From Brachyspira pilosicoli P43/6/78 (GTDB lineage Bacteria > Spirochaetota > Brachyspiria > Brachyspirales > Brachyspiraceae): a stretch of 64,000 bases of DNA. Below the pieces are notes generated by a model, which was not told the origin of the DNA, ran no database searches, and worked only from the letters and a program-made list of their open reading frames with translations. Where the stretch lies: the NCBI RefSeq assembly GCF_000325665.1, contig NC_019908.1, positions 1,488,001-1,552,000 of the forward strand, given 5' to 3'. Within the stretch, counting starts at the first letter, position 1. Every line of letters begins with the position of its first letter. Shown one piece after another: positions 1 through 64,000 of this stretch. A program made the position numbers and the translations under genes.

Positions 1-185
1 GATATTGTGTCCATATTAAGTCTTATCTCTCTCCATTTATCATAATTTCTAATAGCAACATCACCTATTCCCTTAGCTCCAGGTCCAGGCATACAATCTC
101 TGCACACTCTTCCATTACATATAGCACAAGCCTTACAAAAACCCATGCAGTCTTTTGCAACTTCTATAATCTCTTTATATGTCAT
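1..185 (-). CDS. Alpha-hydroxy-acid oxidising FMN protein, N-terminal part (cut by window edge)
   Basis: The reading frame starts at the ATG at 185 and runs off the window at base 1, so only about 61 residues are visible. The N-terminus is cysteine-rich (CKACAIC, then C-R-D-C), followed by PGPGAKG and an IRNYDKW segment. This pattern is familiar from the FMN-dependent alpha-hydroxy-acid dehydrogenase/lactate oxidase-like proteins of clostridia and spirochaetes, which oxidise 2-hydroxy acids in the cytoplasm. The FMN barrel lies outside the window, so the assignment rests on the N-terminal signature only. It is on the same strand as the PTS operon but separated from it by 80 bp of very AT-rich DNA, so co-transcription is uncertain. 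Confidence 0.65.
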   Translation of the reverse strand, partial: MTYKEIIEVAKDCMGFCKACAICNGRVCRDCMPGPGAKGIGDVAIRNYDKWREIRLNMDTI

Positions 186-265
186 AAAAAATTCCTTTAA
201 TTAAAACTGTATCTTATAATTATATAATAAAAAAAATAAATAAAATAGTTTTTAATTAAAAAAAA

Positions 266-586
266 TTATTTTTGTTTTAATATATCTATCATTTCTTTTA
301 TGAGGTTTTTTTCACTCATAGCAGTCATTAAATGGTCCTGAGCATGTACAAAAAGCATTGTAATCTCTATTTTCTCGCCATCTGCTTCCCTACTTATTAA
401 ATTAGTTTGAAACTCATGAGATTTTAAAAGTAAAGAATCAGCCTCTTTCATTTTTTCTTCAGCCTCATCAAATTTATTCTCTTTAGCAAGTCTTAAAGCC
501 TCATAAGCTAAACTTTTACTTTCTCCTGCCAAACTAATAATAGGAAATACATTCTCTTCCATAAACTTTTCTTGTTCTTCAGTCAT
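266..586 (-). CDS. PTS lactose/cellobiose-family IIA component
   Basis: This 106-residue all-helical protein carries the family signature FVHAQDHLM near its C-terminus, with His81 as the likely phosphorylated residue. It matches the usual IIA (Lac/Chb family) length. It passes phosphate from HPr to the IIB protein of the same operon during uptake of a beta-linked disaccharide. It is the last gene of a minus-strand operon and sits 18 bp after the GH4 gene. The exact sugar cannot be read from this subunit. Confidence 0.93.
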   Translation of the reverse strand: MTEEQEKFMEENVFPIISLAGESKSLAYEALRLAKENKFDEAEEKMKEADSLLLKSHEFQTNLISREADGEKIEITMLFVHAQDHLMTAMSEKNLIKEMIDILKQK

Positions 587-604
587 ATTAAACTCCCTAT
601 TGTA

Positions 605-1936
605 TTATTTATTTTTATAAAATTGAGGTAAATAGTCTTTATTTTGTTTTATTATTTCATCGAGTACAGTTTTAGCAACTCTTCCGCTTACAACCAACGG
701 ATTGACAGTTAATGCTTGAAGTGCTTTACCATAATCTCCATGAACAGCCGCCTCTACAGTTAATTCTTCAAAGTTTTTCATAAGTTGTAATAATCCTCTC
801 ACTTCAATAGGGAAAGGTTTTTGCTTATGAGGTTTTAATTCATCTTTATAAACATTAACTGTAATTTCAACAGCACAATCATTAGGCAAACAATCAATAG
901 TGCCATTATTTCTTGTAGATATTATCATCTCTGTACCTGCATTATTATACAAAGAACTTATAAGTTCGCAAGCAGAATCAGAATAATATTTTCCGCCTCT
1001 GTTGTTTAACTCTTCAGGCTTAGTATTTAAATCTGGATTTTTATATATTTCAAATAATTTTTTCTCTATTGCTTTTACCTGTTCTCCTCTTGTGCCTTTA
1101 CCGTCTCTAAACTCTGCTAATTCTTCTCTTAGCATTTCATCAGTAAGATAATAGTATCTATGATAAGGGCAAGGTATCATTTTTGTATCAAGCACTTGTT
1201 CTTTTATCCAAGCTATTTCAGTATTAATATTAGCAGGACCATTTTCAAAACCATCTAAATATTTCTCTAAAACTTCCTGAGTTCTATCAACACCTTTATG
1301 TATTACCTCTCTTCCCCACAAAAAGTGATTTAATCCTCCGGCAACAAAAGTAATTTCTTCATCAGAAACATTCAATATTTCTGCTACACTTTTTTTCATG
1401 TTTACAGGAACATTGCAAAGACCTATCATTTTTATTTCTGGGTGATATTTCAAAACTGCTTCTGTAACTATTCCAGACGGATTAGTAAAGTTTATAAGAT
1501 AAGCATTTGGAGATAATTCTTTTATATCCTTACAAATATCAAATATTACAGGTATAGTTCTTAATGCCTTAGCAAATCCTCCTGCACCATTAGTTTCCTG
1601 ACCAATCATTCCATAACTTAATGGTATTCTCTCATCTCTTATTCTAGCATCTAGTAAACCAACTCTTAATTGAGTAGTTACAAAACTAGCATCTTTTATA
1701 GCTTCTCTTCTGTCTAAAGTTGTAAATATTTTGAACTTATCTTTTAATCCTGCTTTTTCTATCATTCTTCTTGAAAGATTAGCAACTATTTCCAATCTTT
1801 CTTTTGAAGGCTCTATATCAACAAGCCAAAGTTCATCTACCGGCAATTTATCGTATCTCTTTATAAAACCCTCTATAATTTCAGGAGTATATGAAGAAGC
1901 TCCTCCAATAGTAGCAATTTTTAATTTATTTGACAT
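605..1936 (-). CDS. GH4-family 6-phospho-beta-glucosidase
   Basis: The 443-residue protein starts with a Rossmann segment (IATIGGASSYTPE) and has the GH4 metal-site signatures LCNVP and GGLNH. This identifies the NAD- and divalent-metal-dependent glycosidases of family GH4. They hydrolyse phosphorylated disaccharides delivered by a PTS through an oxidation-elimination route. It lies between the GH1 gene (21 bp away) and the IIA gene, in the same operon. The close match to the CelF/LicH group suggests a 6-phospho-beta-glucoside substrate; alpha-acting relatives exist, so the linkage is inferred. Confidence 0.9.
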   Translation of the reverse strand: MSNKLKIATIGGASSYTPEIIEGFIKRYDKLPVDELWLVDIEPSKERLEIVANLSRRMIEKAGLKDKFKIFTTLDRREAIKDASFVTTQLRVGLLDARIRDERIPLSYGMIGQETNGAGGFAKALRTIPVIFDICKDIKELSPNAYLINFTNPSGIVTEAVLKYHPEIKMIGLCNVPVNMKKSVAEILNVSDEEITFVAGGLNHFLWGREVIHKGVDRTQEVLEKYLDGFENGPANINTEIAWIKEQVLDTKMIPCPYHRYYYLTDEMLREELAEFRDGKGTRGEQVKAIEKKLFEIYKNPDLNTKPEELNNRGGKYYSDSACELISSLYNNAGTEMIISTRNNGTIDCLPNDCAVEITVNVYKDELKPHKQKPFPIEVRGLLQLMKNFEELTVEAAVHGDYGKALQALTVNPLVVSGRVAKTVLDEIIKQNKDYLPQFYKNK

Positions 1937-1957
1937 ATTTATACCTCTAATTTTTTA

Positions 1958-3343
1958 TTAAGCATCAAAGCCTTTATTTTTTACAAGCTCTCTAAACCAA
2001 TGACCTGATTTCTTTATTGTTTTCTTTCCTGTTTCTAAATCGCATCGAATAAAACCATATCTATTTTTATAAGAATTAAGCCAAGACCAGCAATCTATAG
2101 GCGTCCACATTAAATAACCAAGACAATTAGAACCCTCTTCTATAGCTTTATGAAGCCATTTTAAATGTTCTGTTACAAACTCTATTCTATAATCATCTTC
2201 TACAACGCCTTCTTTTATAAATCTCTCTTCATTTTCAACACCCATTCCATTTTCTGTTATTAGCCATCTCATATTAGAATAATTATCTTGAATATTTTTT
2301 GCTATATCATAAATACCTTTATAATATATTTCCCAGCCTCTGTATGGATTCATAAGTCTGTTAGGCATTTCATAAGGCTCGAAGAAGTTTTCAGGCATTA
2401 AAGTATCTGATTTAAACTCTGTCTCTCTTGCCTTCACTCTTCTAGGCTGATAATAATTTATTCCAAGCAAAGTTATAGTATTTTCTTTTAATAATTCTTT
2501 GTCGCCTTGTTCGCATATAGGAGTAAGGTTATTTTCTTTTACGAATTTTACTAAATCTTCTGGAAACTCTCCTTTAGTAGCAGGGTCTAAAAAACTTCTA
2601 TTAAACAACAAATCGCATATATGTGAAGCTTTTAAATCTTCTTTATTGTTTTCATCTCTAGGGTAAGAAGGAGTTAAGTTTAATATTATTCCTATATCTC
2701 CAGTTTTTCCAGATTCTTTAAACGCTTTTACAGCCTTTGCACTAGCCAAGTTCATATTATAAGCTACTTGAATAGCCCTTTTAAATGATACAACTTCAGG
2801 ATAATGAAACTTATACAAATATCCTCCCTCAGCAACAACTATAGGCTCATTGAATGTAAACCATTTTTTTACTTTATCTCCATATAGTTCAAACATTTTA
2901 GAAGCATATTTAGCATAGAGTTCAACAACTTCTCTATTTTCAAATCCGCCAATCTCTTGAAGTTTTAAAGGCATATCAAAATGATACAAACACATTATAG
3001 GCTCTATATCATTTTTTATAAGTTCATCTATAACATTATTATAAAACTCAACTGCTTTTTCATCTAACTCTAGAGTGTTAAAATTTTTTATTATTCTGCT
3101 CCATTGTATTGAAGTTCTAAAAACATTATGTCCTGTTTCTTTTATTAATTTTATATCTTCTTTATAATCTCTAAAGAAATTAGATGTATATACTGGACCT
3201 ACTTTATTATGGAATTTATCTGGTGCTATTTCAAACCAATAATCCCATATACTTTTATTAGCTTTATCATAAAAACCTTCACTTTGAGGTCCTGATGTAG
3301 AGCTTCCAAATAAAAAATTATCTTTAAATCTATATTGTTTCAT
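1958..3343 (-). CDS. GH1-family 6-phospho-beta-glycosidase
   Basis: This 461-residue protein has the GH1 acid/base motif TFNEP (Glu166) and the nucleophile motif ITENG (Glu364). Near the C-terminus, WSWLNSYKNRYGF lies where 6-phospho-glycosidases of the LacG/BglA type hold the phosphate-binding Ser, Lys and Tyr. Ser and Tyr are in register, but the lysine is one position early. It should cleave a phosphorylated beta-disaccharide in the cytoplasm. It follows the IIC gene by 23 bp. Having both GH1 and GH4 in one operon suggests either two substrates or two anomer/linkage preferences. Confidence 0.88.
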   Translation of the reverse strand: MKQYRFKDNFLFGSSTSGPQSEGFYDKANKSIWDYWFEIAPDKFHNKVGPVYTSNFFRDYKEDIKLIKETGHNVFRTSIQWSRIIKNFNTLELDEKAVEFYNNVIDELIKNDIEPIMCLYHFDMPLKLQEIGGFENREVVELYAKYASKMFELYGDKVKKWFTFNEPIVVAEGGYLYKFHYPEVVSFKRAIQVAYNMNLASAKAVKAFKESGKTGDIGIILNLTPSYPRDENNKEDLKASHICDLLFNRSFLDPATKGEFPEDLVKFVKENNLTPICEQGDKELLKENTITLLGINYYQPRRVKARETEFKSDTLMPENFFEPYEMPNRLMNPYRGWEIYYKGIYDIAKNIQDNYSNMRWLITENGMGVENEERFIKEGVVEDDYRIEFVTEHLKWLHKAIEEGSNCLGYLMWTPIDCWSWLNSYKNRYGFIRCDLETGKKTIKKSGHWFRELVKNKGFDA

Positions 3344-3366
3344 ATTATAAAAAACCTCATTATAAT

Positions 3367-4704
3367 TTATTTATTATTTGCTTCTTCTTTTTCTAAAGAT
3401 ATTTCATAAGCCTTTAGAAAAGGTTTATACATTAGATAAGAAGTAAATATAAAAATTAAACTTAATATCATAGCTCCAAAGTTTAAATTAGTAGCAAGCA
3501 ATGCTCCTAAAGGTGCAGGAGTTGTCCAAGGCACTAAAGTAACAACATGACCTACAATATTTAATTTTGTTAGTATATAAGCTATTGTTATATTGATAAT
3601 AGGTATAAATATAAAAGGTATCATTAATAATGGATTCATTACTACAGGTGTGCCAAACATAATAGGTTCATTAATATTAAATATTGATGGCACTAATGCC
3701 AATTTACCAATAGATTTTATATGTTCATTTTTGCTTCTAACCATTGCTATTGCTAAACCTAATGTTGTTCCTACTCCTCCTATAAGGGCATATAAATCAA
3801 AAAAACTTCCAGCCCATATTTTAGTGATTTCTTCTCCTGCCTGTAATGCACTTTGATTAAATGCTAAATTTGATAAGCTTATAGAAGAAATTATAGCTCC
3901 AAGTATATTAGTACCATGAAGACCCGCAAACCATAATAAATGCACCAAAAATAGTATTAATATTATTGATGGAAGAGAATCTGATATATAAAGTAATGGT
4001 TCAAATATCTTCATAAATAAATCAGGAAGCATTAATAATAAACTTTTTTGTATTATAAGATTAATTGCTTGAAATAATACTATAACTACTGCTACAGGTA
4101 TTAAAAGCTCAAATGACTTAGCTATTGCAGGAGGAACAGATTCTGGAAGTGTGATAATTAATTTCTTATGAACCAAAAATCTGAATATCTCTATAGAAAT
4201 TATTCCAAATATAATAGCTACAAATAACCCTTTAGCGTCCATAAATCTTACGTCCATTACTGGTATATAGCTATCAGCGTCAACTAAAAATGATTTTGAT
4301 ACAGATTCCACTATAGGTACATACTCAACCTTTGCAGATACAAGTAAAAAACTAAATAATGATAAAAATCCGCCTGTTATAGAGTTAAGATTATAATGTC
4401 CAGATAAAGAATAACCTATTCCATAAACTATAAACATACACATTATACCCATACTCACATTAAAAGGCTGCATTAAATCTGCTTTATATTTTGCCATTAA
4501 ATTGGTATACCATTCTAAATATAAAAAATTATTTTTGTCAGTAAGAGGTAAGTTTAATATTAAAAGTATAAATGAACCCACAATTAAAAATGGTACAGCA
4601 AATACAAAACCATCTCTTATTGCATTTAAATATCTATTACTAGCAACTTTTCCTGCTATAGGAAGTACTTTCTCTTCTATAAAATGCATTATTTTATCAT
4701 TCAT
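3367..4704 (-). CDS. PTS lactose/cellobiose-family IIC permease, second copy
   Basis: A 445-residue polytopic membrane protein with the EIIC fold (N-terminal RDGFVFAVPFLIVGSF, the LHGTNILG segment, and FNINEPIMFGTPVVMNP near residue 345). It forms the membrane channel that takes up and helps phosphorylate a beta-glycoside. It is a tandem paralogue of the gene at 4739-6076, equal in length once that gene's start is set at its ATG. The two are almost identical at DNA level over their central part and more diverged elsewhere. The start is preceded by GGAG. It lies between the first IIC and the GH1 gene. Confidence 0.92.
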   Translation of the reverse strand: MNDKIMHFIEEKVLPIAGKVASNRYLNAIRDGFVFAVPFLIVGSFILLILNLPLTDKNNFLYLEWYTNLMAKYKADLMQPFNVSMGIMCMFIVYGIGYSLSGHYNLNSITGGFLSLFSFLLVSAKVEYVPIVESVSKSFLVDADSYIPVMDVRFMDAKGLFVAIIFGIISIEIFRFLVHKKLIITLPESVPPAIAKSFELLIPVAVVIVLFQAINLIIQKSLLLMLPDLFMKIFEPLLYISDSLPSIILILFLVHLLWFAGLHGTNILGAIISSISLSNLAFNQSALQAGEEITKIWAGSFFDLYALIGGVGTTLGLAIAMVRSKNEHIKSIGKLALVPSIFNINEPIMFGTPVVMNPLLMIPFIFIPIINITIAYILTKLNIVGHVVTLVPWTTPAPLGALLATNLNFGAMILSLIFIFTSYLMYKPFLKAYEISLEKEEANNK

Positions 4705-4738
4705 TTTTATGCTCCATTTTATTAATGATATTATAATC

Positions 4739-6076
4739 TTATTTATTAGCTGATTCTTCTTTCTCTAAAGATATTTCATAAGCTTTAAGAAAAGGTATAT
4801 AAGCTAAGTATGAAGTAAATATTAAAACTAAACTTAATATCATAGAACCAACATTTAAGTTAGTAGCAAGCAAAGCAGCTAATGGACCAGGAGTAGTCCA
4901 AGGCACCAATGATACAATATGACCTATAATATTTAATTTGGTAAATATCCAAGCTATAGTAGCATTGATTATAGGAAGAGCTATAAACGGAATCATTAAT
5001 ACTGGATTCATTACCACTGGAGCACCAAACATTATAGGCTCATTAATATTAAAAACTGCAGGCACTATTGACAATTTACCAATAGATTTTATATGTTCAT
5101 TTTTACTTCTCACCATCGCTATTGCCAAACCTAAAGTAGTACCAACACCGCCCATAAATACATAAGAATCAAAGAAACCGCCGGCAAATATTTTTGTTAC
5201 AGGCTCTCCTGCTTGTAATGCCGCTTGGTTTATTGCTAAGTTTGATAAAGTAATTGCTTTTACTATAGCATCAACTATATTAGTACCGTGTAAACCTGCA
5301 AACCATAATATATGTATAACCAACAATAATATTATTATAGAAGGTAAAGAATCAGATACATGAAGAAGCGGTTCAAATATTTTCATTACAAGTTCAGGTA
5401 TCATCATAATTAGTTTCTTTTGTATAATAATATTTAATGCTTGAAATAATACTATCACAACTGCTACAGGTATTAAAAGCTCAAATGACTTAGCTATTGC
5501 AGGAGGAACAGATTCTGGAAGTGTGATAATTAATTTCTTATGAACCAAAAATCTAAATATCTCTATAGAAACTATTCCAAATATAATAGCTACAAATAAT
5601 CCTTTAGCGTCCATAAATCTTACGTCCATTACTGGTATATAGCTATCAGCGTCAACTAAAAATGATTTTGATACAGCTTCCACTATAGGCACATACTCAA
5701 CCTTTGCAGATACAAGTAAAAAACTAAATAATGATAAAAATCCGCCTGTTATAGAATTAAGATTATAATGTCCAGATAAAGAATAACCTATTCCATAAGC
5801 TACAAACAATGACATTATACCCATACTCACATAAAAAGGCTGAACTAAATCACCCTTAAAAGCTTTCATTAAATTATCATACCATTCCATATATAAAAAG
5901 TTGTTTTTGTCTGTAAAAGGAAGGTTTAAGATTAAAAGTATAAATGAACCTACAATTAAAAATGGCATAGCAAAAACAAATCCATCTCTTATTGCATTTA
6001 AATATCTGTTGCTTGCTATTTTAGCAGCTATAGGTAAAATTTTATTTTCTATAAAAGTCATTAATTTATCATTCAT
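4739..6076 (-). CDS. PTS lactose/cellobiose-family IIC permease, first copy
   Basis: A 445-residue permease that is paralogous along its whole length to its downstream neighbour. I place the start at the ATG at 6076, eight bases behind a GGAG, rather than at an in-frame TTG two codons earlier. This also equalises the lengths of the two copies. The motifs LHGTNIVDA and FNINEPIMFGAPVVMNP are conserved. The differences cluster near the N-terminal loop and in the region around residues 225-310, which could tune substrate choice. It partners the single IIA and IIB of the operon. Confidence 0.92.
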   Translation of the reverse strand: MNDKLMTFIENKILPIAAKIASNRYLNAIRDGFVFAMPFLIVGSFILLILNLPFTDKNNFLYMEWYDNLMKAFKGDLVQPFYVSMGIMSLFVAYGIGYSLSGHYNLNSITGGFLSLFSFLLVSAKVEYVPIVEAVSKSFLVDADSYIPVMDVRFMDAKGLFVAIIFGIVSIEIFRFLVHKKLIITLPESVPPAIAKSFELLIPVAVVIVLFQALNIIIQKKLIMMIPELVMKIFEPLLHVSDSLPSIIILLLVIHILWFAGLHGTNIVDAIVKAITLSNLAINQAALQAGEPVTKIFAGGFFDSYVFMGGVGTTLGLAIAMVRSKNEHIKSIGKLSIVPAVFNINEPIMFGAPVVMNPVLMIPFIALPIINATIAWIFTKLNIIGHIVSLVPWTTPGPLAALLATNLNVGSMILSLVLIFTSYLAYIPFLKAYEISLEKEESANK

Positions 6077-6124
6077 TATCAATCTCCAATAATATATATA
6101 TCCTTATTATTATTATAAAAAAAA

Positions 6125-7207
6125 TTATTCTGTTATTTTAAATCTTTGAGCCATGTTTATATAGTCTAGTAAGAACAAATACTCTTCATCAACTCTTCCA
6201 ACAACATTTGTTCTTCCAGTGTTTTTTATGTCTTTTAATGCTATTTGTAATTCACCTGCATAACTTCCATATTCTGAAGAGTCAATAAGTATATCTCCTC
6301 TTTTAATCTCTGTAACAGCATTAAATAACTTAAAATTATGTCCTTTATATTTTACTCTAGGATTTGATGACCTAATAAAATATTCACTAGCGTCAGCTCT
6401 GTTTTGATGAAGTTCTTCAAGTACAATTTTTCTCTCTATTTCAGGGATACTGTCTAATAATTTAGCCTTTAATGTTATGAGTCTTTTATCTAAACTTTGA
6501 AGCTTTTTAAAAGACTCTTCATTGGCATAGCAATTAGCAATAAATACAGCATCTACACCTAAGAAAAATAATTCCATAGCCTGTATTTCTATAGGCAGAT
6601 TTCTATGCTCTTCCAAAGTGCATATCCCGTCATCTACAGGCCAAGGTCCAAAATTAGCCTCTTTTGCATTAATAAAGGCTGATGATTTTATTGAATGCTT
6701 TTTAAAACGATTCATGCTTTCAATAAATAGCTTTTTATCTAATCCGCTGTAAGCATGAGGATAAAAATTATAACAGCCTATTAGATTTTCTTTATTAGGA
6801 TAATAATTCATTATAGTATCTATATATGAAGTAGAATTACTCATATTAAGCTCTATTTTTAAATTATAATCATTATAAGTCATTAAGCTCTCTTCATTTC
6901 CGCTAAAACCCAAATCTAACCTTATAGCCCAAGCTCCTAATTTATAAAAAAACTCTAAATTATCATAAGATATTTCTAAAGATTTAAATACTGCTGGAGA
7001 AATATCTAAAGTAGTTTTTATTCCTCTCTCTTTTGCATAATTTATAATCTCAGAAAACTCTTTTATAATCTCTTCTTTAGAATGCTCAACCGATAATAAG
7101 CACATAAAACATCTTGTAAAACCATATTTAGAAGCTAAGTCTATATAAGATTTATTTTCTTCCATTTTTGAATGAAACGGATAAATAGAAATGCCTAACT
7201 CTCTCAT
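6125..7207 (-). CDS. DUF871 / MupG-like (GH170) TIM-barrel protein
   Basis: This 360-residue protein begins with RELGISIYPFHS and continues with the TIM-barrel and C-terminal cyclophilin-like pattern of the DUF871 family. The family now includes Staphylococcus aureus MupG, a 6-phospho-N-acetylmuramidase that splits PTS-imported MurNAc-GlcNAc. It therefore probably acts on a phosphorylated sugar imported by this operon. It sits between the IIB gene and the first IIC gene. No MurNAc-6-phosphate etherase or N-acetylglucosamine gene is nearby, so a peptidoglycan substrate is a possibility and not a conclusion. Confidence 0.75.
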   Translation of the reverse strand: MRELGISIYPFHSKMEENKSYIDLASKYGFTRCFMCLLSVEHSKEEIIKEFSEIINYAKERGIKTTLDISPAVFKSLEISYDNLEFFYKLGAWAIRLDLGFSGNEESLMTYNDYNLKIELNMSNSTSYIDTIMNYYPNKENLIGCYNFYPHAYSGLDKKLFIESMNRFKKHSIKSSAFINAKEANFGPWPVDDGICTLEEHRNLPIEIQAMELFFLGVDAVFIANCYANEESFKKLQSLDKRLITLKAKLLDSIPEIERKIVLEELHQNRADASEYFIRSSNPRVKYKGHNFKLFNAVTEIKRGDILIDSSEYGSYAGELQIALKDIKNTGRTNVVGRVDEEYLFLLDYINMAQRFKITE

Positions 7208-7250
7208 AAAGTATATCCTAATAAATTAATAAAACTATTTTGTAACGCTA

Positions 7251-7559
7251 TTATTGAACTTTCAAGTTTAGAGCGAAATCTAATATTTTCTCTCCATTCA
7301 TCATACCGTAATCTTTAAAATCTATAACATCTAATGGTTTATTTTTTTCTTTTGCTTTTGCTTGGAATTCTTTAAGCTGGAATTTTACTTGCGGTCCAAG
7401 TAAAAATACATCATAGCTGTCTAAAAGCTCATTAAATCTTGCAGTACTTACAGCCTCTATTTCTACTTCAATATTTCTCTTTGCAGCAGATTCTTTCATT
7501 TTTTTTACAACCATGCTTGTAGACATTCCTGCTGAACATAATAATAAAATTTTAGTCAT
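7251..7559 (-). CDS. PTS lactose/cellobiose-family IIB component
   Basis: The 102-residue protein opens with KILLLCSAGMSTS, the phosphate loop of Lac-family IIB proteins, with Cys8 as the phosphorylated residue. It receives phosphate from IIA and passes it to the sugar at IIC. It is the first gene of the minus-strand operon and is divergent from the regulator at 7719, with 159 bp of very AT-rich DNA between them that must hold both promoters. Length and motif are typical. Confidence 0.94.
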   Translation of the reverse strand: MTKILLLCSAGMSTSMVVKKMKESAAKRNIEVEIEAVSTARFNELLDSYDVFLLGPQVKFQLKEFQAKAKEKNKPLDVIDFKDYGMMNGEKILDFALNLKVQ

Positions 7560-7718
7560 ATATATTTACCTCTTCTTTTATTTTTTATTTATTATAAAGA
7601 TAACACTTTATATTAATAACTCAAACAAGAAAATTTCTATTTTAATCTGGTAATTTTTTGTGTATTATTTTTTTATATTAATATATAATATAAATATCTT
7701 TATAAGTTTATATGAATT

Positions 7719-9590
7719 ATGAAAAGTAAATATATAAAAGAACTATTATCCATTCTCTCTAATGAATCATATATCACAGCAGAAATGCTTGCAAAAAAAT
7801 TGCAAATAAGTGAAAAAACTGTAAGAATAAAAATAGCAGAATTAAATAAAGAATTAGAAAACACAGGAATTAAAGTAGTATCCAAAGCAAGATATGGTTA
7901 TATTTTAGAATGCGATAATCATAAAGATATGTCAAATATAAACCTTAATGCACATATATTTAACGATTTTGAATATAGATTAAAATACATATTTGAACAT
8001 CTTATTAATAATAATAATACATATATAAAATCTGATAATCTTATAAGTGCATTAGATATATCAAAAACAACACTAACAAATACATTAAAAATCATAGAAG
8101 ATAATATTAGATATTATAACTTAAAAATAGAACGCAAGCCAAATTATGGTATTAAATTAATTGGTAAAGAATTTGATATTAGAAACTGCATAATAGATTA
8201 TTATTTAAAACAGCAAATATATGATAAAAAATATATAAATAAAACTATAGAAAATATAGTAATTAATTTTATAAAGAAAAATGATATAAAACTATCTGAG
8301 GTAAACTTAGAAAACTTTATATTATATATTTCTGCATCAATAGAGAGAATAAAAGAAAATAAAAATATAAACGATTATAATGATGATAACATATTAAAAG
8401 ATGTAAAAAAAGAAGAATTGAAATTAGCAAGAAAATTAGCAAATATATTAGAAAAAGAATTAAATATAAAATTAAATGATACTGAAATAATTTTTATAGC
8501 AATTCATATAGCATCAAAAAGTTTATTATCAAATAGTGAAAATTATATTATACAAAACAAACTAGACAATGTAGTTCAGGATATGCTCGATTTGATATAC
8601 AATAATTTAAAAATAGATTTAAGAGATAATTTAAACTTAAGATTATTGCTTAACCATCATATGATACCGCTTGATATAAGAATAAGATATAATGTTTTAC
8701 AAAAAAATCCAATGCTTAGCGACATAAAAACAAATTATTCTCTAGCATACCTAATAGCATCAGAAGCTAATACTGTACTTAAAACATATTATAATAAAGA
8801 AATATCAGATGATGAAATTGGTTTTTTGGCATTATTATTTCAAATAGCTTTAGAGGAAAATAGCGAAGAGAAAAAGAAAATCAATATACTAATAGTATGC
8901 GGAAGCGGAAAAACTACTTCAAAGCTTCTTATGCATAAATATAAAAAAGAGTTTGCTGACTATATAGAAAATATTTATACTACAGATTTGATAATGCTTA
9001 AAGAGTTTGATTTTTCTAAAGTAGATTATATATTTTCTACAGTACCTATAGTTTTTCAAGTACCTGTTCCTATTGTTCATATAGGATTATTTTTAGAGAC
9101 TAATGATATTATAAAAGTAAAAAATGTACTAGATTTATCTGAAAATGATTTTTTAAATAATTATTATAATAAAAAATTATTCTCTACAAATATAACAGGA
9201 AACAGCAGAGAAGAGATTATAAAAAACATATGTAAAAATATTAAAAAATATATTAATATACCAGATAATTTTTATGATTTGGTAATGAAAAGAGAAAGCT
9301 TGTCAGAAACAGATTTCGGAAACCTTGTTGCAATTCCGCATCCTTTTGAAATTGTAACTGATGAAACTTTTGTATTTGTTGCTATATTAGAAAAGCCTAT
9401 TATATGGTATAAAAATAATGTGCAGGTTGTATTTTTAGTTTCTATATCAAATAAAAAAGATGATAATTTACAGAAGTTTTATCAATATACTGTTGACTTT
9501 TTGTTAAATGAAAAAAACGTGATAAAGCTTATAGAAAATAGAAGTTTTGAAAATCTAATGTATTTATTAAAAAATTCTTCGGGAGAATAA
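7719..9590 (+). CDS. LicR/MtlR-type PTS-regulated transcriptional activator
   Basis: A 623-residue multidomain regulator. It has an N-terminal HTH (about 5-60), a second winged helix (about 95-150), two PRDs (about 175-280 and 285-390), an EIIB-like domain with ILIVCGSGKTT (about 390-470), and an EIIA domain with VAIPHPFE (about 480-620). Such proteins activate PTS operons and are controlled by phosphorylation from HPr and the cognate IIB. It is divergent from the operon it most likely controls and abuts the HPr gene. In PRD2 the usual second histidine (LxLHF) reads LALLF, so one phosphorylation site appears lost. Confidence 0.88.
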   Translation: MKSKYIKELLSILSNESYITAEMLAKKLQISEKTVRIKIAELNKELENTGIKVVSKARYGYILECDNHKDMSNINLNAHIFNDFEYRLKYIFEHLINNNNTYIKSDNLISALDISKTTLTNTLKIIEDNIRYYNLKIERKPNYGIKLIGKEFDIRNCIIDYYLKQQIYDKKYINKTIENIVINFIKKNDIKLSEVNLENFILYISASIERIKENKNINDYNDDNILKDVKKEELKLARKLANILEKELNIKLNDTEIIFIAIHIASKSLLSNSENYIIQNKLDNVVQDMLDLIYNNLKIDLRDNLNLRLLLNHHMIPLDIRIRYNVLQKNPMLSDIKTNYSLAYLIASEANTVLKTYYNKEISDDEIGFLALLFQIALEENSEEKKKINILIVCGSGKTTSKLLMHKYKKEFADYIENIYTTDLIMLKEFDFSKVDYIFSTVPIVFQVPVPIVHIGLFLETNDIIKVKNVLDLSENDFLNNYYNKKLFSTNITGNSREEIIKNICKNIKKYINIPDNFYDLVMKRESLSETDFGNLVAIPHPFEIVTDETFVFVAILEKPIIWYKNNVQVVFLVSISNKKDDNLQKFYQYTVDFLLNEKNVIKLIENRSFENLMYLLKNSSGE

Positions 9591-9857
9591 ATGGAAAGTT
9601 TTAAATATATTATTAACAATACAAACAATATACATGCAAGACCTTTAAGCGAACTTGCTAAAATAGCAAAAGACAGCGAATGCGATGTTACTATAATAAA
9701 AGATAATACATCAAAAGATATAAAAAAAATAATAGGCATAATGCAATTAGGCTTAAAAGTTGGAGATGAAGTTATTATCAATATAAAAGGAGAAAATAAA
9801 TCAAAAGAGAGTGAAGCTAAAAAAAATATCTTGAATTTTTTTAAAACGAATTTTTAA
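9591..9857 (+). CDS. HPr-family phosphocarrier lacking the Ser46 site
   Basis: An 88-residue HPr-like protein with the active-site motif NIHARP, in which His15 accepts phosphate from enzyme I. Aligning KKIIGIMQLG with the canonical KSIMGVMSLG places Lys46 where HPr kinase would phosphorylate Ser46. The ATG directly follows the stop of the LicR-type regulator, with no gap, so translation is likely coupled. It may be a dedicated phosphocarrier for the adjacent regulator or PTS and should not enter HprK-dependent catabolite repression. A general HPr presumably lies elsewhere in the genome. Confidence 0.88.
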   Translation: MESFKYIINNTNNIHARPLSELAKIAKDSECDVTIIKDNTSKDIKKIIGIMQLGLKVGDEVIINIKGENKSKESEAKKNILNFFKTNF

Positions 9858-9864
9858 TATAAAA

Positions 9865-9895
9865 AAAGAGGCTATTATTAAATAATAACCTCTTT
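9865..9895. terminator. Bidirectional intrinsic terminator
   Basis: A hairpin with arms AAAGAGG and CCTCTTT extended by a TATTATT/ATAATA inner stem lies between the convergent HPr and pnp genes. A/T runs on both sides suit termination on either strand. Confidence 0.8.
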
Positions 9896-9917
9896 ATATA
9901 TTTATAATACTAAAATA

Positions 9918-12056
9918 TTAAAATCTCTTTTTTCTGTCATGCTTTCTTTTATTGTTGTTTTCTTCTTCAACATAATCAGCAGGTTTTTCAAGTAAAGCTT
10001 TTCTGCTTAAAGAGTATTTGCCGCCTTTAACATCTATAATTTTTACTTTTACTTCATCGCCAATCTTTAAAACTTCTTCCACATTCATAACATGTTTATA
10101 AGCAAGTTCAGATATATGACAAAGTCCTTCTACACCAGGTAAAATCTCTATAAAAGCACCAAACTCTTTAATGTCTTTTACAACACCGTCATAAACTTCA
10201 CCAACCTCAGGGTCTTTAACATAAGAGTTAATAAGGCTAATAGTTTTATCTAAAGTAGGAGTATCTGGAGCAAATATATTAATTACGCCGCTATCTTGTA
10301 TCTCAACATCACTTCCAGTCTCTTCAATGATAGCTTTTATATTTTTTCCTCCAGGTCCAATCAATACTCTAATTTTCTCAGGGTTTACATCCATAGTTTT
10401 ATACTTAGGAGCAAAATCTGAAATCTCATTAGGGTTAGATATAGTAGCTTCAATTTTATCAAGTATAAAATATCTTGCCTTTTTAGCCTGTTCTAAAGCC
10501 TCTTTTAATATTTGAGTAGATATACCAGTAAGTTTAATATCAAGCTGGAAAGCAGTGATACCTTTACGTGTACCAGCAACCTTAAAGTCCATATCTCCTA
10601 AATGGTCTTCAACACCCTGTATATCTGTAAGCACTTTATATCCATCTTTATAAGTAGCAAGTCCCATAGCAATACCAGCAACACTAGCATTAAGAGGAAC
10701 ACCAGCTGAAAGAAGCGACATAGTGGAAGCACAGATTGTAGCCATTGATGAAGAACCGTTACTTTCTAATATTTCAGCAACTACTCTTATAGTGTATGGG
10801 AATTTATCTTTTGGAGGAAGTACTGCATTAAAAGAACGCTCTGCTAAATTACCATGTCCAATTTCTCTTCTTCCAGGAGAGCCGTATCTTCCAACTTCTC
10901 CAACAGAAAATGGAGGGAAATTATAATGAAGCATGAAAGTTTTATTTTCTTTTCCGTATATATCGTCCATTAATTGAGCATCTTTCTCGCTTCCTAATGT
11001 AACTATAGATAAACATTGAGTTTGTCCTCTAGTAAATAAAGCAGAACCATGAACTCTAGGAATAAGATTAGTCATTGTGCTTATAGGGCGAATCTCATCT
11101 AAAGCTCTTCCGTCTGGACGCATTCCCTTCTCTACTATAGCCTCTCTTACAATTTCTTCTTCTATAGAATGACAAATGCCTTTAACTTGAGATATTAATT
11201 TTTCATCTTCTATTTTTGTTTTAATATACTCTTCTACTTCATTAAAAGCATTATCCATACTTTCATTTCTTTTAGCTTTATCAGGATTATAATTAGCAGC
11301 TTCTATTTTTTCTCTGCCGTATTCAGTAACCATCTTTACTAATTCAGCATCATACTCAAATAATTCCTGTTCTATTTTTTGAGTACCGCAAAGAGCAGCC
11401 ATTTCATTTTGCATATCAATATATTTCTGCATCTCTTTATGAGCTAACTCTATAGCACCGATAAATACTTCCTCAGAAACCTCTCTTGCCTCACCTTCAA
11501 TCATAAGTATAGCATCTTTACTTCCAGCAACTATAATATCTAATTCGCTTGATGCAAGTTCACGGTTTTTAGGGTTGATGATATATTCACCATTTTTGTA
11601 CCCTATTCTTACAGCTGCCACAGGTCCTCCGAAAGGTATCCAAGAAATAGTGAGTGCTGCAGATGAAGCTATTAAAGCTAAAGCATCTGTAGGCATATCA
11701 GTATCTACAGAAAGTACTGTAGGAATAATTTGCACCTCATTTCTAAAACCTTCAGGGAAAAGCGGTCTTAAAGGTCTATCTATTATACGAGAAATAAGTA
11801 TCTCTTTATCTCTAGGTTTAGCTTCTCTTTTGAAGAAACCACCAGGAATTTTACCGCCTGCATAATATTTTTCATTATAATTTACAGTAAGCGGGAAAAA
11901 GTCTGATTCTAAATTAGGCTCTTTTGCCGCAACAACTGTAGCTAAAATAGTAGTATTTCCTAATCTTAAAGTTACTGAACCATGTGCTTGTTTTGCTAAA
12001 AGTCCTGTCTCTAAAATTAATTCTTCTCCGCAAAATACACTCTTAACTGTTACCAT
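9918..12056 (-). CDS. pnp: Polyribonucleotide nucleotidyltransferase (PNPase)
   Basis: A 712-residue protein with two RNase PH-like domains separated by a helical domain, a KH domain (VLIGPGGKNIKAI), an S1 domain (GVVKDIKEFGAFIE) and a basic tail (KRKHDRKKRF). It degrades RNA phosphorolytically from the 3' end and takes part in mRNA turnover. Length and domain order are canonical. A GGAG precedes the ATG. It follows rpsO by 61 bp in the same direction, the widely conserved rpsO-pnp order. Confidence 0.98.
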   Translation of the reverse strand: MVTVKSVFCGEELILETGLLAKQAHGSVTLRLGNTTILATVVAAKEPNLESDFFPLTVNYNEKYYAGGKIPGGFFKREAKPRDKEILISRIIDRPLRPLFPEGFRNEVQIIPTVLSVDTDMPTDALALIASSAALTISWIPFGGPVAAVRIGYKNGEYIINPKNRELASSELDIIVAGSKDAILMIEGEAREVSEEVFIGAIELAHKEMQKYIDMQNEMAALCGTQKIEQELFEYDAELVKMVTEYGREKIEAANYNPDKAKRNESMDNAFNEVEEYIKTKIEDEKLISQVKGICHSIEEEIVREAIVEKGMRPDGRALDEIRPISTMTNLIPRVHGSALFTRGQTQCLSIVTLGSEKDAQLMDDIYGKENKTFMLHYNFPPFSVGEVGRYGSPGRREIGHGNLAERSFNAVLPPKDKFPYTIRVVAEILESNGSSSMATICASTMSLLSAGVPLNASVAGIAMGLATYKDGYKVLTDIQGVEDHLGDMDFKVAGTRKGITAFQLDIKLTGISTQILKEALEQAKKARYFILDKIEATISNPNEISDFAPKYKTMDVNPEKIRVLIGPGGKNIKAIIEETGSDVEIQDSGVINIFAPDTPTLDKTISLINSYVKDPEVGEVYDGVVKDIKEFGAFIEILPGVEGLCHISELAYKHVMNVEEVLKIGDEVKVKIIDVKGGKYSLSRKALLEKPADYVEEENNNKRKHDRKKRF

Positions 12057-12117
12057 ATATTCTCCTTATTACAAAATACCATAGACAGTATTAACTATTC
12101 ACTATTATCAAGCACTA

Positions 12118-12387
12118 TTATTTTCTTATTTTTAATTTCTGTATAAGATTTTTATAAGCTTCAAGGTCAGTTCTTCTTAAATAATTAAGAAGTTTTCTTC
12201 TTTTAGCTACCATTTTAAGAAGTCCCATTCTTGAATGATTATCTTTTGTGTGCTCTTGGAAATGTCCTTTTAAATAAGTTATACGATTAGTTAAAAGAGC
12301 TATTTGTACTTCTGCTGAACCTGTATCTTTTTCGTTCTTTCCAAATTCTTTAATAATTTTTAGTTTTTCGTCTGCTGTAATAGACAT
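12118..12387 (-). CDS. rpsO: 30S ribosomal protein S15
   Basis: 89 residues with the S15 signature ([15 protein letters not shown], then [12 protein letters not shown]). It binds 16S rRNA early in assembly of the small-subunit platform. Its first 28 bp overlap the 3' end of ribF in another frame, with AGGAG-like sequence inside ribF, so translation is probably coupled to ribF. The order ribF-rpsO-pnp matches that known in Bacillus. Confidence 0.98.
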
Positions 12388-13289
12388 TTTTTTCTCCTTT
12401 TGAAATATTTTCTTACATTGTATTCATCTTTTTCTAATAATGATTTCACTTCTTCTATAGAGTTAACTTTAATATTATCTCTAATATATTTAAGAAATAT
12501 AACTGTTATTTTTTTACCATATATCATTTTAGAAAAATCTAATATATGGCTTTCTACTCTAAGTTCTTTATTTATGTTGCTTATACCTATAAACGTTAGA
12601 GCTTTATATAATTTAGCACTGTTTCCTATTTTTACTAAAGAGCTGTAAACCCCCATCTTAGGAACAAATATGCTATCATTTAATTCTAAATTAGCAGTAG
12701 GATAACCAATCTTTCTGCCCAAAGCATTACCATGTATTATAATGCCGCTCATACTATAATTTCTGCCAAGCATCTTAGAAACATTATCTACTTCGCCGTT
12801 AGATAAACAATCTCTTATTTTACTGCTGGATACCTTATCTCCGCAATGATTAAGAAAATTAACTATATTTACATTAACGCCTTTTTCTAAAGCATATCTC
12901 TTTAGAAAATCAATATCTCCAACTCTATCCTTACCAAAAGCAAAGTCTTCTCCAATAACAATTCGCTTCATCTTATAATATTCTATTAACCTATTAAAGA
13001 ACTCTTTAGCCTCCATTGTATAAAATTCTGGTAAAAAGTCAATAACTATTATATAATTAACACCCAAAGCCTTGATAAAAGATATATTTTCTTCCATATT
13101 ATAAATAGATACATTCTTCTTTCTTATCATCATAACAACAGATAATAAGTTATATTTCTTAGCCATATTAACAGTATATTTAATAAGCTTCTGATGCCCC
13201 TTATGAACACCGTCAAATTTACCTATTGTAACTACACTACCCTTTTTTATATCTATCTTGCAAAAATCATTAATAACAACTTGATTCAT
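12360..13289 (-). CDS. ribF: Bifunctional riboflavin kinase / FAD synthetase
   Basis: A 309-residue protein. The N-terminal nucleotidyltransferase domain has [13 protein letters not shown] (about 22-34) and the C-terminal riboflavin kinase domain has [13 protein letters not shown]. It converts riboflavin to FMN and then FAD in the cytoplasm. Length is typical. Its stop lies 28 bp inside rpsO, an unusually long overlap for these genes. It lies 4 bp after the membrane protein gene at 13294, so the two are probably co-transcribed. Confidence 0.95.
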
Positions 13290-13293
13290 TCTA

Positions 13294-14241
13294 TCATTCT
13301 TCCATTCTCTTATTATTACGCATTAATATAATATTTATAACTAAAGACAATATTATAATTAATAAAGAAAAAACACATAAAAATATACTAAAATTAATAT
13401 AATTATCCATTAAAAAACTATATTTAAATCTAACAAAGAAAAATACTATTCCAAGCATTATATAAATAATAAATCCCAAAAGCATATTATGATATACAAA
13501 CTTAGAAAATGATAAAGAGCTGCTAATCATATAAACTGATAACAACAATAAAAATAAAGCAATATATAAAATAGATACAAAAAATACAGATAAATCATTA
13601 ACACTAATATATTTTAATAATCTATTCAAATAAGATGACATATCAAAGCCAAATACTATATCTTCTACAATTCCAGATATATAGCCATAAATATTTTTTC
13701 TGCTCAAAGAAACCAAATCCTTATTTACAACATCATTGCTATTTATTTCTACAACATTATTCATAATAACTTCATTTTTTGTAACAATCATATTATCAGC
13801 AAAGTATAGTTTATTAGAATATACAGTATCTATTAATATTGAACTAGCATATGCATCATTAGTAGGAGTAGCTTTTATTAAATAATTATCTACCTTATAT
13901 AAATAATTTGAATCTTTTATGATGTATTTATCAGCATATTCTATATCATTAAAATTAGCATTAAAAAATATTATGTAAGATGGATATATTAAAGCTATTA
14001 TACTAAATATAATTATAGTAATAATATTTAATATATGATTTTTTTTATTAAATACGCCTATAAATATAGAGCTGCATAAAAAAGATATAAATAATATAGA
14101 AAAAATATTACTTATGCAAAAATTTTTTAAAACACTTATATTAAAACCATATAAAAAGTTTTCTAAATATCTAAATAAATAAATACAAAAAAATATTATA
14201 AAAAATATAAATGCCGTAAATAAATTCTTCGCAACTTTCAT
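13294..14241 (-). CDS. Membrane protein with LptF/LptG-like topology
   Basis: A 315-residue protein with three hydrophobic segments (about 7-25, 42-62, 72-95), a polar non-membrane stretch (about 96-205) and three more segments (about 212-237, 248-270, 280-308). This is the 3TM, periplasmic beta domain, 3TM plan of the LptF/LptG permeases that export lipopolysaccharide. I see no sequence motif that proves the family, and the soluble part is shorter than usual. lpxD elsewhere in the window shows that lipid A-type molecules are made. It is just upstream of ribF on the same strand. Confidence 0.45.
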   Translation of the reverse strand: MKVAKNLFTAFIFFIIFFCIYLFRYLENFLYGFNISVLKNFCISNIFSILFISFLCSSIFIGVFNKKNHILNIITIIIFSIIALIYPSYIIFFNANFNDIEYADKYIIKDSNYLYKVDNYLIKATPTNDAYASSILIDTVYSNKLYFADNMIVTKNEVIMNNVVEINSNDVVNKDLVSLSRKNIYGYISGIVEDIVFGFDMSSYLNRLLKYISVNDLSVFFVSILYIALFLLLLSVYMISSSLSFSKFVYHNMLLGFIIYIMLGIVFFFVRFKYSFLMDNYINFSIFLCVFSLLIIILSLVINIILMRNNKRMEE

Positions 14242-14289
14242 AACATATATATTATACTATAAAGACAAAAATTCAAGCATAAAAAACAT

Positions 14290-14670
14290 TTAAGCAGATT
14301 TAGTATGATTAAATATTCCAAAATTGTAAAGAGCATCATTTAAACTCTCAAATGATTCTATTGAGTTTGAAAGCTCCATTAAATCATAATCCATTTGAAC
14401 AATACCATTCATATTTGAAAGTACAATATCTCCATAGCAATCATTATTAAGTTCTTTTTTAAAATCTATAAAATAATTCCATATATCCCTTTCAATAAAA
14501 GAACATTCAGAAAGATTAAGTATTATATTATTAATGCCCTTAGATAGATATTCAAACATTATATCTTTTATTTTAGGAAGAGATTCTAAGCATATATTCT
14601 TTTTTAAATATAATACCATTACAGAATCTTCTTTTATGAGATAATTAATTTCAAATGAACAATCAATCAT
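14290..14670 (-). CDS. STAS-domain protein
   Basis: A 126-residue protein with the alpha/beta layout of a STAS (anti-anti-sigma factor-like) domain: a central strand NNIILNLSECSFIERD, then GDIVLSN, and a C-terminal helix FESLNDAL. The position where classical anti-anti-sigma factors carry a phosphorylatable serine falls in ECSFIERD, so Ser is present nearby, but the register is uncertain. It stands alone, with no anti-sigma kinase beside it. It could be a structural partner in a regulatory or membrane complex; its function is unknown. Confidence 0.6.
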   Translation of the reverse strand: MIDCSFEINYLIKEDSVMVLYLKKNICLESLPKIKDIMFEYLSKGINNIILNLSECSFIERDIWNYFIDFKKELNNDCYGDIVLSNMNGIVQMDYDLMELSNSIESFESLNDALYNFGIFNHTKSA

Positions 14671-14741
14671 ATTTATATGATAACAACTTTTTATCTTTTG
14701 TCAACAAAAATTCATAAAATAATATTGTTGTTAACATTTAA

Positions 14742-14769
14742 TTGACAAATAAGTATTATCTATTATACT
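14742..14769 (+). promoter_or_regulatory. Promoter of the CoA-disulfide reductase-like gene
   Basis: TTGACA (14742-14747) and TATACT (14764-14769) are separated by 16 bp, about 40 bp upstream of the ATG at 14810. The -35 lies inside a loose TTGTTAA/TTGACAA dyad that could be a repressor site. Confidence 0.7.
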
Positions 14770-14809
14770 TTAAACGTAGATTTATTTTTATTAACGGAGT
14801 TTATTATTT

Positions 14810-16150
14810 ATGAAAAAAATCATTATTATAGGAGGCGTTGCAGCTGGAATGAGTGCTGCTGCAAAGGCAAGAAGATTAGACAAAGATGCTGTTATAACAG
14901 TTTATGAAAAAACTGAATATGTATCTTGGGGAGCTTGCGGTATGCCGTATTATGTTGGAGGTTTTTTTGATAGTTCCAACACTATGATAGCAAGAACTGC
15001 TGAGGCTACTATAAAATCTGGAATAGATTTAAAAGTTAAACATGAAGTATTAAAAATTGATGCTAATAACAAAAAAGTAGTAGTAAAAGATTTAGAAAAT
15101 AATAAAGAGTTTGAAGACAGCTATGATACTTTGCTTATAGCTACTGGAGCAAAATCTATAATACCAAAAATAGAAAATATTAATATTGGAAATGTATCTA
15201 CACTTAAAGAGTTTACTGATGCTCTTAACATGAAAGAAAAAATGAAAGATGAGAAAATAAAGAATGTAGTAGTGCTTGGTGCTGGTTTTATAGCTATAGA
15301 GGCTGCACATAATATAAAGCATCTTGGTAAAAATGTGAGAATAATACAGCGTTCTGATAGAGTATTTGGAGCGAAATTTGATAAAGAGTTTTCTGATTTA
15401 GCTATTGAAAATATAAAGGCACATATTGATTTAAACTTAAATGAAAAAGTTTTATCATTAGAAGCAGACAGCAATAATAATGTTAAAGCAGTTGTTACAG
15501 ATAAAGGTAAATATGATGCTGATTATGTTGTTGTTGCTATTGGAGTGACCCCTAATAGTGATTTGGCTAAAGAGGCTAGAATAAAATTAATGGAAAATGG
15601 TGCTATATTTGTTGATAGAGAAGGAAAGACTAGTATTGATTCTATATATGCTGCGGGGGATTGTGCTGGAATATATGACAGAGTATTAAATGATACAAGC
15701 TATGCTGCTTTAGCTACTGGTGCTAATAAACTTGGAAGAATGGTTGCTTCTAATTTGATTGGAGGAAAAGAAAAGTTTATTGGGAGCTTAGGAAGCGCTT
15801 GTATACTTTGCTTTGATTTGGAGATGGCAAGAACTGGTATTACAGAAGAAGAAGCTAAAAAAAGAAATATTAATTATAAAACTGTTACAGTAAAAGATAT
15901 TGACCATACACATTATTATCCGGATTATCAGGACTTACACATTAAACTAGTATATTCTGCAGAAGACAGAAAAATATTAGGCGGTCAGATTGCTGGAAAA
16001 AGAGGGGCTGTGCTTAGAAGCGATGTAATAGCTGCTTGTATACATGCTGGGCTTACTGTTGATGAGTTGGGTATGCTTGATTTATGTTATGCTCCTCCTT
16101 TTGCACGCACTTGGGACTCTTTAAATGTTGTAGGCAATGCTGCTAAATAA
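14810..16150 (+). CDS. CoA-disulfide reductase / NADH oxidase-type flavoprotein
   Basis: A 446-residue pyridine nucleotide-disulfide oxidoreductase. It has an N-terminal FAD motif IIGGVAAGMSAA, a single redox cysteine (Cys43) in SWGACGMPYYVGG, an NAD-binding GAGFIAIE segment, the second FAD motif IDSIYAAGDCA, and a C-terminal dimerisation domain. The lone N-terminal Cys separates it from two-cysteine reductases and is typical of CoA-disulfide reductases and H2O-forming NADH oxidases. It probably serves oxygen or thiol-redox defence. It has a strong promoter and a GGAG site and is a single-gene unit. Confidence 0.85.
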   Translation: MKKIIIIGGVAAGMSAAAKARRLDKDAVITVYEKTEYVSWGACGMPYYVGGFFDSSNTMIARTAEATIKSGIDLKVKHEVLKIDANNKKVVVKDLENNKEFEDSYDTLLIATGAKSIIPKIENINIGNVSTLKEFTDALNMKEKMKDEKIKNVVVLGAGFIAIEAAHNIKHLGKNVRIIQRSDRVFGAKFDKEFSDLAIENIKAHIDLNLNEKVLSLEADSNNNVKAVVTDKGKYDADYVVVAIGVTPNSDLAKEARIKLMENGAIFVDREGKTSIDSIYAAGDCAGIYDRVLNDTSYAALATGANKLGRMVASNLIGGKEKFIGSLGSACILCFDLEMARTGITEEEAKKRNINYKTVTVKDIDHTHYYPDYQDLHIKLVYSAEDRKILGGQIAGKRGAVLRSDVIAACIHAGLTVDELGMLDLCYAPPFARTWDSLNVVGNAAK

Positions 16151-16239
16151 TATAAAAAATTAAGTATTTACATTCAATTTTAAATATTATAATTCCGTTT
16201 TATTATATGGAGTTATAATGTTTAAAATTGGAGTTTTTT

Positions 16240-16848
16240 ATGTATAGGTATATATTTATCTTTATAATGTTTAGCTCTCTAATGCTATCTGCTCAAAACA
16301 ATATGGACACTAATAGCATAATGTATGACATATTAAAAAACAGAGCATATATCACAGAAAGAGATAAACTCACATCAAAAATAAATATACTTACCTCTTG
16401 GAAAAATACTCAAAAATATATGCGTGAAAATAGTTTTAGATTTTTCAAAAGATATGGAAGAACTTTAACATTAGAGTTTAGATATAGATATCCATACTAT
16501 TTTCAAGTAGCAAGCTCAACTCCTATAATATTTATGTTTGATGATGGAAGCACTTTAGAATTAACAAACATACAAAAAACAGTATATAATCCATTTACAA
16601 TGGGTAATTTAAAATACTATGATATAGAAGTAAGATATAAATTTAATAATGATAATGAGTTTGACAATTTCACTACAAAAAGCATATCAAATATAAGATT
16701 TAATTTTATTAATAATCTAAACGAAAACACCTACGAAGACATAGCAATATCGCCTACAGCAACAAGCAACTGGCAAAGCAATTTTACTATGTTTAGAGAT
16801 GCCATTAACAAGCTTGAAGAAATTCAAGGTTCAGCAAATACTTATTAA
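16240..16848 (+). CDS. Exported protein of unknown function
   Basis: 202 residues, starting at the ATG at 16240, 8 bp after a GGAG; an in-frame TTG four codons earlier is not needed. The N-terminus (YRYIFIFIMFSSLMLSAQ) is a signal peptide with a likely cleavage after Ser-Ala. The mature part is mixed alpha/beta with many aromatic residues and a repeated pattern of short polar strands. I do not recognise the family. It stands alone between CoA-disulfide reductase and a long spacer. Confidence 0.6.
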   Translation: MYRYIFIFIMFSSLMLSAQNNMDTNSIMYDILKNRAYITERDKLTSKINILTSWKNTQKYMRENSFRFFKRYGRTLTLEFRYRYPYYFQVASSTPIIFMFDDGSTLELTNIQKTVYNPFTMGNLKYYDIEVRYKFNNDNEFDNFTTKSISNIRFNFINNLNENTYEDIAISPTATSNWQSNFTMFRDAINKLEEIQGSANTY

Positions 16849-16877
16849 TAATTAATCTAAAATAGTTTAAAATATTA

Positions 16878-17160
16878 ACCGCACGGTAGACAAAATTTTG
16901 GTTAAAAATTTGGCTTATCATTTTAGATTTATTATGTTTTAAAGTAATGTTCTGCGTGCGTTGTGATATTTTTTAAGTTTTTTATTTGCAGGGCTTTGCG
17001 CTTAACGAAGTACACACCGTACAGCACCCCACTTCTTTTACAGACTCTCTGCGTGCCTGCGGCAAGGTACCTTTCGGTATTGGTATAAAAGAACCTTATA
17101 TCCTTCGGATACGCTTCGCGAAGAACTTCATTTTTAACCTAAAATATAAGCATTATAATA
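16878..17160. repeat. Composite intergenic repeat, copy 1
   Basis: The 442-bp spacer 16849-17290 holds no convincing gene. It contains ACCGCACGGT (16878-16887) and a GC-richer block: GCAGGGCTTTGCGC, CCACTTCTTTTAC, ATTGGTATAAAAGAACCT and ATCCTTCGGATACGCTTCGCGAAGAAC. The same modules recur at 39600-39900, 46141-46550 and 59625-60135. A 61-codon open frame across it has no start-site support and is an artefact of the repeat. Confidence 0.7.
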
Positions 17161-17217
17161 TATATAATTAAATATTAGCATAGTATGTAAATTTTTAGAA
17201 ATCTAGCAAAAAAAATT

Positions 17218-17266
17218 AAAGTTCTTTTACTACCGTATGTACTTCATTTAGCAGTAAAAGAACTTT
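17218..17266 (-). terminator. Terminator of the oppA gene
   Basis: Perfect 14-bp arms AAAGTTCTTTTACT / AGTAAAAGAACTTT around a 21-base loop lie just past the oppA stop. On the minus strand a T-rich tract follows. Confidence 0.7.
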
Positions 17267-17290
17267 TGTCAAAACACAATTTATTAAAAA

Positions 17291-18892
17291 TTATTTTTCT
17301 TTATAAGCATATGTGAATCTATGTATTGAAAGAGGATTATAATATACACCTTTTAATTTCTCTGATACAAGCAAAGGCTCAGTATTGAAATACATAGGCA
17401 TTATAGCATAACTATCTATCAATATCTTTTCAGCTTTATGCATAGCGTCCATTCTAGCATTTTTATCTGATGAAGTTAAAGCTACTTTTAAATATTCATC
17501 ATATTCTTTATTACTAAAAGTTGGGAAGTTTAGAGGTGCTGGAGTGGTAAATAAATCTAAGAAGTTAATAGGGTCATTAAAATCTGCATACCAACCGCCT
17601 CTCACTATAGTAAATAATCTGCTATATCTATTGCTAAAGAAAGCAGCCAACTCTTCTTGAACTATTTGAACATCTATACCTAAATTCTCTTTCCACATCT
17701 GCTGAACCGCTTCAAATATTGTAACATTTAATCCGCTGTCTGTGTTAAACTCTAAAACAGGAAAACCTTCACCATTTGGATATCCAGCCTCTGCTAATAA
17801 CCTTTTAGCTTCTTCAACATTTTTAGCATAATCATTTATATCAAAGAACTCTCCGCCCTTCTCTCTAAAATCTTCTCCATCAACATCATTAACACCATAA
17901 GGCACAAAAGCACTAGTAGGAACTTCTCCGCCTTTAGTAACATTTTCAACTATATATTTTCTGTCAATAGCTAATGTTAAAGCCTTACGTATTCTCACAT
18001 CCTTTAAAATCTCATTAGTAGTGCTGAAACAATAATAGTAAGAGCCTAATAAAGGTTTTATTTGCAATATGCCCTCTTCTTTTAATACAGGTATATCTTG
18101 TGTAGGAACTACTTTAGAAAAATCTAATGTTCCGTCTTTTATACCAGCAACTGAAGCAGTAGGGTTTTGCATCATTATAAAGTTTAATTTTTCAGGCAAC
18201 ACTTCTTTATAATTCCAATAATTTGTGTTTTTTACCATTACTATTCTATCATCGGGAGAAATTTCTATAGTTGTAAAAGGACCATTTCCTATATAAGTTT
18301 CTGCATTTACTTCCCATTTATCAGCATACTGTTCTATAATATCTTTTCTTACAGGGTAGAATGTAGTAAAACCAACTAAATCCAAAAAATAAACAGTAGG
18401 TCTTTCTAATACAACTTCTAAAGTATAATCATCTATAGCCTTAACTCCTAATTCTTCCTTAGTCAATTCACCAGCTATAATTTTTTCTGCATTTTTTACA
18501 GGAGCAAATTGATATCCATAATCGCTTGCAGTTTTTGGATCAACAACTCTCCTCCAAGAATATACAAAATCTTCAGCAGTTACATTTTTTCCATCACTCC
18601 ATTTAGCATTAGTTCTTAAATGGAATATGTATCTCAAACCGCCGTCAAGCTCTTCCCAGCTTTCAGCAGCTCCGCCGGACATTTTTCCGTCTTTATCAAT
18701 TGTAGTTAAACCCTCAAAAGCATGAGTGATATAGTATGATCCTATAACAGTAGAGCTTATAGCAGGGTCTATACTTTTTGTCTGCGGACCAAGGTTGATA
18801 TTTAATGTGTTATCAGATGACTCATTATTATTAGAACAAGATGCTAATAAAACAGATAACATCATTAAACAAGTAATAATTTTTAATCTCAT
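17291..18892 (-). CDS. oppA: Peptide ABC transporter substrate-binding lipoprotein (OppA family)
   Basis: A 533-residue family-5 solute-binding protein. The signal peptide ends in LLASC, so Cys19 should be lipidated. GPQTKSIDPAISST near the N-terminus, DGLRYIFHLR-type strands and KWSDGKNVTAEDFVYSWRR are classical OppA/MppA motifs. It captures oligopeptides (or peptidoglycan peptides) at the cell surface or periplasm for an ABC permease that is not in this window, so it is an orphan binding protein. Its length is normal. It ends before a strong hairpin. Confidence 0.92.
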   Translation of the reverse strand: MRLKIITCLMMLSVLLASCSNNNESSDNTLNINLGPQTKSIDPAISSTVIGSYYITHAFEGLTTIDKDGKMSGGAAESWEELDGGLRYIFHLRTNAKWSDGKNVTAEDFVYSWRRVVDPKTASDYGYQFAPVKNAEKIIAGELTKEELGVKAIDDYTLEVVLERPTVYFLDLVGFTTFYPVRKDIIEQYADKWEVNAETYIGNGPFTTIEISPDDRIVMVKNTNYWNYKEVLPEKLNFIMMQNPTASVAGIKDGTLDFSKVVPTQDIPVLKEEGILQIKPLLGSYYYCFSTTNEILKDVRIRKALTLAIDRKYIVENVTKGGEVPTSAFVPYGVNDVDGEDFREKGGEFFDINDYAKNVEEAKRLLAEAGYPNGEGFPVLEFNTDSGLNVTIFEAVQQMWKENLGIDVQIVQEELAAFFSNRYSRLFTIVRGGWYADFNDPINFLDLFTTPAPLNFPTFSNKEYDEYLKVALTSSDKNARMDAMHKAEKILIDSYAIMPMYFNTEPLLVSEKLKGVYYNPLSIHRFTYAYKEK

Positions 18893-19000
18893 AAATTAAC
18901 TCCAATATTTAATATATATTTAAAAAATACTGCATTTTTTAGCTAAAATATCGGTATTATAACTACATATATTCTTAAGATAATAGCTATAATATTTGTA

Positions 19001-19036
19001 CTTTTTGCTACGGGAAAAAGTCGATAGAAAATAATT
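19001..19036. repeat. Fragment of the composite intergenic repeat
   Basis: GTACTTTTTGCTACGGGAAA and a following AAGTC segment match the end module of the repeats at 21400-21435, 39840-39905 and 60070-60125. The rest of the element is absent. The oppA-htpG spacer (18893-19178) otherwise shows only AT-rich DNA. Confidence 0.55.
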
Positions 19037-19178
19037 ATTATAACTATTTTTATGAAATATGTTAAACATATGCTTCAAAAAATTTACAATAAAATTCTTA
19101 AAAGATAAAAATTGAAAAAATATAACCTTTAAAAATTATTCTCCCAATTTCTATCTTTAATAAAATCATAATCAACTA

Positions 19179-21098
19179 TTATAACTTTAACATTAACTTA
19201 CTCATTCTGCTTGCAAATAATTTAGGGTCTTCAAGAGGAAGTCCTTCTAATATACAAGCCTCATCATAAAGAAGTTCGCTATACTCCTTAAACAAATCAG
19301 AAGTTTTATTAGCCTGATATTCTTTCTCTATTGCTTTAAATACATCATGAGAAATATTAATTTCTAATACTCTCTCTGGCTTCATAGCAAACATAGGATT
19401 GCCGCTTTCAGCAAGAACTTTAGCCATATTAAAGCTTATAGAATCTTCTTTATTTGATAAACATACAACACTCTCTTTAAGTCTGTTAGTCTCTCTCACC
19501 TCAGCAACCTTATCAGCACCTAATACTTCTTTTATAGCATTAAGTACATCTTTATTAGAAGAATCTTTGTTTTCATCTTTATTTTCTGTATTGTTGTCAG
19601 CTTGAAGTATAGAATGAAGTTTAGTGCCGTCAAACTCTCTCATCATATTAACCATAAACTCATCAACTCTGTCAGTAAAATAAAGCACTTCATAACCTTT
19701 ATCTTTCATGCCCTCCATATGAGGAAGTTTTTCTATTGTAGCTTTATCTTTAGCAGCTGCATAATATATAAACTCTTGACCTTCTTTCATTCTTGATTTA
19801 TATTCTGCTAATGTTGTATATTCTTCGTCTTTTGTCTCTGATGACTGGAATAACAATAAATTAGATAACTTATCTTTTTTACTAAAGTCTGAATATATTC
19901 CTATTTTTATAGACTCACCAAACTCTTTGAAAAACTCTTGATATCTTTTTCTGTCATTTTTTAATATATTTTCTAAAGTTTCCAAAACCTTTTTTTCAAC
20001 ATTTGATGCTATTCTTTTTAATTGAGTGCTATGCTGTAAAATCTCTCTTGAAATATTTAAAGAGAAGTCAGGAGAATCAACCAAACCTCTTACAAATTTT
20101 AAATATTCAGGAAGCAAGTCTTTACATTTACCCATTATAAATACGTTTCTTGAATAGAGTTCTAAACCTCTCTCAAAATCTGGGTGTAGGAAATTGAAAG
20201 GTGCTTTTGAAGGTATAAATAAAAGTGCAGTATATTCTATAGTACCTTCTGCCTTTGTATGTATTACTTCAAATGGGTCTGCATAATCATGGAAATGCTC
20301 TTTATAAAACTCATTATACTCTTCTGGCTTAACATCGCTTTTTGATTTTTGCCATATACTCACCATTGAGTTAATAGTTTTTTCTTCATATTGCTGAATT
20401 TCTTTTTCATCTTTTTTTGGTATAGGCATATCCATAATAATAGGATAATGAACATAGTTTGAATATTTATGAATGAGTCCTTCTAAAGTGTATCTGTTGC
20501 AATAATCATCATCAACAAATCCGTCTTCTTCTAGTTTTTTATCTTTTGGTTTTAACTTAAGTATGATTTTTGTTCCTCTGTCTTGCTTATCAATATCTTC
20601 TATAGAATAAGAACCGTCTCCATTACTCTCCCAACGAACACCCTTTTCACTATCAACATTTTTAGTCTCTATTATAATATTATCAGCAACCATAAATGCA
20701 GAATAAAAACCAACACCAAATTGTCCTATTAAATCTATTCCGCTTTCTTTTGATGCTTCTTTATCTTTTTGTATTTTCTCCAAAAATGCTTTGGTACCGC
20801 TTCTTGCAATAGAGCCTATATTATTGATAACATCTTCTCTTGTCATACCTATTCCGTTATCTATAATACTCAATGTTCTATTTTGTTCATCTATTTCTAT
20901 TTTTATTCTTAAATTATCTATATCAGTATATTTATCGCTTTTAGTTATAGATTCAAATCTAGCTTTATCTAGAGCATCGCTTGCATTTGATATAAGCTCT
21001 CTTAAAAATATTTCTTTATGAGTGTATATAGAATGCACCATTAAATTTAATATCTGTTTTGTTTCGGCTTCAAAATTAAGTATTTGTTTTTCTGCCAT
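19179..21098 (-). CDS. htpG: Hsp90-family molecular chaperone HtpG
   Basis: A 639-residue protein with the GHKL ATPase motifs ELISNASDALDKAR, DNGIGM and GQFGVGFYSAFMV, followed by the middle and C-terminal dimerisation domains. It is the cytosolic ATP-dependent chaperone. An asparagine/glutamate/lysine-rich linker of about 20 residues lies near residue 500. An AGGAG site precedes the ATG. No CIRCE heat-shock operator is visible upstream. Confidence 0.97.
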   Translation of the reverse strand: MAEKQILNFEAETKQILNLMVHSIYTHKEIFLRELISNASDALDKARFESITKSDKYTDIDNLRIKIEIDEQNRTLSIIDNGIGMTREDVINNIGSIARSGTKAFLEKIQKDKEASKESGIDLIGQFGVGFYSAFMVADNIIIETKNVDSEKGVRWESNGDGSYSIEDIDKQDRGTKIILKLKPKDKKLEEDGFVDDDYCNRYTLEGLIHKYSNYVHYPIIMDMPIPKKDEKEIQQYEEKTINSMVSIWQKSKSDVKPEEYNEFYKEHFHDYADPFEVIHTKAEGTIEYTALLFIPSKAPFNFLHPDFERGLELYSRNVFIMGKCKDLLPEYLKFVRGLVDSPDFSLNISREILQHSTQLKRIASNVEKKVLETLENILKNDRKRYQEFFKEFGESIKIGIYSDFSKKDKLSNLLLFQSSETKDEEYTTLAEYKSRMKEGQEFIYYAAAKDKATIEKLPHMEGMKDKGYEVLYFTDRVDEFMVNMMREFDGTKLHSILQADNNTENKDENKDSSNKDVLNAIKEVLGADKVAEVRETNRLKESVVCLSNKEDSISFNMAKVLAESGNPMFAMKPERVLEINISHDVFKAIEKEYQANKTSDLFKEYSELLYDEACILEGLPLEDPKLFASRMSKLMLKL

Positions 21099-21261
21099 AA
21101 TAAACTCTCCTTTATAGGTTTTTATAAATTAAAAAAATTCTTTATACGGATTAAAGATTAAATATATAAAAAGTATTGAAGTGAATATATAAAGTCTAAA
21201 ATAAAGTTTAATATATTATAAAAGAAAAATAAAAAAATTCAAATTTTTTAATAATAATTAT

Positions 21262-21440
21262 TTTAAGTTTTTGTTGTTCTCGGGGACTAGTCCCCGAACC
21301 CCTACTTCTTTTGCAGCCGCAAAGAAGCAAAAAGGCTGCATTGTTTATACTTAAAATGTTGGTATTATTTTATACTAAGACATATTCCAATATATAAATT
21401 GTACTTTTTGTTACGGAAAAAGTTAAATAGAAAATTCAAA
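21262..21440. repeat. Composite intergenic repeat, copy 2
   Basis: This lies in the 439-bp spacer between divergent htpG and the NERD gene. It has TTCTCGGGGACTAGTCCCCGAA (a strong palindrome), then CTTCTTTTGC-AGCC-GCAAAGAAG (hairpin, 21305-21327), CAAAAAGGCTGCA, a short AT-rich stretch, and the end module TACTTTTTGTTACGGAAAAA. It is the simplest full copy of the family in this window. Confidence 0.75.
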
Positions 21441-21537
21441 TATTTTATATCATTTTTACAAAATATAATATTTGACAAAATAAAATTTAAGTATAAATTA
21501 ATATTAGTTCAACCTATAAAAATACATATTTATAATT

Positions 21538-22256
21538 ATGGGACTATTTAAATATATTGCAAAAAATATTTTTAATGCTTTTTTTGATTTAGATTCAATT
21601 AAAGGTAAAGTTGGGGAGATTCAAGTTGATTCTACTCTCAATCCTTATTTATTTGGAAAAGTAAAACATAGACAAATAAACAATTTAACAATAGTAGATA
21701 ATAATGGTCAAAGTCATCAAATAGACCATATTGAAATAAGAGAAAATGGAATATTTTGTATAGAAACTAAAAACTATAGCGGACTTATATTTGGAAGTGA
21801 ATATCAAAGAAAATGGACACAATGTTTAAGAAAAGGTGAAAGAAATTATTTTTATAACCCAATAAAACAAAATAATACTCATATATATCATTTAAAAAAA
21901 TATTAGGAAACAAATATAATATTAATTCTGTAATAGTATTTACTCAAAATAATGCTGATAATATCAATATAAGAAATGTTATTAATTTGTGCGACTTAAA
22001 AAATTATTTATATCAATTTAATGATGGCTCAAATTATACTGATGATGATATGAATTATATTTATAATAAATTAATTTCAAATAATCAAATTATATCTAAA
22101 GAAGAGCATATATCAAATATAAAAAATACAAACTATAAAATAAATAATGATATATGTCCTAGGTGTAATGGAAAACTCATTTTAAGAAAAGGAAAATACG
22201 GAGAATTTTACGGCTGCTCTAATTATCCAAGATGTAGGTTTACTATAAAAAAATAA
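21538..22256 (+). pseudogene. NERD-domain protein with topoisomerase-type zinc ribbon, frameshifted
   Basis: The first frame (21538-21906) encodes a NERD domain (KGKVGEIQVDSTL, then HQIDHIEIRENGIFCIETKNYSG), a predicted nuclease-related fold with the Asp and Glu-x-Lys positions intact. After the A7 run at 21894-21900 the protein continues in another frame (LGNKYNINSVIVFTQN...) to 22256. It ends in a Cys4 zinc ribbon (CPRCNGKLILRKGKYGEFYGC). Adding one A restores a 239-residue protein of normal architecture. Either the gene is broken, the base was miscalled, or transcriptional slippage repairs it. A possible -35 TTGACA is at 21472. Confidence 0.8.
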
Positions 22257-22284
22257 AATTTATTATATAAATTTTAAATAAAAA

Positions 22285-22344
22285 GTTAGAATACACTAAC
22301 AAAACTATTGACAATTTTAAAATATATGTTAGAATACTCTAACA
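22285..22344. promoter_or_regulatory. Two dyad operators upstream of DUF3793-flavodoxin
   Basis: GTTAG-N6-CTAAC (22285-22300) and TGTTAGA-N4-TCTAACA (22327-22344) share the core GTTAGAATAC. Their centres are 43 bp apart, about four helical turns. The second covers the -10 box and reaches almost to the start codon, a layout suited to repression. The regulator is unknown; a Fur-, MarR- or TetR-type protein is plausible. Confidence 0.65.
22308..22335 (+). promoter_or_regulatory. Promoter of the DUF3793-flavodoxin unit
   Basis: TTGACA (22308-22313), a 16-bp spacer and TAGAAT (22330-22335). The predicted start point is only a few bases before the ATG at 22346, so the message would be leaderless or nearly so. 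No ribosome-binding site is visible. Confidence 0.65.
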
Positions 22345-22345
22345 T

Positions 22346-22927
22346 ATGAATGAGCATAACTTTGATAATTTAATTATTAACCACTGTGCACCAACACTTT
22401 CTGGTATAAAAATAGCTAACATATTTACATATCAATACCTCTCTAAAAAAGATGTTTATAAAAAAATAGCATCATACAACAAAATATTAAATAGCCGCAA
22501 TATAAATGTATCTATTATAAAAGATTATGATAATAAAGTAATAGTTTATGTTTATAATAAAAAAAGACTTGAGGAATATATTTTTAATGATGAGATTTTT
22601 GATTTTTTAGAGGATTATGGGTATAAAGATAAAAACCTATATAAGTGTATAGAACTATTAAAAAAGAGAATGCAGTATAACAAAGAGTTTCCTCATGAGA
22701 TAGGAATATTTTTAGGATATCCTCTTATGGACATATACGGCTTTATAAATAATTATGGAAAAAACAGTTTATACACTGGATATTGGAAAGTATATCATAA
22801 CAAAAAAGAAGCTATAAAAACTTTTGAAAGCTACAATAGGTGCAGAGATTTTTATACAAGCACATTTTTAAATGGTAAGGGCATATTGGAGATAATGGAT
22901 GATTATAAAGAATATGCTTATATTTAA
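22346..22927 (+). CDS. DUF3793 family protein
   Basis: A 193-residue protein with the family landmarks HCAPTLSGIK at the N-terminus, FPHEIGIFLGYPLMDIYGFI, GYWKVYHN and a late Arg-Cys. The function of the family is unknown. In clostridia it is often found next to flavodoxin and iron- or haem-related genes. Here it is directly followed by flavodoxin, 22 bp away, under one promoter with two operators. The conserved cysteines and histidines would suit a redox or metal role, but that is inference. Confidence 0.8.
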   Translation: MNEHNFDNLIINHCAPTLSGIKIANIFTYQYLSKKDVYKKIASYNKILNSRNINVSIIKDYDNKVIVYVYNKKRLEEYIFNDEIFDFLEDYGYKDKNLYKCIELLKKRMQYNKEFPHEIGIFLGYPLMDIYGFINNYGKNSLYTGYWKVYHNKKEAIKTFESYNRCRDFYTSTFLNGKGILEIMDDYKEYAYI

Positions 22928-22949
22928 TAAAAATTTATGGAGGATAAAA

Positions 22950-23381
22950 ATGAGTAACAAAATAGCTGTAATATATTGGAGTGCTACAGGCAATACTGAG
23001 CTTATGGCACAGAATGTAAAAAAGGGTATTGAAAATGCAGGTGCAGAAGCTGATATTTGTTCTGTATCTAGTTTTGATTCTGCAAATATAGATAATTATT
23101 CAAAATTAGCATTAGGCTGTCCTGCTATGGGAGCTGAGGTTTTGGAAGAATCTGAGTTTCAGCCTTTTTATGATTCAATAAGAGATAAGCTTTCTAATAA
23201 AAAGGTAGCTTTATTCGGCTCTTATGATTGGGGCGATGGCGAATGGATGAGAATATGGCAGGAAGACGTAAATAGTGCGGGAGGTTCTTTAGTTAAAGAA
23301 GGACTTATTGCAAATCTCACTCCAGATGATAATGCTATTAACGAATGTATTAAATTAGGAGAAGAATTAGCTAAGGCGTAA
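22950..23381 (+). CDS. Flavodoxin
   Basis: 143 residues, starting at the ATG at 22950 behind a TGGAGGA site; the longer frame from 22899 overlaps the preceding gene and is not supported. The FMN phosphate loop WSATGNTELMA, the CPAMGAE loop and the FGSYDWGDGEWMR segment are typical of short-chain flavodoxins. It carries electrons in the cytoplasm, often as a ferredoxin substitute under iron limitation. Operon context with DUF3793 supports stress-dependent expression. Confidence 0.95.
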   Translation: MSNKIAVIYWSATGNTELMAQNVKKGIENAGAEADICSVSSFDSANIDNYSKLALGCPAMGAEVLEESEFQPFYDSIRDKLSNKKVALFGSYDWGDGEWMRIWQEDVNSAGGSLVKEGLIANLTPDDNAINECIKLGEELAKA

Positions 23382-23406
23382 AAGAAATAAAGTAAAATAA
23401 ATAAAA

Positions 23407-23444
23407 AAGAGGTATTAAAGTAATTTAATGCCTCTTATTTTTTT
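23407..23444. terminator. Bidirectional terminator between flavodoxin and aroB
   Basis: Arms AAGAGGTATTAAA and TTTAATGCCTCTT close on GTAA and are followed by a T run on the plus strand and an A run upstream, serving both convergent genes. Confidence 0.85.
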
Positions 23445-23460
23445 AATATATTTTAGTATC

Positions 23461-24513
23461 TTATAAAAGATTTACTATATCATTAATGCTTACTTTATTT
23501 ATTAAAGGCTTTTCTATATCTTCTAAAAACACAAAATTAATTTCATCATTGCTTCTTTTTTTATCAAGTTTAATTGCATCTTTTAAGTTTATATTGCTTG
23601 GTATTTCGGTAGGAAGAGAGAATTTAGCAAATATATTTTTAGCTCTCTCAAGTAAACTTTTATCTTTAGTAATATTCTTTTTTATTCCATACTCTATAGC
23701 AAAAATCACACCTATTGCAACAGCCTCACCATGAAGCAATACACCATACCCAGCAGCATTTTCCACACTATGCCCAATAGTATGACCAAAGTTTAAAAAC
23801 ATTCTCTCTTTTTTCTCTTTATAATCAATCTCTACTATATGACCCTTCAATTCACAATTTCTCTTAAGAATAAAATCCATATCAAAGTTATTATTATTTT
23901 CTAAATATTCTAAAAGTTTTTTATCAAATAAAAATGCATGCTTAATAACTTCAGCCATACCCGCATTAAACTCTCTCTTTGGAAGCGTATTTAAAACATC
24001 ACTATCCATTATAACAAGTCTAGGGCTATGAAAAGCACCCACTAGATTTTTACCTTCTTTAATATTAATTCCTGTCTTTCCGCCAACAGAAGAATCAACG
24101 CAAGCAAGAAGTGTTGTAGGTATCTGTACAAAATCAATACCCCTCATCCAAGTAGCAGCAGCATACCCAGCCATATCCCCTATAACACCGCCGCCTAATG
24201 CTATTATTATATCTTTTCTGCTTAACTCATTTTTTGCAAGAGCTGAATATATATTATAAATGCTTTCTATGTTTTTGTTAGTTTCTCCATTTTCAAGTAC
24301 GCATACAGATGTGATAACATTTTCTTTCTCTAAATTTTTTTTCACTGTTTCAGTATAAAACTTATCAACTATGTCATCAGTAACTATTAAAGCCCTCTTT
24401 CCTCTAAGAACTTCTTTTACTAATTTACCTGTATCATTTATTAATCCTTTCTTAACTAAAATATCATAGTTTATTTTTAAATCGTTGTTTATATTAATAT
24501 TAACTTTATTCAT
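23461..24513 (-). CDS. aroB: 3-dehydroquinate synthase
   Basis: A 350-residue protein with the NAD-binding and active-site motifs ALGGGVIGDMAGYAA, QIPTTLLACVDSSVGGKTGIN and the zinc ligands in NFGHTIGHSVE and HGEAVAIGV. It catalyses the second step of the shikimate pathway. Length is normal. It is a single-gene unit on the minus strand, divergent from the large membrane protein at 24622, and convergent with flavodoxin. Confidence 0.97.
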   Translation of the reverse strand: MNKVNININNDLKINYDILVKKGLINDTGKLVKEVLRGKRALIVTDDIVDKFYTETVKKNLEKENVITSVCVLENGETNKNIESIYNIYSALAKNELSRKDIIIALGGGVIGDMAGYAAATWMRGIDFVQIPTTLLACVDSSVGGKTGINIKEGKNLVGAFHSPRLVIMDSDVLNTLPKREFNAGMAEVIKHAFLFDKKLLEYLENNNNFDMDFILKRNCELKGHIVEIDYKEKKERMFLNFGHTIGHSVENAAGYGVLLHGEAVAIGVIFAIEYGIKKNITKDKSLLERAKNIFAKFSLPTEIPSNINLKDAIKLDKKRSNDEINFVFLEDIEKPLINKVSINDIVNLL

Positions 24514-24621
24514 ACATATAAGCCCTAATTTATTTTTTAGTATTATAAATTATTTTAAAAAAATAGATAACATTTTATTTTAATTAAATATATAATAACA
24601 CCTAAATATTTAGGAATAAAA

Positions 24622-26958
24622 ATGAAAAAAATAATACCAATAATTATATTTATATTAATACCCACTCTAATAATATCATTTTCAATATTAGGAAATATAC
24701 CAAGAACTGCAACATTAAAGTTCAAATTATTAGAACAAAATAATAATAATACTTATAAATACAAATTAAATATGTATACCTCAAATAAAATATTTAGATA
24801 CAGCGATTTATTTTTTATATTTTTAAATGAAAAAAATCTGCCAAGCTATATAAAAGAAATATCATCAACAAATAAAGGTTATACAAGTCTAGAAATTATA
24901 TCATCAGAGAAACTAGATGAAAATAAAGAATATCAAGCAGAATATATAGTATCATTAAAAAATGAGGTTTATATTATATCTTTAATGCTATCTTATTTGC
25001 TTTTATTAATTATAATAAACATTAATGTAAAATCATTAAAAAAGAGAGCGGTTTTTTTATATCTTTCTTTAATAATATTAATAATAATAAATGCTATAAT
25101 AAAAGTAAATATAAATTACACAGGAATATTTTTATTAATATCGTTTTATCTCATAATAATATCAAATAATATAAACCCTCCCAACAAATTAAATAATATA
25201 ACACATCAAAAAATAATTTTAATAACATCTTCTATATTAGTAGCTTTAAGCAATATTTTTATTATAAATTATAGCTACCCTCTTGTTGGAGAAGATATAA
25301 GCATGATACTTCCAAGAGGATATTCTTTATTAACCTATGCTAAAAATAATGGAATATTTAACATAGAGTTTGCTTCGCCTTTGTTTGGTGCCGGTTTAAT
25401 ATCGTATCCCAATCCTCAATATGACCAATTTTCAATATTTTACTTTTTAAGATATATAATGCCTTTTTGGAAAGCTTATTTACTATGCGTATTTTTATTT
25501 TCAATAATAGGATTTATTTCTTTTTATTATTTTAATAAAGATGTATTAAAAGTAGATTTTAAAACATCTTTAATGTCTGCTGTATTATTTTCTTTTACAG
25601 GATATTATATACATCATATAATGATAGGTCACTGGACTTTTTTATATCACCCTTTAACTGCATTAATAGTTTATCTTTCATTTACTGATAGACTAAATTA
25701 TGTTATAAAAATATTAATAAATGCATTAACATTTTCTGCAATGATATTCGGCGGAGCTATGCAGACAATATTTTTCTATACTTGTTTTACTTTATTAGGT
25801 ATTGCCGCTATATTATTTAAACCAAATAAAAAGTTTATTATTCAATGCTTATCTATTATTTTATCATGTTTATTAGGAATAATATTATCACTTTCAAAGT
25901 TCACACAATCTGTATATTTTGGAAGACTAATAGAAAGAGGCAATTCTGGTCTTCATGATAATAATCCAGCACTAATATTTAGAACTGTTGGCAATTTATT
26001 ACTATACCCTATATTATCTGCAGCATCATATATTAAAGATAATTTAGGATTAAGATGGGAGCATGATATAGCTTTGCCTACAATGATGATAGTATTATTA
26101 ATTTTTATAAGTTTATATTTTATATTAAAATCATCAAAAAAAGAAAAAATAGAGTTTATAAAAAAATATAAATTTAATATTATATTTATACTAATGTTTC
26201 TTTATATATACTTTGACATATTTTTTGCAAATGGATTAATACGTTCTGCATTTACAAAACTAAGATCTGTAAACTTGCATCTAAGAATAGCAAGCACTCT
26301 GATAATACCTATACTAATGATATTTTCAATGATATTTACTAAAATAAATATTTGGAATAATAATAAAAAAATTATACTTTCTATATTTATAATTCTATCA
26401 ACTACAATCTTATACTATCATAGATTTATTAGCATACAAACTATTAATACAAATTATGTTGAAACAAATATAGATTTTGATGATAAAGTATTTTACTCTA
26501 TAAAAAGCAATCATGATAAATATAAAGTAACATATATAAATAACAAATTAGAAATATATAACATGATAGATTTTACAAATAATACTGCTTATGAATTAAA
26601 TACATCAAGATTACCCTACGAATCAATATATGGATATGGCTTAGAAACTTTTAAAGCTAAAGAAGAAGGCTCTCCATACAAGATAGTTAATAATAAATAT
26701 AACTTTACAGACCCAAGAAGCTTAATATTCTTTAACAATAATTTTCCACAATTTAGCGGCTTTAATACAAATGATATTGATAAGTTAAATAATTTCTTAA
26801 GTTTTAAAGAAGTTAAATGGGAAGAGCCAAAATATTTTACACTGTCAAATTATATAAGTGCAGTATCTCATATAATAGTTATTAGTATATTGATATTATA
26901 TTTTATTTATAAATTATTAAAAAATATTATTATGCATCATAAAAATAACACTATTTAG
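24622..26958 (+). CDS. Large polytopic membrane protein, GT-C/YfhO-like
   Basis: 778 residues with a signal-anchor, an extracytoplasmic region (about 30-115), then about a dozen membrane segments and a C-terminal soluble region before a last membrane helix (about 745-770). YSYPLVGEDISMILPRGYS and the FTGYYIHHIMIGHWTFLYHP loop resemble the catalytic-loop regions of GT-C glycosyltransferases and YfhO-type proteins, which modify cell-surface polymers. The family call is by layout, not by a decisive motif. It overlaps the convergent PqqD-like gene by 8 bp at its 3' end. Confidence 0.45.
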   Translation: MKKIIPIIIFILIPTLIISFSILGNIPRTATLKFKLLEQNNNNTYKYKLNMYTSNKIFRYSDLFFIFLNEKNLPSYIKEISSTNKGYTSLEIISSEKLDENKEYQAEYIVSLKNEVYIISLMLSYLLLLIIININVKSLKKRAVFLYLSLIILIIINAIIKVNINYTGIFLLISFYLIIISNNINPPNKLNNITHQKIILITSSILVALSNIFIINYSYPLVGEDISMILPRGYSLLTYAKNNGIFNIEFASPLFGAGLISYPNPQYDQFSIFYFLRYIMPFWKAYLLCVFLFSIIGFISFYYFNKDVLKVDFKTSLMSAVLFSFTGYYIHHIMIGHWTFLYHPLTALIVYLSFTDRLNYVIKILINALTFSAMIFGGAMQTIFFYTCFTLLGIAAILFKPNKKFIIQCLSIILSCLLGIILSLSKFTQSVYFGRLIERGNSGLHDNNPALIFRTVGNLLLYPILSAASYIKDNLGLRWEHDIALPTMMIVLLIFISLYFILKSSKKEKIEFIKKYKFNIIFILMFLYIYFDIFFANGLIRSAFTKLRSVNLHLRIASTLIIPILMIFSMIFTKINIWNNNKKIILSIFIILSTTILYYHRFISIQTINTNYVETNIDFDDKVFYSIKSNHDKYKVTYINNKLEIYNMIDFTNNTAYELNTSRLPYESIYGYGLETFKAKEEGSPYKIVNNKYNFTDPRSLIFFNNNFPQFSGFNTNDIDKLNNFLSFKEVKWEEPKYFTLSNYISAVSHIIVISILILYFIYKLLKNIIMHHKNNTI

Positions 26959-27358
26959 ATATATCAACATCTTCTTTTGCTTTTACTTTTTTATATCTTA
27001 TCCATCTTCTGCCTTGTATATAATGCATAAACTTAATTAATCTTATAAGAGAGTTTTTAAAATTATCATTAGAGTTTTGTTTTTGTATTTTAGCTATTTC
27101 AAATATGCATTTCTCTCCGTCTATATTAAGCCAAGCGGAAGTGCATAGTTCATCGAATTCTATATCTTTATTTGGTTTCTTTTTTAAAAGCCAAGCTGCT
27201 ATTTTTGTAATTGGGTTATTAACATCAAATATTAAAAGTACTTTTCCATTATCATTTATTTTCCAATTAGTATGTATAATCTCTGGAACATACAATACAA
27301 AATTATGCTTATCTTCTTCTTTTAAGAAATTATCTAATGAGAATCTATTATCTTTCAT
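26951..27358 (-). CDS. PqqD-family protein
   Basis: 135 residues. The C-terminal part (ELCTSAWLNIDGEKCIFEIAKI, then a helix LIRLIKFMHYIQGRRWIRYK) follows the PqqD winged-helix pattern. PqqD proteins bind precursor peptides for radical SAM maturases. No radical SAM gene or precursor peptide lies next to it; stand-alone PqqD proteins of unknown role occur in other genomes. The tail is lysine-rich. It is convergent with, and overlaps by 8 bp, the gene at 24622. Confidence 0.6.
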   Translation of the reverse strand: MKDNRFSLDNFLKEEDKHNFVLYVPEIIHTNWKINDNGKVLLIFDVNNPITKIAAWLLKKKPNKDIEFDELCTSAWLNIDGEKCIFEIAKIQKQNSNDNFKNSLIRLIKFMHYIQGRRWIRYKKVKAKEDVDISK

Positions 27359-27404
27359 TTATTAAAAAATCCTATAAATTATATAAATAATTTTTTATAA
27401 AATA

Positions 27405-27436
27405 ATGGGCTTAGCTCATGTGATTGCCAAGCCCAT
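27405..27436 (-). terminator. Terminator of the OPT transporter gene
   Basis: Arms ATGGGCTT and AAGCCCAT around a 16-base loop, followed on the minus strand by a T-rich tract. Confidence 0.7.
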
Positions 27437-27454
27437 ACTATTTATTTTTAAATA

Positions 27455-29380
27455 TTATTTTTTATCCTTGCTTACAGAATACTTATAAATCCAAGCAGCA
27501 AATAGTATAAATATTATAAATGTAATAGCATTGCTTTGAGGAACAATTTTTGAACCAAAATTAATAGCAACATTCAAAGCAGCCATAACACCTATAAATA
27601 TACCAGTAATAGCATCACCTGCAACTAAACCAGAAGCAAGCAATATACCTTTTTCAACAGCCTCAGTTTTTTCTTCTTCTTTGTCTTTAAACTTCATTTC
27701 AACTAATTTTCTTACTATACCGCCAATAAATATAGTAGTAGTTAAAGTGATAGGCAAATATAAACCTAAAGCTACAGGAAGAATAGGAAGTTTAGCTAAA
27801 GCACAAAATACTGCAATAGAAGCTCCAATTATAACCAAAGTCCAAGGTAACTGAGCAGTCATAATACCTTCAACTATAAGTTTCATCAAAGTAGCCTGAG
27901 GAGCAGGAACAGCCTCACTACCAATACCATAAGCAGTCTGCATAAGTATAACAGTAGCAGCAGCACCAACAGAAGCCACACAAAGAGCTATAAACATACC
28001 AATTTGTATATTTTTAGGAGAACCGCCAATTATAAAAGTAGATTTCAAAGACTGAGCAACACCTCCTGCAGTAGCAGTAGATACACATACAACACCGCAA
28101 ACAACAAGAGACATTCTAATACCCTCTTCACCAATATTGCCTGTTAATTTGAAAGCAGTAGCAACAATTAAAAGAGTAGCAATAGTCATACCAGAAACAG
28201 GGTTATTACTAGCACCAATAACTCCAACCATTCTTGCAGATACAACAGCAAAGAAGAAACAGAATACTACAGCCAATATACCGCCTAATATTCCGCCTCC
28301 AATTATAGGAACAAGCCAAGTAGCTAAAAAGCCAAATATAGCAGCAGTAATAAGCCATATTATAGGAGCATCTTGATTGATTCTGTCATGATTATCACTA
28401 GCACCCTTCTCACCCATACCAGCTATAGACTTTTTGAAAGAATCTATAATTGTAGGAAGAGATTTAGCTAAAGAGATAAAACCTCCCATAGCAACAGCAC
28501 CAGCACCAATATATCTTATATAACTGCCCCAAACTTCCTGAGCAGACATTTCTGATATCAAAGTAGTAGAAGGGAATATAGGAGTATTAATTAAACTTCC
28601 AAAATATTTAATGATAGGTATAAGACCAAGCCAAGCAACTATACCGCCTGCAAACATTAATGATGAAGTTTCAAGTCCAATAATAAAACCAACACCAAGA
28701 AGTGAAGCTAAAGTATCAACTCCAAGCATAGTTTTTTCATAAGGCTTAATTATGTAAGTAGCACTCTCTTTCCAAAAACCAAATCCGCCAGATAAAAGTT
28801 TGTATCCAACACCAGCAATAATACCAGTAATCATATACTTAAAACCTTTACCGCCCTCAGAGCCTATTACCAACACTTCAGCCTGAGCCATAGCTTCAGG
28901 ATAAACTAAAGAACCATGCTCTTCTACTATCAAATATTTTCTTACAGGAGTAATGAAAAAACAACCCATAAATCCGCCGATAATAGTAACAATTATTACG
29001 GTAAATATTGAAAGCCCCATACCAAACAATATTAAAGCAGGCAAAATAAATATTATACCGCCCGCAATAGATTCACCAACTGCAGTAAGTGATGCTGCAA
29101 AGTTAGCTTCTAATATGTTATTTCTTTTAAATAAAGCTTTAAACACACCAGTAGCAAGTATAGCACCAGGTATACCAGCAGATATTGTAAGACCTACTTT
29201 CAATCCTAAATAAGTATTAGCAGCCGCAAAAACTATAGCCAATATAACACCAAGTATTATAGAATAACCAGTCATCTCCGGCATCACAGTAGTAGCAGGT
29301 ATAAAAGGAACATAATCTTCACCCTTTATTCCGCCATAAGCATTTTTTGATAGCTTTCTAGCCTCTTCTTTAATAGACAT
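27455..29380 (-). CDS. OPT-family oligopeptide transporter
   Basis: A 641-residue highly hydrophobic protein with the OPT signatures ANTYLGLKVGLTISAGIPGAIL near the N-terminus, YPEAMAQAEVL, and GMTIATLL in the second half. It is a proton-coupled importer of peptides or metal-chelates in the inner membrane. It is followed upstream in transcription by pepD (59 bp between them, same strand), and the pair would import and hydrolyse small peptides. Length and membrane-segment number are typical. Confidence 0.93.
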   Translation of the reverse strand: MSIKEEARKLSKNAYGGIKGEDYVPFIPATTVMPEMTGYSIILGVILAIVFAAANTYLGLKVGLTISAGIPGAILATGVFKALFKRNNILEANFAASLTAVGESIAGGIIFILPALILFGMGLSIFTVIIVTIIGGFMGCFFITPVRKYLIVEEHGSLVYPEAMAQAEVLVIGSEGGKGFKYMITGIIAGVGYKLLSGGFGFWKESATYIIKPYEKTMLGVDTLASLLGVGFIIGLETSSLMFAGGIVAWLGLIPIIKYFGSLINTPIFPSTTLISEMSAQEVWGSYIRYIGAGAVAMGGFISLAKSLPTIIDSFKKSIAGMGEKGASDNHDRINQDAPIIWLITAAIFGFLATWLVPIIGGGILGGILAVVFCFFFAVVSARMVGVIGASNNPVSGMTIATLLIVATAFKLTGNIGEEGIRMSLVVCGVVCVSTATAGGVAQSLKSTFIIGGSPKNIQIGMFIALCVASVGAAATVILMQTAYGIGSEAVPAPQATLMKLIVEGIMTAQLPWTLVIIGASIAVFCALAKLPILPVALGLYLPITLTTTIFIGGIVRKLVEMKFKDKEEEKTEAVEKGILLASGLVAGDAITGIFIGVMAALNVAINFGSKIVPQSNAITFIIFILFAAWIYKYSVSKDKK

Positions 29381-29439
29381 TCCTATTTCTCTCCCTATTT
29401 TTTATTATTATTTAATATTTTTTATTTAAGTATTTTTGT

Positions 29440-30879
29440 TTAAGCAATACTTATAACAAGCTCTTTCAAGAATCTCCACATTCTATCAACAGAAGATATA
29501 CTCAAATGCTCAGCAGGTGTATGTACATCTTTAATATCTGGACCTATACTTATCATATCAACATCTGGCAAAGGCTTTTTAAGTATTCCGCATTCTAATC
29601 CTGCATGTATAGCCTCTATTTTTGCATCTTTTCCTGTAACTTTCTTATAAACATTCAATGCTATATCTTTAACTTTTGAATTAGCATCATATTCCCAAGC
29701 AGGATAACCATTAGACATTTGGAAAGAAGCTTTTGTCATATGAGCAGCAGATTCTATCTTTAAACCTATCTCTTTAGATGAGCTTTCTACAGAACTTCTT
29801 ACTGATATAGTAAATCTTAATTTTCCATCTTCTTCTTTTAATACGCCATTGTTACAGCTAGTCTGAACTAAACCTTCTATATCTTTACTCATATAAGCAA
29901 CACCATCTGGAACAAGCATCATAAAGTTAATAACATTATTGCTCAATTCTTTAGTAAAGCTTTCTTTAACATCTGAAGCCTCTGAAACATTTATAACCAT
30001 ATCAGGGTCTTCTACTCTATATTCATTTTTTATGTTTTTAGCAACTTCTTCTAAAGTCTTTTTTACTTTACTAATATCTTTAGAAACTACTAAAGCCTCT
30101 GCATGTTTTGCTATAGCATTATGTTTAGCACCGCCTTCTATATGTGATATAACAACATCATCTCTTACAGCATATAATAATCTGCCAAGCAATTTTATAG
30201 CATTAGCTCTTTGTTTAATAATTTCTATTCCAGAGTGTCCGCCTTTAAGTCCTGATACTTCTATCTTTAAAGCCTTTCCATCTGCTTTTTCTCTTTTAAT
30301 ATCAAAATCTGTTAAAGTGTTCATTCCGCCAGCACAGCTTACCAAAAATATTCCCTCTTCTTCTCCATCTATATTAATCATAGTTTTACCGTCTATATGC
30401 TCACCAGTAATAGCAATAGCTCCGTCCATACCAGTTTCTTCTGCAGTAGTAGCTAGTAATTCTATAGGAGGGTGAGGCAAGTCTTTAGAATCAAGCAATG
30501 CCATACCCATAGCTATAGCAATACCGTCATCGCCTCCAAGTGTTGTATTATTAGCTCTTAATATATCGCCCTCTACTATCATTTCTATAGGGTCTTTTCT
30601 AAAATCATGCTTAGAGTCTTTTGTTTTTTCGCATACCATATCAACATGACCTTGTATTATTACGGCAGGCTTGTTTTCGTATCCGCTTGTACCTTTCTTC
30701 TTTATAATTACATTCATAGCACTATCTTGATATACTTCCAAATTTCTATCTTTAGCAAACTTTACCAAAAAATCACTAATCTCTTTTTCATGTCCTGATT
30801 CTCTTGGTATTTTATTTATTTCATTGAACCATTTGAATACTTCTTTTGATTCTATTGAATTAAAAGCATTTAAATCCAT
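29440..30879 (-). CDS. pepD: Aminoacyl-histidine dipeptidase (PepD)
   Basis: A 479-residue M20-type metallopeptidase. Metal ligands appear in IQGHVDMVCEK, LGGDDGIA and TAEETGMDGA, and the late IHAGLECG with the final HTPAEHLS are typical of PepD. It cleaves Xaa-His and other dipeptides in the cytoplasm. It starts the pepD-OPT transcription unit. An AGGAG site precedes the ATG. Confidence 0.95.
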   Translation of the reverse strand: MDLNAFNSIESKEVFKWFNEINKIPRESGHEKEISDFLVKFAKDRNLEVYQDSAMNVIIKKKGTSGYENKPAVIIQGHVDMVCEKTKDSKHDFRKDPIEMIVEGDILRANNTTLGGDDGIAIAMGMALLDSKDLPHPPIELLATTAEETGMDGAIAITGEHIDGKTMINIDGEEEGIFLVSCAGGMNTLTDFDIKREKADGKALKIEVSGLKGGHSGIEIIKQRANAIKLLGRLLYAVRDDVVISHIEGGAKHNAIAKHAEALVVSKDISKVKKTLEEVAKNIKNEYRVEDPDMVINVSEASDVKESFTKELSNNVINFMMLVPDGVAYMSKDIEGLVQTSCNNGVLKEEDGKLRFTISVRSSVESSSKEIGLKIESAAHMTKASFQMSNGYPAWEYDANSKVKDIALNVYKKVTGKDAKIEAIHAGLECGILKKPLPDVDMISIGPDIKDVHTPAEHLSISSVDRMWRFLKELVISIA

Positions 30880-31060
30880 AGTATATTACTCCTTAAAATA
30901 ATATAAGTTATTTTTATTATTTTGTACTTTTATTAGTATAATAAATAATATAAAAATTGTCAAAAAAAATTAATAATATATCAAAAAATTTACTTTTATG
31001 TAACTTCAAGTAGTAATATACTTTATTGTTTATAATATAATTTCATAAATAAATTTTATT

Positions 31061-31384
31061 CTAACTCCCCACCCAATAGGCTTTTTGTTTTTTACTAAAA
31101 TCTTAAATTATATTTATTTTTTTAGTTACACTCTAATTTTTGTTTCCCACCCTAGTTTTTTAAAAATTTGTAATCTACTCACCGCACGGTAGAGCAAGCA
31201 AAATATATAAATAATTTTAAAATTTAACTTTAATCTTATATTTATAAATTTACACACCGTGCGGTAAGTTGGCATTAAATCAAATCAAAGCTTGGGCGGG
31301 GGCTAACATTTCTAATTAGGCAATAAATATAAAAAAAAATAAAACTTCTTAAAAATATTCAAAAAAACATGAAGGGCGGGGCTG
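31061..31384. repeat. Inverted-repeat intergenic element upstream of fba
   Basis: The 607-bp spacer 30880-31486 holds no gene. It contains nested inverted arms. An outer imperfect pair is CTAACTCCCCACCCAA (31061-31076) with TTGGGCGGGGGCTAAC (31292-31307). An inner exact pair is ACCGCACGGT (31181-31190) with ACCGTGCGGT (31256-31265). CCCACCCTAG (31146-31155) and GAAGGGCGGGGCTG (31371-31384) form a further related pair. The G/C blocks are set in otherwise AT-only DNA, like a small non-autonomous element. Confidence 0.6.
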
Positions 31385-31486
31385 TATATAAAACTCTATA
31401 CCAAAATATAAAAAGCATATATTTACTTGAAAAATTATTATTTTTGTTATATCATTAAAATATATTTTATAAAATTGGAGTGAAAT

Positions 31487-32449
31487 ATGGTTAAATTTGC
31501 CGACTTAGGTCTTGTTAATAGTAGAGACCTTTTTAAAAAAGCTATTAGCGGCGGTTATGCTATTCCAGCATTTAACTTTAATAATATGGAACAACTTCAG
31601 GCTATAGTACAGGCTTGTGTAGAAACTAAAAGCCCTGTTATTATTCAAGTATCTTCTGGTGCTAGAAAATATGCTAATCAAACATTATTAAGATATATGG
31701 CTCAAGGAGCTGTGGAATATGCTAAAGAATTAGGTGTTAATGTACCTATAGTATTACACCTTGACCATGGTGATAGCTTAGAACTTTGTAAAAGCTGTAT
31801 TGAATATGGTTTCTCTTCTGTTATGATAGACGGAAGCCATCATGATTACAATACAAATGTTGAACTTACTAGAAGCGTTGTAGAGTATGCTCATAAATAT
31901 GATGTTACTGTTGAAGGAGAATTGGGTGTACTTGCTGGTGTAGAAGATGATGTTGTAGCTGAAAGTCATACTTATACTAGACCTGAAGAAGTAGAAGATT
32001 TCGTTAAAAAAACAGGTGTTGATTCACTTGCTATATCTATTGGTACTAGTCACGGTGCTTATAAATTCAAGCCTGGTCAAAACCCTCAAATAAGATTAGA
32101 TATTCTTAAAGAAATTGAGAAAAAGATTCCAGGATTTCCTATTGTACTTCATGGTTCTTCAAGCGTACCTCAAGAATATGTTAAAATGATTAATGAAAAT
32201 GGCGGTAAACTTGATGATGCTATAGGTATTCCAGAAGAGCAATTAAGAGAAGCTTCTAAGAGTGCAGTTTGTAAAATCAATATCGACAGCGATTCAAGAC
32301 TTGCTATGACTGCTGCTATTAGAAAAGTATTCCATGATAACCCTAAAGAATTTGACCCTCGTAAATATTTAGGACCTGCTCGTGATGAAATGAAAAAACT
32401 TTATATTCATAAAATAATGAATGTATTAGGTTCAAATGGTAAAATATAA
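31487..32449 (+). CDS. fba: Class II fructose-bisphosphate aldolase
   Basis: A 320-residue zinc aldolase with LHLDHGDSLE, EGELGVLAGVEDD, GTSHGAYKF and VLHGSSSVP, which carry the metal and substrate ligands. It interconverts fructose 1,6-bisphosphate with triose phosphates in glycolysis and gluconeogenesis. A TTGGAG site precedes the ATG by 6 bp. Codon use is the most regular in the window, as expected for a highly expressed gene. A tiny basic ORF follows 24 bp downstream. Confidence 0.97.
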   Translation: MVKFADLGLVNSRDLFKKAISGGYAIPAFNFNNMEQLQAIVQACVETKSPVIIQVSSGARKYANQTLLRYMAQGAVEYAKELGVNVPIVLHLDHGDSLELCKSCIEYGFSSVMIDGSHHDYNTNVELTRSVVEYAHKYDVTVEGELGVLAGVEDDVVAESHTYTRPEEVEDFVKKTGVDSLAISIGTSHGAYKFKPGQNPQIRLDILKEIEKKIPGFPIVLHGSSSVPQEYVKMINENGGKLDDAIGIPEEQLREASKSAVCKINIDSDSRLAMTAAIRKVFHDNPKEFDPRKYLGPARDEMKKLYIHKIMNVLGSNGKI

Positions 32450-32473
32450 TAAAAATTAAAGGAGATATATACT

Positions 32474-32566
32474 GTGGGAAAACAACATAGAAAAGTAGTG
32501 AAACGCAAAAGAGCTTTAAGAAGAATCAAAAGACAAAAAGATGCTCTTAATGCTAAAGCTAAATAA
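32474..32566 (+). CDS. Very small, highly basic protein
   Basis: A 30-codon frame starts at a GTG with GGAG 9 bp upstream and begins MGKQHRKVVKRKRALRRIKR; about half the residues are Lys or Arg. Short proteins opening with MGK-HRKV-KRKRR occur in other spirochaetes and in Bacteroidetes/Chlorobi and look like ribosome-associated basic peptides. Its place between fba and a clean terminator suggests co-expression with aldolase at high level. Its function is not known. Confidence 0.7.
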   Translation: MGKQHRKVVKRKRALRRIKRQKDALNAKAK

Positions 32567-32579
32567 ACAAGATTTTTTT

Positions 32580-32615
32580 AAGGGTGTAAGTTTTTTCTTA
32601 TACCCTTAATTTTTT
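32580..32615 (+). terminator. Intrinsic terminator of fba and the small basic gene
   Basis: Arms AAGGGTGTAAG and CTTATACCCTT close on a T6 loop and are followed by a T run. Confidence 0.85.
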
Positions 32616-32732
32616 GTTAGTAATTTGATAATAAATCATTAGTAAAATAAATATATTTAATAAATAATTCAATATAATTAAAACATTTTATTTTTAAACA
32701 ACATTTAAAATTATTTTATTTAAGGTAGAAAA

Positions 32733-33641
32733 ATGAAAAAGATTATTATATCAATATTAGTAATATTTTTTGTAATCTCTTGTACTAATCAAAACAATGT
32801 AAATAATAAATCCCCTCTTGCAATTCAAACAGATTTTGGAAGAAAGGATAATGCTGTAGCAAGCATGTATGGGGTTGCTCTTAGTGTAGATAAAGATTTA
32901 AAAGTTTATGACCTTACACATGAAATACCTGCATACAATATATGGGAGGCTGCTTTAAGACTTGACCAAACTGCTAGGTATTGGCCTGAAGGTACTGTGT
33001 TTGTTAGTGTGGTAGACCCTGGTGTTGGTACTGATAGAAAATCGGTTGTTATGAAGACTAAAAATAATTATTACTTTGTTACTCCAGATAATGGTACTTT
33101 AACTTTTGTTGCAGAGTCTTTAGGAGTAGAAGAAGTAAGAGAAATTGATGAAGTAAAAAATAGACTTACAAACTCACAAGAATCATACACTTTCCATGGA
33201 AGAGATGTTTATGTTTATACTGGGGCTAAACTTGCCTCTAAGCAAATTACTTTTGAAGAGGTTGGTCAATCTTTAGGAACTAATATAACAAAAATTGAAT
33301 ATCAAAAAGCTAAATATGAGAATGGAGTTTTTTATGCTAATATACCTGTGCTTGATATTCAATATGGTAATGTATGGTCATCACTTCCTCGTAAATTAAT
33401 GATTGATAATGGAATTAATACGGGAGACACTCTCAATGTAAAAATATATAATTATAATGAGCTTGTATGGACTGGAGACGTTAAGCTTGTAAATACTTTT
33501 GGAGATGTACCTGAAAACGAAAATATGGCTTATTTTAATTCTGAACTTAATTTTTCTCTAGCTATTAATATGGGTAATTTCTCTGAAAGATATAAAGTAT
33601 ATAGCGGACCTAATTGGAGTATGGAAATTACAAAAAAATAA
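32733..33641 (+). CDS. SAM hydroxide adenosyltransferase (DUF62) as a lipoprotein
   Basis: 302 residues. The N-terminus ends in the lipobox VISC, so Cys17 would be lipidated after export. The rest is a DUF62/SAM hydrolase protein: QTDFGRKDNAV, VVDPGVGTDRK and TFHGRDVYVYTGA supply the Asp, Arg and His of the family's active site. Relatives hydrolyse S-adenosylmethionine to adenosine and methionine, and the halogenases FlA and SalL share the fold. Export of a SAM-using enzyme is unexpected. Upstream is the terminator of the aldolase unit. Confidence 0.85.
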   Translation: MKKIIISILVIFFVISCTNQNNVNNKSPLAIQTDFGRKDNAVASMYGVALSVDKDLKVYDLTHEIPAYNIWEAALRLDQTARYWPEGTVFVSVVDPGVGTDRKSVVMKTKNNYYFVTPDNGTLTFVAESLGVEEVREIDEVKNRLTNSQESYTFHGRDVYVYTGAKLASKQITFEEVGQSLGTNITKIEYQKAKYENGVFYANIPVLDIQYGNVWSSLPRKLMIDNGINTGDTLNVKIYNYNELVWTGDVKLVNTFGDVPENENMAYFNSELNFSLAINMGNFSERYKVYSGPNWSMEITKK

Positions 33642-33648
33642 TAAAAAA

Positions 33649-33690
33649 TTATAATGATGGGTTTTACAAAAAGCCCATTATTATAATTTA
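33649..33690 (+). terminator. Terminator-like hairpin after the DUF62 gene
   Basis: Long near-perfect arms (TTATAATGATGGG against GCCCATTATTATAA) lie directly after the DUF62 stop. The following T tract is short, and the uracil-DNA glycosylase gene starts 14 bp later, so some read-through is likely. Confidence 0.65.
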
Positions 33691-33703
33691 TAGTAATATA
33701 AAT

Positions 33704-34414
33704 ATGACAAAAATAGAACAATATCTCTTAAATACAAACAAAATAAAATTTTTCGATACTATTCACTGTGATAAAAATAAAAAGATAATAATAAAAAACA
33801 AGCATCTCAAAAAAACTAACGGAGTACAGATGGAAATAAAAAATACAGAAATAAAAAATGAAGAGTTAAAGAAACTATATCAAACTATAACTAAATGTAT
33901 GAAATGCGAAGCTTTATGCAGCACTCGTAAAAATGTGGTATTTGGAAGAGGAGATGAAAAACCTGATATAGTATTTGTAGGAGAAGCTCCTGGTGCTGAT
34001 GAAGATAAATTAGGTTTTCCTTTTGTAGGGAGAGCTGGTAAATTATTAGATAAGTGGATTGAGAAGCTAAACATTTCTAACTACTATATTATGAATGCTT
34101 TAAAATGCCGTCCGCCTGAAAATAGAGACCCGCTTTTAGAAGAAAAAGATAATTGCAGAGAGTTCTTTACAAAGCAACTTGAAATATTAAATCCAAAAAT
34201 TATATGTGCATTGGGAAGACATGGTTTTTCTAACCTTGTAGATTTTGATTTAAAAACTCCTTTTGGAAAAGTGAGAAACAATATTCATTATTATAATAAC
34301 ATACCTGTAATTGCAACATATCACCCTGCATATATATTGAGAAATCAAAAAGAAGAAATAAAAGTAATAGAAGATTTGGAGTTTATGATGAGGGAATTAG
34401 AAAAACTAAAATAA
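33704..34414 (+). CDS. Type-4 (Fe-S) uracil-DNA glycosylase
   Basis: 236 residues from the ATG at 33704; the longer frame from 33614 overlaps the preceding gene and a hairpin and is unlikely. The four iron-sulfur cysteines appear in KCMKCEALC and NALKCRPPENRDP followed by DNC. The active-site loops are VGEAPGADEDKLGFPFVGRAGKLLD and TYHPAYILR. It removes uracil from DNA. The N-terminal extension of about 55 residues is lysine/asparagine-rich; a start at 33831 is an alternative. Confidence 0.92.
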   Translation: MTKIEQYLLNTNKIKFFDTIHCDKNKKIIIKNKHLKKTNGVQMEIKNTEIKNEELKKLYQTITKCMKCEALCSTRKNVVFGRGDEKPDIVFVGEAPGADEDKLGFPFVGRAGKLLDKWIEKLNISNYYIMNALKCRPPENRDPLLEEKDNCREFFTKQLEILNPKIICALGRHGFSNLVDFDLKTPFGKVRNNIHYYNNIPVIATYHPAYILRNQKEEIKVIEDLEFMMRELEKLK

Positions 34415-34435
34415 TTATATTTTATGTATAGTGAA

Positions 34436-34610
34436 AATTTTTAAGTTTCTTTGTTCTTTTTCCCGCCGCAAAAAGAACCAAAAAGTGCAAATGCTTTAGC
34501 TTAAAATTTTAGTTCTTTGCGAAACGTATTCGAAGGGTAAAACTTTGACGAAGTCAGCACCGCGTAGCTACAGGAAAAAGTTGAATAAAATAAACTTATA
34601 TGACAAAATA
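34436..34610. repeat. Composite intergenic repeat, copy 3
   Basis: This lies between the uracil-DNA glycosylase and ankyrin genes. It holds GTTCTTTTTCCCGCCGCAAA and AGAACCAAAAAGTGC in one orientation and AACTTTGACGAAGTC (34541-34555) with GGAAAAAGTTGAAT (34573-34586) in the other, that is, two end modules facing each other. The stems are GTTCTTTTT/AAAAAGAAC and AACTTT/AAAGTT. Confidence 0.7.
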
Positions 34611-34649
34611 TACTTGTTTTGATATAAACTTTTTTATTAGGAAACGGAT

Positions 34650-35486
34650 TTGAAAAGAATAATATTACTATTTTGTTTAAGTGCTTGTTTATACGCTCAA
34701 GAATTTGATTATCTATTACCAGACGATTTTGACACAAATGAATATAAAGAATATTATACAAATGATAAAGAAGAGCATATAGAAAACAAAAAAACAAACA
34801 CCCCCACAAAACCAACTATATTCGACTATATAAACCCTTCATATAAAATAAAAGATACAATAATTAATCTTCAAAACTATATTGACAAAGGCGGAGATAT
34901 TAATGCCACAAACACAAACGGCAACACTATTTTAATGGAAGCTTCAGCAATAGGCTATTACGATTTAGTTGACTATATAATAGATAAAAAAGCAGAAATA
35001 AATATTACAAACTCAAATGGTGAAAATGCTTTAATACTATCAGCAGATTATCCATATATATTAAATCTTCTTATAGAAAATAATGCAGATGTAAATGCTA
35101 TAGACAATAAAGGAAAAACAGCCCTTCTCACTGCTGCAGAAAAAGGAAATATTATGTCTGTACAATTACTTATAAAAGAGAAAAGTAATATTAGCCAAAG
35201 GGATATTTTAGGTAAAAACATATTGATGTATGCTGTTGAAAGTGAGAATTTAAACTTAGTGAAATATTTAGTAGAAAAAGTAAAAGTGGATATTAATGAA
35301 AAAGATGACTGGGGACAGAATGCTATATTTTATGTTACAAAAATAGAAATGGCTAGATATTTAATTTACAATGATATAGATTATAAAAGCAGAAACTCAA
35401 TTGGATTAAAAGCTCATGAAGTGTTAAAATATAATAATAAAATAAATGTGTCTAACTATTTACAAAAATTGTATAATGATGAATAA
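34650..35486 (+). CDS. Exported ankyrin-repeat protein
   Basis: 278 residues with a TTG start and AGGA upstream. The signal peptide KRIILLFCLSACLYAQ probably ends at Tyr-Ala-Gln (a lipobox is not convincing). A polar linker (about 20-65) leads to about six ankyrin repeats (for example GDINATNTNGNTILMEASAIG, ADVNAIDNKGKTALLTAAEKG). It should bind a protein partner in the periplasm or at the cell surface. Exported ankyrin proteins are common in Brachyspira. It is followed 63 bp later by a second exported protein. Confidence 0.82.
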   Translation: MKRIILLFCLSACLYAQEFDYLLPDDFDTNEYKEYYTNDKEEHIENKKTNTPTKPTIFDYINPSYKIKDTIINLQNYIDKGGDINATNTNGNTILMEASAIGYYDLVDYIIDKKAEINITNSNGENALILSADYPYILNLLIENNADVNAIDNKGKTALLTAAEKGNIMSVQLLIKEKSNISQRDILGKNILMYAVESENLNLVKYLVEKVKVDINEKDDWGQNAIFYVTKIEMARYLIYNDIDYKSRNSIGLKAHEVLKYNNKINVSNYLQKLYNDE

Positions 35487-35549
35487 TAAAAATGTCTTTA
35501 AGTATTTTTTATATAAACCGAAAATATTTGCAGTATATTGGAGAGTATA

Positions 35550-36389
35550 ATGAATATCAAAGTTATCTTATTATTTATAAGTATAAACATACTTCTATTT
35601 GCACAATCTACTTCCAATGTTGGAGATAATAATATATTAATAAATACCGGAGTAGGAAGAGTAGATTATACAACATATACAATATATGCTGATGCTACTG
35701 CTGATATTCTCACAGATAAAGTTTTACACCCAGAGGCATTATTAATACTTCAAGAACAGGCAGAAGAAGAAACTTTTAGAACTCTTTATCAGACTTTAGG
35801 TAATATTATAGTTAATGGTGATTATACAGTTTATAACATTATAGAAGAAAATGCTAAATTAAGAGAAGATGTTATGGACTTTGTTAATGATGCAAGACTT
35901 TTAGGGGTGTCCTATCCTAGCAGAACAAGCGTTAAAGTATTAATGGCTTTAGATATTATCACTAATCAGTTAATGTCAAACTTTATACAAAATATGAATA
36001 CTTACAAACCTACACCAATAGTAACATATATTGATGCTGGTACTGATTATGACGGACTTGTAATTGATGCTAGAGGAATAGGTTTTAAACCTTCCTTATT
36101 TCCTACAATATATAATGAAAATGGCGATGCTATTTATGATATTGCTTATATAGACAAGAAAATTGCTTCTACTAATGGATATATAAAATATTCTACAAAC
36201 TCATTTTTAACTAATCAAATATCTACAAATATTACAGGCAAAAAACCATATAATATAGTAGCTTGGAGTACTAGAGGAAAATTCGCTAGTGATTTGGTGA
36301 TAGGAAATGAAGATGCTAGTATTATATTAAGTGCCAAAAAATTAAAAGAGGCTATTAGAAATTGTAAGGTTACAGTTATAATAGACTAA
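35550..36389 (+). CDS. Exported LPP20/FlgP-like protein
   Basis: 279 residues from the ATG at 35550, 6 bp behind TTGGAGAG; the longer frame is not needed. The signal peptide NIKVILLFISINILLFAQ is clear. The C-terminal part has TDYDGLVIDARGIGFKPSLFPTIYNENGDAIY, a pattern recurring in LPP20/FlgP- and FlgT-related envelope proteins, after a domain in which Asp-Ala-Thr-Ala-Asp and an RTSVKV motif are visible. An envelope or flagella-linked structural role is inferred. Confidence 0.6.
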   Translation: MNIKVILLFISINILLFAQSTSNVGDNNILINTGVGRVDYTTYTIYADATADILTDKVLHPEALLILQEQAEEETFRTLYQTLGNIIVNGDYTVYNIIEENAKLREDVMDFVNDARLLGVSYPSRTSVKVLMALDIITNQLMSNFIQNMNTYKPTPIVTYIDAGTDYDGLVIDARGIGFKPSLFPTIYNENGDAIYDIAYIDKKIASTNGYIKYSTNSFLTNQISTNITGKKPYNIVAWSTRGKFASDLVIGNEDASIILSAKKLKEAIRNCKVTVIID

Positions 36390-36408
36390 TAATAAGCTTT
36401 TTAATATT

Positions 36409-39400
36409 ATGAAAAAGATAGAATATTATATTGATTATATATTTGAAGAAAATCAAGAAGATATTAAACAATATGTATTAAAACAAACAGATATTATAAA
36501 CTTTAAAATAAATAAAAATAATATATCAAATGACAAATCTGTATATTCTAAAATAGTAGAAAAATATTTTCAAAAAGATGATGATAATGATTATGTGATT
36601 AGAGTATTTAAAATTATTTCTTTATATGATATAGACAATATTTATGTATTTGAAGCTTTTATTATTAATATTATAGCAGGACTAAAAATAAAAGATGCTA
36701 TATTAAAAACAATAAATAATAAAAAAATACTAAATTATAATAAAGAGAATATTTCAGAAGAAGAAATACTAAAAAGAAAATTCTGTATCTTCACCTACTT
36801 TGATAATGCATACAAATATTTTCCAAACTATATAAACAATTATATTGAAAATGTATATAAACTAACATTCGAAGAATCTTATAAAGAATATAATGACAAT
36901 ATAATAATACCATTAATGGCTTTAGTTGTTGGATACTATTTTAATAATAATGAAAAATATATAGAAAGAATTTTAGAATATTTAGATAATATAAATACAC
37001 TAGACTCTATGCTTGCTGTCAGCATTATAGTAGATAAAAACAAAAAAATAGAAAACAAATTTTTAGAGTTATTAAAACAATTAGAAAAAGATAATAAAAA
37101 TCTTATAGCAGATTTTATTTATATAGCAAGGCTTCCAATAGAAAATAAATACTTTTTTGATTTTAATAATTATGATGATTATATAAACTATTTAAAAGAT
37201 TTAAATGCAGATAATTATATAATTTTTTTAATTAAATATTTAAGTAATAATATACACTTAAACTATAATAATATATATTCAGAGCTTATAGAAATAAAAG
37301 AATATGATGAAGAGACTTTTAATAAAATATATGAAGTATTAAAACTTTCAGATAATAATAAATATGCAATAGAATTAATGTCAATATTTAATTTAATAAC
37401 AAACAGAAGTATTGATAATATAAATTATTTTTTGGAATCTTTAGAAAAAGAATTAGAAAACTTTTTTAATATTAAGCATATAAAATTTAATAGTATATAT
37501 GATTTAATTCATGCTCTAAAAATATATAAAGATGATTTCACTATTAAGTTTAATGAGCGTATAATATTTTTATTGAATGTTTTTAATTGGTTTTATGAAA
37601 CTGATGATAATTCTAAAAAAATTGTAAATGCTGTATTAGAATCTTTTCCATACAATTTAATGATTCCTATAATTATAAAAAACAATATAAACTTATTTAA
37701 CAAAAATATAGACGATACAATAAAACAATATAATATAAACATAAAAGATTTACTAATATCCTATTTTAATAGCTACCCTATATACATATTTAAATCTCAA
37801 TACATTACAGAATTATTGAATAACTATGCTTATAATATTAAAGAAGCATTTGAAGATATAGACTTTTTAAATACTGTATCAAATAAAAGTTATGCATTAA
37901 TTGATTTTTTGGAATTAGTTTATAGTAAAAATAATTTTGATGATTATAGTATTGTTTATAATATTTTAAATACTGATAATGAAGAGCTAAAAAAATATGC
38001 TCTAAACATTATTGCTGAAAACGAAGAATTAAACAGAAAATACATAGAAGATAATTTAGATAATTGCAAAGAGTTTAAAGAGATATTAAAAAAATGGAAT
38101 TACAATAAAGAAGATTTTTGTTTTAATAGCATTGAAGAGATTTATAATTATGTTGATTATTATTATACAGACAATGAGTTATTAGATTTTTTGGATAATA
38201 ATTATTATAATATAGCCTCTAGAGAAAACACTAATATAAATATTAAAGTATTAAAATATATATTAAATGAATTCTTAAAAATAGAGAAACCTATAAAAAT
38301 AAAAGATGCAGAGAAAATATTAGAGTTTATAGACATAAAATCTTTTATAGAAGCAGTTGAAAATACAGTAGAATATTTTATAAATAATAACCTAATAGAA
38401 GATAATATAAAAATAATAACTCCTTATGCAATATATGCTGATGAAAGTCATATAGAAAAACTTCATCAATTATTAATAAACTGGAATAATAGTTTTAAAA
38501 CACCATTAATACTATATACAATGCAATCAATAGCCATAAACGGTAAAACTTCAGCATTAAAAATGATTAACAAATTCGCTCTAAACAGCAATAACAAAGA
38601 AATAAAAAATAATATAAAAGACATTCTCGTTTATGCATCAGAAATATTAAATACAAATATAGATAATATCTTTGAAAGATTATTCCCTAACTTTGGCTTT
38701 AGTATAGAAGGCAAAAAAATAATAAACTATGGTAATAGAAGCTTTCAATTACAATTATTAAGCGATTCATATTTAGAAATATTTGATATTCAAAACTCTT
38801 CAATAATTAAAGAACTACCAGATGCAGACGGAGATAAAGATTTAGAAAATATAAAGGAAGATTTTTTACATATTCAAAAAACATTAAAAGAAATAATCAA
38901 TCATGAGAAAATAAAATTAACAAGAGCCTTAATAAATGGAAGAAAATGGGATTATAAAACTTTTTTTGAAGTATTTATAAATAATCCAATAATGCATTAT
39001 TTTACACTCTCTTTTGTTTGGGGTGTTTATGATGAAAATGATGTTTTAATTGATTCATTTAGATATATGGAAGACGGTTCATTTATAACAGCAGATGATG
39101 AACTATATGAACTTCCAGACAGCTGCTATATTGGAATATACAATATAATTGATGATGATATAGAAAAATTTTATAAGTGGAAAGAACAATTAGAACTTTA
39201 TGATATAGAACAGCCAATTAATCAATTTATAAATGAGCTTATAACATTAAAAGAAGAAAATGTAAAATATGATTCTATTATAATGTTTGAAGGAATAAAA
39301 ATTGACACTTCATATATAAATCAACTATGCAGAGAGCTTGATATAAGAGATACTTATTTTAATGATAATGCTTCATATATGATATTTGATGATGTATTAA

Positions 39401-39576
39401 AAATAGTATGCAAAATTAATGCATTTGCCTATGGAGAAGAGATAGTTTTAGGCTCTATAGAGTTTTATGAGCTTGAAAAGAATGAGAGATTAGGCAAAAA
39501 AATAAATCCATTTGAAATTAGTCAAAAGTTTGTTAGTTCAATACTTTATTATTTATCGTTAGGATTATACGAATAA
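36409..39576 (+). CDS. Very large DUF4132-type protein
   Basis: 1055 residues, almost entirely helical and Asn/Ile/Lys-rich, with no membrane segment. The C-terminal 300 residues (LTRALINGRKWDYKTFFEVFINNPIMHYFTLSFVWGVYDEND, then DIEQPINQFINEL) follow the DUF4132 pattern seen in the MolR/YehI-related proteins of enterobacteria. The function of the family is unsettled. The N-terminal 700 residues look like HEAT-type helical repeats. It starts 19 bp after the LPP20-like gene, so the ankyrin, LPP20-like and DUF4132 genes may form one unit. Confidence 0.6.
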   Translation: MKKIEYYIDYIFEENQEDIKQYVLKQTDIINFKINKNNISNDKSVYSKIVEKYFQKDDDNDYVIRVFKIISLYDIDNIYVFEAFIINIIAGLKIKDAILKTINNKKILNYNKENISEEEILKRKFCIFTYFDNAYKYFPNYINNYIENVYKLTFEESYKEYNDNIIIPLMALVVGYYFNNNEKYIERILEYLDNINTLDSMLAVSIIVDKNKKIENKFLELLKQLEKDNKNLIADFIYIARLPIENKYFFDFNNYDDYINYLKDLNADNYIIFLIKYLSNNIHLNYNNIYSELIEIKEYDEETFNKIYEVLKLSDNNKYAIELMSIFNLITNRSIDNINYFLESLEKELENFFNIKHIKFNSIYDLIHALKIYKDDFTIKFNERIIFLLNVFNWFYETDDNSKKIVNAVLESFPYNLMIPIIIKNNINLFNKNIDDTIKQYNINIKDLLISYFNSYPIYIFKSQYITELLNNYAYNIKEAFEDIDFLNTVSNKSYALIDFLELVYSKNNFDDYSIVYNILNTDNEELKKYALNIIAENEELNRKYIEDNLDNCKEFKEILKKWNYNKEDFCFNSIEEIYNYVDYYYTDNELLDFLDNNYYNIASRENTNINIKVLKYILNEFLKIEKPIKIKDAEKILEFIDIKSFIEAVENTVEYFINNNLIEDNIKIITPYAIYADESHIEKLHQLLINWNNSFKTPLILYTMQSIAINGKTSALKMINKFALNSNNKEIKNNIKDILVYASEILNTNIDNIFERLFPNFGFSIEGKKIINYGNRSFQLQLLSDSYLEIFDIQNSSIIKELPDADGDKDLENIKEDFLHIQKTLKEIINHEKIKLTRALINGRKWDYKTFFEVFINNPIMHYFTLSFVWGVYDENDVLIDSFRYMEDGSFITADDELYELPDSCYIGIYNIIDDDIEKFYKWKEQLELYDIEQPINQFINELITLKEENVKYDSIIMFEGIKIDTSYINQLCRELDIRDTYFNDNASYMIFDDVLKIVCKINAFAYGEEIVLGSIEFYELEKNERLGKKINPFEISQKFVSSILYYLSLGLYE

Positions 39577-39604
39577 AAGATTTTTAGTATATATCTAAAA
39601 AATT

Positions 39605-39905
39605 ATAAGTTTTTGTTTTATTATTTGCAGGGGCTTTGCCCCCTGCGAAGCGTGCCCGTATGGTAGCAACCCACTTCTTTTGCGACTGTAGGGAGTCCTT
39701 CAGGGCGACCGAAGGAAGTGCCCTTGCGGCGTGCCACAAAGAAGCAAAAAGGCTGCATTTAATAAAGTCTAGCTTTTTATGTATAACAAAATATAAATAT
39801 TATTTTAGATTGTATATTACAAAGATATAAAACTAAAACCTCGCACTTTTTGGTTCTTTTGACGAAGTCCGCACAGCGAGCTGCGGGAAAAAGAACAAGA
39901 AAAAT
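39605..39905. repeat. Composite intergenic repeat, copy 4 (full-length)
   Basis: The 412-bp spacer 39577-39988 is mostly this element. The order is TTTGCAGGGGCTTTGCCCCCTGCGAAG, CCCACTTCTTTTGC, a GC-rich insert, CACAAAGAAGC, AAAAAGGCTGCA, about 75 bp of AT-rich DNA, then GCACTTTTTGGTTCTTTTGA, CGAAGTCCGC and CTGCGGGAAAAAGAACAAG. The last module forms GTTCTTTT (39853-39860) paired with AAAAGAAC (39889-39896). Confidence 0.8.
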
Positions 39906-39930
39906 TTAATAAACTTAAAAATTAATAAAA

Positions 39931-39960
39931 AAAGATAGCACTACTATAAGCACTATCTTT
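39931..39960. terminator. Terminator between DUF4132 and the NSS transporter
   Basis: Arms AAAGATAG and CTATCTTT with a 14-base loop lie between convergent genes. An A run precedes and a T run follows. Confidence 0.7.
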
Positions 39961-39988
39961 TATAAATCTCAATAATATTAAAAAATAT

Positions 39989-41374
39989 TTATTTCAATAC
40001 AAATTTATTTAAGTATTCATAAACAAATATAGCAAGTATTATAAGCGGTATAATGTAACTGCTATAAAGTCTTAAATATGCAGGGAATTTAATTCCTTCA
40101 CCAGTATTAACCTCTTTAAGAAAATTATCAAATCCCCAGCCAAACTTTCTAGTACAGAAGAATAAAGTAACCAAAGCACCAAGAGGAAGTATATTATTAC
40201 TTACTATAAAGTCTAATAAATCAAGTATTACAGTACCCTCGCCCAAAGGATTAATATGTGATAAAACATTAAAACCTAAAGCAGTAGGCAAGCTTCCAAA
40301 GAACACTACGAAAAATAATATTACAGAAACTTTCTTTCTTGATAATCCAAACTTATCCATAGCAAAAGAATATATATTTTCAAATACAGCAATGATAGTA
40401 GTAAGAGCAGCCATAGCAAGGAATAAGAAGAATAAAGAGCCCCATAATCTTCCCAAAGGCATAGAGTTAAATATATTAGGCAAAGTAACAAAAGTTAATC
40501 CAGCTCCCTGACCAGGATTAACATTAAAAGCAAAACTAGCAGGAAATATTAAAAGACCAGCAAGCAAAGCTACTAATGTATCTAATGCTACAACTATAAG
40601 AGCTTCCCCTGTTAATCTTTGTTTTTTATCTATATAGCTTCCAAATATAGCCATTCCTCCCTGACCAACACTAAGAGAGAAGAAAGCCTGTCCAATAGCA
40701 GCATAAAATATACCAATAAAACCAGAAAATCCGCCGCCGAATAATTTATTGAAATCAGGAATTAAATAGAATTTTAATCCCTCAACAGCACCGTCTAAAG
40801 TTACAGCTCTTATTATTAACACTATAAGCAAAGCAAATAAAGATATCATCATAAACTTACTTGCTCTCTCAACTCCGTTTTGAAGCCCAAAAGAACAAAT
40901 TAGAATACCTATTAATACACTAACTCCCATCCACAAAATTAAAGTAGAAGGGCTTCCAAGTACGCCATTAAAAAAAGTTCCAATCTGATTAGCATCTAAT
41001 GAAGTAAACTTGCCAGTTAAAGTAAAATAAAAATAAGCTAAACACCAACCGCATATAGTAGTATAAAACAACATAAGAAGTACATTACCAATAATCTGAA
41101 CATAGCCTATTTTGTGCCAATGCTGACCTTTTTTCTCTAATTTTAGAAAAGAGTTAGATATATCATGGCCGCCGGCTCTCCCTACAGCAAACTCCATAAT
41201 CATAGGTATAGTACAAAATGCCACTATAGATATAATATAAAGTACAACAAATGCACCTCCGCCGTACTGACCTGTAATATAAGGAAATCTCCAAACATTA
41301 CCCATACCTACAGCACAGCCAGCCGAAACAAGTATAAACCCTAATCTGCTGCCAAGTTTTTCTCTCTCTTTCAT
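39989..41374 (-). CDS. Sodium-dependent amino-acid transporter (NSS/SNF family)
   Basis: A 461-residue protein with about 12 membrane segments. The N-terminal GFILVSAGCAVGMGNVWRFPYITGQYGGGAF is the diagnostic NSS sodium/substrate site. The absent long second loop and 12 segments fit bacterial Tna/MhsT-type symporters. It imports an amino acid with sodium across the inner membrane; the substrate is not predictable here. It is a single-gene unit divergent from rpoN. Confidence 0.94.
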   Translation of the reverse strand: MKEREKLGSRLGFILVSAGCAVGMGNVWRFPYITGQYGGGAFVVLYIISIVAFCTIPMIMEFAVGRAGGHDISNSFLKLEKKGQHWHKIGYVQIIGNVLLMLFYTTICGWCLAYFYFTLTGKFTSLDANQIGTFFNGVLGSPSTLILWMGVSVLIGILICSFGLQNGVERASKFMMISLFALLIVLIIRAVTLDGAVEGLKFYLIPDFNKLFGGGFSGFIGIFYAAIGQAFFSLSVGQGGMAIFGSYIDKKQRLTGEALIVVALDTLVALLAGLLIFPASFAFNVNPGQGAGLTFVTLPNIFNSMPLGRLWGSLFFLFLAMAALTTIIAVFENIYSFAMDKFGLSRKKVSVILFFVVFFGSLPTALGFNVLSHINPLGEGTVILDLLDFIVSNNILPLGALVTLFFCTRKFGWGFDNFLKEVNTGEGIKFPAYLRLYSSYIIPLIILAIFVYEYLNKFVLK

Positions 41375-41480
41375 AAATAATACTCCAATAAAAACATTAT
41401 GTTTCTATATATAATAATTTAGTATGATATTATATAAAACAAATAAAATCAATAGCTAACACTTTTTAATATACATTTTA

Positions 41481-41508
41481 TTGACAAAAAAATTTACTAT
41501 TATATACT
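41481..41508 (+). promoter_or_regulatory. Promoter of the rpoN cluster
   Basis: TTGACA (41481-41486), a 16-bp spacer and TATACT (41503-41508). The ATG of rpoN is at 41515, where transcription should begin, so the mRNA appears leaderless, with no room for a ribosome-binding site. Confidence 0.7.
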
Positions 41509-41514
41509 TTTTTC

Positions 41515-42783
41515 ATGAGTTCATCTATCAATTTATCTACAAACATCAAAACTCAATTAAGACATGAATTAAGATTAAATGCTCAAACAAAATTATGGCT
41601 AGATACAATATCAATGCCAGCAATAGAATTAAAAGAAAAGATAGAAAAAGAAATGGAAGAAAACCCTTTCTTGGAATATGATTTTAAAAATACTAGTAAT
41701 AAAGATATTGATAATATAATAGAGAACACACTTCAAAGCGAGGGAGAAAGCCTATTTGAACACCTTAAAACACAAATAAATATAGCATTTGACAATAAAA
41801 AAGATATAGAATTAGCAGAACATATATGCAGTTTTATAGATAAAGAGGGATATATAAAAACACCATACGAAACAATATCAGAAACTTTGAATGCAAATAT
41901 AAAAGATGTACAGAGAATAATTAATATATTAAAAACCTTTGACCCATTAGGAGTTTGTGCGAAGGATATTGGAGAATGTTTATCTATACAGCTTAAATCG
42001 AGAGATGATATAGAAGAGAGTATAAAAGAAATAGCTATAAAAATAGTAGAAAACTTCTTAAAAGAGCTTGGAAGTAAAAATTATGATTATATAGCAAATG
42101 AAATTAATATTACTAAAGATAAAGTACTTGAAGCTCTAAAGATAATACAAACATTAGAGCCCTACCCTGCAAGAGAATATAACACTACACCTATAAAATA
42201 TATAGTTCCTGAAATTTTTATATTCAAAGAAAACAATGAGTGGGTTGTAAAAACTAATGAAAGCTTTATAAAACCCTTGAAAATTAGCAAAAAATATAGT
42301 AAACTAATAAATGAGGGGAAAAATAGTAGTAGAGAAGATATAAACTTTTTGAAAGAAAAAAAGAAAATGGCTGAAAGTTTAATAAATGCCGTTGGTGAAA
42401 GAAAAAAAACACTATTAAAAGTAGGCGAAGGATTATTAAAATTTCAACTTCCTTTCTTTGAAAATGGAAAAGAGTTTGTAAAGCCCTTAAAATTACAAGA
42501 TTTATCATTGGAAGTCTCTTTAAGTGAGTCCACAATAAGCAGAATATCAAATGGTAAATACTTAAATACAGTTTGGGGTACTTTTTCTATAAAATATTTC
42601 TTTTCAAAAGAGCTTAAAGGTGGTGTATCATCAAGGGCTGTGAAAGAAATAATAAAAAGAATAATAAAAGACTCCCCCGCTAAATTGACTGATGAAAAAA
42701 TAAGGCTGATATTAAAAAGCGAAGGTATTGATATATCAAGAAGAACAGTTGCTAAATATAGGCTTTCATCATCAATATTATAA
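41515..42783 (+). CDS. rpoN: RNA polymerase sigma-54 factor
   Basis: 422 residues. Region I is leucine/glutamine-rich (TQLRHELRLNAQTKLWLDTI), the core-binding domain lies in the middle, a helix-turn-helix (LSLEVSLSESTISRISNGKYL) follows, and the RpoN box reads SRRTVAKYR near the C-terminus. It directs polymerase to -24/-12 promoters and needs enhancer-binding activators. It heads the cluster rpoN-hpf-ptsN-hprK-mnmA. The start lies 7 bp from the -10 box; an alternative start was not seen. Confidence 0.96.
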   Translation: MSSSINLSTNIKTQLRHELRLNAQTKLWLDTISMPAIELKEKIEKEMEENPFLEYDFKNTSNKDIDNIIENTLQSEGESLFEHLKTQINIAFDNKKDIELAEHICSFIDKEGYIKTPYETISETLNANIKDVQRIINILKTFDPLGVCAKDIGECLSIQLKSRDDIEESIKEIAIKIVENFLKELGSKNYDYIANEINITKDKVLEALKIIQTLEPYPAREYNTTPIKYIVPEIFIFKENNEWVVKTNESFIKPLKISKKYSKLINEGKNSSREDINFLKEKKKMAESLINAVGERKKTLLKVGEGLLKFQLPFFENGKEFVKPLKLQDLSLEVSLSESTISRISNGKYLNTVWGTFSIKYFFSKELKGGVSSRAVKEIIKRIIKDSPAKLTDEKIRLILKSEGIDISRRTVAKYRLSSSIL

Positions 42784-42802
42784 AAACCAAAGGAGAAATT
42801 TT

Positions 42803-43579
42803 ATGCATCAAAACATTATAGGTAAAAATGTGAGAATCACTAAAAACGTAAGAGAACATATAGCTAATAAGATGCAAAATATAAAAGTTCATTCTGATAA
42901 AATCATAGATGCTAATATCATATGTGAGCATATACATGAAGAATATATAGTTCAAGGTACTATTACTTTCGGTAAACAAGTATTCCATGATAAAGAAAAA
43001 GAAAAAGACTTGTATGCAGCAATAGATACAATGTTTCAAAAAATAGAAAGAAAGGTTAGAAAATCTAAAGAGAAAAATATAGATAAATCTCAAAGAGCTG
43101 TAGTTGATAAAAGTGTACAAACTGAAGATGATGCTTCTTATTCTATAAATACAGTATCTTTGTATGAAAAACCTTTAGATGAAATTGATGCTCTTGTTAT
43201 ATTTAATCATGATAAGAGACCGTATCTTGCTTATTTCCCTATAAAAAGAGAAGAAGATTTGTACAGTGTAAAAATAGGTAAATATCCTTCTTACTTATTT
43301 AAAGGAAATGATTCTAAAACTTATGAAATATATGAGAGCGATGATTCTAATTCTTGGAATATAGATGAAGTAAGTTTAACTAGCGACAATAATATAGATG
43401 CTAGTTCTAGCAAAAAATATGAATTAAAAGAATACAATGTGAGTGAGGCAGTAAACTACTTAACAGAAAACAACAATGAAAAATTTGTAGTATATGTAAG
43501 CAGTGTTACAGGTCAGGTAGAAGCTTTATATAAAGAATCAGATATATCTTTTACTTTAATAAGAATATTTGAGATATAA
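42803..43579 (+). CDS. hpf: Ribosome hibernation-promoting factor, unusually long form
   Basis: 258 residues from the ATG at 42803 behind AAGGAG. The N-terminal S30AE domain (NIIGKNVRITKNVREHI, then DLYAAIDTMFQKIERKVRK) occupies about 1-100. The C-terminal dimerisation domain (NVSEAVNYLTENNNEKFVVYVSSVTG...) occupies about 205-258. Between them is an extra segment of roughly 80-90 residues (NTVSLYEKPLDEIDALVIF...) that ordinary long HPFs lack. It dimerises idle ribosomes in stationary phase. The location between rpoN and ptsN is the classical one. Confidence 0.9.
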   Translation: MHQNIIGKNVRITKNVREHIANKMQNIKVHSDKIIDANIICEHIHEEYIVQGTITFGKQVFHDKEKEKDLYAAIDTMFQKIERKVRKSKEKNIDKSQRAVVDKSVQTEDDASYSINTVSLYEKPLDEIDALVIFNHDKRPYLAYFPIKREEDLYSVKIGKYPSYLFKGNDSKTYEIYESDDSNSWNIDEVSLTSDNNIDASSSKKYELKEYNVSEAVNYLTENNNEKFVVYVSSVTGQVEALYKESDISFTLIRIFEI

Positions 43580-43619
43580 TTTTTTATAAATTAATACTAT
43601 TTTGGAGGGCTTAATAAAA

Positions 43620-44084
43620 ATGAGCTTGATAGACTATATCAACAAAGATGCAATAATGATAGATGTTCAAGAGACAGATAAAGAACGTTTGCTCTCTAAA
43701 ATGGTAGAAAGGCTTAATGAATGCGGTCTTTTGCTGAGTAAAGACGAAGCAGAACATTCAATTATGGCTAGAGAAAAACTCATGAGCACAGGGGTTGGAA
43801 ATGGCATAGCTATTCCACATGCTAAAACTGATGCTGTAGACAAGATAGTTTTAACTGTTGCCACAATAAAAAATGGAATAAATTATAAATCTGTAGACAA
43901 GAAAAAAGTATTTATAGTTTTTATGCTTCTTGCTCCTAAAGATTCTGCATCAGAGAATTTAAAAGTATTAACTACAATAGCTAAAATACTTAGAGACAAT
44001 AGCCATTTTGTAGAAAAACTTATAAACACAGATAAAAATGAAGATATAATATCTCTTATCGCTAAAGAGGAAATGAAATTATAA
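43620..44084 (+). CDS. ptsN: PTS IIA component of the nitrogen/fructose type (PtsN)
   Basis: 154 residues from the ATG at 43620 behind TGGAGGG; a TTG-started form from 43602 is unlikely. The phosphorylated His is in VGNGIAIPHAKTD. The protein is a lone IIA-Ntr domain, which typically regulates potassium and nitrogen functions and sigma-54-linked genes and does not carry sugar. Its stop overlaps the hprK start by one base. Confidence 0.92.
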   Translation: MSLIDYINKDAIMIDVQETDKERLLSKMVERLNECGLLLSKDEAEHSIMAREKLMSTGVGNGIAIPHAKTDAVDKIVLTVATIKNGINYKSVDKKKVFIVFMLLAPKDSASENLKVLTTIAKILRDNSHFVEKLINTDKNEDIISLIAKEEMKL

Positions 44085-45034
44085 TGCCTAAAAAAATAAA
44101 TGTTGAAAAATTCCTTGAAATCAACGAAAACAGAAACAACATATTAAAAATAAGAAGATTAACTGGTTTAATTGGCATGAAAAATGAAATATACAGCTGC
44201 GATGTCAACAGACCTGGTATGGCATTATTTAGATACTTTCAGGATTTTGCTTTTGAAAGAATACAGATATTCGGAAAAGGCGAAGGAAATTATGTTGTAA
44301 CTTTAGACAAAGAAAATAAGACTGATATATTTGAAGAGATGCTTTCTTATAAGATTCCTATATGTATATTTACTTATGGGCTTGTACCGCCTGAATCTTT
44401 TATAGAAATTGCTAAAAAGAATGATATATGTGTTATTGTTACTGAACTTCCTACTAATGAGTTTGTATTATCTATGCAAAACTTAATAGAAGAGGAGTTT
44501 TTAGAATCTTTTAGAGTTCATGGCGGGCTTGTTGAGGTTTTTGGAGTTGGAATTTTAATATTAGGTAAAAGCGGTGTTGGTAAGAGTGAGGCTACTTTAG
44601 AGCTTATATATAAAGGTCATAGGCTTATAGCAGATGATACTGTTGAGTTTAAAAAATTAAAAGACGGCAGAATTATTGGTAAAAAACATGATGTTATTAA
44701 GCATAAAATGGAAGTAAGAGGTATTGGAATAGTAGATATAAGCAGGCTTTCTGGTATGAGTGCCATTAGAGATAAAAAAAGGCTTGATTTGGTGATTGAG
44801 CTTGAACAGTGGAAAGATGATGAGCAGTATGACAGAATGGGGCTTTATGATAAAACTTATAATATACTAAACACTGAAATACCTTATATAAAATTGCCTG
44901 TGCGTGCCGGAAGAAACATATGTATATTAATAGAAACTGCCGCTAAAAACTTACGTTTAAAAGAGATGGGCTATAATAGTGCTAAAGAATTGGATAAAGA
45001 TTTAATAGAAGCTATGCAAAAAAAAGGTTCATAA
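44084..45034 (+). CDS. hprK: HPr kinase/phosphorylase
   Basis: 316 residues with a Walker A loop GKSGVGKS at 161-168, the catalytic histidine in FRVHGGLV (His146), IADDTVEFK, and the C-terminal family signature EVRGIGIVDI and PVRAGRNI. It phosphorylates HPr at Ser46 and removes that phosphate, linking glycolytic state to PTS activity. The start overlaps ptsN by one base, so the two are translationally coupled. The HPr encoded at 9591 cannot be its substrate, because it has Lys46. Confidence 0.96.
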   Translation: MPKKINVEKFLEINENRNNILKIRRLTGLIGMKNEIYSCDVNRPGMALFRYFQDFAFERIQIFGKGEGNYVVTLDKENKTDIFEEMLSYKIPICIFTYGLVPPESFIEIAKKNDICVIVTELPTNEFVLSMQNLIEEEFLESFRVHGGLVEVFGVGILILGKSGVGKSEATLELIYKGHRLIADDTVEFKKLKDGRIIGKKHDVIKHKMEVRGIGIVDISRLSGMSAIRDKKRLDLVIELEQWKDDEQYDRMGLYDKTYNILNTEIPYIKLPVRAGRNICILIETAAKNLRLKEMGYNSAKELDKDLIEAMQKKGS

Positions 45035-45075
45035 AAACAAACATATCTATTACATTAAAAAAGGATTAAAAATAT

Positions 45076-46137
45076 ATGTCAAAAATAGCTGTTGGTATGA
45101 GTGCAGGAGTAGATTCTACAACAACGGCAAAGCTTTTAAAAGAACAGGGTAATGAAGTTTTTGGAGTTACAATGCTTCTTTGGGACGGTGATGAGAGAGC
45201 TCCTTTAGCTGGTTCTTGTTATGGTCCTTATCAAAATAAAGTGGTAGAAGAATGCAAAAAATATGCCGCTCAAATTGGCATTGATTATTATGCTTTTAAT
45301 GTTAGTGAATTATTTCAAAAAAAAGTAATAGATTATGTAAAAGATTCATACAAAAAAGGTCTTACCCCAAACCCTTGTATAATGTGCAATAGAGAAATTA
45401 AGTTTATGGCTTTATTTGATGCCATAGAAAAAAGCGGTTTAACTTTCGATAAATTTGCTACCGGACATTATGCAGGTGTGAGATATGATGAAGAGGAAAA
45501 AAGATATATACTTTTAAGAGGAAAAAACCACATCAAAGACCAATCTTATTTTTTATATAGATTAACCCAAGAGCAATTATCAAAAATAATGTTTCCTATG
45601 TATGAGATGACTAAAGAAGAGACAAGAAGCTTAGCAAGAGAGTATAATCTTATTGATGTGGCAGAAAAAAATGATAGTCAAGACTTTTTTGCAGGTGAAT
45701 ATCATAGACTATTTGATGAGGATTTAGAAGGAAATATTGTGCATATAGAAACTAATGAAATATTAGGTAAGCATAATGGAATATGGCATTATACAGTTGG
45801 GCAGAGAAAAGGACTTGGCATTGCATACAAAGAGCCTCTTTTTATAATATCATTAGACAGCAGCACTAACACTGTTTATGTTGGAAATAAAAATCACACC
45901 ATTATAGACAAAGTTACAATATATGATATAAACTGGATAGTAAACAAAAGAGAAAAAGAGTTTACAGCATTAGTAAAAACAAGAAGTGCCCATAAAGGTA
46001 CTATGGCAAATGTTGTGCCAATAGATGATAACAGAATAGATATACATTTTTTAGAGCCTACAGGTATAGTAGCCAAAGGACAATCATGCGTTTGCTATGA
46101 CGGCGAGATTACATTGTGCGGCGGAATTGTATATTAA
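45076..46137 (+). CDS. mnmA: tRNA-uridine 2-sulfurtransferase (MnmA), variant cysteine set
   Basis: 353 residues. The PP-loop reads GMSAGVDSTTTAKLL. NPCIMCNREIKF (Cys101 and Cys104) replaces the common NPDxxCN. The position where most MnmA proteins carry the second catalytic Cys (SQDxCFI) reads SQDFFAG at 201-207. The family thiolates U34 of tRNAs for Lys, Glu and Gln. The CxxC plus an upstream Cys48 suggests a different metal or sulfur-relay set. It lies 41 bp after hprK and ends the cluster. Confidence 0.88.
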   Translation: MSKIAVGMSAGVDSTTTAKLLKEQGNEVFGVTMLLWDGDERAPLAGSCYGPYQNKVVEECKKYAAQIGIDYYAFNVSELFQKKVIDYVKDSYKKGLTPNPCIMCNREIKFMALFDAIEKSGLTFDKFATGHYAGVRYDEEEKRYILLRGKNHIKDQSYFLYRLTQEQLSKIMFPMYEMTKEETRSLAREYNLIDVAEKNDSQDFFAGEYHRLFDEDLEGNIVHIETNEILGKHNGIWHYTVGQRKGLGIAYKEPLFIISLDSSTNTVYVGNKNHTIIDKVTIYDINWIVNKREKEFTALVKTRSAHKGTMANVVPIDDNRIDIHFLEPTGIVAKGQSCVCYDGEITLCGGIVY

Positions 46138-46140
46138 AAT

Positions 46141-46550
46141 AATATTTTCTATCAACTTTTTCTTGTTCTTTTTCCCGTAGCAAAAAGAACCAAAAAGTGC
46201 AAGTGTTTTAACTTTGTATGTTAGTAAATACATAAATAAATGTAAAATATTTAATATATGGATATAAAAAGCTATACTTTATTAAATGCAGTTCTTTTGG
46301 TTCTTTTATACCAATAAAAGAACTGGGGGCGTGTACCCTAAGGGCACGCTTCGCAGGGGGCAAAGCCACCACAAACAAAAAACTTAATAAATATTTTTTG
46401 GTAAACTCAAATCAATATATTCTAAAATAACTATATTTTGTTATATGATTATTTTATTCAACTTTTCCCGCCTTCGCTCTGCGGATTTCATCAAAGTTTT
46501 CGCCCTTCGGGCACTCTTCGCGAAAGTACAAGTGTTATAGCAAAATTCCT
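46141..46550. repeat. Composite intergenic repeat, copy 5 (inverted, compound)
   Basis: The 479-bp spacer 46138-46616 holds no gene. It has GTTCTTTTT-CCCGTAGC-AAAAAGAAC (46165-46190), then an AT-rich stretch, then GTTCTTTTAT-ACCA-ATAAAAGAAC (46300-46323), CACGCTTCGCAGGGGGCAAAG, a second AT-rich stretch, and AACTTTTCCCGCC with TCATCAAAGTTTT (46460-46500). It reads as two copies in tandem in the opposite direction to copy 4. Confidence 0.75.
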
Positions 46551-46616
46551 TAATTCTGGTAAAGCCAATAATATAAAATAAAAATATAGTTATTTATTAC
46601 TTATATACTGAAACAA

Positions 46617-47021
46617 TCATTCCTCTTCTTGATAGCTTATTCGCATCTTACTTAGCTCTTCATCTGAAACTGTTCTAATCTGCGTAAAGAAATAAACATA
46701 TTTTGAAATAAATAATATCACCAAAACTATACGAGCATATATATTATCTACTAAAATGAATGTTATTATAAGCATGCAGCTTACAGGTATAAGTATTGTT
46801 AATTTTCCTTTTAGAGTCATAGCCCTTGATTTTACAAAGCTCTCTAAATATTTTTTGTATAATTTTGTAGATAAAAACCAATCATGAAATCTTTTAGAGC
46901 CTTTAGCAAAGAAAAATGAAGCCAAGAGTAAAAAAGGTGTTGTAGGTAAAATAGGCACAACTATACCAATAGCCCCTACTCCAAGAAATATAAATCCTAA
47001 AACTATAAATAATATTCTCAT
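46617..47021 (-). CDS. YbaN-family (DUF454) inner-membrane protein
   Basis: 134 residues from the ATG at 47021, preceded by AGAGGA. The frame is open upstream to 47054, but that start lacks a ribosome-binding site. LGFIFLGVGAIGIVVPILPTTPFLLLASFFFAKGSKRFHDWF is the DUF454 hallmark, followed by two more membrane segments. Its function is unknown; in enterobacteria the family has been linked to priming and envelope genes. Single gene. Confidence 0.85.
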   Translation of the reverse strand: MRILFIVLGFIFLGVGAIGIVVPILPTTPFLLLASFFFAKGSKRFHDWFLSTKLYKKYLESFVKSRAMTLKGKLTILIPVSCMLIITFILVDNIYARIVLVILFISKYVYFFTQIRTVSDEELSKMRISYQEEE

Positions 47022-47063
47022 AAAATAATTATCCTCTTGGTTTAAATATAACAAATAAACAAA

Positions 47064-47096
47064 AATATCCCACTCTTAAAATAAGAATAGGATATT
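47064..47096 (-). terminator. Terminator of the rplU-prp-rpmA operon
   Basis: Arms AATATCC...TCTTA and TAAGA...GGATATT sit just downstream of rpmA and are followed on the minus strand by a T-rich tract. Confidence 0.8.
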
Positions 47097-47127
47097 AATA
47101 AAAATAATATATTTTAAGTGTATAATA

Positions 47128-47382
47128 TTATTCAGCTATTACACTTATAGTTTTTTTACCAAACTTATTAGTGTGGAATTTAACAACACCATTAGCAGTT
47201 GCAAAAATAGTATGGTCTCTGCCTATATCAACATTTTTACCAACATGGAATTGTGTACCTCTTTGTCTAACTATAATGTTACCAGATACAACCTTTTCTC
47301 CACCATAAACTTTCACACCTAAACGTTTAGATTGACTATCACGTCCATTTTTTGAACTTCCGCCACCTTTCTTATGTGCCAT
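47128..47382 (-). CDS. rpmA: 50S ribosomal protein L27
   Basis: 84 residues beginning [20 protein letters not shown] and ending with a typical L27 barrel. The N-terminus reaches the peptidyl-transferase centre. There is no LQFFA-type N-terminal extension: the codon two upstream of the ATG is a stop. The gene overlaps prp by 11 bp, with GAGGAG inside prp. Confidence 0.98.
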
Positions 47383-47728
47383 TTTTTAACTCCTCTTTAT
47401 ATTTTACATAGTCGGGATACTCTTTAATAAGAGATTTTATACCTAGTAAATACCCTCTACTAACTGTAATATACTCATAAGCTTTTTCTTTGTTAAGTTT
47501 ATCAAACCCAATCAATTCAAAGCTTAAATATCCATCATTAATTTTATGTTTAATACTCTTACTGCCAACTATTTCAGTGAGAGCATTAAGCATAGCCTGA
47601 GATAAAGCACTCAAAGCTATACATACCTCATAACCTTCACCAGACTTTTTTATTCCAGCATGCCCTTCTATAGTAACTTTTATTATAACACCATCACTAT
47701 TATAAACAACACTGAATAAAGAAGACAT
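47372..47728 (-). CDS. prp: Ribosomal-processing cysteine protease Prp
   Basis: 118 residues. [32 protein letters not shown] carries the catalytic His and Cys of the Prp (YsxB, DUF464) family. In Firmicutes it cuts an N-terminal extension from L27. It lies between rplU and rpmA, the conserved order. The L27 in this operon has no such extension. Confidence 0.93.
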
Positions 47729-47734
47729 TATATA

Positions 47735-48050
47735 TTAAGCTAATGTAATATCTTCTATAGTGATTTTATGATATTTATGTCTATGACCTGTTTTTCTTTT
47801 ATAATCTTTTCTTCTTTTGTGTTTACCTATTACTACTTTATCACCTTTTAAGCTTTCAACTATTTTAGAACTTATTTTTACTCCATTTACATAAGGTGTA
47901 CCAACAACTACACTTTCATCATCTTTTTTTAGAAAGGAGCGTTTTTATTTCTGGTGATTCTTTAGCATCATCGCCCAAATATTCTATTAAGATATCTTGT
48001 CCTTTTTCTATTTTGTATTGTTTTCCCTTTACTTCTACTATTGCATACAT
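47735..48050 (-). pseudogene. rplU: 50S ribosomal protein L21, frameshifted in this sequence
   Basis: The ATG at 48050, with GGAG 8 bp upstream, opens MYAIVEVKGKQYKIEKGQDI and continues to about residue 40. The C-terminal half (DDESVVVGTPYVNGVKISSK through HKRRKDYKRKTGHRHKYHK) is in another frame and ends at 47735. The shift falls at the T7/A7 run at 47924-47930; one base fewer gives a 104-residue L21, the expected size. L21 is a near-essential core protein, so a sequencing error or slippage is more likely than true loss. Confidence 0.9.
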
Positions 48051-48106
48051 GATGGTTTTTCTCCATTTATATTAATTTTAAAATTCTACTATTACATGAG
48101 TAATAT

Positions 48107-48135
48107 ATTATACTATATTTTTACAATTCTGTCAA
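48107..48135 (-). promoter_or_regulatory. Promoter of the rplU operon
   Basis: On the minus strand TTGACA (48135-48130), a 17-bp spacer and TATAAT (48112-48107) give a consensus promoter about 57 bp before the rplU start. Confidence 0.8.
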
Positions 48136-48137
48136 CA

Positions 48138-49091
48138 CTATTTATATAACTTTATAGTAACTCTTTTAGTTTCATCATCGAGCCATTTTACAAAAGAATC
48201 TCTCATACGAATCTCGCTTAGGTAGTTTTTTACTCTTGTGCGAATACTATCCATATCCTTTTGTATTTCTACTATTTTTACTATATAAAAGCCTTTACCA
48301 ACCAACTCACGAACTGAGCTCACTGTACCTACTTTATATCCTCTCTTTGCTAAAGTAAGACCAGCATTTACCTGTGCAGGCAAAGAACGTTTTCCTGCAT
48401 CATATAAAAGATTATAGCCCAAATCTCCGCCATAATTCTTTGTTTTTTCATCATCGCTATATTTTTTAGCTAACTCAGCAAAATCATTACCTCTTGCCGC
48501 CATACCTCTAACTTTATCTGCCAATTCTTGCTTTTCACCTTTTTCTGTAAAAGTGGTCGCTTTGAAAAATATCCAAGAAAGCTTTACTAAAGTATCTACC
48601 TCAAAGGCTGTTTTATCTTTACTATTATTATAATACTCATCTGCCTCAGCATCTGTGATTTCTGTATTATTTACAACAAGTCCGCTCAAATTTTCCATAG
48701 CTATTTGTTTTTTTATGGAATTACGGTATTCGTCATATGATATGCCTTCTGCTTTTAACTGTTTAGCAAATTGGTCTAATGTAAGATTATACTGATTAGC
48801 AATGTTCTCAAGACGTCTGCTTACATCATTTTCTTCTATAACATAATTATATTCTTTAAGCTTCAAATACATTATTCGCTCTTCAACTAAATCCTTGTAA
48901 ACCATATCATCATTAATTTTTTTACCAATAGACCTAGCCTGAAGAGATAAAAAAGATTTCCTACTTACAAAATCTTCATAAGTAATTGGAATAGAACCAA
49001 CAACTCCAACTATACTATTAACTACATCATTAAATAAAATATTACTGTAAAAAACGAATACAGATAAAATAAGCAAAATCTTTTTTTTCAA
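48138..49091 (-). CDS. SurA/parvulin-type peptidyl-prolyl isomerase
   Basis: 317 residues with a signal peptide (KKKILLILSVFVFYSNILF), a SurA-like helical N-domain (VGVVGSIPITYEDFVSRK...) and a parvulin domain (about 170-285; FAELAKKYSDDEKTKNYGGDLGY). It is a periplasmic chaperone for outer-membrane proteins, consistent with a spirochaete outer membrane. It sits between an outer-membrane-like gene and the rplU promoter, on the same strand. Confidence 0.88.
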   Translation of the reverse strand: MKKKILLILSVFVFYSNILFNDVVNSIVGVVGSIPITYEDFVSRKSFLSLQARSIGKKINDDMVYKDLVEERIMYLKLKEYNYVIEENDVSRRLENIANQYNLTLDQFAKQLKAEGISYDEYRNSIKKQIAMENLSGLVVNNTEITDAEADEYYNNSKDKTAFEVDTLVKLSWIFFKATTFTEKGEKQELADKVRGMAARGNDFAELAKKYSDDEKTKNYGGDLGYNLLYDAGKRSLPAQVNAGLTLAKRGYKVGTVSSVRELVGKGFYIVKIVEIQKDMDSIRTRVKNYLSEIRMRDSFVKWLDDETKRVTIKLYK

Positions 49092-49193
49092 TATTCTCTC
49101 CTTCTAATACAATTATTAACCAAATTGAAAATAAATCATAAAAAGAAATTTTTAGCTAATAGAATTATAATATATTATTTAAAAAAATAAATA

Positions 49194-49223
49194 AGAGGAC
49201 CATTAAATTTTTAATAGTCCCCT
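49194..49223 (-). terminator. Terminator of the barrel-like gene
   Basis: Arms AGAGGACCATTAAA and TTTAATAGTCCCCT just past the stop at 49249, with a T-rich tract after it on the minus strand. Confidence 0.75.
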
Positions 49224-49248
49224 AAATATATTTATTTAACAATAAAAA

Positions 49249-49899
49249 TTAATTACCGAAGTGAAGTCCTACGCTAAGACCTATACCTAAATCAAGGTAA
49301 CTAGTTACAAAATAACCCATAAACAACTGATCAACTTTATAAGTCATAGGAAGCATGTAGTCTACATATAAATTAAGTCCAACTACAAAAGCTAACTGTC
49401 TAGATATAAAGAATCTCTGTTCTACAAAAGTTTTGAAATAAATACTTATAGGAGGAGGAGTCATAGTAAGTACTATATTTGGAGCATATATTAAAGCTTT
49501 AGCAGCAACCCCAACACCCAAAACTGTATCTCTAGGAATTAAGCTATTAACATTTCCAATTACAAATTTAGTTGTAAAACCTAATCCCATACTTAGACCG
49601 CTTTCTTTATTAACTATTTTTTTATCTCCAGGATAAGTGATACCTATAGTAGTTTGCTCTATCATAACATCACCTAAAAGGCTTATACCTTTTAATCCGT
49701 TTTGCATAGGAAGCATATATCCTATTTGAACAGAAAGGTCTGGTCTTACTTCTGTTGATCCATTAATTTTTACAGTCTGAGAATCCAAAATTGGAAATCC
49801 AGTTACAGCACTAAGCTGTCCTATAACATCAACTTCAAATGCTGGAAAAACTGTACTAAAACTCACTAAAAAGATTACTAAAATTAGTTTTTTCATCAT
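49249..49899 (-). CDS. Outer-membrane beta-barrel-like protein
   Basis: 216 residues with a signal peptide (KKLILVIFLVSFSTVFPA) and then alternating hydrophobic/polar strands with many Gly, Phe and Tyr (for example LSMGLGFTTKFVIG, LAFVVGLNLYVDYMLP) ending in SVGLHFGN. This is the pattern of a small outer-membrane barrel. I do not recognise a named family. The start has GGAG before two adjacent ATG codons. It lies upstream of the SurA-like gene, from which it is separated by a terminator. Confidence 0.6.
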   Translation of the reverse strand: MMKKLILVIFLVSFSTVFPAFEVDVIGQLSAVTGFPILDSQTVKINGSTEVRPDLSVQIGYMLPMQNGLKGISLLGDVMIEQTTIGITYPGDKKIVNKESGLSMGLGFTTKFVIGNVNSLIPRDTVLGVGVAAKALIYAPNIVLTMTPPPISIYFKTFVEQRFFISRQLAFVVGLNLYVDYMLPMTYKVDQLFMGYFVTSYLDLGIGLSVGLHFGN

Positions 49900-50085
49900 T
49901 GTCTCCTAAAAATACTAATTACCTATACTTAATTAAAGTATAATAATATTTAATGCTTTAGTCAAGTATTATTTTTGTATAGGCTTTCAATATAATAATA
50001 ATACATATATTTATCGGATTTTTTTTATAAAAATAAAATTCCATATACAATAAAAGTAAAAAAAATCACTTTTTTTTCATTATGC

Positions 50086-50113
50086 TTGAAAAACTACAAC
50101 TATTTATTATAAT
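50086..50113 (+). promoter_or_regulatory. Promoter of the FAH-family gene
   Basis: TTGAAA (50086-50091), a 16-bp spacer and TATAAT (50108-50113), 26 bp before the ATG at 50140. The spacer 49900-50085 shows no other feature. Confidence 0.65.
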
Positions 50114-50139
50114 TAAATAGAGTTTTTTTGGAGAAACAT

Positions 50140-51021
50140 ATGAAATTTGTATCTTATTTAGAATGGAATAACACTGAAGCAATAGGAATTTTAACTAAAA
50201 ATGAACAAAATGTTATACCTATAGCAGATATTATACCAGAGTTTAAAAATTATAATATGATTAATTTTATAGAAAATTGTAATAAAGAAATACTAAATAA
50301 ATTAGAAAAAGAAATAGATACTTTCAAGCAAACTTATTCAATAGAAAAACTTCAATTACTTTCACCTATCACAAAGCCTATACATGATATAATATGCGTA
50401 GGAGTAAATTATCAAGACCATATTAACGAAGTAAAAAATAATATTAATGATGTACAAAACACAAAACCTGTATATTTCTCTAAAAGAGCTATTTATATAA
50501 TAGGACATAATCATAATATAAATGCAAGATTAGATTTAGATGAAGCATTAGACTATGAAGCAGAGTTAGCAATTATAATAGGTAAAAAAGCAAAAGATAT
50601 AAAAGCAGAAGAAGTAAATGAATATATATTCGGATATAGTATTTTTAATGATATATCTTCAAGAAAAATACAAAAAGAACATTCTCAATGGTATAAAGGA
50701 AAAAGTTTAGATACTTACAGTTCAATGGGGCCATGCATAGTATATAAAGATGATATAAAAGATGTAAATAACTTAAATATAAAATCAACTCTAAACGATG
50801 AAATAAGACAAAACTCAAATACAAAACATATGATACATAATATATATGAATTAGTAAGCGATATATCTAAAGGAATGACACTAGAACCAGGAGATATAAT
50901 AGCAACCGGCACACCTTCTGGAGTTGGTATGGGATTTAACCCTCCTAAATATATGAAAAATGGTGATAAAATAACTTGCTCTATAGAAAATATTGGCGAG
51001 CTGACTAATTATGTTAAATAA
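50140..51021 (+). CDS. Fumarylacetoacetate hydrolase (FAH) family protein
   Basis: 293 residues from the ATG at 50140 behind TTGGAG. CVGVNYQDHINE, DYEAELAIIIGKKAKDI and the GDIIATGTPSGVGMG segment are the family's metal-binding and substrate landmarks. Members cleave or decarboxylate beta-diketo acids such as acylpyruvates and oxaloacetate. The substrate cannot be told here. It ends one base before the convergent tdk stop. Confidence 0.93.
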   Translation: MKFVSYLEWNNTEAIGILTKNEQNVIPIADIIPEFKNYNMINFIENCNKEILNKLEKEIDTFKQTYSIEKLQLLSPITKPIHDIICVGVNYQDHINEVKNNINDVQNTKPVYFSKRAIYIIGHNHNINARLDLDEALDYEAELAIIIGKKAKDIKAEEVNEYIFGYSIFNDISSRKIQKEHSQWYKGKSLDTYSSMGPCIVYKDDIKDVNNLNIKSTLNDEIRQNSNTKHMIHNIYELVSDISKGMTLEPGDIIATGTPSGVGMGFNPPKYMKNGDKITCSIENIGELTNYVK

Positions 51022-51022
51022 A

Positions 51023-51604
51023 TTATAAGTTTAATTTAACTTCATCTTCACCCTCATAGCAGTACCTGCATACGCATTTATATATATCATCTCCTATCAC
51101 AATTCTATCAACATCTTTAACTATTCTTTTTGAATATATCCCCTTTCTTCCGCAATCACATTTTCCAAAAACCTTTATATGCACATCAATCAAATCTTCT
51201 TCAATCAAACTGCTCACACTCTCCCAATAATTCCTCTTAAAATCCATATCCAAAGAAGCTATGTAAAAATCTATATTAATATTATTTCTTGAAAAATCTT
51301 TTATTAGTTTAATAAACTCAGAAGTTTTATTTAAAAAGCAAAACTCATCAATACCTACAACATCATAATTAGATAAATAATTTTCTATATTTGTAAATTT
51401 ATCCTCTAATTCCTCTTCAGTTATAATATCTATTCTCTTGTCAAATACAACATTTTTATCCCTGCAAAAATACCCCCTATAAGAAATATTAGGATATATA
51501 AATAGTATCTTAATATCACTTTTTTCCATAAGAAGATAATCCAAAGTCTTTATTAAATATTTTGACTTCCCTGCAAACATGGGACCTGTTATTAAATAAT
51601 TCAT
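51023..51604 (-). CDS. tdk: Thymidine kinase
   Basis: 193 residues from the ATG at 51604; a much longer open frame upstream is a low-complexity AT tract with no match. The Walker A loop reads TGPMFAGKSKYL, the catalytic Glu is in VGIDEFCFL, and a zinc site is formed by CDCGRKG and CVCRYC. It salvages thymidine. It is convergent with the FAH gene and divergent from the TPR-Mrr gene. Confidence 0.93.
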   Translation of the reverse strand: MNYLITGPMFAGKSKYLIKTLDYLLMEKSDIKILFIYPNISYRGYFCRDKNVVFDKRIDIITEEELEDKFTNIENYLSNYDVVGIDEFCFLNKTSEFIKLIKDFSRNNINIDFYIASLDMDFKRNYWESVSSLIEEDLIDVHIKVFGKCDCGRKGIYSKRIVKDVDRIVIGDDIYKCVCRYCYEGEDEVKLNL

Positions 51605-51792
51605 AGAAATATAAAACCTAACTAAAATAAGTAAAAAATTAAAATAGATTTTATCAAAAAAAACACTTTTTGCAAGTAAAACTATAAAACACAAACTTCT
51701 AAAAAATATTTTATAATCTTTAACTTTATTTAAAATAAAAAATAATATAAAATATTTTTGAAAAAAATAGTGAAAGGACAAAAAGATAATTT

Positions 51793-53463
51793 ATGAATAA
51801 TATAGTTATATATTTAATAATCTTAATAGCATTAGCTTTCTTTACATTTATCTTAATAAAAAAAATAATAGCAAATAAAGATACTAAAATAGGAAAAGTA
51901 TCAGCAAAATTAAACAAAGAGAGAATATTAGAATTAAAAAAAAGAGTTGCTAAAGATGAAAATGATTATGAGGCAATATATGAACTTGCAATGTTGGAAG
52001 AAAATATAGGAGAGAATGAAGAAGCATTAAAAAAATATGAACAATTAATGGATATAGGATATTTAAGAGGAAAGGCTCAGATTGATGCTGCAAAAAAATT
52101 GGAGGAAAAATACTATTCATTAGGAAATAGAGAAAACACATTAAAATATTCTGCTATTGTATTTAAAATAGACCCTAAAAATACAATATATGCTATAAAG
52201 GCTGCAACTATATTAACATACGAAGGAAATTTTAAAATAGCTTGCGATTATTTTTCTAAAGTATTATCTTCAAAAGATGAATTTGATATTGATAATATTA
52301 AAGCAGCAGCTTTTGCTTTTTATAAAGTAAAAGATTATAAAAAAGCTCTTACATTTTTAGAAATGCTCTATAAAAAAGTAAATAAAGAAAAAACAAACAA
52401 AGAACTATCTAAACAAATAGCTAAATCTTTAATTTCACTATACTTAATATCTGAAGAAATCAATATAGCAAAATCTTTTTTAGAGATAACACTTGCAGAT
52501 AAATCTCTCGATGATAAATATATATTTGATTTGGATAAGTTATATTTATTTATATTATACAAATTAGAAGATAATAAGCAATTTAAAACATATTATGATA
52601 AATTGTATTCAATATATAAAATTCCTCAATTTGATAAAAAAATATCAACTTTAATATTTGATTACGCATTCTATTCATATTTTTTAAGAGACATAGAATT
52701 TTCAATACAATCTATCAGAGCGGTAAAATCATTCAATATAGAAGAGTTTAATATCTATGACCTTGATAAAATATTAAGCTACTTATCTGAAATATATAAA
52801 GCATCAGACCAATTAAATAAAATAAAAGATTCAGGTTCATACTATCTTCAAAAATACAAAAATGATAACTTTGAAAACTATATAGATAAAGATTTAACAG
52901 CTTTTTGGGATAAAACAATTAGTTTATGGGAAGCTTCTTTTATAGATTTTGATTATATATCCACTTTAGTAGAAACAACATCTACAATTAATACTGATTC
53001 TATATTAAATCAATTAAAAATATCTATAAATGAAAATAAATCAAACACATTTAGCACTACCAATAAAATAGATAAAATATTTAAAATGAGTATGCTTGAT
53101 TTTAAAAAGGTTTGCCAAAACATAATAAAAAATAAATTATCACATTCTATAGTTCAGGAATACACAGGCGAAAAAGGAAAAAACAGTTATGGAGATGAGG
53201 TAGATTATTTAGCATACAACATGAAAAGCAGTAAAAAAGATTTAACTTTAATATCTTTCAAGAGATGGAATAATGTTGAAATTGGCGAGCTTATGATTAG
53301 AGACTTTTTAATGCTTGTTTCTGAGGCTGGTGCTAAAAATGGAATATTAATTGTACCAGTAGACCTCACAAGCAGTGCTAAAAGCTTCGTACTTCATAAC
53401 AATAGAATAGAAGTTTATTCTAGGGCACAATTTAATAATTTTTTAAAAGATGAATCTATATAA
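51793..53463 (+). CDS. Membrane-anchored TPR protein with Mrr-like endonuclease domain
   Basis: 556 residues. There is a membrane helix at 4-24, TPR-like repeats from about 45 to 350 (for example EALKKYEQLMDIGYLRGKAQ), a linker, and a C-terminal restriction-endonuclease-like domain from about 430. The motif GDEVDYLAY (467-475) and ISFKRWNNVEIGELMIRDF (487 on) match the Mrr pattern D...Q-x-K-R, with Ser in place of Gln. Domain order and a membrane anchor are unusual for Mrr. No methylase lies near. DNA cleavage or only DNA binding are both possible. Confidence 0.7.
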   Translation: MNNIVIYLIILIALAFFTFILIKKIIANKDTKIGKVSAKLNKERILELKKRVAKDENDYEAIYELAMLEENIGENEEALKKYEQLMDIGYLRGKAQIDAAKKLEEKYYSLGNRENTLKYSAIVFKIDPKNTIYAIKAATILTYEGNFKIACDYFSKVLSSKDEFDIDNIKAAAFAFYKVKDYKKALTFLEMLYKKVNKEKTNKELSKQIAKSLISLYLISEEINIAKSFLEITLADKSLDDKYIFDLDKLYLFILYKLEDNKQFKTYYDKLYSIYKIPQFDKKISTLIFDYAFYSYFLRDIEFSIQSIRAVKSFNIEEFNIYDLDKILSYLSEIYKASDQLNKIKDSGSYYLQKYKNDNFENYIDKDLTAFWDKTISLWEASFIDFDYISTLVETTSTINTDSILNQLKISINENKSNTFSTTNKIDKIFKMSMLDFKKVCQNIIKNKLSHSIVQEYTGEKGKNSYGDEVDYLAYNMKSSKKDLTLISFKRWNNVEIGELMIRDFLMLVSEAGAKNGILIVPVDLTSSAKSFVLHNNRIEVYSRAQFNNFLKDESI

Positions 53464-53524
53464 TTTTACCATTTATGTAATTAAGATGTTATAATAGTAC
53501 ATTTTATTAAAGGATATTTACATA

Positions 53525-54202
53525 ATGAAAAACTTTTTAACTATAATTACTATTATAATGATGTTAGTTTTTACTGTTTCTTGTAATCAAAAAACAGATA
53601 CAACTCCTGCAGCACAAACTAATAATGCAGAAAATACTCATAATGCACATGCTGCTCATAATGCATCAGGCTCTAAGATAATAGATGCAATGCATGCTCC
53701 TATGATGGCTCAGGCTTTTGAGAAAACTAAAAATATAGATGTTGACTTTTTAGTTAATATGATACCTCATCACCAAGGTGCTATAGATTCTTCTAAAATA
53801 CTTCTTGAGACTACTACAAATGAAACTCTAAAAACTTTGGCTAATAATATTATACAAGCTCAAGAAAAAGAAATAAAAGAGTTTACTGCTTTAGTAGATG
53901 AATTAAAAGCAAAAAATACAGATTATAGCGATATAGATACTGTTGCTTTTGGTGATGAAGCAGAAAAAATAATGAATGATATGATGATGGAAATGTCTAT
54001 GATAGAAGTTAGTGCTGATAATGATATAGATTTCATTAAAGGAATGATACCTCATCATCAAGGTGCTGTTGATGCTTCTAAACAAATATTAGCTTATACA
54101 AAAGATGATAAAATTAAAGAGATTGCTAATAGAATAATAGCTGACCAAGAAAAAGAAATAGCTGATATGAACAATTTATTAGCTTCACTAACTTCAAAAT
54201 AA
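53525..54202 (+). CDS. Lipoprotein with two DUF305 domains
   Basis: 225 residues. The lipobox is FTVSC (Cys20), followed by a His/Ala/Asn-rich linker and two DUF305 units, each with the motif MIPHHQGA (about 79 and 177) and a following EKEI helix. The repeated His and Met residues suggest metal (copper) binding in the periplasm, as proposed for this ferritin-like family. Single gene with its own promoter (TATAAT near 53490) and terminator. Confidence 0.9.
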   Translation: MKNFLTIITIIMMLVFTVSCNQKTDTTPAAQTNNAENTHNAHAAHNASGSKIIDAMHAPMMAQAFEKTKNIDVDFLVNMIPHHQGAIDSSKILLETTTNETLKTLANNIIQAQEKEIKEFTALVDELKAKNTDYSDIDTVAFGDEAEKIMNDMMMEMSMIEVSADNDIDFIKGMIPHHQGAVDASKQILAYTKDDKIKEIANRIIADQEKEIADMNNLLASLTSK

Positions 54203-54224
54203 TAATAGTAAATAATACAATATT

Positions 54225-54260
54225 AAACGCTATGGATTTTATTATCTATAGCGTTTTTTA
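54225..54260 (+). terminator. Intrinsic terminator after the DUF305 gene
   Basis: Arms AAACGCTAT and ATAGCGTTT, extended inside by GAT/ATC, followed by TTTTTATTTTTT. Confidence 0.85.
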
Positions 54261-54361
54261 TTTTTTAAAAAATATAATAAGAAAAATATAAATTTGCAAA
54301 AAAACATATTTATTTATAAAATGAAATAACATTTTTTAATAAATTTGTAAATGGAGCTAAC

Positions 54362-55402
54362 ATGAATATTAAAGATATTTCTAAATTTTTGAATGCCATA
54401 AAAATACTAGGAGATGATAATATTAATATAACAACACTCTCTCCTATTAATGATATATCAGAAGGCTCTATAGTTTGTGTTGATAATAATAAATACATAG
54501 AAACAGCTTTAAATAGTAAGGCGAGTGCAATTATTTTAAGAGAGGATTTAGCAAACACTATAGAAGATTTTAAAAAGAAAACTGCTATTATACATGCAAA
54601 CCCTAAAGAAGCATTTATAAAACTTCTCTATATTTTATTTGAAGATAAAAAATATCCATTAGGTACAGTAGAAAGTACTGCCGTTATAAAAGATAATGCA
54701 AAAATAGATAAAGAAACCTATATAGGAGATAATGCCCATATTGGAAAGAATGTAAAAATTGCTAAAGGAAGTGTAATAGAGAGCGGAGTATTTTTGGGAG
54801 ATGATGTTGAAATAGGAGAAAACTGCATTATACATTCAAATGTTTCTATACATGACAGATGCATAATCAAAAACAATGTTATAATAGGTTCATCTACTGT
54901 TATTGGCAATGATGGTTTTGGATTTTTTGAAGTTAATGGAAAGCAGATGAAAATTCCTCAAAGGGGAAATGTTGTAATAGAAAATGATGTTGAAATAGGT
55001 GCTAATGTTTGTATAGATAGGGCTACTTTAGGCTCTACAATTATTAGAGAGGGCGTAAAAATAGACAACTTAGTGCAAATTGCTCATAACTGCGACATAG
55101 GAGAGCATTCTATCATTGTATCACAAGTTGGAATTGCAGGAAGCAGTAAATTAGGTCATCATTGTGTGCTTGCAGGACAGGTTGGTTTGGCTGACCATGT
55201 TACTTTGGGAGATAGAGTAATATTAGGCGGACAAAGCGGTGTTATGTCTAATGTAAAAATAGAATCAAACTCTATTATGCTTGGCTCCCCTGCTCAAAAT
55301 ATCAACAGAGAAAAATTAAAAATGATAGCAGAGCAAAAACTTCCTGAATTAATTAGTTTGGTAGAAGAGCGTTTTGATGTTAAGATAAGAAGAGCTAAAT
55401 AA
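54362..55402 (+). CDS. lpxD: UDP-3-O-acylglucosamine N-acyltransferase
   Basis: 346 residues: an N-terminal uridine-binding domain and a left-handed beta-helix of hexapeptide repeats ([17 protein letters not shown]...) with the catalytic His in [11 protein letters not shown]. It adds the second acyl chain in lipid A synthesis. This supports a diderm envelope with lipo-oligosaccharide. A GGAG precedes the ATG. The EamA gene begins one base after its stop. Confidence 0.96.
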
Positions 55403-55403
55403 A

Positions 55404-56268
55404 ATGATTAATGTATTATTAGTAATTATAGCTTCTATTGCCTATGGTTTTCTTCCAATATTTACAAAAAATATTATAAGAGAAAATTATTCATCTGTAG
55501 CTATAGTTTTTTACAGATATGCTTTTACAGCAATATTTTTTATTTTTTATAATACTCATAAGAAAAAAAAGTTTTAAAATAGATAAAAGACAATTTTTTG
55601 AATTAATTTTATTTAGTATAATAGGTCTTGGCTTAACATTTTTCTTTTTATCGCTTTCTTTATTATATATATCAGCAGGGCTTACCAATATGATTCACTT
55701 TGGATATCCTGTTGTAGTAATTATATTAATGGCTATAGTATATAAAGAGAAAATTAATATATTAAAAATAATCTCTGTAATTTCTGCGGTTATTGGAATA
55801 GTGCTTTTAACTAGGGTTGTGGAAGTAGAATCTTTTAAGGGTGTAATATATGCTTTAATAACCACAGTAACATACGGAGTTTATATTATATCAAACAAAA
55901 AGGCTTCATTTGCCAAACTTGATACTATGGTTTCGCTTTTTTATATGTCTTTATTTGTATCTATAGTATTTTTTATATTTGGTATAGCAACTAATAGCCT
56001 AAAAATGATTGACAGCATAAATGTATTTAATAATTTCCTTGCTACATCTCTGCTTTGTACAATATTTTCTTTAGGTCTTTTGCTTTATGGAGTAAAACAA
56101 TTAGGCTCTTCACTTGCCTCAATATTAAATATGTTTGAACCTACAACCACAGTAATAGCTTCTATATTTATTTATGATGAAACATTAACCATAAATATAT
56201 TATTTGGTTCAATACTAGTTGTAATGTCCACTATATTTATGATAATGTCATCAAAAATAAAAACTTAA
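55404..56268 (+). pseudogene. EamA-family (DMT) transporter, frameshifted
   Basis: The N-terminal frame (ATG 55404) encodes MINVLLVIIASIAYGFLPIF and more, and stops just after the A8 run at 55563-55570. The rest, SFKIDKRQFFELILFSIIGLGL to the end at 56268, is in another frame. Removing one A gives 287 residues with ten membrane segments, the normal DMT size. Such proteins export or import small metabolites. Its start next to the lpxD stop suggests co-transcription. Confidence 0.85.
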
Positions 56269-56296
56269 AAAACAAATAATACTCTATAAAAAATTA

Positions 56297-59200
56297 TTAT
56301 TTACCTGTTACAGTTATTGTATCATAATTAGAAAAGTCATTTCTGCTTTCTAAATCTTTTTTATCATAATCTTTTAGAGGTATTTTATTTCTTATAGCAG
56401 CATAAACTGTAGGAACTATTATTAAAGTAAACATAGTTGAAAGTAAAAGCCCTCCTAACACAGCAATAGATAAAGGCTGATACATTTCATTTCCGCTTCC
56501 TCCAGATAATGCCATAGGTAAAAGCCCTAGTATTGTTGTAAGTGTTGTCATAAGTACTGGTCTTAAACGTCTAGGTCCAGATTCTAAAGCAGCCTCATCT
56601 CCGCTAACATGTTTTTCATGCATAAGCTGATTCATATAATCTATAAGCACAATACCATTATTTACTACAATACCAATAAGCACTATAAAACCTATACCGC
56701 TATACACGCTTAATGTTTGCCCGCTTATAAATAATGCTATTAATGAACCTGCAAACCCAAATGGAATAGCTAATGCTATAACAAAAGGAGCAATAAACGA
56801 TTCAAACTGACTTGCCATTATTGCATAAACCAAAACTAATGCTAATATCAAAGCCTGAAGTAATTGTAAAAATGCTTCGTTCATATCCTCAAAATCTCCA
56901 GCATAATTAATGCTAAATCCTGAAGGTATAAATACTTCATTTTTTATTTTTTCTTGAACATCAAGCATTACATCGCTTAAGGCTCTATTATAAGCTGAAG
57001 CTTTTATACTTGTTATTCTTGTGCTGTCTTTTCTCTCTATCTCTGTAGGTCCGTAGCTTTTTTCCACTGTTGCTATTGATGATATAGGCACTATTCCTGA
57101 TGTTGTTGGTATCATAAGTCTTGATATATCATCTATATTAAGTCTGTCAGGTTCACCCAACTGAACATTGACATCTATATCTGTAACATCAGAATTGTCT
57201 GGTGTCATGGTTGTTGCTGTTGTTCCTGCAAAACTTGTTTTAATGATATTTGCTATAGTGTTAACATTTAATCCCATTTTTGCTGCTAATTCTCTATTAA
57301 TATATACTTTTAATTCTGGGTTTGAATCATCTCTTGTAAGTCTTGGCTCTCTTATCCCTTCTATGTCGGATATTGCATTTATTATATTGTTTGCTATTTC
57401 TGTTGCTTTATCTAAATCATCGCCTACAAGCTCTATTTCTATTTCTTGCCCGCCTGTGCCTCCGTTTCTTCCGCCGCCGCCTATACCTGAAGTACTTATT
57501 GCTGCTATATTTATTTGAGCTGGGTAAGATGATAATACATTTCTTGTAAGCTCTATATATTCATAAACAGACTTTTCTCTTCCTTCGCTTTTATCTCTTA
57601 ACTGCACTCTTATTTCAGCAGAGTTTTCTTCTGAACCTGATTTTACTCTTGACTGCATTCTGTCAAAATCTTCCCCTATTACTTCTTGTATATCTGTTTC
57701 CATTCTGTTTACAAAAGACTGAGTTTGTTCTGATTTTGTACCCACTGGCATTTTTACATCTATTTTAAATTGACCTTCATCTGAAGTTGGAAAACCTTCT
57801 TTTCCTATAAATGTTAAACCAAACACTATTACAGCAAGTATCACGCTTAAAGAAGAAATTAAAACTTTCTTTTTATTTTTTATAGAAAAGTTAAGCATAA
57901 AAGAGTATATATTATTAACCCTATCGTGAAATTGTTTATTAACAAAATTTTCTATTGGTATTAAAAATTGAGTTTTTTTATTCGTTACAAGTCTAGCTCC
58001 AAGCATAGGAACAACTGTAAGAGCAACAAATAAAGAGCCTATCATTGAAACTGTTACAGTGATACATAAATCTTTAAAAAGCTGCCCTGTTTGACCTTCA
58101 ACAAAAAGAAAAGGCAAAAATACAGCTATTGTTGTAAGTGTTGAAGCTGATATTGCTAATGCCACTGTAGAAGTTCCGTTTATGGCAGAAGAATATTTCC
58201 CGTATCCGCTATTTCGATAAAAGAATATATTTTCAAGCACTACAATGGAGTTATCAACCATCATACCAATTCCAAGTACAAGTCCTGATAATGAAATAAT
58301 ATTTAAAGTTATTCCCATAAAATACATTAATGTAAATGTAATAATTATTGATATTGGTATTGATATTGCTATTATAGAAACTGTTTTTATATTCCACAAA
58401 TAAAGCATAAGTATTATAACAGCAAATAAACTTCCCTGCCAAGCTGTTTCTAATACTCCGTTTATAGATTCATTTACATTGTCAGCACTGTTGAATAATA
58501 TTTCATATTTTATGCCTTCTGGAAGATTCAAATTTTCTAATTGTTTTTTTACAGATTTTGATACATTAACAGAGTTTCCTCCAGATTCTTTATTAACAGA
58601 TACCGATATAGCAGGCATTCCATTTATTTTTACTATCTCAGAATCGTCGCTGTATCCTTGATAAACTCTTCCTATGTCTTTTAATTTTATGGGTGTATCA
58701 TTAGTTTTTAATGCTACAACAGTATTTTCAATATCTTCTACAGTTGTAAACTCACCCATTGTTCTTATAGTATATTTATAAACTCCTTCGTATGTGTCTC
58801 CTCCTGATAGGTTTTGATTTTCTGATGACAAAAGAGAAACTATGCTGTTAATATCCAAACCATAAGCATGAAGACGGTTTAACACTAAATCAACTTTCAT
58901 TTCTGTTTTAAGTCCGCCTCTAATTTCTGCTCTTGCTACTCCTGATGCTTGCTCTATTTTATTTAATATTTGATTGTCTATTAAAGTATATAATGCCCCT
59001 AAATTATCTGTACCAAAAAATGCTATTTCCATTACAGGCATCATATCTGTAGAAAATTTAAATACTGTAGGGCTTTCTGCATCATCTGGAAGAGAGTTTT
59101 TTATGCCGTCTATTGCCTCTCTTACATCGGCTGTAGCAACGGCTAAATCTGTACCCCAATTAAACTCTATAAATACACTTGACTGACCTTCTTCTGAAGT

Positions 59201-59455
59201 AGAAGTTATTGAATTAATGCCGCTTACTGTAGCAACTGCATTTTCAACTACTCTAGTTACTGATTTTTCTACTTCTTCTGGGCCTGCATTCTCGTATTCT
59301 GTTCTTACTGTAATATAGGGAAGCTCCATATCAGGCAAAAAATCTACTGCTAATTTTGTTAAACTTACAAAACCTAATATTAATACAGCCACTATACACA
59401 TAAAAACAGCTACAGGTCTTTTTACTACTAACTCTATAAAACTCCTCATTCGCAC
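56297..59455 (-). CDS. RND-family efflux permease
   Basis: 1052 residues with the RND plan of 12 membrane segments and two large periplasmic loops. GMMVDNSIVVLENIF in TM4 retains one of the two usual acidic residues (DN in place of DD), as in many HAE2-like and non-proteobacterial pumps. A Gly-rich stretch (GIGGGGRNGGTGG) lies in the second periplasmic loop. No adaptor or outer-membrane factor gene is adjacent in the window. It exports drugs or other hydrophobic compounds using the proton gradient. The upstream spacer is a repeat region. Confidence 0.93.
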   Translation of the reverse strand: MRMRSFIELVVKRPVAVFMCIVAVLILGFVSLTKLAVDFLPDMELPYITVRTEYENAGPEEVEKSVTRVVENAVATVSGINSITSTSEEGQSSVFIEFNWGTDLAVATADVREAIDGIKNSLPDDAESPTVFKFSTDMMPVMEIAFFGTDNLGALYTLIDNQILNKIEQASGVARAEIRGGLKTEMKVDLVLNRLHAYGLDINSIVSLLSSENQNLSGGDTYEGVYKYTIRTMGEFTTVEDIENTVVALKTNDTPIKLKDIGRVYQGYSDDSEIVKINGMPAISVSVNKESGGNSVNVSKSVKKQLENLNLPEGIKYEILFNSADNVNESINGVLETAWQGSLFAVIILMLYLWNIKTVSIIAISIPISIIITFTLMYFMGITLNIISLSGLVLGIGMMVDNSIVVLENIFFYRNSGYGKYSSAINGTSTVALAISASTLTTIAVFLPFLFVEGQTGQLFKDLCITVTVSMIGSLFVALTVVPMLGARLVTNKKTQFLIPIENFVNKQFHDRVNNIYSFMLNFSIKNKKKVLISSLSVILAVIVFGLTFIGKEGFPTSDEGQFKIDVKMPVGTKSEQTQSFVNRMETDIQEVIGEDFDRMQSRVKSGSEENSAEIRVQLRDKSEGREKSVYEYIELTRNVLSSYPAQINIAAISTSGIGGGGRNGGTGGQEIEIELVGDDLDKATEIANNIINAISDIEGIREPRLTRDDSNPELKVYINRELAAKMGLNVNTIANIIKTSFAGTTATTMTPDNSDVTDIDVNVQLGEPDRLNIDDISRLMIPTTSGIVPISSIATVEKSYGPTEIERKDSTRITSIKASAYNRALSDVMLDVQEKIKNEVFIPSGFSINYAGDFEDMNEAFLQLLQALILALVLVYAIMASQFESFIAPFVIALAIPFGFAGSLIALFISGQTLSVYSGIGFIVLIGIVVNNGIVLIDYMNQLMHEKHVSGDEAALESGPRRLRPVLMTTLTTILGLLPMALSGGSGNEMYQPLSIAVLGGLLLSTMFTLIIVPTVYAAIRNKIPLKDYDKKDLESRNDFSNYDTITVTGK

Positions 59456-59624
59456 TCCTTCTTATATAGTATGTATACATATTGTTGTATAATTTTAGAC
59501 GAATAAGGTTATAAAAAAGTTTTAAATTAAGTTATGTATTAGAGTGTATTTGTGTGAATTTTTATTAAGATTTTTTAGCTAAAATTTAGGTTTTACACCA
59601 CATTTAATACATATTCCTAAGATA

Positions 59625-60135
59625 TTAGATATAATATGTGCATTTTTTGCAACTTTGACGAAGTCCGCAAAGCAACCGTAGGAAGTTCCTTCGGTATTGG
59701 TATAAAACAACCTTATATCCTTCGTATACGCTTCGCGAAGAACTGCATTTTTATTATAAATTTCATAATTTAATTGTACATTAAAATGCACTCCCCCGCA
59801 CGTCTAAAGGGCTATGATTAAAACAGAGTATTGTCGTGCGGCAAGCTGCTACGGCGAGTAGTGGTACAGCTCGTACGCGGGAAAAAGTTGAATAAAAAAA
59901 CTTATTATATATCTAAAAATTTTAAGTTTATCAATTTTTGTTTTTATATTTTGGGGACCAGCCCCCAACCCCCTACTTCTTTTGGTGACCCAAAGAAGCA
60001 AAAAGACTGCAATTTTAATCTAAAAAATACATATTGTTTTTTATTATATATATTGGCAACATATAAATTCGTACTTTTTGCAACTTTGACGAAGTCCGCA
60101 CCGCGTAAGCTACGGGGAAAAGAACAACAAAAAAA
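59625..60135. repeat. Composite intergenic repeat, copy 6 (compound)
   Basis: The 692-bp spacer 59456-60147 holds no credible gene. Modules in order are: AACTTTGACGAAGTCCGC and TTCGGTATTGGTATAAAACA with CGCTTCGCGAAGAACTGC; CCGCACG (59796-59802) paired with CGTGCGG (59835-59841); CGGGAAAAAGTTGAATA; GGGGACCAGCCCCCAACCCC; CTTCTTTTGG-TGAC-CCAAAGAAG (59976-59998); and the end module CAACTTTGACGAAGTCCGCA with GGGGAAAAGAAC. Open frames here are artefacts of the repeats. Confidence 0.75.
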
Positions 60136-60147
60136 TCGATAATGCCT

Positions 60148-61079
60148 CTATAAAAACCTGCTGCCTTGACGCAACTCTCGCTCTGTCATCAATTTGTTTA
60201 TAGAATTAATTATTTCGCCTTTAGATTTTTTCCATTTTGGTGCTATTAAACTATCTCCTAAACTGTCCCCCATAATCCTTGACACTATTATATCTTCTCT
60301 TAAAATAGATATAGCATCAGCCATAAGCTCTATATAAAAATCTTCATCAAGCGTAGGAAAATCATAATTTTTGTACATTGACTCAAAAGCACTTCCAACT
60401 ACAATATCAAGCTGATGAAACTTTACACTGTCAATTTTTAATTTAGAAATATCTCTTACCGTTTGAAGCATCTCTTCTCTTGTTTCCAAAATTATTTTTT
60501 TACCTTCTATTTTTTAGGTCAAACCAAATATTATATGAGTTGATATTATGAGATTACTATAATTATTTTTTATGTTTTCTGTCATATCAGCAAAAGACTC
60601 AAAATTATGTCCTCTGTTTATAAAAATAGAAGTATCATCATTTGAAGATTGAAGCCCCATTTCAAGCCATATCTCTTTATTATATTTTTTAGATAAATTA
60701 TTTAATTCTAAGAGCACTGCCTCTTCAAGCATATCACTTCTTGCCCCAAACATTAACCCCACACAATCCTCAAACTCAATTAATTTATTTGCATATTTAA
60801 GAGATTCTGATGAAGCTAATTTTGATAAAGGAGTGCCAAGCTGAAAATAAGCATAATATTTTTTATATCTATTTTTATAATTGTTTACGCCGTTTATCCA
60901 TTGATTTTTTATATCATCTTCTTCCACATATGGAGGTTTATAACTATTTAAATTGCAAAACTTGCATCCTCCATTATTGGCCTTATGAGCACAGCCGAAA
61001 TCTGTGTCTATAGAAATCTTGCCAACCTTAAAACCGAACTTTTTTTTACATAATCAGAAAAACTATAATAATTTTGCAT
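60148..61079 (-). pseudogene. Radical SAM protein (YhcC/TIGR01212 type), broken twice
   Basis: Read from the ATG at 61079, the protein begins QNYYSFSDYVKK, then shifts frame at an A8 run on the minus strand (61040-61047 region) into FGFKVGKISIDTDFGCAHKA with GGCKFCN, the radical SAM cysteine cluster. A second lesion is an in-frame TAA at about 60514-60516 inside THIIFGLT, after which KIEGKKIILETREEML continues in the same frame. With one base added the product would be 310 residues apart from this stop. Function of the family is not well defined. Confidence 0.85.
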
Positions 61080-61081
61080 AT

Positions 61082-61567
61082 CTATCTTTTAATATATCTT
61101 TCCATCTCTCTGTCTAATGCTTTTTTCTTTAGAGTCTCTCTCTTATCATGAAGCTTCTTACCTTTAGCCAAAGCAAGCTCAACTTTTACCTTTCCTCTGC
61201 TAAAATATAAACTAATAGGAATCAAAGTAAGTCCCTGTTCTTTTATTTTACCATAAAGTCTTTTAATCTCTCTTTTTTTCATTAAAAGTTTTCTTTCACG
61301 CAAAGGGTCATGATTGTTTCTGTTGCCGAAATGATATGGAGAAATATGCATATTCACTATAAAAAGCTCACCCTTTTTAAAAGAAGCATAAGAATCAGAC
61401 ATATTAACTCCCCTATCTCTAAGAGATTTAACTTCTGTACCAAGTAAAACTATACCTGCCTCAAACTTTTCTATCACCTCATAATTAAAAAGTGCTTTTT
61501 TGTTTCTTGCTATCTCACCAGATGAGACAGAATTATTTTTTTTATCTTTCTTATCTTTTTTAGCCAT
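61082..61567 (-). CDS. smpB: SsrA-binding protein SmpB
   Basis: 161 residues with NKKALFNYEVIEKFEAGIVLLGTEVKSLR and the DKRETLKKKALDRE tail that mimics an anticodon in the ribosome. It delivers tmRNA to stalled ribosomes. Length is normal. The tmRNA gene is not in this window. It is separated from the broken radical SAM gene by two bases. Confidence 0.97.
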   Translation of the reverse strand: MAKKDKKDKKNNSVSSGEIARNKKALFNYEVIEKFEAGIVLLGTEVKSLRDRGVNMSDSYASFKKGELFIVNMHISPYHFGNRNNHDPLRERKLLMKKREIKRLYGKIKEQGLTLIPISLYFSRGKVKVELALAKGKKLHDKRETLKKKALDREMERYIKR

Positions 61568-61650
61568 TTTTCATTTACTCTTATATGAGATTATACATAA
61601 ATTGCAAAAATTGTCAAAATAAAGAAATAATTTAAAACTATATTATTAAT

Positions 61651-62641
61651 TTATATTTTTTTACATGAGTTTCTAATTACTATATTAGGCTGAAGCACAA
61701 TATTTATATTATCTGTTATTCTCTCACTTATAATATTTAATACAGAAAGTACAGCATTTTTACCCATTTCATAAGCTTGAGAAGATACAGTAGTAAGACC
61801 TATCATAGATGAATAAGGTATATTATCATAACCCATTAAAGATATATCATTAGGTATTGATATTCCATACTCTTCTGTTGCTTTCTTTATACCAAAACAC
61901 ATAACATCGCATGCAGAAAATATAGCAGTATAATTAAGCTTTGATTTTATTATATCTTTCATTTGCTCATAACTTTCATCAAAATTAAAAATTTGCTACT
62001 TTTTTATATTTGGTATTGTCAAAATCTATATCATTATCATTTAATGCTTTTATAAACCCATCAAATCTTTCTTTCTCTGTGCTAATATCTTGAGGACCTG
62101 CCATATATATAATATTTTTATGCCCCAAGTCTATTAAATATTTAGTTGCATTATAAGCCCCTATTTTATTATCGGAACCAACATAATTTATATTATCAAA
62201 CTCTACTTTCCTATCCAAAAAAACAATTGGCAAATTAGAATTATTAATTATATCATCAAAATATTTTGTACTTCCTACAGATGGTATTATAATATATCCA
62301 GATACTCCTATATTTGTTATATCTTTAAAATTTGATATATCTTTATTTTCTTTGAACTGAGAAAGTATAATATGATATCCATAAAGATTAGCAGTATTTT
62401 CTATTCCTTCAATGATATTTGCAAAAAAAGGATTTCTAATATCTGGAATAATCACTGATATAATTTGCTTATTTTTAATAGTTTTTTTTAGATTATATCC
62501 ATCAGAATTAATAATTTTATTTATTTTATTTTTTATCTTTTCATCAACACTGCTGTTTCCATTTAATACTCTAGAAACAGTAGCAACAGAGACATTTGCC
62601 TTTTTTGCTATATAGCTTAATGTTATTTTTTTATCGTTCAT
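61651..62641 (-). pseudogene. LacI-family regulator of the ribose locus, frameshifted
   Basis: The ATG at 62641 opens a LacI helix-turn-helix (ITLSYIAKKANVSVATVSRVLNG). The sugar-binding core follows to VANF near 61985, where one extra base in the A5 run (61987-61991) ends the frame. FNFDESYEQMKDII and ATEEYGISIPNDISLMGYDN continue in another frame to 61651. Removing one base gives 329 residues, normal for the family. It is divergent from rbsD-rbsA and probably represses it; loss would leave ribose uptake unregulated. Confidence 0.88.
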
Positions 62642-62675
62642 AATATACAAATCATACTAATTAAGATTTTTTATT

Positions 62676-62704
62676 ACTATAATGCATGAAGTTTAATTTG
62701 TCAA
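62676..62704 (-). promoter_or_regulatory. Promoter of the lacI-type regulator
   Basis: On the minus strand TTGACA (62704-62699), a 17-bp spacer and TATAGT (62681-62676), about 35 bp before the ATG at 62641. Confidence 0.75.
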
Positions 62705-62727
62705 TATAATTTTAATAAAGAGTTATT

Positions 62728-62758
62728 TTACAGAAAAATTTCAGAAAATTTTCTGTAA
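62728..62758. promoter_or_regulatory. Palindromic operator between lacI and rbsD
   Basis: A perfect 14-bp palindrome CAGAAAATTTTCTG (62742-62755) sits inside TTACAGAAAA...TTTTCTGTAA arms. A further TACAGAAAA lies at 62762-62770. It lies between the two divergent promoters, as expected for a LacI-type operator. Confidence 0.7.
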
Positions 62759-62773
62759 AAATACAGAAAAAAA

Positions 62774-62801
62774 TTGACAACCACTTGATTATTCATATAC
62801 T
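62774..62801 (+). promoter_or_regulatory. Promoter of rbsD-rbsA
   Basis: TTGACA (62774-62779), a 16-bp spacer and TATACT (62796-62801), with the palindromic operator 15 bp upstream of the -35. Confidence 0.75.
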
Positions 62802-62841
62802 ATTATTTATATAAAAAAATATATTAATGGAAGCATGCTAT

Positions 62842-63237
62842 ATGAAAAAAAATGGAATAATAAATACTAATATATCTGAAACTCTAAGCAATATGCGACA
62901 TACAGATTCTATATGTATATCAGATTTAGGTTTGCCTTGTCCTGATAATGTAAAATATATAGATATATCTTTAAAAATTGGTTTTCCTTCTTTTATAGAC
63001 GTATTAGAAGAAGTTTATAAGGATTTAAAAATAGAACATATTATATTAGCTGAAGAAATAAAAAATCATAATAAAGATGTACATGAAAAAATATTAAAAA
63101 TATTTAATGGGGTATCTATTGAGTATGTAAGTCATAATGATTTTAAGAAAAAAACACAAAACTGTAAAGCTATTATTAGAAGTGGGGAAGCTACTCCTTA
63201 CGCTAATATAATATTACAGTCTGCTTGTATATTTTAA
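62842..63237 (+). CDS. rbsD: D-ribose pyranase
   Basis: 131 residues from the ATG at 62842, with GGAAG upstream; an in-frame ATG five codons earlier lacks that spacing. The catalytic His is in RHTDSICISDLG. SGEATPYANIILQSACIF at the C-terminus is the RbsD signature. It interconverts the beta-pyranose and furanose forms of ribose before phosphorylation. It precedes rbsA by 21 bp. Confidence 0.94.
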   Translation: MKKNGIINTNISETLSNMRHTDSICISDLGLPCPDNVKYIDISLKIGFPSFIDVLEEVYKDLKIEHIILAEEIKNHNKDVHEKILKIFNGVSIEYVSHNDFKKKTQNCKAIIRSGEATPYANIILQSACIF

Positions 63238-63258
63238 TAAATTATAGGATTATTAATT

Positions 63259-64000
63259 ATGAAAATAGAAATGAAAAATATTATGAAATCCTTTGGAAAA
63301 GTAAAGGTATTGAATAATGCTAGTTTTTCATTAGCAGATGGAGAGATTCATGCTCTTATGGGTGAAAATGGAGCTGGTAAATCTACTTTAATGAAAGTTT
63401 TAACAGGTGTTTATAGTAAAGATGCTGGAGAAATATTTATAGACGAAAAAAATATTTCATTTAATCACCCTAAAGAGGCAGAAGAATATGGTATTGTTTT
63501 TATATATCAAGAATTAAATAGCTTGCTTGATATGACAGTAGAAGAGAATATATTTCTTGGAAAAGAGATTTATACTAAATTTGGCATTTTAGATAAAAAA
63601 AACATGCAAAACAAAGTAAAAGAAACATTATCTATTTTGGGAATGAATTTAAATCCAAATGATAAATTAGCTGATTTGTCTGTAGGACAAAGGCAAATGG
63701 TTGAGATAGCAAGAGCATTAATATCTGAAATAAAAGTAATAATAATGGACGAACCTACTGCCGCATTAACAATAAATGAAACAGAGCATTTATTTAAGAT
63801 AATTAATTCTTTAAGAGAAAAAGGTGTATCTATTATATATATTTCTCATAGAATGGAAGAAATATTTGAGCTATGCGATAGAATTACAATAATGAGAGAC
63901 GGAGAATATGTAGGAACTAAAAATATAAAAGATACGAATATGAATGAAATCATTAATATGATGATAGGAAGAGATATAGGAGAAAGATTTTCGAAGACAG
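63259..64000 (+). CDS. rbsA: Ribose ABC transporter ATP-binding protein, N-terminal part (cut by window edge)
   Basis: The frame starts at the ATG at 63259 and runs off the window at 64000, so 247 residues are seen. Walker A is GENGAGKST, the signature motif is LSVGQRQMVEIARAL, and Walker B is VIIMDEP. The second ATPase half lies outside. RbsA is a fused double-ATPase that drives ribose (or a related pentose) import. Position after rbsD supports the substrate. Confidence 0.93.
   Translation, partial: MKIEMKNIMKSFGKVKVLNNASFSLADGEIHALMGENGAGKSTLMKVLTGVYSKDAGEIFIDEKNISFNHPKEAEEYGIVFIYQELNSLLDMTVEENIFLGKEIYTKFGILDKKNMQNKVKETLSILGMNLNPNDKLADLSVGQRQMVEIARALISEIKVIIMDEPTAALTINETEHLFKIINSLREKGVSIIYISHRMEEIFELCDRITIMRDGEYVGTKNIKDTNMNEIINMMIGRDIGERFSKT

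Follow-up and report, generated by a model that had tools for sequence, protein, structure and literature searches.

A gene in the window, the whole 64,000-nucleotide stretch of DNA analysed here, encodes a member of the SAM hydroxide adenosyltransferase (SAM_HAT) family behind a predicted lipoprotein signal. The reading we favour, with a probability of about one half (0.52), is that it is an exported, lipidated SAM hydrolase that would cut external SAM for methionine. The gene is real and conserved; the enzyme family is a familiar one, its location is the surprise, and a broad exported clade shares that location. Being a lipoprotein is a local variation, and what makes the case interesting is the clade's bearing on SAM as a nutrient.

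Family, active site and fold

The gene and its features are, in order along the window:

32578..32609, + strand: terminator-like hairpin upstream, 13 pairs followed by a T run (1 found against 0.3 expected in shuffles)
32722..32725, + strand: Shine-Dalgarno-like AAGG 5' of the start codon (sequence reading)
32733..33641, + strand: predicted gene for an exported SAM hydroxide adenosyltransferase-like lipoprotein, 302 codons plus stop
32733..32783, + strand: predicted signal peptide (residues 1-16) and lipobox VIS-C17 (sequence reading; kept in 25/25 Brachyspira genes)
32820..33266, + strand: SAM_HAT_N domain (PF01887), residues 30-178 (Pfam profile match)
33015..33017, + strand: D95, triad residue 1 (PH0463 alignment; invariant across 30 aligned sequences)
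33036..33038, + strand: R102, triad residue 2 (same alignment; invariant across the 30)
33195..33197, + strand: H155, triad residue 3 (same alignment; invariant across the 30)
33339..33617, + strand: SAM_HAT_C domain (PF20257), residues 203-295 (Pfam profile match)

Both domains score above their curated Pfam cut-offs (SAM_HAT_N, 2e-52 and 177.3 bits against 26.3; SAM_HAT_C, 6e-17 and 62.2 bits against 25.5). By alignment, D95, R102 and H155 correspond to D68, R75 and H127 of PH0463, the triad of the hydrolases named in the accessible text of PMC4859513, and the window protein also keeps D34 and N213. The earlier note had described a SAM-cleaving family member with an intact active site, and as sequence predictions both statements stand. 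An AlphaFold2 monomer model built from a 30-sequence input has a mean pLDDT of 92.7, and its PDB matches at E<=0.001 all belong to the SAM_HAT fold family (40/40), the solved relatives being SAM-dependent halogenases and proteins of the DUF62 group. Among named genomes, those of B. pilosicoli are nearest, with a protein 92-97% identical to that of the window; the genome of the window has no second PF01887 gene.

The shared fold, with chlorinases and fluorinases among these PDB matches, and the RefSeq name of an E. coli relative, 'SAM hydrolase/SAM-dependent halogenase family', raise the question of whether the protein is a SAM-dependent halogenase instead of a hydrolase. We regard this as extremely improbable, since the hydroxide triad is intact where halogenases have other residues (PMC4859513, accessible part) and the protein fails the fluorinase model TIGR04507, with 85.2 bits against an equivalog cut-off of 400. 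Another conceivable function, put forward earlier for Salinispora DUF62, is clearance of the wrong epimer, (R,S)-SAM: a preference for it is reported for one characterised DUF62 enzyme (PMC12120602, in the portion available), and NCBIfam names two archetypes (R)-SAM hydrolase. However, the window protein stays below the equivalog cut-offs of both (R)-SAM hydrolase models (NF053629, 111 against 470 bits; NF058624, 106 against 350 bits), and an extracellular enzyme would be unable to clean the cytoplasmic pool. The available portion of Tekel et al. 2025 (PMC12120602) itself doubts the clearance role and holds that some DUF62 enzymes may have another, unknown one. We consider clearance an unlikely function for this gene.

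A conserved lipoprotein-type signal

The N-terminus of the window protein, MKKIIISILVIFFVIS-C17, consists of a charged start, a hydrophobic run and a lipobox, i.e., a signal of the lipoprotein type. Charged start, hydrophobic run, lipobox Cys and triad are present in 25/25 Brachyspira genes and in the one gene of the sister genus (1/1), although the signal residues vary, whereas a lipobox is found in 0/19 signal-less relatives, one of which (L074) was flagged as signal-like by our crude rule owing to an upstream TTG. The crude lipobox rule passes 5 of the 42 non-overlapping window ORFs of >=150 aa, and at least one of the five, a transporter at 39989-41374, is likely a false positive, so the case for export is carried by conservation and not by the motif alone. 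On this basis the signal and lipobox in Brachyspira SAM_HAT are more than chance. The description as a lipoprotein in the earlier note thus holds as a prediction, which would place the protein outside the inner membrane, on the periplasmic or surface side. A cell-shaving study of B. pilosicoli exists (PMC4955376, accessible in part).

PF01887 is matched in 24/26 genus genomes (25 genes) and in 75/296 genomes of the phylum sample. No match was found in the fragmented genus genomes G147 (88% complete) and G155 (85% complete), nor in two other genomes of the family Brachyspiraceae. One further spirochaete locus, L037, has a lipobox too, and groups in the tree with Sebaldella and not with Brachyspira.

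The prediction of export is based on motifs only, and the N-terminus might instead be a cytoplasm-facing membrane anchor or the product of a wrongly called start. The earlier note had named a mapped start downstream of the lipobox as evidence against its view; we scanned the frame of the window gene and found that it contains no further ATG, GTG or TTG ahead of the first core strand, so that a start 3' of the lipobox would remove part of the core, and a mis-called start was rejected. The charged start, hydrophobic run and Cys recur in every Brachyspira gene, and in much of the related clade the signals are of the ordinary Sec type and look cleavable. A protein that is not truly exported is therefore very unlikely.

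Surroundings of the gene

Upstream of the gene are a class II aldolase (31487-32449), a small basic ORF and then the terminator-like hairpin, which suggests that the gene has its own promoter; the genes downstream encode a family-4 uracil-DNA glycosylase and a protein with ankyrin repeats. The gene order from aldolase to SAM_HAT is conserved in the sister genus. The small ORF between aldolase and terminator (32474-32566, + strand) is very basic, with 30 codons and a GTG start, and a recognisable copy lies 5' of SAM_HAT in 15/22 Brachyspiraceae loci, some of which overlap the same genome.

There are no SAM or methionine genes among the neighbours, and no RNA element (SAM riboswitch, T-box) matches Rfam at gathering score in the whole window. 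Probes for ECF and other importer genes gave no match near the gene (locus L052), i.e., the ECF-linked arrangement described below is absent, and PF07155 has no match in this genome and weak ones (best 9.5e-9) in 13/26 genus genomes. The same genome encodes metK and hence makes its own SAM, so that uptake of SAM is not essential. It also encodes two MetQ-type and two purine-nucleoside-type (Bmp) binding proteins, and no NupC-type nucleoside transporter.

Exported relatives in other bacteria

Export is not peculiar to the window gene. Exported relatives, most of them with a Sec signal of the ordinary kind, are present in Flavobacterium, Dyadobacter, Pasteurellaceae, Aeromonas, Helicobacter, Sebaldella and E. 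coli; the window protein is 57% identical to the E. coli gene product and 55% identical to those of Aeromonas and a Helicobacter phage record, all with Sec-type signals. A scan of species genomes gave 511 relatives, and among the best 80 of 511, which were retained, 65 lie outside Brachyspiraceae, with the triad in 65/65 and a signal in 62/65 by the crude rule, a set biased to exported forms because the query was from the exported clade. Two of the three called signal-less (L137, L151, L152) show plain signals by eye; the rule also reports a lipobox for some genes of the Sec type (L156 and L073, for example), and these were excluded from the lipoprotein count. Matches at E<=1e-60 amount to 10/296 in the Bacteroidota and 2/274 in the gamma-proteobacteria samples, and those at E<=1e-50 to 9/98 in the Fusobacteriota sample, where each sample includes its centre genome, picked for having the gene.

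The E. coli gene, whose signal was read in two copies, is found in 2374/5426 complete genomes and adjoins uvrD in the three loci read (L077, L078, L079). It behaves as a presence/absence gene between yigE (or ysgD) and uvrD, and in other E. coli genomes of the spread listing yigE and uvrD were matched without it. In Flavobacteriaceae, a TonB-dependent receptor gene accompanies SAM_HAT in 23/28 loci, mostly divergently (e.g., L105 3150-5801, - strand); a possible outer-membrane entry route for the substrate would fit this, although receptor genes are common there. A plasmid origin was rejected, as the E. coli, Aeromonas and one Listeria 'plasmid' record are chromosome-sized; the plasmid-collection records L071, L072 and L216 (2.9-4.9 Mb) are seemingly misfiled. 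A phage origin was rejected as well: the Helicobacter phage match fits a bacterial gene at a prophage edge, a situation reported for H. pylori (PMC11321410, accessible in part).

The predicted surface or periplasmic placement in a gut organism, with adenosine as predicted product, would also be expected if SAM were removed in order to affect others, either by starving neighbours or by adenosine acting on host cells or neighbouring bacteria. However, soil and water Bacteroidota have the same exported form, and the methionine signals in relatives suggest nutrition, which makes such a role improbable. The distribution also bears on the proposal in the earlier note that the enzyme acts on host or environmental SAM: environmental SAM gains independent support from the neighbourhood contrast and the methionine T-boxes of two relatives presented below, whereas nothing points to host SAM in particular, given that the exported form is shared with bacteria of soil and water.

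Signal-less relatives lie beside importer genes

In a tree of 52 rows the subfamily is set apart from other SAM_HATs (support 100/100), and its 18 signal-less rows form one group (support 98/89), so that the tree requires one change between signal and no signal. The exported rows as a single clade have a support of 17/0, and the donors and the number of transfers are likewise without support.

The two forms differ in their neighbours. With wide flanks, ECF A and T genes or an amino-acid ABC permease are found within 6 kb at 10/11 signal-less spirochaete loci; the count within 1.5 kb is 4/11, because the importer modules extend away from the SAM_HAT gene. The same A and T genes or permease are near 0/68 exported loci, searched up to 6 kb per side, five of which have a lone ABC-ATPase resemblance. 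Importers are also absent from the exported spirochaete loci with wide flanks (0/6) and from more distant spirochaete SAM_HATs (0/23, flanks about 1.5 kb, with 5 of the 23 yielding no ORF under the motif rule). In two groups that had not shaped the importer rule the pattern recurs: all three signal-less Fusobacteriota loci adjoin complete ECF S, A and T genes (3/3), against 0/5 exported Fusobacteriota, and ECF genes lie beside 0/9 exported Bacteroidota. The exported total is 0/88 (68 + 6 + 14 loci, a few perhaps from the same genomes). Fisher tests, which ignore relatedness, give p=0.0006 for spirochaetes (10/11 vs 0/6) and p=0.012 for Fusobacteriota (3/3 vs 0/6, including L155). The exceptions are L166 and Listeria L075, which are signal-less with no importer nearby. 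Genome G762 has two divergent copies, one of which (gamma-proteobacterial, with an unclear start) has no importer, and this locus was excluded from the 88.

Some loci show further arrangements. At L163, L169, L164 and L165, from treponeme-like genomes, two SAM_HAT genes are adjacent or flank one ECF module. The second copy makes up a branch by itself, a hint that there are two substrates, or two steps, that are related. At L056, beside an amino-acid ABC importer, a cobalamin riboswitch (8494-8711, - strand) lies just 3' of SAM_HAT and before a TonB-receptor-like gene.

Signs of methionine control in some relatives

Two signal-less SAM_HAT genes are preceded by T-boxes, in E. faecium (131-379 in L074, gene from 481) and in Listeria (4676-4925 in L075, gene from 4995), and both leaders read ATG/AUG (Met) at the specifier. 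The specifier position was calibrated on all 19 T-box matches of the two records; the simple rule yields a codon in 10/19, and the codon is correct in 6/6 NCBIfam-named controls (Val GTA, Trp TGG, Ser TCC, Leu CTT, Tyr TAC, Gly GGC), where a trpE fragment is just under its NCBIfam cut-off. A third ATG leader lies before a binding-protein-like gene in the E. faecium record. Before an ABC-permease-like gene, which has no NCBIfam name at the threshold used, the leader reads CAC. On the same E. faecium plasmid, the leader of an S-methylmethionine-permease-like gene that adjoins mmuM has AAAATGG at the specifier by eye, which the rule missed. The ten ECF-linked loci of spirochaetes and Fusobacteriota that were scanned gave neither a T-box nor a SAM riboswitch. 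At 22 exported-clade loci no Rfam element adjoins the gene, with a lone cobalamin riboswitch lying at the outer end of L104.

Upstream of the exported Aeromonas gene, at 32 bp, is a site that matches 13/16 positions of what we take to be the MetJ operator consensus (0.015 expected), the best in the 10.8 kb locus. Six upstream regions were tried, and the other five (3 E. coli and 2 Pasteurellaceae) have no MetJ-like site. Taken together, the neighbourhood contrast, the methionine T-boxes and the MetJ-like site suggest that this subfamily draws methionine for the cell from SAM met outside it, either by importing and then cutting it or by sending the hydrolase out.

The earlier note had also allowed for a related adenosyl compound, and the same chemistry could indeed operate outside the cell on another adenosyl or sulfonium compound, with SAM as a side substrate. 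The PF07155 importers are named for riboflavin and not for SAM, free extracellular SAM is not documented in this analysis, and the direct link to methionine exists for relatives only. On the other hand, the AUG T-box leaders of the two relatives indicate that methionine is the product, the adenosyl compound that most obviously yields it in this reaction is SAM, and D34, N213 and the triad are retained. We find a different main substrate doubtful.

A possible parallel comes from Streptococcus suis, where a 'component MtsA of methionine-regulated ECF transporter' adjoins a gene for 'RNA polymerase subunit delta' (PMC9423846, accessible in part). In the PDB, the structure 7ccg is that of a SAM-dependent chlorinase, yet its molecule is named 'DNA-directed RNA polymerase subunit delta'. 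Since the 'delta' name has thus been given to a protein of SAM_HAT fold, the S. suis pair may be the same system as the ECF-linked SAM_HAT, and this misnaming may hide SAM_HAT genes in streptococcal annotation.

Proposed role

If the favoured reading is correct, the gene product, a SAM hydrolase with the fold of the SAM hydroxide adenosyltransferases, would be exported by Sec, and lipidation at Cys17 would hold it outside the inner membrane. There the Asp-Arg-His triad would activate water for attack on C5' of SAM, probably set free by lysis or leakage of cells. The products, methionine and adenosine, could then enter via ordinary importers such as those served by the MetQ-type and Bmp-type binding proteins of the genome.

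We further propose, as a tentative generalisation with somewhat less than an even chance of being right, that one subfamily contains two interchangeable builds for SAM salvage. In the first, a PF07155-type ECF module or a polar-amino-acid ABC transporter would import SAM, and a cytoplasmic hydrolase would free the methionine. In the second, which occurs in outer-membrane bacteria, the hydrolase itself would be exported, as a lipoprotein in Brachyspira and as a Sec-secreted protein in E. coli and Bacteroidota. Family, triad, signal with its conservation, and the contrast of exported with importer-linked relatives come from the computation itself, whereas lipidation, SAM as the substrate, its external source, methionine supply as the purpose, the importer ligand and the enzyme activity are inferred. 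To our knowledge, no exported SAM_HAT member has been assayed, and the open literature searched, which excludes most subscription papers, yielded no publication on them.

The reason for bacterial hydrolysis of costly SAM is an open question. An enzyme sited outside the cell cannot have the cell's own cytoplasmic SAM as its target, and the contrast between exported and importer-linked forms, combined with methionine control, turns the question into simple growth tests. If the proposed role is true, free SAM could serve as a nutrient in the gut, in soil and in water, and 2374 of the 5426 complete E. coli genomes would carry a gene for using it. If the proposal of two builds is also true, one DUF62 branch would gain a physiological role, and SAM would be the ligand of an ECF S component now named for riboflavin.

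Comparison with known systems

The window protein has both domains, the fold and the Asp-Arg-His triad in common with the SAM hydroxide adenosyltransferases/DUF62 proteins (PH0463, MJ1651, Salinispora DUF62). However, the DUF62 members compared, from the PDB and typical of spirochaetes, have no signal peptide, whereas the window protein is a predicted lipoprotein in a strongly separated subfamily. The halogenases FlA, SalL and ClA1 share the fold and the C5' attack on SAM with its family, but halide-site residues replace the hydroxide triad (PMC4859513, accessible part). The ECF-linked signal-less SAM_HATs of treponemes, Fusobacteriota and Enterococcus belong to the subfamily of the window protein, are 44-52% identical to it and keep the triad; unlike the window gene, they have no signal and lie beside ECF S, A and T genes, with a Met T-box in Enterococcus. 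Within the exported clade, the E. coli product encoded between yigE and uvrD likewise keeps the triad at the 57% identity given above, and differs in having an ordinary Sec signal where the window protein has a lipobox.
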